The notes under the pieces: model-generated
Databases searched by the model: none
Seen by the model: the letters and a program-made list of their open reading frames with translations, nothing else
What the model was told of the DNA's origin: nothing
Origin: Cyanobacteria bacterium GSL.Bin1
Lineage (GTDB): Bacteria; Cyanobacteriota; Cyanobacteriia; Cyanobacteriales; Rubidibacteraceae
DNA length: 33,600 nt
Reading direction: 5' to 3'
NCBI GenBank assembly: GCA_009909085.1
Contig: JAAANX010000145.1
Location: 1-33,600, forward strand
Shown: positions 1-33,600 of the stretch, in pieces
How positions within the stretch are numbered: position 1 is the stretch's first letter
Layout: each line of letters starts with the position of its first letter
Translations under genes and position numbers: made by a program

Positions 1-1
1 T

Positions 2-82
2 GGGCAACTGGCTCAGTTCTTCCGCCTTGGGGAACGAGTGCTCTTGGCTCATCATCATGGCTTCAGCTTAACCCTTTTTTGA
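2..82 (+). other. Possible tail of an upstream gene cut by the window edge
   Basis: A 26-codon open frame runs from the window edge to a TGA at 80-82 and reads GQLAQFFRLGERVLLAHHHG near its end. It overlaps the point where the TonB receptor frame begins. It may be the end of an inserted gene or transposase that truncated the receptor. I do not recognise the family, and the stretch is too short to be sure it is coding. Confidence 0.2.
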
Positions 83-1472
83 CTCCTGTCAACCCTTATC
101 CCTGAATCCTTACGCTGACTTTAATAATTTTGGGGTCAGATTACAGCAAGAAATCAGCGATCACGCTCAGTTAAATTTTAGTTCATTTTACTTATCTAAA
201 ATTGCAGGCGTTCCTGGGGGAGTTCCCATTGCTGATCCGGTATTTGGTCAGGGCTATTTTAATGATTTAACTGATAATAATAGCAAGTTTACCGACCAAG
301 TCTTAAGCGATTTATCTCTGAACGTTGACTTAGGAGAAGGAGATGATTCTCGTTTAACCGCACGAGTTTTTCTAGATTTTTTGAACACTCGTTTTGATAA
401 TCGAACAGAAGAGATAGAAAGCCTTTCTTTTTCTAATCCAGGAGAGTTAGAAATTACCGAAGAAACTCAGCAACGGTTTGATACTGAGCAGCGATCGCTG
501 GGGTTTCAAATTCAACATAATTGGGATTTTGCTCCGAATCAAAACATCGTTTATGGCTTTGATTATCGCAATACCAGTGTCGAAAATTTTACCCAAAATC
601 TTGAAACTGATGAGGTTAGAACTAACTTTGATGATGAGATTAGTCAAGGGGCATTATTCGCACAATATTCCATTGAACCTTTATCAGATTGGAAAATTGT
701 TTTAGGCTTACGACAAGAATTTAGTAGCTTAGTTAATGGTTCAGTCACCTCTCCTAGTGTAGGAACAAAAGTGCAGTTTTCCGATTCTACTATCCTCAGA
801 GCCAATTACATTCGTAACTTTAGACTTCCCACACTTCGTAACTTGTTTAGTGTCAGTCCTAGATCGATTGGAAACCCTGATTTAGAACCAGAAAGAGGCA
901 ATAGTTTTGATATTGGAATTGATCAAGCAATTGGCGATTTTGCCTTAATTCGACTGACTTATTTTAATAATACCATTTCCGATCTCATTGCATTTAAGCG
1001 CATTAATCCGCCCCAAAATGGTATTAGTGGAATCTATCAAAACTTAGGAAAAGTTCGGACACAAGGAATCGAAGCATCATTAGATATGGAACCGGTTAAT
1101 AATGTTTTTATGTCTGTTGGTTATACTCTCAATGATCCTGAAATTCTTGAGAGTACCAACCCTGACGAAGAAGGGAATGAACTTCGCTTTGCAGGAGCAA
1201 ATAAATTAAATCTAAAACTCTTCTATCAGAATACTTATGGCTGGTATGCTGGAATTTTAATGAACTCTTTGGGCAGTTATCCCACTAATAACACCAATAC
1301 CGAATTCTTGTCTGGATATACCACTTTTGATCTACGTTTACAAGCCCCCATATCACCAACTTTAAAGGTCAATGCAGGGGTGCAAAATATCTTTGATCAA
1401 CGGTTTGAATTATTCTCAGGTTTTCCGAATAACGGACGCACCGTTAATGTCGGGTTAGACTATCGTTTTTAA
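72..1472 (+). pseudogene. TonB-dependent outer-membrane receptor, 5'-truncated (beta-barrel part only)
   Basis: The frame is open from base 72 and ends in GLDYRF, with a terminal aromatic residue typical of outer-membrane barrels. About 466 codons show alternating strands and the late-barrel TonB receptor pattern: an NFRLPTLRNL segment, then NPDLEPERGNSFDIGID, and a final NAGVQNIFDQRFE. Signal peptide, TonB box and plug domain are all missing, because an in-frame TAA at 69-71 closes the frame. Full receptors are usually 650-850 residues. The protein would import a corrinoid, siderophore or other metal complex. The downstream BtuF/BtuC-like genes make a corrinoid or iron-complex substrate likely. 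The 5' part has either been displaced by an insertion or lost. The barrel alone is unlikely to work. Confidence 0.75.
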
Positions 1473-1502
1473 ATCAAATATTTGTCGTTCAAGGTAAAAA
1501 CC

Positions 1503-2375
1503 ATGACTGAATTTCAACGCTGGGTCACACCCAAAAATCAAATTACAACCGAAAAAACTGCAACGGGTTCAATCATTGAATATGAAGAATTTTCCACAAA
1601 TATTGATGTCATCGGACCGTTACTTTATACGCTTCTCCATGATAACTGGGAGCAAGTTCAAATTGGACATATTGTACAAGGGAGTGTCTTGGAATTAGAG
1701 TTTACCGAAGCCCCAAGCATCTTTACCCTATATGATGGTTATCTTACTGTTGTCACCAAAGGATGGCACATTCATCTCTGTGTGGAAGATCATTGGGGCG
1801 GTCCCCATAACCGAACCCCAGATGAGTTACGCGAACGTCGAAAAATTAGCCGTGCTGCCTTTTATCGGCGGTTGAATCCTCAAGGAAAACCGAGAACATG
1901 GGGGCTTCAATTTTGGAATGGGGCTGGAGAACAAATGATGACGCTGTTTCTCCCGAATCCCTATCTCGGTGAAGATGATAATCTCCTTCCTGAAAACAAA
2001 GCAAAATTAGAAAAACTCTCTCTCTATCAGGAGTTACGAGAAATTTATGTCACAGGAGAAACCCCCATTCCCTTTACTGAAAATCCTTTGAACCCCCCCT
2101 ATTTAGCCGTCTGTCGTTCCAGTCGCTGTAATGGATCACAGGATTGGGAACTCACCTTTAACGCACTAAAAGAAGCTGTCGCTGAAGCTAATTTAGAGAT
2201 ACCAGTACAAACTGCAGGCTGTTTACAAGTGTGCAAAATGGGACCAGTGGTTTTTAATTCTGAATGTCGTCAGTGGTTTACCCGCGTTACCCCAGAAGTC
2301 GCCAAACGAATTGTTAACAGTATCGCAGGAGAAACAGAAGATTTAAGCAAACACCGCTATCCCTTACAACAGTGA
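1503..2375 (+). CDS. Two-domain protein with C-terminal thioredoxin-like [2Fe-2S] ferredoxin domain
   Basis: The 290-aa protein starts at ATG 1503, just after an AAGG-type ribosome site; the open frame extends further upstream without a better start. The N-terminal two thirds has a conserved-looking block with a WHIHLCVEDHWGG motif. I recognise it only as a domain seen in cyanobacterial proteins of this type. The last third carries four cysteines as C-R-S-S-R-C and C-L-Q-V-C, followed by KMGPVVF, the signature of thioredoxin-fold [2Fe-2S] ferredoxins. It sits 30 bp after the receptor and before the binding-protein gene, so it may help reduce or release the imported metal complex in the cytoplasm. 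That role is inferred from position only. Confidence 0.7.
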   Translation: MTEFQRWVTPKNQITTEKTATGSIIEYEEFSTNIDVIGPLLYTLLHDNWEQVQIGHIVQGSVLELEFTEAPSIFTLYDGYLTVVTKGWHIHLCVEDHWGGPHNRTPDELRERRKISRAAFYRRLNPQGKPRTWGLQFWNGAGEQMMTLFLPNPYLGEDDNLLPENKAKLEKLSLYQELREIYVTGETPIPFTENPLNPPYLAVCRSSRCNGSQDWELTFNALKEAVAEANLEIPVQTAGCLQVCKMGPVVFNSECRQWFTRVTPEVAKRIVNSIAGETEDLSKHRYPLQQ

Positions 2376-2408
2376 CCAGTGGACAGTGACCAGTTATCAG
2401 TGACTGGT
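2370..2408. repeat. Short tandem repeat, CAGTGACCAGT units
   Basis: Three imperfect copies of CAGTGACCAGT/CAGTGACTGGT separated by 3 bases start at the stop codon of the [2Fe-2S] gene. The last unit pairs with an earlier one (CCAGT/ACTGG), so a weak hairpin is possible. Confidence 0.6.
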
Positions 2409-2424
2409 GGATAAAGAATATGGT

Positions 2425-2505
2425 CATTCCAATTAATTTCCGTAGTGCGACCGTCTCGGTCGCTGCTAGGGAGCGAGACGCTCCCACTCCAGTTAATCGA
2501 ATGGT
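2425..2505. repeat. MITE-like double hairpin
   Basis: Two stem-loops lie side by side: GCGACCG-TCT-CGGTCGC at 2447-2463 and GGGAGCG-AGA-CGCTCCC at 2469-2485. An imperfect outer inverted repeat flanks them (ATTCCAATTAA / TTAATCGAAT). The first hairpin recurs at 8732-8748 inside a larger palindrome, so this is a dispersed repeat. It also lies where a terminator for the upstream gene would be expected. Confidence 0.6.
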
Positions 2506-2530
2506 TTTTATTTGGCATCACTATAACCAA

Positions 2531-2558
2531 TGACTAATGACTAATGACTAATGACTAA
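2531..2558 (+). repeat. Heptamer tandem array (TGACTAA)4 overlapping a start codon
   Basis: Four exact TGACTAA units. The start codon of the next gene (ATG 2551) is made by the junction of the third and fourth units. A three-unit array of the same heptamer lies at 8141-8161, again supplying a start codon. Confidence 0.9.
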
Positions 2559-3756
2559 CCTCCGATATCACTTTTCCTTCCTAGCAGGAGGACTCTTTTT
2601 CCTCCTGGTTGGATGCAATCCAACGCCAACCGAATCATCTCTTACCCCGAATCAGGAGAGGGAAGAATGTGTTGCAGAATATGACCCAAACCGAGACTAT
2701 TTTCCCGATAAAACTAACTTAGATTATGCGGAAGGATTTGCCGTTGAATACTTCAATCACTATAAAGTCGTTTCTGTGCTGAATCCTTGGCGCAATGCAG
2801 AAGTGACCTTTCAGTATGTTCTCGTCCAGTGTGGCACACCGATTCCCTCTGGCTTTGAAGAAGCGCAAGTGGTGGAAGTTCCCGTTGAGAGTGTGATGAG
2901 TCTCTCGACCACGAATCTTCCCCATTTAGAAAAGCTAGGAATGCTCGATCACGTGATTGCGGTCGGTCGTCCCCAGCTTGTCAATACTCCTGCTGTGCGT
3001 GAGAAAATTGAACAAGGGGAAATGCCAGGAGTGAGAAAGGGATCGAGTTTGAACTTTGAATTGCTACTCAGTCTTGATCCTGATTTAGTGATGACCTTTG
3101 GCACTGGAAACTCACAGTTTGATACCTTTCCCAAACTGATGGAACTAGGGATTCCCACAGGAATTATCGCTGAATATATGGAGTCTTCTCCACTCGGACG
3201 AGCAGAATGGATTAAGTTTACCGCATTGTTTTTTAATCGGGAAGGGAAAGCAGAATCCGTATTTACAGATATTGCGACGCGGTACGAAAAGAGGAGGAAA
3301 ATCGCGCAAAATGTGTCAAATCGTCCCACTGTCTTGACAGGATTTAATCGCAGTGGGACATGGCATATTTCAGGAGGAAACAGCTATGTGGCGCAATATT
3401 TAGCAGATGCTGGAGCAAATTATCTCTGGTCAGAAAATAAATCCGCAGGGAGTGTGCCCCTTGATTTTGAAGCAGTGTATGCAAAGGGGAGACGTGCTGA
3501 TTATTGGCTTCATGTCAGTCAAGATTGGAAGGGTTTAGAAGATGTCATTGCACAAGACCAACGTTATGCGAAATTTCAGGCAATTCAACAAAACCAAGTT
3601 TATAACAATGATGCTCGTCTCAATGCTGCAGGAGGAAACGATTATTGGGAAAGCGGAATGGTTAATCCTGATGTTGTCCTCGCAGACTTAATTAAAATTC
3701 TACATCCTGAACTGCTTCCTGAACACGAACTCGTTTACTATCGCCAACTGGAGTAA
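2551..3756 (+). CDS. Periplasmic corrinoid/iron-complex-binding lipoprotein (BtuF/FecB type)
   Basis: A 401-aa lipoprotein. A hydrophobic leader ends in the lipobox LLVGC with the lipidated cysteine at residue 22. The mature part has the two-lobed class III binding-protein pattern: VPVESVMSLSTTNLPHLEKL early in lobe 1, LNFELLLSLDPDLVM, a GIP segment, then NRPTVLTG and NSYVAQYLADAGANYLW leading into lobe 2. It would deliver a metal chelate to the permease encoded 0.8 kb downstream. Only 4 bp separate it from the phosphoesterase gene, so the two are surely co-transcribed. Cobalamin is the favoured ligand because a cobalamin riboswitch follows the permease. A siderophore or other metal chelate cannot be excluded. 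Confidence 0.8.
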   Translation: MTNLRYHFSFLAGGLFFLLVGCNPTPTESSLTPNQEREECVAEYDPNRDYFPDKTNLDYAEGFAVEYFNHYKVVSVLNPWRNAEVTFQYVLVQCGTPIPSGFEEAQVVEVPVESVMSLSTTNLPHLEKLGMLDHVIAVGRPQLVNTPAVREKIEQGEMPGVRKGSSLNFELLLSLDPDLVMTFGTGNSQFDTFPKLMELGIPTGIIAEYMESSPLGRAEWIKFTALFFNREGKAESVFTDIATRYEKRRKIAQNVSNRPTVLTGFNRSGTWHISGGNSYVAQYLADAGANYLWSENKSAGSVPLDFEAVYAKGRRADYWLHVSQDWKGLEDVIAQDQRYAKFQAIQQNQVYNNDARLNAAGGNDYWESGMVNPDVVLADLIKILHPELLPEHELVYYRQLE

Positions 3757-3760
3757 TTTT

Positions 3761-4525
3761 ATGACGATTTCGATCGCGCAAATTACAGACACCCATCTCC
3801 TCGACTTTGCAGAAGACGAACTGCGGGGGGTAAAGACATGGCATTCCCTAAAAGCCGTGTTAACAGAAGTGGCAAAACAACAGCCCGATCGTTTACTCCT
3901 CACAGGGGATTTAGCAGATGTAGGGAATGCAAAAGCCTATCAAAATCTAATCAATTTAGTGAGTCCTCTCAATCTTCCCGCTTCTTGGCTACCTGGAAAC
4001 CATGATTGTCCTGAAACCATGAAACGCCACTTACATCATCCTTTATTTTGTCCTCCTAAATCGGTCAGTGTCGGGAATTGGCAATTAATTACTCTCAGCA
4101 CAACTACTGTTTTGGGAGGATACGGCGAAGGGAAATTACCAGAAGCCAGTCTAACTTGGTTGCATTCAGAATTAGAAGCAAAGCGGGATTATTCCACAAT
4201 GATTGCCCTTCATCAACATCCCGTTAGGATTGGCATTGATTGGCTGGATCAGATGGGTGTGGTTAATAATCAAGCCTTATTAGAAATCATCGATCAGTTT
4301 CCGCAAGTAAAAATTGTTCTATTCGGACATATTCATCACGCCTTCCATCACCACCGCAACGGCGTTGATTATTATGGCTGTCCTTCCACTTGTACTCAAG
4401 TGGTTTCTGATAACACCGTTGATCCGAGCTTACATCAACCTGGGTTTCGACTGTTGCATCTTTATCCCAACGGCGACCATGAAACGGCGATTTATCGTGT
4501 TGCAAACGTGCTTTCAAGAAGGTAA
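3761..4525 (+). CDS. Calcineurin-like metallophosphoesterase (CpdA type)
   Basis: 254 aa with the complete class III cyclic-nucleotide phosphodiesterase motif set: D-x-H in ITDTHLL near residue 10, GDLADVG, GNHD, LHQHP and GHIHHAF. These residues bind a dinuclear metal centre. Family members hydrolyse cAMP or other phosphodiesters. It is embedded between a lipoprotein gene (4 bp upstream) and a permease gene (5 bp downstream), so it belongs to the uptake operon. Its substrate could be a nucleotide-loop fragment of a corrinoid or an unrelated regulatory nucleotide. The sequence does not decide this. Confidence 0.85.
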   Translation: MTISIAQITDTHLLDFAEDELRGVKTWHSLKAVLTEVAKQQPDRLLLTGDLADVGNAKAYQNLINLVSPLNLPASWLPGNHDCPETMKRHLHHPLFCPPKSVSVGNWQLITLSTTTVLGGYGEGKLPEASLTWLHSELEAKRDYSTMIALHQHPVRIGIDWLDQMGVVNNQALLEIIDQFPQVKIVLFGHIHHAFHHHRNGVDYYGCPSTCTQVVSDNTVDPSLHQPGFRLLHLYPNGDHETAIYRVANVLSRR

Positions 4526-4530
4526 ACACT

Positions 4531-5616
4531 GTGACAACACAAAGACTTTCAACTCATAAAACCAAGACTCGCTGGAAAAAGACAGTTCAGCAACTCCGTT
4601 CATTAGGATTAATGGGGTTACTCTTCCTTCTCCTCACTGCTTCTGTTATTCTCAGTTTAGCCCTCGGATCAGTGGAGATTCCAGTACAAGAAGTAGTCAA
4701 GATTCTGTTTGCTGGGGAGACAACCCAAGCAACTTGGCAAGAGATTATTTTCCAATTTCGCTTACCGAAAGCCCTCACTGGGGCATTTGCTGGTGGAGGA
4801 TTAGCGGTCAGTGGTTTCCTGATTCAAACGCTATTCCGTAATCCTTTGGCGGGTCCTTCTCTGCTGGGAATTAATGCGGGGGCGAGTCTTGGGGTTGCTG
4901 TGGTTGTCTTAACTCTAGGAACAACTGGTTCTTCTACTCTCTTAGCGGGATTAGGCTTTACTGAAGACATTGGGATTGTCATGGCAGCGAGTTTAGGCGC
5001 AGCAGCAGCAATGGGACTGGTGATGATTGTTGCGCAACGAGTGCGGAGTAACCTCGCGCTGCTGATTTTTGGCTTGATGTTTGGTTACACTACAACGGCT
5101 TTAGTGACCATTCTCTTGCACTTTAGCTTAGTGGAACGATTACAGGCTTATCTCAGTTGGACATTTGGCAGTTTTAGCGGTGTCACTTGGACGCAGATGC
5201 AAGTTTTTATTCCTGTGCTGTTACTGGGTTTAGTCATTGCCCAAAGTCTAGCCAGTCCGCTTAATCTCTTGTTATTAGGAGAAGAACACGCCCTTAGTCT
5301 GGGGTTAGCGGTGCGTCCCACTCGCGCTTTAATTATTATTAGTGTTGCGCTTTTGGCAGGAACTGTCACTGCGTTTTGTGGCCCGATCGCGTTTTTAGGC
5401 ATTGCCGTTCCCCATTTGTGTCGCAGTTTGTTTCAAACCTTAGATCACCAGTTATTAATTCCAGCAAATGCCCTGATGGGAGCGACTTTAGCCCTCTTTG
5501 CCGATTCGATCGCGCAAATGCCAGGTCAGGATGTTGTCTTACCCTTAAATGCTGTTACTGCCTTACTGGGCGCACCGATCATTACTTGGTTAATTTTGCG
5601 ACGACAACGACGTTGA
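4531..5616 (+). CDS. ABC transporter permease, FecCD/BtuC family
   Basis: 361 aa with about ten hydrophobic segments after a basic N-terminus. Family signatures are visible: GGGLAVSGFLIQTLFRNPLAGPS near residue 90, LGINAGASLG, and late GPIAFLGIAVPHLCR, which forms the coupling region to the ATPase. GTG at 4531 is the likely start, 5 bp after the phosphoesterase stop. It would form the inner-membrane channel fed by the upstream lipoprotein. No ATP-binding subunit (BtuD/FecE) is encoded in the window. It must come from elsewhere, or the operon has lost its 3' part. A 24-bp piece of cysS directly follows the stop codon, which supports a rearrangement at this point. Confidence 0.88.
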   Translation: MTTQRLSTHKTKTRWKKTVQQLRSLGLMGLLFLLLTASVILSLALGSVEIPVQEVVKILFAGETTQATWQEIIFQFRLPKALTGAFAGGGLAVSGFLIQTLFRNPLAGPSLLGINAGASLGVAVVVLTLGTTGSSTLLAGLGFTEDIGIVMAASLGAAAAMGLVMIVAQRVRSNLALLIFGLMFGYTTTALVTILLHFSLVERLQAYLSWTFGSFSGVTWTQMQVFIPVLLLGLVIAQSLASPLNLLLLGEEHALSLGLAVRPTRALIIISVALLAGTVTAFCGPIAFLGIAVPHLCRSLFQTLDHQLLIPANALMGATLALFADSIAQMPGQDVVLPLNAVTALLGAPIITWLILRRQRR

Positions 5617-5638
5617 GCTTGCCATAATCTTCAAACTG
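5615..5638. repeat. 24-bp scrap identical to part of cysS
   Basis: The sequence from GAGCTTGCC to CAAACTG matches 9931-9954 exactly. That segment lies inside cysS and encodes QFEDYGKL on the minus strand. The flanks diverge on both sides. It lies directly behind the permease stop codon. Confidence 0.85.
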
Positions 5639-5647
5639 TGTTAATAT

Positions 5648-5790
5648 TGCTCGCATTGGTAGAAATTGGTTTCAACAGAGACCACCTGTTGAAGGAAACG
5701 GGGAAAGTTCGGTGCAAATCCGACGCTGTCCCGCAGCTGTGATGGAGCATCTATTGTTTCTCAGTCAGAACGCCCGCCAGTTCAAATAAC
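5648..5790 (+). promoter_or_regulatory. Cobalamin riboswitch (B12 element)
   Basis: The conserved core is present in order: a TGGTTTC start, then GGGAAAGTTCGGTGCAAATC, CGACGCTGTCCCGCAGCTGTGA and a terminal CAGAACGCCCGCCAG B12-box region. Family knowledge: these RNAs bind adenosyl- or methylcobalamin and repress downstream uptake or B12-alternative genes. Here the downstream genes are the first 146-aa protein, a desaturase and a broken metE. A metE target would fit, because MetE is the B12-independent methionine synthase. Confidence 0.87.
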
Positions 5791-5809
5791 AACCAATGTT
5801 GCTCATTTT

Positions 5810-5829
5810 CATCTACGAGGTTTTAGATG
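5810..5829 (+). promoter_or_regulatory. Hairpin that could sequester a ribosome site after the riboswitch
   Basis: CATCTA and TAGATG pair around CGAGGTTT. The stem encloses a GAGG ribosome-site-like sequence and its right arm covers the ATG at 5827. It could act as the expression platform of the riboswitch. The stem is only 6 bp. Confidence 0.4.
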
Positions 5830-6021
5830 ATGCTTAACTTACGATATTTTCTTTCCAAGGGAAGTCAGTTCAGATTAGGCTTCAGTGCGGAAGCAATCTG
5901 TTTTGATACTTACAAATTCTTGCTATCTTTGATGGCGTTTCCACTTCAATGGTGCTGGTCTGAATCAGAAAAGTTGCCTCATGGCGATGGGAACCGCTTA
6001 CTATTCGATTTCCCAACCTAA
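5827..6021 (+). CDS. Possible 64-aa leader ORF after the riboswitch
   Basis: A 64-codon frame begins at ATG 5827, shortly after the riboswitch. It has a Phe- and Leu-rich composition and no motif I recognise. It could be a leader peptide or a chance frame. The 250 bp between it and the next confident gene hold a short hairpin and no further open frame that I can support. Confidence 0.25.
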   Translation: MMLNLRYFLSKGSQFRLGFSAEAICFDTYKFLLSLMAFPLQWCWSESEKLPHGDGNRLLFDFPT

Positions 6022-6102
6022 GCATTAAGAATTGTCCAAACTAAATAGAAATTATTAGCAGCAGCGAGTATGACTCATTGCTTTGTTGAATAGAAGTTTG
6101 AA

Positions 6103-6126
6103 TGAGGAATTCTTCGCCTCATTTAA
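6103..6126 (+). terminator. Possible hairpin AATGAGG/CCTCATT
   Basis: A 7-bp stem with a 9-base loop and no good T-tract. It is either a weak attenuator downstream of the riboswitch or a chance stem. Confidence 0.3.
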
Positions 6127-6270
6127 CTTCACAACAGCACAGTGAAAGTAACTCTTGCCTTATGTTGCAGTTCTGTTGCTAAAGATTTTCATCTTTACCC
6201 ACTCCGTAGCGATCGCGCTTTGGCAAACACTCGACACTCCCTGTATTCACTCCAACTAAGGAGGAAACCT

Positions 6271-6711
6271 TTGAAAATTGCAAATCAAAACTGGCAGTCC
6301 TATTTTTGCTGCTGGCAAAATCACTTAATTCATCAAAATCTTTTCCTGATTGGACATACTGCTTGGCAAGGGTATCTGGAAGCGGGTGCAGGCGTTGTGG
6401 TTTGTGATGTAACTGAAACCATTTCCCCTGCAATGGATTGGAAAACTGATTCGGTTGCGTTCAATCTCAACTATATTCCTGCACGAGACGTAACCGCCTA
6501 TTGCCAAATTATCGCGCTGCCAAAAGACGCAATGACTGTTTTAGAAAGCGCAATTGAAGAGTACAACCCCACTCAGGAAATCATTCTCTTACTCACGGGT
6601 AATGGTGAACTAGATGTGAACTGGCTACAAAACCTCAGAGTTGCCCCTGCTGCTTGTTATGAACAGGTGCAGCGACGTTGGGCAGAATTTCAACCACAAG
6701 CTAACAATTAA
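6271..6711 (+). CDS. 146-aa protein of unknown function, paralogue of the 8154 gene
   Basis: The start is set at TTG 6271 because a strong AAGGAGG site lies at 6258-6264 with 6-bp spacing. That gives 146 residues, the same length as the paralogue at 8154-8594. An upstream in-frame start at 6142 would add 43 unmatched residues. Shared blocks with the paralogue are NLFLIGHTAWQGYL (residues about 22-35), YNPTQEIILLL (about 98) and a C-terminal NLRVAPAACYEQVQRRWAEF. There is no signal peptide or membrane segment. It is the first convincing gene after the cobalamin riboswitch and ends 9 bp before the desaturase. I do not recognise the family. The context suggests a function needed when B12 is scarce. 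Confidence 0.7.
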   Translation: MKIANQNWQSYFCCWQNHLIHQNLFLIGHTAWQGYLEAGAGVVVCDVTETISPAMDWKTDSVAFNLNYIPARDVTAYCQIIALPKDAMTVLESAIEEYNPTQEIILLLTGNGELDVNWLQNLRVAPAACYEQVQRRWAEFQPQANN

Positions 6712-6720
6712 CCCTATCCT

Positions 6721-7566
6721 ATGGCAAACCCCGTCTGCAATCAAGACAAAACTGATCACACTCGACCACCGCGCCTGCGTTGGGAACTGGTTTTAGTTGT
6801 TGTCATCATTCATTTAGGCGCATTATTAGCCGTCTTTCCCAGTAACGTTACTCTCTCTGCTGTGGGAGTCGCGATTTTCCTCCACTGCATAACAATTGGT
6901 TTGGGAATTTCTCTCGGCTATCATCGCCTGGCTTCCCATCGCAGCTTTAAAGTCCCTAAAGCACTAGAATACTTTTTCATCTTCTGCGGGACGCTAGCGG
7001 GTCAAGGGGGTGTTAAAGGTTGGGTAGGGTATCATCGGATGCACCATCTCTATACGGACTCCCCCCAAGATCCTCATGATTCGACCCAAGGCTTTTGTTG
7101 GAGTCATATCAATTGGGTCTTACATGAGGTTCCAAGTCAGGGGAAATTGGCTCACTTTACCAAAGATATCGCCAACGATCCATTTTACGAGTTTTGTCAT
7201 CAACATTATCTGATCTTGCAGATTGCCCTTGCTGCCTTACTTTACGGGTTAGGGGGGATGCCATTTCTCATCTGGGGAACGTTTGTCCGCCTGTTCGTTG
7301 GCTTTCATACGACGTTTTTTGTCAATAGTGCCTGTCATCTGTTCGGCTATCGCAATTTTGATCTCAGCGATCGTTCTACAAATTGTTGGTGGGTCGCACT
7401 CTTGAGTTTTGGTGAAGGATGGCATAACAACCATCATGCGGTTCAGTCGTCCGCTCAATTCTCGTGCAAGGCGTGGGAAATTGATTTGGTTTGGCAGATG
7501 ATCCGAATTATGGAATGGCTAGGGATCGCCAAAAATGTCCGCAGAATGGCAAGTTCAAAACAGTGA
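6721..7566 (+). CDS. Delta-9 acyl-lipid/acyl-CoA desaturase (DesC type)
   Basis: 281 aa with all three histidine clusters of membrane diiron desaturases: HRLASH near residue 68, HRMHH near 105 and HNNHH near 238. Four hydrophobic stretches lie around them. The length matches stearoyl-type desaturases. These enzymes introduce a cis double bond at C9 of membrane acyl chains, using ferredoxin or a similar donor. The gene starts 9 bp after the 146-aa gene and precedes the metE relic, so it may be transcribed from the riboswitch leader. That would be an unusual regulation for a desaturase and should be read as an inference from spacing. Confidence 0.85.
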   Translation: MANPVCNQDKTDHTRPPRLRWELVLVVVIIHLGALLAVFPSNVTLSAVGVAIFLHCITIGLGISLGYHRLASHRSFKVPKALEYFFIFCGTLAGQGGVKGWVGYHRMHHLYTDSPQDPHDSTQGFCWSHINWVLHEVPSQGKLAHFTKDIANDPFYEFCHQHYLILQIALAALLYGLGGMPFLIWGTFVRLFVGFHTTFFVNSACHLFGYRNFDLSDRSTNCWWVALLSFGEGWHNNHHAVQSSAQFSCKAWEIDLVWQMIRIMEWLGIAKNVRRMASSKQ

Positions 7567-7633
7567 CCGATCATTATTGGTCAATCGCATCACCTGGAAA
7601 GAAACATTACTTCAATGAAGGAGACTTCAATCA

Positions 7634-8122
7634 TGACGATTCAAACTCAAACTCTCGGTTATCCTCGCATTGGGAAAAAACGCGAGTTGAAAAAAGCATT
7701 AGAAGCCTATTGGAAAGGTGAATCCAATGCAGAAACTCTGCTCAAGGCAGCCCGTGAAGTAGAAACAAATAACTGGAAAGCGCAGTTAAATGCTGGTATT
7801 GACCGCATTGGTGTAGGGAATGCAACTCTTGATGAAGCTGCGGATTTAGAAACAGCTGGGGCGAAAATGATTCAGATGGACGAACCTGCATTGCGGGAAG
7901 GATTACCCCTTAAACCAGAACGTTGGAACAGTTATCTCTCCTGAGCGGTGGATGCTTTCCATTTAGCCACTACCTTTGCTAAACCAGAAACCCAAATTCA
8001 CACCCATATGTGTTACTCCGAATTTGGCCACATTATTGAGCATATTGAACGCTTGGATACCGATGTGCTTTCCATTGAAAACAGTCGCAGTAATAACGAA
8101 ACCCTGTTTTGTTTGAAATTAC
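7634..8122 (+). pseudogene. metE: metE relic: N-terminus fused to a piece of the catalytic domain
   Basis: An ATG at 7634, after an AAGGAG site, opens a MetE N-terminus ([20 protein letters not shown]). After about 62 codons the frame jumps to the far C-terminal region ([17 protein letters not shown], then [10 protein letters not shown] with the zinc-binding His and Cys). Roughly 570 codons are missing. A TGA at 7942-7944 stands where the intact MetE at 13972-16329 has Trp in HYLDWAVKGFHL. The fragment stops at [10 protein letters not shown]. It cannot make methionine. Its place downstream of the riboswitch is the classical one for metE, so it is probably the original resident copy. Confidence 0.88.
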
Positions 8123-8140
8123 AGGCTCAGTCTTTCCCAA

Positions 8141-8161
8141 TGACTAATGACTAATGACTAA
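8141..8161 (+). repeat. Heptamer tandem array (TGACTAA)3 overlapping a start codon
   Basis: Three exact TGACTAA units. The ATG at 8154 is formed at the junction of the second and third units, as at 2531-2558. Confidence 0.9.
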
Positions 8162-8594
8162 TAACCAACAACAAGATTTAATTGCCAAAAATTTAATGAT
8201 CATCGGCTATAATGCCTGGGCTGGATACCTCAGCAGCGATCGCGGTGCGCTAATTTGTAGCACCAATAACCCTGCCGTTAGTATGACTGGAGAAACGTTT
8301 AACTGTCATTATGTGACTCGCTCTAATCTCACTCCTTTGCTCAATGCTTGGCTGGGTGTTCCTGATACGACAATGTTACAGCGTCACTTTACAAACAATC
8401 ATATCTTAGAAGCAGTGGATGTTTATAATCCGAAAACAGAAATTGTCTTGCTACTGGAATCAGAGGCTCAAGTAAATTTCTTTTACTTAAAAAATCTCCC
8501 CGTGACTCCCCATAGCTGTTACGAAGCCATTTGTAAACAATGGCAAGAGTTTCCCCCTTCTTCTCCGATTTCAAGTGCTAATCACCGTGCATGA
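8154..8594 (+). CDS. 146-aa protein of unknown function, paralogue of the 6271 gene
   Basis: The gene has exactly 146 codons plus stop. It aligns with the 6271 protein along its whole length: NLMIIGYNAWAGYL against NLFLIGHTAWQGYL, VYNPKTEIVLLL against EYNPTQEIILLL, and NLPVTPHSCYEAICKQWQEF against the same C-terminal block. Identity is only partial, so the pair is old. There is no signal peptide and no known motif. It follows the metE relic at once, and its ATG is provided by the heptamer array. The two paralogues therefore bracket the desaturase and dead metE behind a B12 riboswitch. Confidence 0.65.
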   Translation: MTNNQQQDLIAKNLMIIGYNAWAGYLSSDRGALICSTNNPAVSMTGETFNCHYVTRSNLTPLLNAWLGVPDTTMLQRHFTNNHILEAVDVYNPKTEIVLLLESEAQVNFFYLKNLPVTPHSCYEAICKQWQEFPPSSPISSANHRA

Positions 8595-8665
8595 GACTTT
8601 CACGCTCACACGGCTACTAGCAAAGGTTGCCTCTGTCATAGGCATCTCCCTGAAGGGAAACTTGA
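8584..8665 (-). mobile_element. Group II intron RNA fragment
   Basis: Read on the minus strand, 8620-8588 gives AGCCGTGTGAGCGTGAAAGT followed by CTCATGCACGGT. This matches the conserved stem-loop that precedes the reverse-transcriptase ORF in bacterial group II introns. The adjoining GGGAGATGCC...GAGGCAACC also looks intron-like. No reverse transcriptase is present, so it is a scrap. Confidence 0.45.
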
Positions 8666-8689
8666 CCCTTTGACTTTCGTCCCTATATA

Positions 8690-8791
8690 GCAGTACGCAA
8701 TCAGGTTAGGACGTTTGATGTGGCTGGGAGTGCGACCGTCTCGGTCGCTACTTTTCTCATGATGTCCTAACCGAAACCCGTAGCGCTATAT
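8690..8791. repeat. Nested palindromic mini-element of about 100 bp
   Basis: Three concentric inverted repeats share one centre: outer ATATAGC / GCTATAT, middle GGTTAGGAC (8704-8712) / GTCCTAACC (8764-8772), inner GCGACCG-TCT-CGGTCGC (8732-8748). The inner hairpin is shared with 2447-2463. There is no ORF. It is best read as a MITE-like repeat. Confidence 0.75.
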
Positions 8792-8796
8792 CCATT

Positions 8797-8941
8797 CAAA
8801 GAAGGGTGGAAAATCGGTTTCAAGTTAACCCATCAAGAACTTGCTGAGGCGCATTGGGAGTTCCCGCGTGACGGTCACTAGCCTTTTGAGAAGGCTAAAG
8901 CAACAAGGAGTAATTGAGCGTTTTGGTCGGAATTCTATTGT
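8797..8941 (+). pseudogene. C-terminal HTH fragment of a Crp/NtcA-family regulator, frameshifted
   Basis: One frame reads FKLTHQELAEA up to about 8850. The next frame continues IGSSRVTVTSLLRRLKQQGV, then IERFGRNSIV. Together they form the Crp-type winged-helix DNA-recognition helix. An extra base at about 8849-8851 breaks the frame, and the effector domain is absent. The fragment ends where the 3' end of cysS begins on the other strand. Confidence 0.75.
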
Positions 8942-10395
8942 CGGTGCCAGTGGGCTTCTCCGTTCCGCTGATCCACTACGACCACCCCTACCCTTGCTAG
9001 CTGATCGCGGATTTGATCAGCAGTGGCAAAGTCTCGGGCTTGTCGGGCAACTTGACGTTCCTGAATTAGGCGGCTTACCGTCACGTCATCTAGAGGCTGA
9101 TTAGTCTGCATATTATCCTCTGGTGAAGTCTCTAGACCCAGAACTTGGGCTAGATGCACTAGAGTCTGCCACTGCTGACGGAGTTGAGTTGGATTCACTT
9201 CGGTGTGACCGGCATGGATCAGACGATTGCTCTCCCTCTGGAGAGTCTTAGCTAGATCAAACATCACCGCCAGCGCTACGGGAGTATTCAGATCATCATT
9301 CATTGCAGTTTGGAACTGTTCCACTTTCGTCGCATCCAGATTGGGCTGAACAGTAGTGGACCAGCCTAGTTGAGAGCCGTAGTGGTAGCCAAAGTTAAGC
9401 CCAGCGCGGAGGGTCTGCCAACTGCTGGAAGCTGCTGTCATCGCATCTTTGGAAAAATCAAGGGACTTACGGTAGTGCCCTTGCAGTATAAACAGTCGCA
9501 CTGCCATTGGGTCTATCGACTGTGGGAACTCAGCCCACTGTCCTGTCAGCAGGTTGCGGATGGTAGTAAAATTACCTAGGGATTTCGACATTTTTTCCCC
9601 GTTCACCGTCACCATGCCATTGTGTAGCCAGTAGTGGGCTAGGGGCTTGCCGTTGACAGCTTGAGACTGGGCAATCTCATTTTCGTGGTGGGGAAACACG
9701 AGATCGCCTCCCCCACCGTGAATATCGATAGTCGTCCCCAGTCGCGCCCGAATCATCGCCGAACATTCGATGTGCCAGCCCGGTCGCCCCTGTCCCCAGG
9801 GCGAGTCCCAAGCTGGTTCATCGGGTTTAGCCCCCTTCCACAGGGTAAAGTCAATTGGGTCGGCTTTGGCGGTAGCAGCTAGATCGCGATTGCTGGTTCC
9901 AGTGTGTATCGTTTCCAATGAGCGACCCGAGAGCTTGCCATAATCTTCAAACTGCCTCACTCGATAATACACATCACCACCCGTAGCATAGGCATAGCCT
10001 TTAGCTTCGAGCTTACTAATTAGCTCGTGAATTGCCCCGATATGCTCGGTCACTCGGGGATATTCGTCGGCATCAAGCACATTAAGATGACGCATATCCT
10101 GAAAATAACGCTGAATGTAGCGCTCAGATATCGCTGCCATAGTAGTTCCTTCAGTCTTGGCTCGGTTGAGAATTTTGTCATCAATATCAGTAAAGTTCTG
10201 CACATAATGTACGCTGTAGCCCAGCCACTGCAAGTACCGTCGCAGCACATCCCACCCTACATAAGACCGAGCATGACCCAGATGGCAATCATCATAAACC
10301 GTCACTCCGCAACAGTACATGGTCACTTGACCACGAGTAATAGGGAGAAAGGGTTGCTGACGCTTGGTGAGGGTATTGTAGAGATTGAGAGACAT
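8935..10395 (-). CDS. cysS: Cysteinyl-tRNA synthetase, Zur-box-controlled copy
   Basis: 486 aa from ATG 10395; a TTG six bases upstream is a weaker start. Class I signatures are HLGH near residue 38 and KMSKS near 270. Zinc ligands expected from the family are present: the Cys in MYCCGVTVYD (residue 29), the Cys in GWHIECSAM, and the His and Glu in VFPHHENEIAQ. It charges tRNA-Cys in the cytoplasm. A perfect Zur-like palindrome lies 11 bp upstream of the start, so expression is probably derepressed when zinc is low. Zur-controlled second copies of CysRS and other zinc enzymes are known from COG0523 gene neighbourhoods. Whether this is the only cysS of the genome cannot be seen here. Confidence 0.92.
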   Translation of the reverse strand: MSLNLYNTLTKRQQPFLPITRGQVTMYCCGVTVYDDCHLGHARSYVGWDVLRRYLQWLGYSVHYVQNFTDIDDKILNRAKTEGTTMAAISERYIQRYFQDMRHLNVLDADEYPRVTEHIGAIHELISKLEAKGYAYATGGDVYYRVRQFEDYGKLSGRSLETIHTGTSNRDLAATAKADPIDFTLWKGAKPDEPAWDSPWGQGRPGWHIECSAMIRARLGTTIDIHGGGGDLVFPHHENEIAQSQAVNGKPLAHYWLHNGMVTVNGEKMSKSLGNFTTIRNLLTGQWAEFPQSIDPMAVRLFILQGHYRKSLDFSKDAMTAASSSWQTLRAGLNFGYHYGSQLGWSTTVQPNLDATKVEQFQTAMNDDLNTPVALAVMFDLAKTLQRESNRLIHAGHTEVNPTQLRQQWQTLVHLAQVLGLETSPEDNMQTNQPLDDVTVSRLIQERQVARQARDFATADQIRDQLARVGVVVVDQRNGEAHWHRQ

Positions 10396-10405
10396 GAACA
10401 AAACT

Positions 10406-10420
10406 TGATAATGATTATCA
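10406..10420 (-). promoter_or_regulatory. Zur-like operator of cysS
   Basis: TGATAATGATTATCA, a perfect 15-bp palindrome around a central base, 11 bp upstream of the cysS ATG. Six close variants precede other genes in this window, mostly for zinc-related functions. The sequence alone cannot separate Zur from Fur; the gene content favours Zur. Confidence 0.82.
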
Positions 10421-10428
10421 TTCTTATT

Positions 10429-10533
10429 TTAACACGGGGTAATTTCTAAATATTCTTGCAGAACGTCTAACGAATGATGACCCGAGATCTTTTGAACGAC
10501 TCGCAATGGAATTCCGGCATTACTCATTTCAAC
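10429..10533 (-). pseudogene. C-terminal fragment of a tyrosine recombinase (phage integrase family)
   Basis: The minus-strand frame reads VEMSNAGIPLRVVQKISGHH and then SLDVLQEYLEITPC before a stop. It contains the GH box and the nucleophile tyrosine in the QEYLE context of tyrosine recombinases. Everything upstream of this tail is missing. The stop codon lies 8 bp from the cysS operator, and selO ends about 30 bp away on the other side. Confidence 0.75.
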
Positions 10534-10564
10534 AAACCTAATTCCAACTTTTCAGTTTTTATAA

Positions 10565-12268
10565 TCAAGATGAACAGCTATAGTGCGACACGCCACCAAC
10601 ATCAGAAAACGCGCTAGGTCTTAGACGATAGTATTTATTTTCTACTTCTTGTGATTGCTCATCATAGGGATAGCTGAGTACTTCTTGCAACTCTTTAATT
10701 AAAGTGTAGTCACCCTGCATGGCTTGTTGGTAGGCGGGAACAATCAACCACTCTCGCCATGTATATTTTGGGTTAGTCTGTTTCATCTTTTTTGATATCT
10801 CAGCCAAATTGCCGTCGTTAATGACGAGGTCACGCCAGCTTTTTAGCCAGGATTGCCACTGTTCATCAAGTTGCTGTGAAGTTTCAACATAGAAGCTCTT
10901 TTTCAATGCTGAGACATCGTCTGGTATATGAGACAACTCGCGGAAGAAAATGGTGTAATCCACATCTGAGTGGGTCATTAACTGCATTAATGTCTTAAAT
11001 AGCTCCGGATTAAATTCAGTCAAGCCAAGTTTAGCTGCCCACATGTTTTGAATTTGTGTTTGCATGGCTTCTGCAAAGCCACGACCGACTTGGTCAAACT
11101 GTTCTAACGCTTCAGCATCTTCTGTCAGTAACGGTCTCACCGCTTTCCAAAACATATAATAGTTTGTTTCTGCGGCCCTTGGCTGATTGATGAATGCAAA
11201 GTGTTTGCCGCCGCCAGTCCAAGGTTGAAACCAAGGGTCAAAAATTTCACAAAACCCAAAAGGCCCATAGTCTAGGGTAAAGCCACCAGCGGCGCAGTTA
11301 TCACTATTAAAATTACCCTGGCAATAACCAACACGTAGCCAATTAGCCACCAGTGAAGTAAAACGCTGGCGAAATAGCTTAGCCAACTCAACCAATTGCT
11401 CTGCAAAACCAAGGCTTTGATTAATGTCGCTTTTGTATTCTCGCTCAATTAAATGCGACACTATCATCCTCAACTCTTCTAATGCTTTTGGATGAGCATT
11501 GCTGCGAGTGCGGCGGGCAAATAACTCTAGCTGACCAACGCGCAAAAAGGAGGGTGCAACGCGAGTTGAAATGGCCACAGGCTCGTCCATCAAAATATCA
11601 GGGTTAATGGAGTAGGAGTCTTGAGAATACCAAGGCCGGGTCACGGTCTCAGATTGAGAAACATATAGTGTCAAAGAGCGCGATGTTGGAACACCTAAAG
11701 CCTGCATATAGTCTTGCGCTAGAAACTCACGCACACTTGAACGTAGGACGGCGCGCCCGTCGCCACCACGGCAATAAGGCGTTGGGCCACCCCCTTTCAA
11801 TTGCATTTCCCAGCGCTGACCATTGATGATTCCTTCAAATACAGATATCGCCCGACCATCGCCATAACCATTACCCGTAGCAAATGGACACTGTTGGGTA
11901 TATTCGGTGCCATAAATCGACAGGGCATAGCCAGTTGCCCAGCCAACTGGTCGCATCGGCTCACTCGCAGCAGAGAGATCACCCGAAAATAACTGCCGAA
12001 ATTGTTTATTAAACGCCAGCTCGTCGCTCAACCCAAGTTCTTCAAAGAAAGTGCTGCTATGGGCTACATATTGCGGTTCTGCAAGCGGCGTGGGTGTCAC
12101 CGGTACAAAATGACCCGAAAAAACCTGGCGGGCCTGGTGATCATCACCATCGACCGTGGCATTAGGGTCGGCATTTAAGGTGTCCATCAGAGAGTAATTC
12201 GCCAATTGCACAAACTCATCAAATGTCGTTACGCAAGGTTCAGCAGAGAGTTTAGATGGATATGACAT
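10565..12268 (-). CDS. selO: SelO/YdiU protein AMPylase
   Basis: 567 aa from ATG 12268; a GTG at 12280 is possible. It has the pseudokinase SelO pattern: [20 protein letters not shown] near residue 105, [20 protein letters not shown] (Lys and the glycine/arginine-rich loop), [11 protein letters not shown], then [14 protein letters not shown] and DYGPFGFCE. The C-terminus ends CSS, matching the position of selenocysteine in animal SelO. The family transfers AMP to Ser/Thr/Tyr of redox-related proteins. HIP1 octamers are absent in this gene, and it is bordered by an integrase scrap and a TnpB element, which suggests acquisition by transfer. Confidence 0.88.
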
Positions 12269-12326
12269 TGTTGTTAGCACCCGTATTGTCGGGAAAGATT
12301 CAGTTTAATTGAGGAGGTTATAGAGA

Positions 12327-12524
12327 TTATTTATAGAGGCTAGCATATTCAATGTAGAACTCATCGGCTCTCTCGCAAGCGACCCCGGCGCCGCGAGCTT
12401 GGTGGTGCGACACAGGTTCGGCATGGGCTGCTTCGTGTTCATGCTCATCGCTCGTGTGCTCGTGCTCACGGATTTGGCCCTCTTGCCGAGCGATCTGCGC
12501 TTCGTGAGCGGCACTATATGACAC
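12327..12524 (-). CDS. Possible 65-aa His/Glu-rich ORF (fragment)
   Basis: A GC-rich minus-strand frame encodes REHEHTSDEHEHEAAHAE-type His/Glu repeats followed by a normal-looking C-terminus ADEFYIEYASLYK. The His-rich part could bind metal. An overlapping frame (12305-12514) is also open, so coding is uncertain. It may be the tail of a metal-binding protein that travelled with selO. Confidence 0.25.
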   Translation of the reverse strand: MSYSAAHEAQIARQEGQIREHEHTSDEHEHEAAHAEPVSHHQARGAGVACERADEFYIEYASLYK

Positions 12525-12721
12525 TATGATTATTTAATCGTTGCCATACACCACCCTTTTTATAGAGAGTCGCCGCAAAACCAAGCGTCTTTAGACCTTG
12601 GATATAAGGTGAGGATGAGTTGAGGGATTCGATATCCCGTAGGACAAAGTCCGTGCGAAGCAAACGAACAAACTCAATTCGTTTGTGATATAATTATACC
12701 ATACCATAACAACTTTGATAA

Positions 12722-13882
12722 ATGTTGAAAGCGTATAAATACAGAATCTATCCAAATCAAGAGCAACAAGTCTTGCTTGCCAAGTCTTTTGGCTCTTGTC
12801 GATTCTTTTTTAATTACGCACTCAATTTAACATCTCAAACTTACAAAGAAACGGGAAAAGGATTAAGTCGAAATGAAATCATTAATCTTCTCCCCGCGCT
12901 AAAGAAAGAATATGAGTGGTTGAAAGAACCTCCTTCACAGGCTCTTCAACAAGTCGCTCTTAATTTGTCAAGTGCCTTTCTCAACTTCTTTGAAGGTCGA
13001 GGAAGGTATCCTCGGTTTAAGAAAAAACAGAATCGTCAATCAATCCGACTTCCTCAAGGTTGTAAGTTAGAGGATGACTATATTAGACTTCCCAAAATTG
13101 GAAAAGTTTTCTGTAAAATTTCTCGTCAACCAACAGGAAAGTTAAAATCTGTAACTGTTTCTCAAACTCCATCAGGTCAGTATTACGCTAGTTGCTTGTT
13201 TGACAATGGTGCAGAGAATCCAAAACCAAGTATTGAAGGAAAAGTAGTTGGAATTGATTTGGGAATTTCTGATTTTGCTATTACCAGCGATGGCTCTAAA
13301 CATGGTAGTCCTAGTTACTATCGTAAGCACGAGCAAAAACTAAGTAAAAAACAGAAAGAACTAAGTCGTAAACAGAAAGGTTCTAATAACCGCAGAAAGG
13401 CACGAGTCAAAGTAGCTAGAGTCCACGAGAAAATAACAAGATGCCGTGAAGATTTCCTCCACAAACTAAGCCGTAATTTAGTTGACGATAACCAAGTCTG
13501 CGTGGTAGAAAATTTAGCGGTTAAAAACATGGTTAAAAACCCTAAACTAGCTAAATCAATTAGCGATGCTGGTTGGGGGCAATTTCTAACCATGCTCAAA
13601 TATAAGTGCGAGTGGGAAGGGAAAACCTATGTCGAGGTTGACCGTTTCTTCCCTAGCTCTAAAACTTGTCATCACTGCTTGCATCAAGTGGACTCACTAC
13701 CTCTGGAAATTAGACATTGGGAATGTCCAAGCTGCGGAACTCAACACAACAGGGATATTAACGCAGCGAAAAACATTCGAGATGAAGGATTACGGATTTT
13801 GGCGGTGGGGCGCATCGCTACAGCTTCTGGACAGAGAGTAAGACCAGCTAAAGGCACTGCTTTTAGTGGCATCGCTGGATGA
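12722..13882 (+). CDS. tnpB: TnpB, RNA-guided RuvC nuclease of IS200/IS605 elements
   Basis: 386 aa, full length. The N-terminal helix-turn-helix-like region begins MLKAYKYRIYPNQEQQ. The RuvC triad is intact: D in VVGIDLGISDFAI (about residue 180), E in VCVVENLAVKNM (about 262) and D in HNRDINAAKN (about 346). A zinc ribbon lies between (C-x2-C in KTCHHC and C-x2-C in ECPSCG). Related TnpB proteins are guided by an RNA made from the element's 3' end and cut target DNA, which helps keep the element. No transposase TnpA is present, so movement would need a partner in trans. Confidence 0.92.
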   Translation: MLKAYKYRIYPNQEQQVLLAKSFGSCRFFFNYALNLTSQTYKETGKGLSRNEIINLLPALKKEYEWLKEPPSQALQQVALNLSSAFLNFFEGRGRYPRFKKKQNRQSIRLPQGCKLEDDYIRLPKIGKVFCKISRQPTGKLKSVTVSQTPSGQYYASCLFDNGAENPKPSIEGKVVGIDLGISDFAITSDGSKHGSPSYYRKHEQKLSKKQKELSRKQKGSNNRRKARVKVARVHEKITRCREDFLHKLSRNLVDDNQVCVVENLAVKNMVKNPKLAKSISDAGWGQFLTMLKYKCEWEGKTYVEVDRFFPSSKTCHHCLHQVDSLPLEIRHWECPSCGTQHNRDINAAKNIRDEGLRILAVGRIATASGQRVRPAKGTAFSGIAG

Positions 13883-13925
13883 AGGAAGAATCCCACGTGC
13901 TTTCAGCCGTGGGAGTCGTCAAGCT
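13780..13925 (+). ncRNA. Probable omega-RNA (reRNA) region of the tnpB element
   Basis: In characterised TnpB systems the guide scaffold overlaps the 3' end of tnpB and runs to the right end. Here the region includes the GGCGGTGGGGCGCATCGC segment and the terminal hairpin at 13892-13913. The guide would be read from bases just after about 13925. The MITE at 24265-24613 keeps a comparable segment (GGGTGGGGCGCACCC) and right-end hairpin. The call rests on position and family knowledge. Confidence 0.45.
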
Positions 13926-13971
13926 AAATTGCCCCAAATCGCAGGTTCGCTACTTTAGGACTAACAACTAG

Positions 13972-16329
13972 CTATTTGGAGGCCGTAGCACGAAGTTTTA
14001 CTGCGGTCTCGACCATGTTGGTGAGCGAAGGCTTCACTTCCGACCATTGACGGGTCTTGAGGCCACAATCTGGGTTGACCCAGAGGTTCTTACGGAGGAT
14101 CACGGCTTCCGCTTTTGACATGAGGTTACTCATTTCATCGGTGGCAGGGATCCGTGGTGAGTGGATATCATAGACCCCTGGACCAATCTCATTGGGATAC
14201 TTGAAGTCCACAAAGGCATCGAGCAACTCCATATTTGAGCGCGAGGTTTCAATCGTGATGACATCGGCATCCAGAGCGGCGATGGAGTCAATAATGTCGT
14301 TGAACTCGGAGTAGCACATGTGAGTGTGGATCTGGGTATCATCCTTCACGCCACAGGCACTGAGGTGAAAACCCTTCACCGCCCAGTCGAGATAGTGATC
14401 CCACTCGCTCCGGCGTAGGGGCAGACCTTCGCGGAAGGCTGGTTCATCGATCTGGATGGCGGCGATTCCGGCGGATTCGAGGTCCACTACTTCATCGCGA
14501 ATGGCCAGGGCGATCTGATGGGCGGTGACAGAGCGCGGCTGGTCGTCGCGCACGAAGCTCCACTGGAGGATCGTAACTGGGCCGGTGAGCATCCCCTTCA
14601 TCGGGCGATCGGTCAGGGATTGGGCATACTCAGACCAGTAAACCGTCATGGGCTTGGAACGGCTGACATCGCCAAAAACAATCGGCGGCTTCACGTAGCG
14701 AGTACCAAAGCTCTGCACCCAGCCGTTGCTGGTAAAGGCAAAGCCTTCGAGATTTTCGCCAAAGTATTCCACCATGTCATTGCGCTCGAACTCGCCGTGA
14801 ACGGGCATATCGACTCCGATCTCGTCCTGGAAAGCAACGCATTTGGCAATTTCTTCCTTCAGGAACTTGTCATAGTCCGCATCGCTGAGCTTCCCTTTTT
14901 TCCACTGGGCGCGTGCTTGGCGTACTTCTTTGGTCTGCGGGAACGAGCCGATGGTTGTGGTCGGGAATTCTGGCAGATTCAGCTTGGCTCGCTGCTTGGG
15001 TTGGCGTTCGGCAAAGACCGAGGCGCGATCGAAATCGCTGGGCTTAACTTCAGCAAGGCGCTTTTGCACGGCATCATTGTGGATACGCTTGCTGGACTTC
15101 CGGGATGCAGCGGCGGCACGGTTGGCTTCAAGGGCCTCCGCACTGCCAACCTCATCGAGAAGCTGCCGGAGTTCGGTGACTTCCGTGAGTTTTTCGTCGG
15201 CAAAAGCCAGCCAATTTTTTAGCTCGTCATCGAGCTTTCGTTCGTTTTGCAGGGTAACGGGCGAATGCAGAAGTGAGCAGCTAGGTGCGACCCAGAGCCG
15301 ATCCGCACCAACAGCGGCCTTGGCCTTCTGCAAAACGTTTAGTGAAGCATCGTAATCATTTTTCCAGATATTGCGGCCTTCGACGATGCCTGCAGAGAGA
15401 ATTTTGTTTTGTGGGAAGGTTGCCAGAACAGTGTCGAGATCTTCCGAACCCCGCACGAAGTCAAAGTGCAAGGCATCAACGGGCAGCGCCAGGTAGTCGT
15501 CAAGATTATCTCTCACGCCACCGAAATAGGTGGTGACGAGCAACTTCGCTGAGCCTTTGGCCTTGGAGAGGCCATCATATGCCGCCTTCAAAGCATCACG
15601 CTGGCGATCGCTCAGATCGGTGGAAACAATCGGTTCGTCAAGCTGTATCCACTCCGCCCCTGAGGCTGCAAGCTTACCGATAATCTCTTCATAGACGGAG
15701 ACAAGGTTATCGAGGAGGGTCAACGGCTCAAAGTCCGGGTTTTTAGAATCCTGCACCTTGCCTAGGGAGAGATAAGTTACGGGGCCGACAAGCACCGGCT
15801 TCGGGTTAATCCCCAGCGCCTTGGCTTCCGCAAATTCATCGAAGACTTTGGTATTGCTAAGAGAAAACGTTGTGTCCGCCCGAAACTCAGGCACAATGAA
15901 GTGGTAGTTCGTGTCGAACCATTTTGTCATCTCACTGGCGAACGTGGAAACCTTGCCCGTTTGGCAGTCCTTCTCGTCTTCAACCAAAGAAGCACCGCCC
16001 TGGGTACCACGAGCGATGGTGAAAGCGGTGTTAATATCCGTCTGCCCGCCTTGCCATTGGAAGCGCGGCGGCACATTGCCAAGCAGGCAGCTCATGTCGA
16101 GCACTTGGTCGTAAAAGGAGAAGTCGTTGACCGGGATGAGATCGATGCCGGCAGCCTGTTGCTTCTTCCAGTTGGTTTCACGCAAAGTCTTCCCTGTAGC
16201 GAGCAGCTCGGAAAGAGGCAGGTCGCCTTTCCAGTAGGCTTCCGTCGCCTTTTTCAATTCACGCTTGGCTCCGATGCGAGGGTATCCCAGCGAATGTGTT
16301 TTGATTGTGGTCTTATTACCTTTACTCAT
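13972..16329 (-). CDS. metE: Cobalamin-independent methionine synthase
   Basis: 785 aa, full length for MetE. The N-terminal duplicated barrel begins HSLGYPRIGAKRELKKATEA. The C-terminal catalytic domain begins near LPEFPTTTIGSFPQT. The zinc ligands are in HTHMCYSEF (His and Cys, about residue 660) and in NPDCGLKTR (Cys, about 745). It methylates homocysteine from methyltetrahydrofolate-polyglutamate. It is divergent from a MetR-type regulator 150 bp away, an arrangement common in proteobacteria. Base composition is visibly GC-richer than its neighbours. It probably arrived by transfer and could replace the dead resident metE at 7.6 kb. It needs zinc, which is notable beside a zinc-starvation island. 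Confidence 0.95.
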   Translation of the reverse strand: MSKGNKTTIKTHSLGYPRIGAKRELKKATEAYWKGDLPLSELLATGKTLRETNWKKQQAAGIDLIPVNDFSFYDQVLDMSCLLGNVPPRFQWQGGQTDINTAFTIARGTQGGASLVEDEKDCQTGKVSTFASEMTKWFDTNYHFIVPEFRADTTFSLSNTKVFDEFAEAKALGINPKPVLVGPVTYLSLGKVQDSKNPDFEPLTLLDNLVSVYEEIIGKLAASGAEWIQLDEPIVSTDLSDRQRDALKAAYDGLSKAKGSAKLLVTTYFGGVRDNLDDYLALPVDALHFDFVRGSEDLDTVLATFPQNKILSAGIVEGRNIWKNDYDASLNVLQKAKAAVGADRLWVAPSCSLLHSPVTLQNERKLDDELKNWLAFADEKLTEVTELRQLLDEVGSAEALEANRAAAASRKSSKRIHNDAVQKRLAEVKPSDFDRASVFAERQPKQRAKLNLPEFPTTTIGSFPQTKEVRQARAQWKKGKLSDADYDKFLKEEIAKCVAFQDEIGVDMPVHGEFERNDMVEYFGENLEGFAFTSNGWVQSFGTRYVKPPIVFGDVSRSKPMTVYWSEYAQSLTDRPMKGMLTGPVTILQWSFVRDDQPRSVTAHQIALAIRDEVVDLESAGIAAIQIDEPAFREGLPLRRSEWDHYLDWAVKGFHLSACGVKDDTQIHTHMCYSEFNDIIDSIAALDADVITIETSRSNMELLDAFVDFKYPNEIGPGVYDIHSPRIPATDEMSNLMSKAEAVILRKNLWVNPDCGLKTRQWSEVKPSLTNMVETAVKLRATASK

Positions 16330-16335
16330 AGAACT

Positions 16336-16380
16336 TAGCTCCGATGTGAGGGTATTCCAGCAAATTTGTTTTGCTGTTTT
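16336..16380 (-). repeat. Partial tandem duplicate of the metE 5' end
   Basis: The stretch around CTCCGATGTGAGGGTATTCC repeats metE codons 12-22 (16266-16310) at an offset of exactly 70 bp, with several mismatches. It lies upstream of the metE ATG and is not in frame with it. Confidence 0.75.
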
Positions 16381-16425
16381 CTTTGTTGCTTATGGGCATA
16401 AAAATTACGATACCAGTCTTGACCG

Positions 16426-16450
16426 ATGAATAAAAATGGTATTTACTCAT
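16426..16450. promoter_or_regulatory. Candidate MetR/LysR operator in the metE-metR gap
   Basis: ATGAATAAA and TTTACTCAT form an inverted repeat (8 of 9 pairs) around 7 bases, of the T-N11-A LysR type. It lies between the divergent genes. Its presence argues against the earliest in-frame ATG of metR at 16436. Confidence 0.45.
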
Positions 16451-16480
16451 AGAATAATGAGTGAAATTCATGGAAAGCTA

Positions 16481-17398
16481 ATGACATTTCTCGAACGCAG
16501 CCACTTAGAGATCATCCGCGCAGTTGAACTGCATGGGACTATGACCGCCGCCGCAAATGCGCTACACCTGACACAATCAGCACTGAGCCACAGCATGGGT
16601 AAGCTGGAAGATCAGATGGGGGTGAAGCTTTGGCATCGGAAAGGACGCAGCCTTCGCCCCACCGAGGCGGGGAAGTATTTGCTGACCACTGCCAACCGCC
16701 TGATTCCCCAGTTCGTCCACACAGAAGAACGATTAGGACAGTTCGCTCGTGGTGAGCGGGGAACATTACGAATTGGTATGGAGTGCTACCCCTGCTATCA
16801 GTGGCTACAGAAAATCATCGCCCCCTACTTGCGCGCCTGGCCGTTGGTGGATTTTGAGGTCAAACAGGAGTTCCAATTTGGCGCAATTGGTGCGCTCTTC
16901 GCCCATGAGATTGATATGCTGGTAACACCCGATCCGCTGCGAAAAAATTTATTGCACTTTGAGCCGGTCTTTAACTACGAGCAGGTTCTAGTAGTTCCTT
17001 CAGATCACCCGCTTAAAGACAAGGCTCACGTCATCCCCAGGCAGCTTGGCGAGGAAGTGCTTTTCACCTATCCAGTTTCCCAAGATCGCCTTGATATCTA
17101 CACCCGCTTCCTCACTCCGGCAGGCAGGACGGTCAGAAAGCAGAAAGTGGTCGAGAGCACGGACATGATGTTTCAAATGGTCGCCTGCGGACGCGGGGTG
17201 GCGGCTCTGCCACGATGGCTAGTCGAGGAATTCTCTGAAAAATATCCTGTGTGTGCGGTGCGACTGGGTCCCAACGGTGTCCAAAAGCAAATCTTCTTGG
17301 GCGTCCGTCGAAGCGATCTCGAAGTTGATTATCTCAATGCATTTATTGAACTGGCTCGTAACTACAGTGAGCCTCCTTCAATAGATCCAGATTGTTGA
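16481..17398 (+). CDS. metR: LysR-family regulator, MetR type
   Basis: 305 aa from ATG 16481. Earlier ATGs at 16436 and 16457 add residues not found in MetR, and the first lies inside the presumed operator. The winged helix-turn-helix is clear (MTAAANALHLTQSALSHSMG, residues about 20-39). The effector domain has RIGMECYPCYQWLQ, closely like the MetR IECHSCIQWL stretch, and later VESTDMMFQMVACGRGVAALP. MetR activates methionine genes with homocysteine as co-effector. The gene diverges from metE, the expected target, and shares its GC-rich composition, so the pair probably moved together. Confidence 0.88.
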   Translation: MTFLERSHLEIIRAVELHGTMTAAANALHLTQSALSHSMGKLEDQMGVKLWHRKGRSLRPTEAGKYLLTTANRLIPQFVHTEERLGQFARGERGTLRIGMECYPCYQWLQKIIAPYLRAWPLVDFEVKQEFQFGAIGALFAHEIDMLVTPDPLRKNLLHFEPVFNYEQVLVVPSDHPLKDKAHVIPRQLGEEVLFTYPVSQDRLDIYTRFLTPAGRTVRKQKVVESTDMMFQMVACGRGVAALPRWLVEEFSEKYPVCAVRLGPNGVQKQIFLGVRRSDLEVDYLNAFIELARNYSEPPSIDPDC

Positions 17399-17500
17399 TG
17401 AGAAACAGACGGGTAACTAATGGTTGACACAAGGCGGTCTAAATATACGGTTTGTCACGAAGTGCAACTTGACTCTTCTTCACTCCTGCTGACTCTTCAT

Positions 17501-17545
17501 GACAAGTGGCATCTCATTAATTCTTGATGTCGCTTGTCTTCCTTC
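17501..17545 (+). terminator. Inverted repeat after metR
   Basis: GACAAGTGGCATC (17501-17513) pairs with GATGTCGCTTGTC (17526-17538) at 11 of 13 positions, followed by a pyrimidine-rich TTCCTTCC. It probably terminates metR transcription. Confidence 0.5.
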
Positions 17546-17583
17546 CCCCAAAATTGCCAGGAGTAATAATCCCTGCTAGACTA

Positions 17584-17598
17584 TGAGAATGATTATCG
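17584..17598 (+). promoter_or_regulatory. Zur-like operator of the cobW-hisI unit
   Basis: TGAGAATGATTATCG, 28 bp upstream of the cobW-type ATG. It differs from the perfect palindrome at one position in each arm, and is identical to the box at 28806. Confidence 0.8.
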
Positions 17599-17626
17599 TT
17601 CTTGCTTGCAAACACACAATCTAACC

Positions 17627-18664
17627 ATGAATAGCACAACCAAAGAACCACTCATTCCCAAGCGGGGATTACCTGTAACAATCATCACTGGGTTTTTGGG
17701 GAGTGGGAAAACGACACTCCTCAACCACATTTTAAGCAACAATCAGGACTTAAAAGTTGCCGTTCTTGTTAATGAATTTGGCGACATTAACATTGATAGT
17801 CACCTTCTCATTTCAATTGATGAAGATATGGTTGAACTGAGTAATGGTTGTATTTGTTGTACGATTAATGATGGGTTAGTGGAAGCAGTATATCGGGTAT
17901 TAGAACGCAGCGATCGCGTTGATTATCTGATCATTGAAACCACTGGAGTTGCTGATCCCTTACCGATTATTCTGACATTTTTAGGAACAGAATTGCGCGA
18001 CTTAACTCGTCTTGATTCTGTTATCACTCTAGTGGATGCAGATGCTTTTACCCCAGAACATTTTGATAGTGAAGCAGCATTTAAGCAAATCACTTATGCT
18101 GATATTACAATTTTGAATAAAACCGATTTAGCGTCGTCTGAGCACATTCAAACCCTAGAAAGTTATATCTGTAGCGTCAAAGAAGGCGCAAGAATTCTTC
18201 ATAGCCAAAATGCTGAAGTTCCTCTGCCATTTATTTTAGATGTTGGTTATAACGATCCAAACAATTATGGACATTTAGTTGAAGAAGAGATCGAAGAAAC
18301 TGAACATGAACATCATCAGAAGCATCAGCACGAACATCATCATCACCATTCTTCCCACTTAGATAATGATGGGTTTGTCTCTATTTCTTTTACCAGCGAT
18401 CGCCCTTTTTATGTGGAAAAACTAGAAGAATTTTTACAAGAGAACTTATCTAAAGATGTCTTTCGGGCGAAAGGGATTCTGTGGTTTCACGAAAGCGACC
18501 TCTGTCATATTTTTCAGTTAAGTGGCCCTCGCTTTGACATACAAGGTGAACCATGGCGCACTACACCGAAAAATGAGCTTATTTTCATTGGGCGTAATCT
18601 GAATGCTGATGAAATTCGACAACACTTAAGTGAATGTTTGGTTTCATCATTGGTTTTACAGTAA
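17627..18664 (+). CDS. COG0523 (CobW-family) GTPase, candidate zinc metallochaperone
   Basis: 345 aa from ATG 17627; the frame is open to a TTG 21 bases upstream. The P-loop GFLGSGKTTLLNH is at about residue 20, NEFGDINIDSHLL follows, and the diagnostic CxCC motif is NGCICCTIN. The guanine-specificity motif is NKTDL. A linker rich in His and Glu (EHEHHQKHQHEHHHHHSSH, residues about 225-245) precedes the C-terminal CobW domain. Members under Zur control (ZagA/ZigA type) are thought to load zinc into client enzymes when zinc is short. The box upstream and the hisI gene 16 bp downstream fit that role. A cobalt or B12 function (true CobW) is the alternative. Confidence 0.9.
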   Translation: MNSTTKEPLIPKRGLPVTIITGFLGSGKTTLLNHILSNNQDLKVAVLVNEFGDINIDSHLLISIDEDMVELSNGCICCTINDGLVEAVYRVLERSDRVDYLIIETTGVADPLPIILTFLGTELRDLTRLDSVITLVDADAFTPEHFDSEAAFKQITYADITILNKTDLASSEHIQTLESYICSVKEGARILHSQNAEVPLPFILDVGYNDPNNYGHLVEEEIEETEHEHHQKHQHEHHHHHSSHLDNDGFVSISFTSDRPFYVEKLEEFLQENLSKDVFRAKGILWFHESDLCHIFQLSGPRFDIQGEPWRTTPKNELIFIGRNLNADEIRQHLSECLVSSLVLQ

Positions 18665-18680
18665 CTGAGCGACAAGGAAT

Positions 18681-19031
18681 ATGAATCAAGATTTACTCTG
18701 GATCGAGCAATTAAAGTTTAATGAACAGGGATTAATTCCCGCGATCGCGCAAGACGACCAAGATCAAGCTGTTTTAATGATGGCATGGATGAACCGAGAA
18801 TCCATCCAACGGACTCTCGAAACAGGAGAAGCGCACTACTGGAGTCGCTCTCGTTCAGAACTGTGGCATAAAGGAGCAACTTCAGGTCAAATCCAAAAAG
18901 TGAAAAAACTTTTCTATGATTGTGATAGTGACACGATTTTACTTAAAGTTCACCAACTGCAAAACGTAGCCTGTCACACAGGAGCAAGGAGTTGTTTCTT
19001 TAATCCAGTCAAAATCCCTGCCCTGATTTAA
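18681..19031 (+). CDS. hisI: Phosphoribosyl-AMP cyclohydrolase, stand-alone copy
   Basis: 116 aa containing only the HisI domain, without the HisE pyrophosphatase part. Motifs are [20 protein letters not shown], the metal-binding DCDSD, and [10 protein letters not shown], whose cysteines bind zinc. The enzyme opens the purine ring of phosphoribosyl-AMP in histidine synthesis. It is 16 bp after the COG0523 GTPase and so shares its Zur-like operator. It may be a client of that chaperone or a spare zinc enzyme for starvation. A second, damaged hisI lies at 24.2-25.1 kb. Confidence 0.9.
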
Positions 19032-19036
19032 ATCAA

Positions 19037-19072
19037 ATGTCGTTGTTGAAGTTAACTAAACGCGATCGCGAT
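19037..19072 (+). repeat. Copy of the 3' end of the 62-aa gene
   Basis: 36 bases match 21350-21385 with 2 differences and encode the same NVVVEVN-stop ending before an ACGCGATCGCGAT tail. This places a tail remnant of the 62-aa gene directly behind hisI, before the IS630 element. Confidence 0.75.
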
Positions 19073-19259
19073 TCTCATCTTGCCGCTAAAGTTTAATAAA
19101 CAAGAATTATTGTTTTTTAATTGTTGCCATTAGCGGTATCAAGAATTTTAAGAGCGGTTTGATGATCGAGCTGATCAAATACGCGATCGCGCTCACTAAT
19201 ACCATTTATCAAAAGTAACTGGAGAGTTAAAATAGAAAAGACGAACTCGAATTAAGGAG

Positions 19260-20375
19260 ATGTCAGGTCGCCCTCAGATTGAAATCAAAGAATCCGTCAA
19301 GGAGCTAAGAACATTACTCAAGCAACAAAAAACGGCTTTGAATCACGCCAAAGTACAAGCTCTTTATCTCTTGAAAATTGAAGCGACAGAAACCGTCAGA
19401 TATCTAGCGGTAATGATGGGACGCTCGGAATCAACAATTCACTACTGGTTACAATTATATCGGTTAGGGGGATTAGACAAACTGTTAGAAGAACATCCGA
19501 AAACCGGGCGACCAAAGAAGCTAAAGCTTGAAACTGTAGCTAAACTTCAACAAGAATTATCCCAACCCGAAGGATTTAATAGTTATGAAGAAATTCGGCA
19601 TTGGCTTTTGGCGTGTCAAGAGATCAGACTTAGTTATCCCACAGTTCATCGTCTGGTCAGGTATGAATTAGCAGGAAAATTAAAAGTGCCTCGTCCTCAA
19701 CATGAATACCAACAACCGGGAGTAGTGGAAGTCTTTCGACAACATTTCCCGACTCGAATTAGAGGAATGATGGCTGAAATTAGAAAGCGATGGGGAGCAG
19801 AAGTTCCCATTACTTATTGGTGTGCGGAATGCACTGCCGCTTTCCAGCCTGAATTGTATTCAGGCTGGGTCGGCAGTCAGGACGAGACCCGATTGGGTTT
19901 TAGAACTAACCTGGGTCGCCAAATTACTCGTCAAGGAATTAAGCCTCAACAAATTTTACAGTGGCATTATGACTATTATTATCTGTATGGATTAGTTGCT
20001 CCTCTAACCGGGCAGAGTTTTTTCTATGAGTTTTCTCATTTCAATGCTCAATGCTTAGAAATTTTCTTAGAAAAGTTTGCTCAAACTTATCCTGAGGGAG
20101 TCCATATTATCCAATTAGATAATGCCCCAGCCCATCGGGCTAAAACCTTGACCTTTCCCGAGAATATTATCCTACTATTTCAACCTCCTTATTGTCCGGA
20201 ATTAAATCCCATTGAAAGAGTTTGGCAACATCTCAAGAAAGACTTAAAAAATCTCAGCTTTCTTCACTTGGATGAATTGAGGGAGCGTGTGACTAATCTT
20301 TTAGATCATTTTTCAGAAGAAGTCATTCATTCTTTAACGGGTTGGAACTATCTCATTGAAGCTTTATCTCTCTAG
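19260..20375 (+). CDS. IS630-family transposase carrying an in-frame palindromic insertion
   Basis: 371 aa. The N-terminal helix-turn-helix region contains YLAVMMGRSESTIHYWLQLY. The DDE catalytic residues are D in SQDETRLGF (about residue 209), D in IQLDNAPAH (about 286) and E in LNPIERVW (about 322). Just before the first D an 18-residue stretch (AECTAAFQPELYSGWVGS) interrupts the usual Tyr-Trp-Cys-Gln-Asp-Glu order. Its DNA is a near-perfect palindrome at 19833-19877. The frame stays open through it. Whether the enzyme still works is unknown, because the insertion lies next to the active site. Confidence 0.9.
   Translation: MSGRPQIEIKESVKELRTLLKQQKTALNHAKVQALYLLKIEATETVRYLAVMMGRSESTIHYWLQLYRLGGLDKLLEEHPKTGRPKKLKLETVAKLQQELSQPEGFNSYEEIRHWLLACQEIRLSYPTVHRLVRYELAGKLKVPRPQHEYQQPGVVEVFRQHFPTRIRGMMAEIRKRWGAEVPITYWCAECTAAFQPELYSGWVGSQDETRLGFRTNLGRQITRQGIKPQQILQWHYDYYYLYGLVAPLTGQSFFYEFSHFNAQCLEIFLEKFAQTYPEGVHIIQLDNAPAHRAKTLTFPENIILLFQPPYCPELNPIERVWQHLKKDLKNLSFLHLDELRERVTNLLDHFSEEVIHSLTGWNYLIEALSL
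19825..19878. repeat. Palindromic mini-element inserted in frame in the transposase
   Basis: Outer arms ACTGCCG / CGGCAGT (19833-19839, 19871-19877) and inner arms CCAGCCTGAAT / ATTCAGGCTGG (19844-19854, 19858-19868) surround a 3-base loop. The insertion is about 54 bp (18 codons). Its core GAATTNNATTC and tail GTCGNCNGTCA are shared with the element at 24782-24830. Confidence 0.8.
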
Positions 20376-20470
20376 TTACTTTTGAGAATTGGTATAAGAT
20401 AACGCGTTGCACTCGGTCTGACGACCTACGCAAAACTAAAAGGCCCGATCAGGGTCAGACTCTCACTCAG

Positions 20471-20632
20471 TCACGGAAGAAGGCGCGATTGCATCAGTTT
20501 TTTACATCCAGAGGGACGAGGATTGCTCGATAGATTAGAGATTGCTACTTTAATTCGCTCCATTTCTTGAGTAGGAACTGATTTTAGATCCTTTTTTACC
20601 CGTCGATCAAACTCTACGCTGTAGTCACCCAC
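20471..20632 (-). pseudogene. RelE-type toxin, C-terminally truncated
   Basis: From GTG 20632, overlapping the antitoxin stop, the minus strand reads GDYSVEFDRRVKKDLKSVPT and then NLSSNPRPSGCKKL before a stop after 53 codons. RelE toxins are normally 85-95 residues; the part carrying the catalytic C-terminal residues is gone. The toxin is probably inactive. Confidence 0.75.
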
Positions 20633-20903
20633 ACTCAACTTCTAATTCCGCAAAGAACTCATCAAAGCTAACCCGCTCTTGTTCTGAGTCAGTCATGCGC
20701 TCTTCAGCTTCTTGCAAATCAAGGTTATCTTCCGCTTGTTGTAAAAGTTTCAGAAAAAGCTCGTAGTCTCTAGCTGGGATCATATACACTGGCTCCTTAT
20801 TTAGTCGACTAATAACGATATGCTCGCTTGTCCCAGCAACATGATTGAGTGTGTCAGCAAAACGATCTTTTACTTCTTCAGAAGATAAGGAACGCATTAT
20901 CAA
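20625..20903 (-). CDS. Phd/YefM-family antitoxin
   Basis: 92 aa. The N-terminal Phd/YefM fold is recognisable (RSLSSEEVKDRFADTLNHV, then SEHIVISRLNKEPVYMIPARDYE), with an acidic C-terminal toxin-binding tail. The stop codon overlaps the start of a RelE-type toxin frame, the usual type II arrangement. Because the toxin is truncated, this antitoxin is effectively orphaned. Such proteins repress their own promoter, which would lie just above 20903. Confidence 0.85.
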   Translation of the reverse strand: MIMRSLSSEEVKDRFADTLNHVAGTSEHIVISRLNKEPVYMIPARDYELFLKLLQQAEDNLDLQEAEERMTDSEQERVSFDEFFAELEVECG

Positions 20904-21052
20904 AACCTTGTACTTTATGCACTTAGCGTACCTTAATTAATCCCGATTTAGCAGTCATTTTACTTAGCTAATGGGCGATCACATTGTGCTTGCTCTGAAA
21001 ACCTACGCAGAACAAAAGTTTCGATCATATTCAAAAGATGATGTACTTTGAT

Positions 21053-21073
21053 TATTATTAATAGCTAATAATA
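21053..21073. repeat. AT-rich perfect inverted repeat
   Basis: TATTATTA and TAATAATA surround ATAGC. It lies in the 280-bp stretch between the antitoxin and the 62-aa gene, which otherwise holds only a Zur-like box and HIP1-like sequence. Confidence 0.45.
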
Positions 21074-21137
21074 CAGTGCAGCGGACGGAAAGCGCGATCG
21101 CCTCTGCGCTCATCTACGTTATATTTCTGTGTTATTT

Positions 21138-21152
21138 TAATAATGATTATCA
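21138..21152 (+). promoter_or_regulatory. Zur-like operator of the 62-aa gene and thrS
   Basis: TAATAATGATTATCA, 31 bp upstream of the ATG at 21184. It matches the perfect palindrome except for the first pair. Confidence 0.8.
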
Positions 21153-21183
21153 TTCTTAGTCAATAGTTAGGGAGATTAATCAG

Positions 21184-21372
21184 ATGACAACCATACAGCA
21201 CTATGCAACGAACTACATCGAAAACGCCAAGGTTACTCTAATTGCCCCAACGCAAACAATTGAGGCAAAGTCAGTAGAATATTGTATTTCTAGCGGTTAT
21301 GTGAAAGTAGTCACTCAAGATGAACGCACATTGATTACACACATTAGCAATGTCGTCGTTGAAGTTAACTGA
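21184..21372 (+). CDS. Small 62-aa protein preceded by a Zur-like box
   Basis: ATG 21184 follows a GGGAGAT ribosome site and a Zur-like box. The protein is mostly short beta-prone segments (VTLIAPTQTIEAKSVEYCIS, then YVKVVTQDERTLITHISNVV). There is one cysteine, no signal peptide and no known metal motif. The layout loosely resembles a small beta-barrel, but I do not assign a family. It ends 61 bp before thrS and should be co-transcribed. A copy of its last codons follows hisI at 19.04 kb, which suggests the gene once lay directly behind hisI. Confidence 0.6.
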   Translation: MTTIQHYATNYIENAKVTLIAPTQTIEAKSVEYCISSGYVKVVTQDERTLITHISNVVVEVN

Positions 21373-21433
21373 ACGCGATCGCGATACCCAAGTCAGCGTA
21401 AATATTCAGAATTTAAATACAGTAATAATTCTC

Positions 21434-23287
21434 ATGGTCAGTCAAATTCACCCCTCATCCGTCCAAGAGCCAATTCCTCAAAGCGATCCGCAAACCCTGT
21501 TACGCATTCGTCATACTTGCGCCCATATTATGGCAATGGCAGTGCAAAATCTGTTTCCAGAAACCAAAGTAACTATCGGACCTTGGACAGAAACAGGATT
21601 CTATTACGACTTTGATCGAACTCAACCGTTCACCCCAGAGGACTTGAGTCAAATTGAAGCAGAAATGCGACGCATCATTAAAGCTAATTTACCCATTGTT
21701 CGTGAAGAAGTTTCTCGGGAAGAGATGCGGACTGAAATTGAAGAACTCGGAGAACCCTACAAATTAGAAATTCTGGAAAGTATTCCCACAGACGAACCCG
21801 TCACACGGTACTATATCGGTTTTCCAGACTCTATTCCTGTAGCAGAAGGAGAACCCTCTCTCTTTCAGTCAGTTCCTCCTCAAGCAAAACCCAAAAATCA
21901 CGATTACTGGTGGGATTTATGTGAAGGACCTCATGTGACCTTGACTGGAGAAATTAATCCCAATGCCTTTGCCTTGGAAGCCATAGCTGGCGCTTATTGG
22001 CGCGGTGACGAAAATAATCCTCAGTTGCAACGGATTTATGGAACAGCATGGGAAACACCAGAACAGTTACAAGTCTATTTAACCCAAAAAGAAGAGGCGA
22101 AAAAACGAGATCATCGTAAAATTGGGCAAGCCCTAGATTTATTCAGTATTCAAGAAGATGCTGGTGGGGGTCTTGTGTTCTGGCATCCTAAAGGCTCAAG
22201 AATGCGTTTACTCATTGAAGACTATTGGCGTAAAGCTCATTTAGATGGAGGATATGAGTTACTTTACACGCCTCATCTGGCTAGTTTGGGTTTATGGAAA
22301 ACATCTGGACACGCTGATTTCTATCAGGACAATATGTTCAAGCCGATGGAAATTGAAGAGAAGCAATATCAAATTAAACCCATGAACTGTCCCTTTCATG
22401 TGCTGACCTATCAAACTCAGCAACGTTCTTATCGAGAATTGCCGATACGATGGGCGGAGTTGGGAACTGTGTATCGTTATGAGCGATCGGGTGTCTTACA
22501 TGGTTTAATGCGGGTACGTGGCTTCACACAAGATGATGCTCACATTTTCTGCTTACCCCAACAAGTGACTGATGAAATTTTAGGCGTGCTGAATCTCACA
22601 GAGCAAATTTTATCAGCCTTTGGCTTTACTCAATATGAAATTAACCTTTCCACCCGACCCAGTAAATCAGTGGGAACAGATGAAGGGTGGGAGTTAGCCA
22701 CGAATTCTCTTGTTCAGGCGTTAGAAACAAAAGGTTGGGATTATGTTTTAGACGAAGGGGGCGGGGCTTTTTATGGTCCGAAAATTGATTTGAAGATTAA
22801 AGATGCCATTGGTCGGCTTTGGCAATGCTCCACAATTCAAGTTGATTTTAACTTACCAGAACGGTTTAATCTGAGCTACATGGCAGATGATGGATCGCGC
22901 CAACGCCCAATTATGATTCATCGCGCTATTTTTGGCTCATTAGAACGATTTTTCGGAGTGTTAGTGGAAAATTATGCTGGAGATTTCCCCTTGTGGTTAT
23001 CACCAACACAAGTGCGATTACTGCCTGTAAGTGATGCTCAACGGGATTATGCTGTTGAGGTTGCTCAACAGTTGAAACAAGCAGGATGGAGAGTTGAAGT
23101 TGATGCTAGCGGCGATCGACTGGGGAAACAAATTCGGAGTGCTGAAATGGAAAAGATTCCAGTGGTAGCAGTGATCGGTAAGCGTGAGGTAGAAAGTGGA
23201 ATGTTAAGTGTCCGCACTCGCAAAGAAGGAGAGTTAGGAACTCTTTCTGTCGCTGAACTGGTGGAAAAAATGAGCCAGCCAATTTAG
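21434..23287 (+). CDS. thrS: Threonyl-tRNA synthetase, Zur-linked copy
   Basis: 617 aa from ATG 21434; the longer frame from 21350 overlaps the 62-aa gene and is unlikely. The N-terminal TGS domain of enterobacterial ThrRS is absent, as is usual in cyanobacteria. The editing-domain motifs are kept: HTCAH near residue 31 and CEGPH near 184. Class II catalytic motifs follow, with the zinc ligands Cys in KPMNCPFHV, His in SGVLHGLMRVRGFTQDDAH and His in IMIHRAIFGSLERF. The anticodon-binding domain is C-terminal. In Anabaena a Zur-repressed second ThrRS (T2) takes over when zinc loss inactivates T1. This gene is a good candidate for the same role, although here the editing residues look intact. 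Confidence 0.93.
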   Translation: MVSQIHPSSVQEPIPQSDPQTLLRIRHTCAHIMAMAVQNLFPETKVTIGPWTETGFYYDFDRTQPFTPEDLSQIEAEMRRIIKANLPIVREEVSREEMRTEIEELGEPYKLEILESIPTDEPVTRYYIGFPDSIPVAEGEPSLFQSVPPQAKPKNHDYWWDLCEGPHVTLTGEINPNAFALEAIAGAYWRGDENNPQLQRIYGTAWETPEQLQVYLTQKEEAKKRDHRKIGQALDLFSIQEDAGGGLVFWHPKGSRMRLLIEDYWRKAHLDGGYELLYTPHLASLGLWKTSGHADFYQDNMFKPMEIEEKQYQIKPMNCPFHVLTYQTQQRSYRELPIRWAELGTVYRYERSGVLHGLMRVRGFTQDDAHIFCLPQQVTDEILGVLNLTEQILSAFGFTQYEINLSTRPSKSVGTDEGWELATNSLVQALETKGWDYVLDEGGGAFYGPKIDLKIKDAIGRLWQCSTIQVDFNLPERFNLSYMADDGSRQRPIMIHRAIFGSLERFFGVLVENYAGDFPLWLSPTQVRLLPVSDAQRDYAVEVAQQLKQAGWRVEVDASGDRLGKQIRSAEMEKIPVVAVIGKREVESGMLSVRTRKEGELGTLSVAELVEKMSQPI

Positions 23288-23320
23288 TTAAATTGCAGAA
23301 TTAGGCATTTAAACTTAAAA

Positions 23321-23335
23321 TGATAATCGTTATCG
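23321..23335 (+). promoter_or_regulatory. Zur-like operator of folE
   Basis: TGATAATCGTTATCG, 72 bp upstream of the folE ATG and 33 bp after thrS. It differs from the perfect palindrome at two positions. Confidence 0.75.
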
Positions 23336-23407
23336 TTTTATTTTGTGAAACGTGACCCACTCGATTCCATGAATCGTTGTCAATACCATTATTTTTAAGA
23401 AGACTTT

Positions 23408-24049
23408 ATGACTTTATCGACCCAAGAATCCCCATCTCCTGCTTTACCTTCTCTAGAAACCAAAGCCCAGCCAGTGGTCTCTGAAGAAGAGATGCGCCAG
23501 GCTGTCCGAACCTTATTAATCGGGTTAGGAGAAGACCCCGATCGCGAAGGATTACTCGATACTCCGAAACGAGTGGTTAAAGCTCTTCAATTCCTAACCT
23601 CTGGCTATCATCAATCCATAGACGACTTACTCAATGGGGCGGTTTTTCACGAAGATACCGATGAGATGGTCTTGGTTCGAGATATTGATTTATTTAGTTC
23701 TTGTGAACACCATATTCTCCCTATTATTGGTCGCGTCCATGTTGCTTATATGCCCAACGGAAAAGTAATCGGATTATCGAAGTTAGCACGGATTTGTGAA
23801 ATGTATGGGCGACGCTTGCAAGTCCAAGAACGGTTAACGGCTCAAATTGCTGACGCGATTGAGGGATTACTCCAACCCAAAGGAGTAGCAGTTGTCGTAG
23901 AAGCAACCCATATGTGTATGGTTATGCGAGGAGTGCAAAAGCCAGGCTCTTGGACGGTTTCTAGTGCCATGCGTGGAGTATTTGCCGACGATCCGAAAAC
24001 GCGACAAGAATTTATGAGTCTGATTCAACACCCCCAAAACTTCCGATAA
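23408..24049 (+). CDS. folE: GTP cyclohydrolase I
   Basis: 213 aa. The catalytic zinc ligands are present: Cys and His in [10 protein letters not shown] (about residues 99-102) and Cys in [15 protein letters not shown] (about 170). The substrate-binding stretch [12 protein letters not shown] lies between them. The enzyme turns GTP into dihydroneopterin triphosphate for folate or pterin synthesis. It is a zinc enzyme of type I, not the metal-promiscuous FolE2, so its Zur-like operator suggests an extra copy made under zinc limitation and perhaps supplied by the COG0523 chaperone. A fragment of a second, diverged folE is at 25.8 kb. Confidence 0.93.
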
Positions 24050-24078
24050 TTTTAATCCTCTCTTTTTTCGCGTGCTGA

Positions 24079-24120
24079 TAGGTAGAGACTGCTTACACTC
24101 TATGTCTTTACCTATTTTTC
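24079..24120 (+). terminator. Rho-independent terminator after folE
   Basis: TAGGTAGAGAC pairs with GTCTTTACCTA (10 of 11) and is followed by a TTTTT run. It should separate folE from the hisI paralogue. Confidence 0.7.
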
Positions 24121-24264
24121 CTTCCTCTCTTTCACCGTTAATTGTAAACACACAAATTGGAGGACGCGCTTTCCTCTCCCGCAGGAGTCAGAGAGCGCGA
24201 AGAAAATATGAATCCCCTATTTACCGCCCGCACTTCCATAGAACAGGTTGAGTCTGGTTTCTTA

Positions 24265-24613
24265 CAAAAAGTCGCCGCACGCGCCCACGCGCTTTAGACG
24301 TGGGAGATAAGGCGAGTGAGTTGAGGGCTTCAATAGCCCGAAGACGAACCAACTCAAGCAGTTGGTGTTATGATTAACTCATTAACAAGAGGCGCGATCA
24401 ACCTCTCTAAAAAACGTAAGCACCCTAACCGGTGTACCAGTAAAAACAAGACAATTTAAGTTTCTAAACTGTAGGGTGGGGCGCACCCAAACCGTATAAT
24501 CAACGCTTTTGGAGAGAATTCCCTCTGGAGCTAAAAGAACTCGTTTCTGGAAGCTGTAAGGTGTCTCGATGAATTAAGAATCCAACGCGCTTTTAGTCGT
24601 TGGAGCGTCAATT
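24265..24613 (+). mobile_element. Non-autonomous MITE derived from a tnpB (IS200/IS605-type) element
   Basis: 349 bp with no long ORF. The left end has AGTCGCCGCA and hairpin CCCACG...CGTGGG (24284-24304), then a GAGTTGAGGGCTTCAATAGC segment closely matching the left end of the full element at 12568. The right end has hairpin CCAACG...CGTTGG (24582-24603) followed by AGCGTCAA. Stem bases differ from the full element in a compensatory way. The inner part retains GGTGGGGCGCACCC and GAAGCTGTAAGG-type sequence like the tnpB 3' end. It interrupts hisI. Confidence 0.82.
24460..24613 (+). ncRNA. Possible orphan omega-RNA-like segment in the MITE
   Basis: The stretch corresponds in position and partly in sequence to the 3' tnpB/right-end region of the full element. 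It might be a guide-RNA scaffold usable by TnpB in trans. There is no direct evidence of expression. Confidence 0.3.
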
Positions 24614-24781
24614 GCTCCCAAATTTGATACCAATGGTTTGATTCCAGTAGTTACCACCGATGTCAACACAGGAGAATTGCTGATGCACGCCTATATGAAC
24701 GAAGAGGCGTTAATTAAAACCATTGAAACGGGAGAAGCTCATTATTATAGCCGTAGTCGTCAGCAGTTATGGCATAAAGGT

Positions 24782-24830
24782 AAGGACGCGACCCCCGAAT
24801 TCGATTCGGGGGCTTGTGTCGTCCGTCAAT
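24782..24830. repeat. Palindromic mini-element inserted in frame in hisI
   Basis: Outer arms GGACG / CGTCC (24784-24788, 24820-24824) and inner arms CCCCCGAAT / ATTCGGGGG (24792-24800, 24804-24812) surround a 3-base loop. It adds about 16 residues between LWHKG and SSGLVQK, where the intact HisI at 18681 has only ATSGQIQK. Confidence 0.8.
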
Positions 24831-25146
24831 CTAGTGGATTGGTGCAAAAACTACACCAGTTAGCGATTGATGACGACCAAGATTGTCTGTGGATGCAGGT
24901 TAAAGTCGCTGCTTCAGGAGCTAGTTGTCACGTAGGTTATCGTTCTTGTTTTTATCGCTGTATTCCTACGGGAAAAAGTGCTATTGATTCCCAGCAACCA
25001 ATTCAGTTAGTGTTCACGGAAGAGGAGAAAACATTTGACCCGAAAACAGTTTATGGTGATGCGCCCAACCCGACACAATTGTAAATTTAGCGAGTCGCTT
25101 TAATTAACAAAAAATCTAGTCTGCCCAATTTGCACTGGTAAAGCTA

Positions 25147-25401
25147 ATGGATTTCTTTTCTCGAACCAATTTCAAGGCCGATCCTGCAAAAGTCCAGCAA
25201 GTCAAAACTTGGCTAACTGAAACTTTAAGTCTAGACGAAAAAGTCACTATTTCTTTAAATCAATTAACCTGCCATGAACCAAGTTGTCCGCCCATTGAAA
25301 CAGCGATTGTCATCATGGAGAAAGCTCCAAAGCAATACAAAATTCATAAATCAATTGCTGAAATAGAGCGAACGGATATAGAGCAATTAATTGAACAATA
25401 A
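25147..25401 (+). CDS. 84-aa protein with a C-x4-C-PP motif, metal-locus associated
   Basis: The single notable motif is LTCHEPSCPPIETAIV (residues about 40-55), followed by KQYKIHKSIAEIE. I have seen similar TEPGCPP-type small proteins near CobW-family genes, but no function is established to my knowledge. Two cysteines close to a proline pair could bind a metal. It lies 62 bp after hisI and 27 bp before the DUF1636 gene, with no Zur-like box of its own. Expression probably comes from upstream. Confidence 0.65.
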   Translation: MDFFSRTNFKADPAKVQQVKTWLTETLSLDEKVTISLNQLTCHEPSCPPIETAIVIMEKAPKQYKIHKSIAEIERTDIEQLIEQ

Positions 25402-25428
25402 ATAGTAAAATATCAAACTTTAATTAAG

Positions 25429-25815
25429 ATGAGCAAACACACTATATTTGTCTGTAGCTCCTGTGCTTTTTCTCTTCAACAAAAGGATTATTTAGGACAA
25501 AGAGGCGGAAAACATTTATCCGATCGCTTAAAAGAATTACGAACAAACTGGCAATACAAAGATGAATTTATCATTCAAGAAGTTAGTTGTCTGAGTGCTT
25601 GTAATCGTCCCTGTGCTGTGGCTTTTGCTGCACCTAATAAAACTACTTTGATGTTTGGTGATTTGCCACCGATGACCAGTCCCTCTTCTATCTTGAGATT
25701 TGCCGAACAATACTTTGCTAGCAACGATGGACTCATTAAACGTCAAGACCGCCCAGAAGTTTTACAAAAAGGAATTTTAGCCCGTATTCCCCCCTTACCC
25801 CCAACGGAAAAGTGA
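25429..25815 (+). CDS. DUF1636-type predicted metal-binding protein, chimeric C-terminus
   Basis: 128 aa. The N-terminal pair is C-x2-C in FVCSSCAFS (residues about 9-12). A second cluster is [15 protein letters not shown] (about 53-63), giving five cysteines in a thioredoxin-like ferredoxin arrangement. It resembles the DUF1636/COG5469 family found beside CobW genes. The last residues (PPTEK) and the stop codon are read out of frame from a folE fragment that begins at about 25800. The natural C-terminus has therefore been replaced, though the cysteine core is intact. Confidence 0.75.
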
Positions 25816-25966
25816 TCGGATTATCGAAGTTAGCACAGATTTGCGAAATGTATGGGCGACGCTTGCAAGTCCAAGAACGCTTAACGGCTCAAATTGCTGA
25901 TATGATCGAGGGATTACTCCAACCGCAAGGGGTTGCCGTTGATCTTTCACCGTTAATCATTTAACC
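25800..25966 (+). pseudogene. folE: Internal fragment of a second folE
   Basis: About 140 bases match folE 23753-23892 at roughly 93% identity, encoding [20 protein letters not shown] and onward to LLQPQGVAV. Most differences are silent. The frame then runs into DLSPLII-stop. Both the zinc-binding N-terminal CEHH and the C-terminal cysteine segment are missing. The right side joins a 15-bp TCTTTCACCGTTAAT (25943-25957) also found at 24128-24142, just upstream of hisI. Confidence 0.88.
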
Positions 25967-26064
25967 GTTCTCCTCCTATTGGATGATTGCTCCTTTGACA
26001 ACCTTTGTTTACAATTATTTACATATCGGATTGAACTACATTCTTAAATCATCAAGAGGTCATC

Positions 26065-26214
26065 ATGGAAGAAAATCGTAACGACTTTAAATTTGGTTTC
26101 AACACCTCCGCAGAAAACTGGAACGGTCGCTTAGCCATGATCGGTTTCATCTCTGCTATTTTTATTGAACTGCTTAGCGGTCAAGGTGTCCTTCACTTTT
26201 GGGGACTTCTGTAA
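26065..26214 (+). CDS. High-light-inducible protein (Hlip/SCP)
   Basis: 49 aa with the one-helix chlorophyll a/b-binding motif [20 protein letters not shown] and a following hydrophobic [14 protein letters not shown]. The conserved Glu, Asn, Arg and Met of the ExxNGRxAM signature are nearly all kept; alanine-glutamate-asparagine-tryptophan precedes NGR. Hlips bind chlorophyll in the thylakoid and protect photosystems and chlorophyll synthesis under stress. ATG 26065 follows an AAGAGG ribosome site. No Zur-like box is near. It is clear evidence for a cyanobacterial host. Confidence 0.9.
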
Positions 26215-26232
26215 ACTCTATTTTAGTTAATT

Positions 26233-26256
26233 GAGGAGGGCATAAATCACTCCTCT
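26233..26256 (+). terminator. Hairpin behind the Hlip gene
   Basis: GAGGAG pairs with CTCCTC over an 11-base loop, without a strong T-run. The stronger hairpin at 26297 is the better terminator. Confidence 0.35.
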
Positions 26257-26296
26257 CTCACTCTCAAATTAAGTTGTTAAGCTACTATACTAAAGT

Positions 26297-26327
26297 GCTG
26301 GGTAAGTATGTATTTACCCAGCTTTTG
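26297..26327. terminator. Rho-independent terminator, possibly bidirectional
   Basis: GCTGGGTAA and TTACCCAGC form a 9-bp perfect stem with an 8-base loop, followed by TTTT on the plus strand. It lies between the converging Hlip and vapC genes. Confidence 0.75.
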
Positions 26328-26367
26328 CTTATTGACAAGTTAGCTGCGATCGCGCTTGCTGTATTTT

Positions 26368-26757
26368 TCAAGTTACAAGATTTAACTGAGAAATACGTTT
26401 ATAATGGCGTATATTGTTACTCACTAAAATCAAATTTTCTGTCAAGGCAATACTGGCAATTAATAAATCAAAATCAGCAACTGGAGTTCCTTTTTGTTTT
26501 AAGTCTGCTTTAAGTTGACCAAAATACTTCAAAGACGTTTGACTTAAATTCAAGACAGGCAACGATTGAATGAATTTTTCAGCAGCTGCTAAATTTTCAT
26601 TGATTTTTGTTGAGTTATAAGCTCCAAAATACAACTCAGCAACAGTGATAACGGAAATGGCAATTTCTGAGTAACCTACTGCTAAGACGTTTTGCTTAAC
26701 TGCTTCCCGTCCTTTCAGCCAATAAATACAAGTATCAGTATCAAGAAGATATTTCAC
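26368..26757 (-). CDS. vapC: PIN-domain toxin, VapC family
   Basis: 129 aa. PIN-domain acidic residues are visible: D in YLLDTDTCIYWL (residue 6-8), E in TVAELYFGA (about 41), and D residues in PVADFDLLIASIA (about 96-98). VapC toxins are RNases that cut tRNA or rRNA. It starts 5 bp after the upstream small ORF, the usual antitoxin-toxin spacing, and ends about 45 bp from a terminator shared with the Hlip gene. Confidence 0.88.
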   Translation of the reverse strand: MKYLLDTDTCIYWLKGREAVKQNVLAVGYSEIAISVITVAELYFGAYNSTKINENLAAAEKFIQSLPVLNLSQTSLKYFGQLKADLKQKGTPVADFDLLIASIALTENLILVSNNIRHYKRISQLNLVT

Positions 26758-26762
26758 AAGCC

Positions 26763-27011
26763 CTAGGTTTCTTGGCGACTACGATTAGTATAAATTTCTT
26801 CAATGATTATTTGGTCAGTTTTATCATCTTGCCAAGTTCCAAAGGTTTCTAACAAGGACAATTCAGATTTAGTTGGAGGAAAATTCATTTCTTCTCTCAT
26901 TTTTCGATTAACAATGGCTTCAATCACTTTTTCCAATTCTGACAGAGTTAAATCAGTAACATTTTTAGTTGGGTTATCTTGGCTGTCCATTTTGATCATC
27001 TCACTTACCAT
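26763..27011 (-). CDS. Antitoxin partner of VapC
   Basis: 82 aa, Lys/Glu-rich with an amphipathic helix (LTLSELEKVIEAIVNRKMRE) and a C-terminal TFGTWQDDKTDQIIIEEIY segment, which matches cyanobacterial VapB-type antitoxins where the tail wraps the PIN toxin. ATG 27011 gives the full frame; in-frame ATGs at 26999 and 26990 are alternatives. No DNA-binding fold is certain. Confidence 0.75.
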   Translation of the reverse strand: MVSEMIKMDSQDNPTKNVTDLTLSELEKVIEAIVNRKMREEMNFPPTKSELSLLETFGTWQDDKTDQIIIEEIYTNRSRQET

Positions 27012-27080
27012 AGGAGTTCCTGCTATTATTGTAAGTTAGCTGGAAAATGGCAACAGTCAAGCTACTGTCTGCGAATAAGA

Positions 27081-28712
27081 TTACAAGCCAATCAAGATTC
27101 CGCCCCAAGCCAAGAGTACAGAAAAACCGATCGCTGCGATTGCTTGTTGGGCAATTAATCGTAAAGCAAATCTGAAAGATTGTTCTCGTGCGATTGTCAA
27201 AACCGTGACTAAACAGGGCAGTAAAACCCCTGCCAAATAGACTCCAGTTAGAATCTGCAAAGGCGTTAAGACAGAAACGGTATCAGCTTGAGCAAAGAGC
27301 AACAGTCCATCTTTGCGAATGGAAGCTAAAATGATGGGTAAGGAAGCCTCAGCCGGTAAATTAAAAGCTCCCATAATGGGATTAATGACCGTAGCAAGAG
27401 CAGAAATTACCCCTAGTGCATCCAAAACTGACGCGATAAGGGTAATCATAATGAAAATGGGAATTGCGTTGGTGAGAAATTGCTGAATACTCATGCGAGC
27501 TTCTCGCCAAATTTCTAAAAGTCTCGGTCTTTCTAAAAAAATCTGGTGTTCAATCATTAATTCATTGTGGGGAGAGCGAGCGATCGCAGGAGAACAAATA
27601 CGAGCATAAATGAGAGTCGTAATTGTCAAATAAAGTAAATAAGGGATGACCAGCCATTGGAGCTTTGCCGCACTGAAAACAGCTAAAGTTGCGCCAAACT
27701 GATAAGAACAAGCAGAACCAAACGCGATCGCGCTGATGCAAGTTTGACGGGTGCAGCCAGAACAGGAACGGGTACTAATCACTGCTGGAACATTGCAGCC
27801 AAATCCCATCATCACTCGCACTAAGTCTCGACCTGATAGCCCAAAGGGACGTAGCAGAGGATGCAGGGCAATGGTTAATCGTTCCAATAACCCACTGGCT
27901 TTATAAGCACCCAACAGCAAAGCGTATAAAATGACCGTTGGCACTGCCCAGACAAAGAGGAGAGGCCCCATGGTTACTAGACCATAAGACCCGATAAGTA
28001 TCTCTTTGAAGAGGAAAGGCAGGGCAGAGAGAGCGGTAATAATCGGGTCAAGGAGGGTTGCTACTAACGGATCTACGACCGCAGCAAAGGCATTAGCCCC
28101 CCAAACCGCAATCACCGCAGGCAGTAGGAGAAGCGCGATCGCGCAGAGCCAACCCCAGTCAGGATTCTCCAACCAAGTCGGGGCAGGTTCAAGTGAAGCG
28201 TGAGTCTCCCTCGGTCGCCAGTGCTGAGGAAATAGAGAAGGGGTTTTCAATGCTGTGAAGATGGCTTCTCGGTTTTTCTCCCTTAAATTTCGGGCATTCA
28301 CTGGAATAATCGTTAAGCCACCCGCTTCTTGCCAATTCTCAACTGTTAAGTCAGCCCCAGCTTTGATTTTATCCCAAAATGTCATCACCACAATTCCTTG
28401 TTTTCCAGTAACTAAGGGCAGTAAGTCCCGTAAATCTTCTGCTGCATGAGTTGCTTTGACTACCAATATCACTGTTTCATTTGCTTCAAGTTGGGCAAGA
28501 GTCCCTTGACTGGTTTGGCAATCAGAACGGTAAAGGAGTCCTGGCGTATCAATAAACTGATAATCCTTGGTTTCATAAGTTTCACAAGTCACAGTCGATC
28601 CGCGAAAGTTAGCGCTGTAAGCGGTTTGAGCAGTGAGAGCAGAAATCAGTTGGGATTTCCCTGTACTTTCTTTCCCAAGGAGCAAAATTGTGCGTTGAGT
28701 TGTGCGGGGCAT
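27081..28712 (-). CDS. FeoB-like GTPase/transporter under a Zur-like operator
   Basis: 543 aa. The N-terminal G domain has GKESTGKSQL (G1), DTPG (G3) and a poorly conserved G4. The membrane part begins near residue 185 and has about eight helices with two Gate-type repeats. The first repeat holds MMGFGCNVPAVISTRSC, the FeoB channel signature. An extra cysteine cluster, SCSGCTRQTC, follows directly. Typical FeoB is 600-770 residues, so the G domain and linker are short. FeoB proteins import ferrous iron. Here a perfect Zur-like box lies 17 bp upstream and zinc genes surround it, so a zinc or mixed divalent-metal role is a fair hypothesis. No feoA is present. Confidence 0.85.
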   Translation of the reverse strand: MPRTTQRTILLLGKESTGKSQLISALTAQTAYSANFRGSTVTCETYETKDYQFIDTPGLLYRSDCQTSQGTLAQLEANETVILVVKATHAAEDLRDLLPLVTGKQGIVVMTFWDKIKAGADLTVENWQEAGGLTIIPVNARNLREKNREAIFTALKTPSLFPQHWRPRETHASLEPAPTWLENPDWGWLCAIALLLLPAVIAVWGANAFAAVVDPLVATLLDPIITALSALPFLFKEILIGSYGLVTMGPLLFVWAVPTVILYALLLGAYKASGLLERLTIALHPLLRPFGLSGRDLVRVMMGFGCNVPAVISTRSCSGCTRQTCISAIAFGSACSYQFGATLAVFSAAKLQWLVIPYLLYLTITTLIYARICSPAIARSPHNELMIEHQIFLERPRLLEIWREARMSIQQFLTNAIPIFIMITLIASVLDALGVISALATVINPIMGAFNLPAEASLPIILASIRKDGLLLFAQADTVSVLTPLQILTGVYLAGVLLPCLVTVLTIAREQSFRFALRLIAQQAIAAIGFSVLLAWGGILIGL

Positions 28713-28728
28713 GGCAATTGGATAAAAA

Positions 28729-28743
28729 TGATAATCATTATCA
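28729..28743 (-). promoter_or_regulatory. Zur-like operator of the FeoB-like gene
   Basis: TGATAATCATTATCA, a perfect palindrome 17 bp upstream of the minus-strand ATG. A second box at 28806 serves the divergent gene. Confidence 0.85.
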
Positions 28744-28805
28744 TACTAACTTTTGACACGACTTTTTTCGATTAAGATTTATTTGATTTGCCATTGCTGA
28801 TAAAA

Positions 28806-28820
28806 TGAGAATGATTATCG
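28806..28820 (+). promoter_or_regulatory. Zur-like operator of the flavoprotein gene
   Basis: TGAGAATGATTATCG, 14 bp upstream of the ATG at 28835. It is identical to the cobW-type box at 17584. Confidence 0.82.
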
Positions 28821-28834
28821 TTTTAGAGGTGGGA

Positions 28835-29959
28835 ATGGTTAAAACAAAAATCAATCAAGCTGTCGATATTGTCATTGTCGGTGCTGGGGCTGCTGGTGTT
28901 GGCTGTAGCGTTGTTCTCAAAGAGTTGGGAATCGAAAACTTTATGATTTTAGAACGACACCAAGTCGGCGCTTCTTTTACTCGCTGGCCAGAGGAAATGC
29001 GCTTTATTACTCCCTCGTTTCCCAGTCATGGCTTCGGCTTGTTAGACCTTAATGCAATAGCCCGCAAAACTTCTCCTGCACTGGCTTTCAAGCAAGAACA
29101 CTTAACTGGAAAGCAATATGCCTTTTATCTACAAACCGTTGCCGATCATTTTGAGCTTCCTGTACAAACAGAAACTGAAGTCCAAGCTGTAACTCCCTTA
29201 CCGCAAGGTGGGTTTTCTTTAGAAACTTCTCGCGGACGGATACAGTCACAGTTTGTTATTTGGGCAGCAGGAGAATATCAGTCTCCGAAACTGAACCCGT
29301 TTCCAGGAGCAAGTGAGTGCTTGCATAATTCCCAAGTTCGCTCTTGGCAAGACTTAGAAGGGGAAGAATTTATTATCATTGGCGGTTATGAAAGTGGCAT
29401 CGATGCTGCTTCCAATTTAATTGCCTTGGGAAAAAACGTGGGAATCATCGATCGCGGTGAACCTTGGAATAATGATCATCCCGATCCCAGTATTGGTCTC
29501 TCTCCCTATAGTTTGCAACGCCTAGACTATGTTTATCGTACAGGACGCTTGCAACTGGTGGGAAATACCGCCGTTGAACAAGTGGAAAAAATCCCGACTG
29601 GGTATGTTGTTTATAGCCATGCCCAAAAATGGTTGACCTCTCACCCTCCCATTCTCAGCACGGGCTTTGATACTAGCTTGAAGCAAATTGCATCCTTGTT
29701 TGATTGGTCTGAAGGGTATGCTGCTCTCAATGAGCATGATGAATCGACCATCACTCCAGGTTTATTTGTCATTGGCCCTTCGGTCAGACAAGGAAATTTG
29801 ATTTTTTGCTTTATTTATAAGTTTCGACAACGGTTTGCTGTGGTTGCTAGCGCGATCGCGCAACGTCTGGGAATTGATACGACTCCCTTGGAAACTTATC
29901 GCCAAGAAGGACTGTTTCTCAATGATCTTTCCTGCTGTGACAATGACTGTGTTTGCTAA
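28835..29959 (+). CDS. FAD/NAD(P)-dependent oxidoreductase (CzcO/monooxygenase-like) with Cys-rich tail
   Basis: 374 aa from ATG 28835; the longer frame from 28805 would start inside the operator. The FAD-binding Rossmann motif VIVGAGAAGVGCSVVLKELG is near residue 12. A second nucleotide-binding motif IIIGGYESGIDAASNL is near 185. LSTGFDTS and PGLFVIGPSV complete the two-dinucleotide-binding-domain pattern. The last residues are LSCCDNDCVC, four cysteines that are not needed by the flavin fold and could bind zinc or another soft metal. It is divergent from the FeoB-like gene, and each has its own Zur-like box. The substrate is unknown; it might reduce or modify a metal chelate. Confidence 0.85.
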   Translation: MVKTKINQAVDIVIVGAGAAGVGCSVVLKELGIENFMILERHQVGASFTRWPEEMRFITPSFPSHGFGLLDLNAIARKTSPALAFKQEHLTGKQYAFYLQTVADHFELPVQTETEVQAVTPLPQGGFSLETSRGRIQSQFVIWAAGEYQSPKLNPFPGASECLHNSQVRSWQDLEGEEFIIIGGYESGIDAASNLIALGKNVGIIDRGEPWNNDHPDPSIGLSPYSLQRLDYVYRTGRLQLVGNTAVEQVEKIPTGYVVYSHAQKWLTSHPPILSTGFDTSLKQIASLFDWSEGYAALNEHDESTITPGLFVIGPSVRQGNLIFCFIYKFRQRFAVVASAIAQRLGIDTTPLETYRQEGLFLNDLSCCDNDCVC

Positions 29960-29965
29960 GAGTAA

Positions 29966-29991
29966 TATCAAACTTATGAGTTAGACTATTA
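29966..29991. repeat. Left direct repeat flanking the MazF module
   Basis: 26 bases starting TATCAAACTTATGAG match 30859-30884 with 2 differences. The pair brackets the toxin-antitoxin genes. Confidence 0.8.
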
Positions 29992-30106
29992 TCTGAATCT
30001 TAATGCCGATCAATAGATTGAAACTGTTTATGGGCAGGGTTGGGGTATCGCATTAAACCCGATTAAAATTGAAGATAGCAAAATTAAATTGACTTAATTT
30101 AAAATT

Positions 30107-30373
30107 ATGCCAAGTTCAGAGTTAACACTAGAACAACTTATTGCTTTAGTGAAACAACTATCACAGGAAAAAAAACAAGTAGTTTTTTCTGCACTTTATG
30201 ATGATTTAGTTGCAGATTATTCAAACTTAAAGCCAGACTCAGAAACTCAAGAATGGCTAGAAGCCAATTTAATTGATGAACTTCCACCTTATGAATGGGA
30301 AAACGACAGTCCTTCAGAAGGGAAGCCAGTGCGTTATGATCCCAACTTGGGTTTAGTTGTTGATGAGGATTAA
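30107..30373 (+). CDS. Antitoxin of the MazF-type pair
   Basis: 88 aa, acidic. It starts with an amphipathic segment (LTLEQLIALVKQLSQEKKQVV) and ends in an unstructured tail with YEWENDSPSEGKPVRYDPN, a likely toxin-binding region. It ends 3 bp before the MazF-like toxin, which supports the antitoxin role. I see no known DNA-binding motif. Confidence 0.7.
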   Translation: MPSSELTLEQLIALVKQLSQEKKQVVFSALYDDLVADYSNLKPDSETQEWLEANLIDELPPYEWENDSPSEGKPVRYDPNLGLVVDED

Positions 30374-30376
30374 CTG

Positions 30377-30745
30377 TTGTCTAGAAAACTGCAAGCAGGT
30401 GATTTAATTCTGGTTAGCTTTCCTGTTCATCAACCTAAAGGACGTGAACAAGAAGGTAGAAGACCAGCAGTTATTGTTGGTTTACCAAAAGGAAAAGTGC
30501 GCTACCCTGTAATTTTAATTGCTCCTCTGACCACTCAGTCTGGCTCTTGGGTAGAAAATAATCCGACTCTTTATCCTAAACTTAACGCTGGTATAGGTGG
30601 ACTGTCTAAAAATTCTGTTGTATTACTTGATCAAATTCGGGCTGTTGATGTTAAGCGTGTAATTTCTTACTTAGGAAGTTTATCCCCTAGAGAGTTCAAG
30701 AAAATTTTAGAGGGCTTAGAGTCAATGTTTGATTTTGAGCCTTAA
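30377..30745 (+). CDS. MazF/PemK-family endoribonuclease toxin
   Basis: 122 aa starting at TTG 30377, 3 bp after the antitoxin stop. The MazF fold is clear: LQAGDLILVSFPVHQPKGRE (first strand and the substrate loop), GRRPAVIVG, then VILIAPLTTQ, and GLSKNSVVLLDQIRAVDVKRV. The family cuts single-stranded RNA and halts growth until the antitoxin is restored. Together with the antitoxin it lies between 26-bp direct repeats, so it was probably inserted as a unit between the flavoprotein and arsR. Confidence 0.88.
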   Translation: MSRKLQAGDLILVSFPVHQPKGREQEGRRPAVIVGLPKGKVRYPVILIAPLTTQSGSWVENNPTLYPKLNAGIGGLSKNSVVLLDQIRAVDVKRVISYLGSLSPREFKKILEGLESMFDFEP

Positions 30746-30858
30746 AAAAATCATCATCCATTAGTTTTTATGGTTTCTGTATTTACTCAAAGAAGGAACT
30801 TCTTTTTAGATTACCTTCAAAGAATATTGATCGATGAGAGTATGTTTGCGTCTAGCCG

Positions 30859-30884
30859 TATCAAACTCATAAGTTAGACTATTA
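30859..30884. repeat. Right direct repeat flanking the MazF module
   Basis: 26 bases starting TATCAAACTCATAAG, 24 of which match 29966-29991. It lies just upstream of the arsR-type gene and may overlap its promoter. Confidence 0.8.
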
Positions 30885-30907
30885 CTGATATCCAACGTAA
30901 AAAACTC

Positions 30908-31273
30908 ATGGCAAAGGAAAAAGCGACTGATGTTTGCCAAACTTTTTGTTTCGAGACTGAGAGGGTAAACAACGCCCTCAGCACAATGCTGAGTGATGAA
31001 ATCTTAGAAGAAACGCAAATCCTTTTTAGTGCTTTAGCCGATCAATCACGCCTAAAAATTCTCTACGCTCTCAGTAACGGTGAGGAACTCTGTGTGTGTG
31101 ATATTGCGACGATGCTCGGAGTTAAGGTGGCAACCGCTTCCCATCAACTCCGCAAACTGCGCGATCTCAAAATTTTGAAATATCGTAATGAAGGAAAATT
31201 AGTTTATTATTCCCTGCGAGATCAGCGAGTGATTGATATTCTTAACTTTGCTTTAAGTCAAATCATCATCTGA
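30908..31273 (+). CDS. ArsR/SmtB-family metal-sensing repressor, alpha3N type
   Basis: 121 aa. The winged helix region runs from LFSALADQSRLKILYALSNG through ASHQLRKLRDLKILKYRNEG to LVYYSLRD. The metal-binding ELCVCD motif in helix alpha3 is present, and the N-terminus has two more cysteines (VCQTFC). The alpha5 histidines of SmtB are missing: the helix reads DQRVIDILNFALSQ. This matches sensors of the CadC/AztR kind, which respond to Cd, Pb and Zn by releasing DNA. Two operator-like repeats lie downstream, before the exporter gene. Confidence 0.9.
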   Translation: MAKEKATDVCQTFCFETERVNNALSTMLSDEILEETQILFSALADQSRLKILYALSNGEELCVCDIATMLGVKVATASHQLRKLRDLKILKYRNEGKLVYYSLRDQRVIDILNFALSQIII

Positions 31274-31320
31274 AGAAGACTGAACTTAATGTTTATCTTT
31301 TCTTTATTCTTTTTCCTTCA

Positions 31321-31338
31321 AACGTTCATTTGAATGTT
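31321..31338. promoter_or_regulatory. SmtB-type operator candidate 1
   Basis: AACGTTCA-TT-TGAATGTT, an 8-bp inverted repeat with one mismatch, in the gap between the arsR-type and CDF genes. Confidence 0.65.
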
Positions 31339-31387
31339 ATAGCATTAAACCAGACATCGAAGTAGTTGGGATGAAACGTTTGTCTCA

Positions 31388-31411
31388 ACGTTCAAATACT
31401 TGCTTGAATGT
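31388..31411. promoter_or_regulatory. SmtB-type operator candidate 2
   Basis: ACGTTCAA and TTGAATGT arms with an 8-base spacer, about 20 bp upstream of the CDF start. Shares the TTCA/TGAA half-sites of known SmtB and ZiaR operators. Confidence 0.65.
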
Positions 31412-31428
31412 AATAAGGAAGAGGGAAA

Positions 31429-32043
31429 ATGGCTGACCAATGCTGTCAAGGGAAAACTCAAGCGCTCGAAAAGCTAAAAGGACGACAAAAGCGAGTCCTC
31501 TGGATAGTTTTAGCCATCAATGCTGTGATGTTTTTTATCGAATTTGGCGGAGGGGTACGCGCCCAAGCGCTCTCGCTAACCGGTGACTCTCTGGATATGC
31601 TGGGGGATGCGTTGGTATATGGGAGCAGTCTCTATGTGTTGAATCAAGGTCGCAAAGCACAAGCGAAATCAGCTTTATTGAAAGGGGGAATTATGTTTCT
31701 CTCCGCGATTGCAGTATTTGCGCGAGCAACCTACCAGCTTTTTGTCGGAGGAATACCGAATGTTCATCTCATTAGCAGTATCGGTTTATTGGCTCTAGGA
31801 GGCAATCTGATCTGTTTGTATTTACTGACTCGTCACCGCAACGACAACATCAACATGAGTGCGGTTTGGCTGTGTTCTCGCAATGACATTATCGCCAATA
31901 CATCGGTTTTAGCGGCTGCAGGTCTTGTCTTTCTCACCCACTCTCCCCTTCCTGATTTAGTCGTTGGACTATTGCTGACAGTGGTTTTTGCCAAATCAGC
32001 AGGAAAAGTCCTTTCTCAAGGATGGAGAGAACTGCAAGGTTAA
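31429..32043 (+). CDS. Compact cation diffusion facilitator (metal exporter)
   Basis: 204 aa with about six hydrophobic segments and no C-terminal cytosolic domain. Metal-site residues are in TGDSLDMLGDAL (helix 2, D-x3-D pattern) and in CSRNDIIANTS (helix 5, Asp where HxxxD is usual). The N-terminus MADQCCQG could hand on metal by its cysteine pair. CDF proteins exchange Zn, Cd or Co for protons across the inner membrane. The two operator-like repeats upstream suggest repression by the adjacent ArsR-type sensor. It is not a truncation: domain-lacking CDFs of this length exist. Confidence 0.85.
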   Translation: MADQCCQGKTQALEKLKGRQKRVLWIVLAINAVMFFIEFGGGVRAQALSLTGDSLDMLGDALVYGSSLYVLNQGRKAQAKSALLKGGIMFLSAIAVFARATYQLFVGGIPNVHLISSIGLLALGGNLICLYLLTRHRNDNINMSAVWLCSRNDIIANTSVLAAAGLVFLTHSPLPDLVVGLLLTVVFAKSAGKVLSQGWRELQG

Positions 32044-32099
32044 AAGTTTATGGAGGGAGACTGATTAAGAGTCTGTTAAAATTAAGACGTAAGTGTATA

Positions 32100-32277
32100 G
32101 ATGACACCTGTTTTGCCCAATCGGGGATAATCGGTTTTCCCGCCCCCACTGCTAAAACCACTCGTCGCGCTGTCAGAATTTCTCCTGTGGATAGGTGCAG
32201 TTGAAATTTGTGCTGAAGGGGAGCAAGACTTAGTACCCGCGCGGGATATACTGTATCTTGTAACTGCTTCTCGATTA
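32100..32277 (-). pseudogene. Internal fragment of a flavin-dependent oxidoreductase
   Basis: The minus-strand frame reads IEKQLQDTVYPARVLSLAPL, then STGEILTARRVVLAVGAGKP and IIPDWAKQV. This is the typical end of the NAD(P)-binding domain in SidA/IucD-like or related FAD enzymes. The frame degenerates after DWAKQV. It is probably part of the same broken gene as the fragment at 33380-33513. Confidence 0.65.
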
Positions 32278-32500
32278 TATAGCGCTTGGGGATGTTCAGG
32301 CGTTTGCGCTAAGACTTGATTGTAATTTTTAATTGCCTCTGAATAGTTGCCGCTGCGATAATAGGATAAACTGCGCCATAAGTAAGCCTGAGTCAGTCTG
32401 GGATTTTGTGGCAAGGCTGTAGAACAATCTGCGATCGCGCGATCAGAGTTTCCTAGATTGAGATGAGCAAAACAACGATACTGCTTTGCTTTAATGACAT
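32277..32500 (-). pseudogene. TPR-protein fragment
   Basis: The minus strand encodes at least two tetratricopeptide repeats (AYLWRSLSYYRSGNYSEAIK, then NYNQVLAQTPEHPQAL), preceded in frame by CFAHLNLGNSDRAIADCS. It has no start of its own and is fused at its 3' side to the flavoprotein scrap. Confidence 0.7.
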
Positions 32501-32579
32501 ACTAAGCGGAAGTCCTAATGATCTTTGTCATCCTCAGTAGTAAATCTGCAAAGATGAACTATCTTCAACTGCTTTGATC

Positions 32580-33194
32580 TTACGCCCCCGCAGCAAACAC
32601 CTGTTTTGCAGTTAAATTTAATTCTGGAAACGTTGGGGAGATAATATGCTCACTGCCCCGAAACTGTTGTGCCTGATACTCGCCATCGACCAATTGATAT
32701 ACGGAAAATGTCGGTTGTTTGGGCGATCCAATGTAGCGTCTTCCTCCTAGTCCCAAGTAATCAACAATCCAATATTCTCCAATCCCTAATGCTTCATAGT
32801 CAATTAGCTTGTGTCCATAGTCGTCTCGCCAGTTGGTACTCACAACCTCGATCGCAACTCGTACTGATTTTCCTAAAGTAATGGTTGATCGCTTTTTCCA
32901 GAAGGGCTCATCTTCTAGTGCTATCTTATCTAGAATCATCAGATCAGGGTTATAAGCAGTTTTATCAGTATTAATAGGCTTAATTACTGCTTCTAGGGGG
33001 ATAATATACGGCAACTGTAACCGTTTAATTTCAAACCCCAATTCAAGGGATAAAAACCCACCTACTTGTCCATGTGTTCCTGTTGGTCGCATTTCAACTG
33101 GTACTCCATTGCGTAATTCATAGCGACCATAGCCATCTGGATACCAATCCCAAAATTCTTCAAGGGTCATCAGTTGAGGAACTGCTTCCACCAT
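32580..33194 (-). CDS. Uma2-family (DUF820) endonuclease-like protein
   Basis: 204 aa, complete. It begins LMTLEEFWDWYPDGYGRYEL with the conserved ELRNGVPVEM, then YNPDLMILDK, AIEVVSTNWRDDYGHKLIDY and GIGEYWIVD. These carry the PD-(D/E)XK-like residues (E, D, E-x-V, K). The family is strongly expanded in cyanobacteria, and its biological role is unclear. Here it lies between two fragments of a broken flavoprotein gene, which implies it was inserted or brought in by rearrangement. Confidence 0.88.
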   Translation of the reverse strand: MVEAVPQLMTLEEFWDWYPDGYGRYELRNGVPVEMRPTGTHGQVGGFLSLELGFEIKRLQLPYIIPLEAVIKPINTDKTAYNPDLMILDKIALEDEPFWKKRSTITLGKSVRVAIEVVSTNWRDDYGHKLIDYEALGIGEYWIVDYLGLGGRRYIGSPKQPTFSVYQLVDGEYQAQQFRGSEHIISPTFPELNLTAKQVFAAGA

Positions 33195-33288
33195 TGTTCC
33201 TAAACTCCTATTGGAAAATCACTATCAACTTTAGCTTAGCAAGAAAGCTATCTTATCTGTAATTCAGTTACAATGCCAATCTCCTTCA

Positions 33289-33513
33289 TTACTTAGGGGG
33301 GTACTGAGATGAAGATGATGGGGAGAAGGCAATCGCAGATGGGAAATCTGAAACGCACCAAATTGATGATGCCATTACTGCATCCACCTCCTTTGAGGGC
33401 TCGAAAACCATCAAACGATTCCGCATCGACTTTTTCTTCTGCAACAGATGTGTGACAAGGGTTAAGGCTTGGGGTCCCACGCCAATAATGGCGATGTCGA
33501 TTGAAGTCTTCAT
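33289..33513 (-). pseudogene. N-terminal fragment of an FAD-dependent oxidoreductase
   Basis: ATG 33513 opens KTSIDIAIIGVGPQALTLVT and then HLLQKKKSMRNRLMVFEPS, a clear FAD-binding Rossmann start. After VFEPS (about 33395) the sequence loses similarity and ends in a low-complexity Ser-rich tail. A Zur-like box lies 29 bp upstream. The remainder of the gene appears at 32100-32277. Confidence 0.72.
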
Positions 33514-33542
33514 GATGACAAAATAGAGCTTTTATAATAAGA

Positions 33543-33557
33543 TGATAATCATTCTCA
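33543..33557. promoter_or_regulatory. Zur-like operator at the right edge
   Basis: TGATAATCATTCTCA, one mismatch from a perfect palindrome. It is oriented between the broken flavoprotein gene (minus) and whatever follows on the plus strand beyond the window, so it may control either or both. Confidence 0.75.
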
Positions 33558-33600
33558 TATAAAAAACAACATCAGCTATGTTTTTCCAGCATCGATCGTC

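Follow-up and report, generated by a model that had tools for sequence, protein, structure and literature searches.

The window analysed here, 33,600 nucleotides of Cyanobacteria bacterium GSL.Bin1, contains a hisI gene whose product is interrupted between the invariant residues K47-G48 and S66-G67, splitting the strongly conserved KGxxSG motif. A preliminary description had placed about 16 extra residues at 24782-24830, between LWHKG and SSGLVQK. A run of 16 residues (KDATPEFDSGACVVRQ) is indeed present there and the starting coordinate stands, but the trailing CAAT and the last residue, Q, are native to the host, so that the insert itself amounts to 15 amino acids or 45 bp and ends at 24826. 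These 45 bp were missing from all of the best 80 related loci in the genome collection, none of which carried an insert at the same place, and the empty site AAAGGT/CAATCTAGTGG was letter-perfect in 13 of the 80, e.g. in Okeania, Moorena, Symploca and Hydrocoleum. The nested palindrome with a 3-base loop was borne out, with perfect inner arms of 9 bp (24792-24800 and 24804-24812) enclosed by an outer stem (GGACG/CGTCC); the core GAATTCGATTC and tail GTCGTCCGTCA described for it were both found, although the final CA of the tail is host sequence. Folded alone as DNA, the hisI hairpin was moderately unusual (z -2.88, with 1 of 200 shuffles equally stable). The coordinates of these features, and of those in the IS630-family transposase discussed below, are collected in Table 1.

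Table 1. Positions of the two palindromic elements, their stems and their host genes within the window
Feature	Position	Strand	Basis
Host gene hisI (phosphoribosyl-AMP cyclohydrolase)	24638-25084	+	Open frame across insert; Pfam PF01502 in two stretches; 80 related loci; PDB 1zps
Type-A element in hisI, 45 bp	24782-24826	- (orientation of models R2/R3)	Empty sites; model and profile matches
hisI inner hairpin, CCCCCGAAT-TCG-ATTCGGGGG	24792-24812	.	Inverted repeat I4, 100% complementary, 3 nt between arms
hisI outer stem, arm 1 (GGACG)	24784-24788	.	Pairs with 24820-24824; sequence and DNA fold centroid
hisI outer stem, arm 2 (CGTCC)	24820-24824	.	Sequence and DNA fold centroid
GT adjoining the hisI insert	24780-24781	.	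Repeated at 24825-24826; filled versus empty site
Host IS630-family transposase ORF, type-B element in frame	19260-20375	+	ORF; PF13358 DDE_3; plasmid relatives
Type-B element in IS630, 54 bp	19824-19877	+	Empty relative L358; R1 match; DNA fold
Type-B outer stem in IS630	19833-19839/19871-19877
Type-B inner stem in IS630	19844-19854/19858-19868

Searches of the source genome (4.82 Mb, 210 contigs) and of its cyanobacterial relatives placed the hisI hairpin within a larger family. A DNA search with the hisI region returned a 90%-identical copy (contig C124, 504-552) lying in the TrpE-TrpG linker, in frame and in the same frame as the hisI copy, with the peptide KDASSESNSEACVVR, and a search with the IS630 element returned about 20 relatives. 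These copies share a plan of an outer stem, a 4-nt/2-nt internal loop (CAAG or CTTT opposite AA or GT) and an inner stem that usually ends in GAAT-NNN-ATTC, within which four types were distinguished: type A (hisI and trpEG, 45 bp), type B (IS630, 54 bp), type C, which starts with CGCGGAATGCG and is mostly 54 bp, and type D, which starts with CAACGGTCA and is mostly 48 bp. The core GAATNNNATTC occurred 187 times, compared with 48 occurrences of the reversed control pattern. A covariance model of type B (R1, 14 sequences, alignment A1) found 20 places in the same genome at E < 1e-7, the 14 training copies among them, and 53 matches at E up to 1, the additional ones being weaker relatives or reverse strands of the same palindromes. 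Hits to hisI-like subtypes, found with a model of 32 sequences (R3, alignment A3), added at least 23 strong places, giving at least 43 distinct strong places in the genome.

Beyond the source genome, the DNA search with the hisI copy against 60 relatives returned the own genome and four others, the latter with short matches of 19-24 bases. With a covariance model of type A together with types C and D (R2, six sequences), 9 of 20 genomes gave matches at E up to 0.1; these were strong in the own genome, four others of the genus, G006 of the same family and G018 of another family, and weak in G012 and G017. Of 195 genomes of the order, 18 had R3 matches at E up to 1e-4, the source genome among them, mostly from two families: six from its own family and eight from one other, along with G018, G056, G089 and G124. 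As this survey scored 27 candidates per genome, its copy numbers are lower bounds (at least 26 in G026, and at least one each in G056, G089 and G124). The eight genomes from the other family include Stanieria sp. NIES-3757 and S. cyanosphaera PCC 7437; in both, the single copy that was checked is plasmid-borne, lying within an annotated IS1 transposase in the former and within an annotated UvrD-helicase-domain gene in the latter. Type B also occurs in G001 (L281). The preliminary description had proposed a covariance-model search to see whether more than its two loci would be returned, and dozens were. Taken by itself the hisI hairpin could be a chance loop expansion, palindromic by accident, as its modest folding score would allow; the trpEG copy, the 43 or more places and the excess of the core sequence exclude this, and with dozens of related copies at unrelated sites, their stems covarying, the explanation retains a negligible probability.

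Several further observations were made in the course of these searches. An exact 20-base type-A end beside CTGAC (L125; G026:C5:47979-47998) is apparently a deletion form that lacks the inner hairpin. Different hairpins are nested in clusters at L034, L035, L039 and L014-L020, e.g. type B inside a larger palindrome ending in CTTTGACCGTTGGTC. The arms of the hisI inner hairpin recur near-identically, with three bases between them, in another repeat context at L126, L128 and L129 (G040 and G031), possibly as IS605-type ends. Membership of a known Rfam family was rejected, the window at gathering cut-off giving a cobalamin riboswitch alone (RF00174, 5650-5795, 58.6 bits), which directly follows a gene (4531-5616) that we take, by its looks, to encode a BtuC/FecCD-type permease.

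The preliminary description had further held that the hisI copy is related to the one in the IS630-family transposase. Insertion was evident in the latter too, with plasmid relatives H1 and H6 being 54 bp shorter across the same span and the empty relative L358 reading TACTGGTGT/CAAGATGAAACC; a paralogue search within the same genome returned, besides the query itself, one 92-aa piece and two weak matches. Folded as DNA, the IS630 hairpin had a z of -4.93, with 0 of 200 shuffles as stable. Both elements were covered by models, hisI by R3 (24776-24836) and IS630 by R1 (19822-19883), but each was among the training rows of the model concerned; R2 and R3 were trained on the hisI and trpE copies and R1 on the IS630 copy, and their scores for those copies are therefore circular. 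A non-circular check for type A came from a sequence profile from which the hisI and trpE rows had been left out. Its best match in the window was the hisI element (E 6.5e-6), followed, own reverse strand aside, by a match at E 0.45, and it also matched the trpEG element (E 7.3e-6), which groups the hisI copy clearly with types C and D. The IS630 element was not recovered by this profile in the window (3.3 bits, E 2.3), and a close relationship between the two copies was accordingly rejected. By these comparisons, the hisI and IS630 copies are different subtypes with a common architecture, so that the proposed relationship stands at the level of architecture but not of close sequence kinship, and the similarity quoted for their tails is partly host sequence at the insertion point. 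Type B is joined to the other types by that architecture and by the mini-hairpin GTGCGGAATGCAC, which is also found in a type-C copy (L004).

Across the family, the stems are kept by compensatory changes, and structure is conserved over sequence, as had been suggested from the first two copies. For the 32 copies of A3, hand-picked from R1 and R2 matches with near-identical repeats and weak hits left out, 92.4% of cells pair, and 14 of 17 pairs show changes on both sides. There were 89 cells with changes on both sides compared with 19.7 in shuffled alignments, with none of 500 shuffles reaching the score, and shifting the partner by 1-3 columns reduced pairing to 26-53%. Type B alone (A1, 14 copies) had such changes in 7 of 18 pairs, with 23 cells against 7.9 shuffled, and its further pair types were not above shuffles (385/500). 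A third alignment of 60 later matches (A4), which was fitted to the model and hence leans towards structure, had 177 cells against 50.3, with further pair types not clearly above shuffles (99/500).

Orthologues fixed the exact insert length in six genes, in all of which it was 45, 48 or 54 bp, in frame and stop-free. In addition to hisI, the inserts were of 54 bp in the IS630 transposase (relative to L357 and L358), an ISAs1 transposase (relative to L359 and L360) and a GH38 alpha-mannosidase (relative to seven relatives), and of 48 bp in a histidine kinase and a phosphatase-like gene. The kinase was compared with five same-genus orthologues (L239-L243), and four more distant orthologues were also aligned, one of which (L246) shows a minor extension of its own close by; the phosphatase-like gene (L203), an assignment that is our own reading as there was no Pfam match at 1e-5, was compared with one relative (L244), with flanks verbatim as TTATCGAGTC/AGTGGTGTCG. 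A TnpB-like gene of G001 (L281) has 18 extra residues where its paralogue in L182 runs through, and the copy found in an IS1 transposase (L009), at 53 bp, shifts the frame. No clean empty site was found for trpEG, the one relative aligned (L238) having a different linker. Other open reading frames bearing copies belong to the Pfam families LysM-M23 peptidase, HypF, HisKA_3 kinase, NmrA/CIA30, photolyase-related DPRP, BT1 transporter, MscS-cNMP, amidase, RNase H, ABC1 kinase and an intein-bearing epimerase, among others; these hosts were assigned from open reading frame and Pfam match, and in some (L185 and L190) the copy is located within a linker or close to the start. No Pfam match at 1e-5 was obtained for five of the 30 scanned proteins (L203, L198, L302, L182 and L330).

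Element lengths were measured by a text search for ends among 90 elements, of which 51 D and 18 C copies, intergenic ones included, were measurable. They were 48 bp in 43 of the 51 D copies and 54 bp in 17 of the 18 C copies; the eight D and one C off-class values, with lengths ranging from 21 to 55 and several not divisible by three, may partly be a fault of the rule. Copies occur in both orientations and several frames, and predicted element-encoded peptides include KDATPEFDSGACVVR and the LTNGHPQAPE type. An excess of stop-free frames was rejected, as 2.64 of six frames were open in the 90 elements compared with 2.29 in neighbouring DNA and 2.79 in shuffled elements. Elements with different arms are apparently present at the same site of TnpB genes in two species (L007 and L008; L165 and L174), before VRNLVKNH / IKGMVRNH, which would reflect either one old insertion with diverged stems or repeated insertion. 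Another copy (L191, G003:C17), within the reading frame of an intein-bearing nucleotide-sugar epimerase, apparently lies inside the intein, one mobile element within another. The earlier step from two insertions to a mobile family that tolerates coding DNA is thus upheld as to the family and its in-frame occurrence, although the copies are far more numerous than two and mobility is read from the comparison of filled and empty sites.

It had also been proposed to check in a structure model of HisI whether the loop is exposed. The AlphaFold model of the protein was poor (mean pLDDT 67.6, pTM 0.60) but matched PDB 1zps (TM 0.53/0.62), indicating a HisI fold, and insert residues 49-56 and 58-65, between strands 43-46 and 70-78, had pLDDT below 50, from which an exposed and flexible loop is plausible. 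The insert-bearing gene may be dispensable, given a second hisI in the window (18681-19031). Both hisI genes fall within a region (17606-25084) presumably also encoding a CobW-like GTPase, a threonyl-tRNA synthetase and folE, which, with cysS at 8935-10401, resembles a zinc-starvation (Zur) paralogue cluster; the gene names were read from the translations, with tests of the hisI genes.

How such an element might move is suggested by its flanks. In the R3 orientation, positions -5 to -1 of 61 D copies were T44 T57 G52 A58 C52. The flank and guide set comprised 94 copies (60 of 60 and 34 of 48, the 14 omitted being repeats, type A and divergent forms), from which five near-duplicate flanks were dropped, and in the remainder TGAC lies on the left of 39 of 57 D and 15 of 32 C copies. 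Read on the element strand, the empty sites carry TTGAC in hisI (the GT with the following CAA, on the minus strand) and CTGAC in L203, which makes at least part of the motif target rather than element; the target is weaker at the histidine kinase (CGAC) and GH38 (TCAC) sites, and the type-B copies inspected have (G/T)GT, not TGAC, as left flank. A GTCA directly 5' of the hairpin, able to pair with TGAC of the flank or right end, is present in 41 of 57 D and 23 of 32 C copies, while the type-A hisI copy has neither this guide nor the mini-hairpin. Target-guide pairs were in small excess over shuffles (196 vs 188.9, 9/2000; 101 vs 88.7, 1/2000), an excess also to be expected of a flank that forms part of the element.

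A possible explanation is that the element travels in single-stranded, folded form, with an HUH/Y1 transposase of the IS200/IS605 type cutting and joining it in trans. Pairing with the GTCA 5' of the hairpin (mini-hairpin TGACC-AAC-GGTCA) would select the target (T)TGAC, the second cut site would be the TGAC at the 3' end of the element, pairing with the same GTCA motif in the outer stem, and a copy landing in a tolerant loop would add a peptide of 15-18 aa that the host protein can survive. This last step follows from usual lengths that are divisible by three and some frames being stop-free. There was no Y1 gene with copies on both sides among 36 Y1 loci (six from the own genome and 30 from six others) searched with R3 and R1. 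R3 matched strongly at just two places: one match lies about 100 bp from a two-piece tnpA in G003 (L275/L295), the other about 515 bp from a fragment in the own genome (L219). Strong R1 matches were at L214 and L281, in both of which the copy is inside a TnpB-like gene, and at L289. In G026, which had the most R3 matches among those listed, a single weak Y1 match was found, surrounded by other repeats, and two resident IS605-type ends (L214 and L215), compared by eye, had no similarity to the family. Given these neighbourhoods, the lack of a guide in type A and the type-B flanks, single-strand hairpin transposition is held as the likeliest route only.

Of the other routes considered, spread as a strict REP/RPE-type element by a RAYT (TnpA-REP) or an extinct relative would fit the size, bulged hairpin, dispersion and in-frame intragenic copies, in the respects described for such elements (PMC3733652), and ORFs of 175-200 aa with weak Y1 matches, judged RAYT-like, are present in G001, G026 and G161. 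This is nevertheless considered unlikely, as the consensus has no GTAG or CGTC tag, the RAYT-like genes read (L272 and L296) sit among other repeats, and the sites here are AC/TGAC compared with the CT or CA cut by TnpA-REP proteins (PMC8266576). The repeats around L272 in G026 (GCGAGCATCTTGCTCGC) and L296 in G001 (GGTTGGGTTGAGG) probably mark separate REP systems. The short direct repeats that flank inserts (GT in hisI, GTC in L203) would suit a MITE-like element that a double-strand transposase mobilises, duplicating 2-3 bp of target (AC/GAC), but they are equally readable as target plus element end, and no inverted repeat was seen other than the hairpin, the outer arms of which differ from copy to copy; we know of no MITE-like family with an AC duplication, and this route is rated as rather improbable. 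Removal or neglect of the element at the RNA level, by RNA mobility, splicing or ribosome hopping, would leave the proteins without the peptide; the hairpin could form in RNA too, and such removal would spare the very conserved motif that the hisI insert breaks up. It would, however, require neither the frame nor the lack of stops seen in all six orthologue-verified inserts, and type-B copies in three unrelated genes (IS630, L005 and L006) share one frame, AECTAAFQ, with the copies in TnpB genes using others, so that this possibility appears very remote. A mobile family of in-frame hairpins therefore remains the preferred reading, and on the comparison of sites it almost certainly exists; that a Y1-type mechanism moves it falls a little short of an even chance. 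Taken as a whole, the combination of such a family with IS200/IS605-type single-strand movement by Y1 and TGAC pairing is given a probability of roughly 0.6. More tentatively, the elements could be parasites tuned to coding DNA in cyanobacteria, with lengths divisible by three and guide-picked (T)TGAC sites, that generate in-frame insertions of 15-18 aa in housekeeping proteins across families.

Comparable elements are known from several systems. The small dispersed repeats of Nostoc described by Elhai in 2008 are reportedly tiny mobile cyanobacterial repeats, and are alike in this respect. IS608 inserts 3' of TTAC and reads this target by means of a guide lying 5' of its end hairpin (PMC5934647); the insertion proposed here, 3' of a short target via a guide 5' of the hairpin, would be similar, although IS608 is a complete transposon that carries its own TnpA and two end hairpins. 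In Haloquadratum walsbyi, PATEs are very small, transposase-free and related to IS605 ends, and small mobile repeats often lie in IS605 elements (PMC3119063); the present family is likewise tiny and transposase-free, with types B and C in TnpB genes, but has a single central hairpin, unlike PATEs. REP and REPIN sequences with their RAYTs are similarly dispersed bulged hairpins, some of them intragenic, whereas here GTAG at the hairpin foot was absent in alignments A1 and A3, no RAYT was flanked by copies at the 36 Y1 loci, and the sites are AC/TGAC. GTAG-12, -15 and -16 repeats are reported from Anabaena, Nostoc and Cyanothece (PMC3733652) and, compared by description, differ from the family in their GTAG tag.

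The closest parallel is with the Rickettsia palindromic elements, which are described as short palindromes in frame in many unrelated proteins, with no known dedicated transposase, and in-frame palindromic insertions are recorded for Rickettsia, Opitutus terrae, Thauera and others (PMC3733652). The titles and abstract openings found, from a search with subscription journals mostly outside it, included none on such insertions in cyanobacterial proteins. Compared by description, the present family is alike in its in-frame palindromes inside unrelated genes (six here, relative to empty relatives), and differs in being cyanobacterial, mostly of fixed length (45, 48 or 54 bp) and without the CGTC tag; the 32-copy consensus has no conserved CGTC outside the stem, the CGTC of type A lying within the outer stem. 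Here, in-frame palindromes occur in several cyanobacterial lineages, in identifiable genes and with orthologous empty sites, which makes movement, peptide production or tolerance, and the seeding of protein loops directly testable, and the family accounts for unusual insertions that might have been taken for ordinary protein evolution. The hairpin family is real and very probably mobile, a cyanobacterial one of the RPE/REP kind but without the GTAG and CGTC tags.
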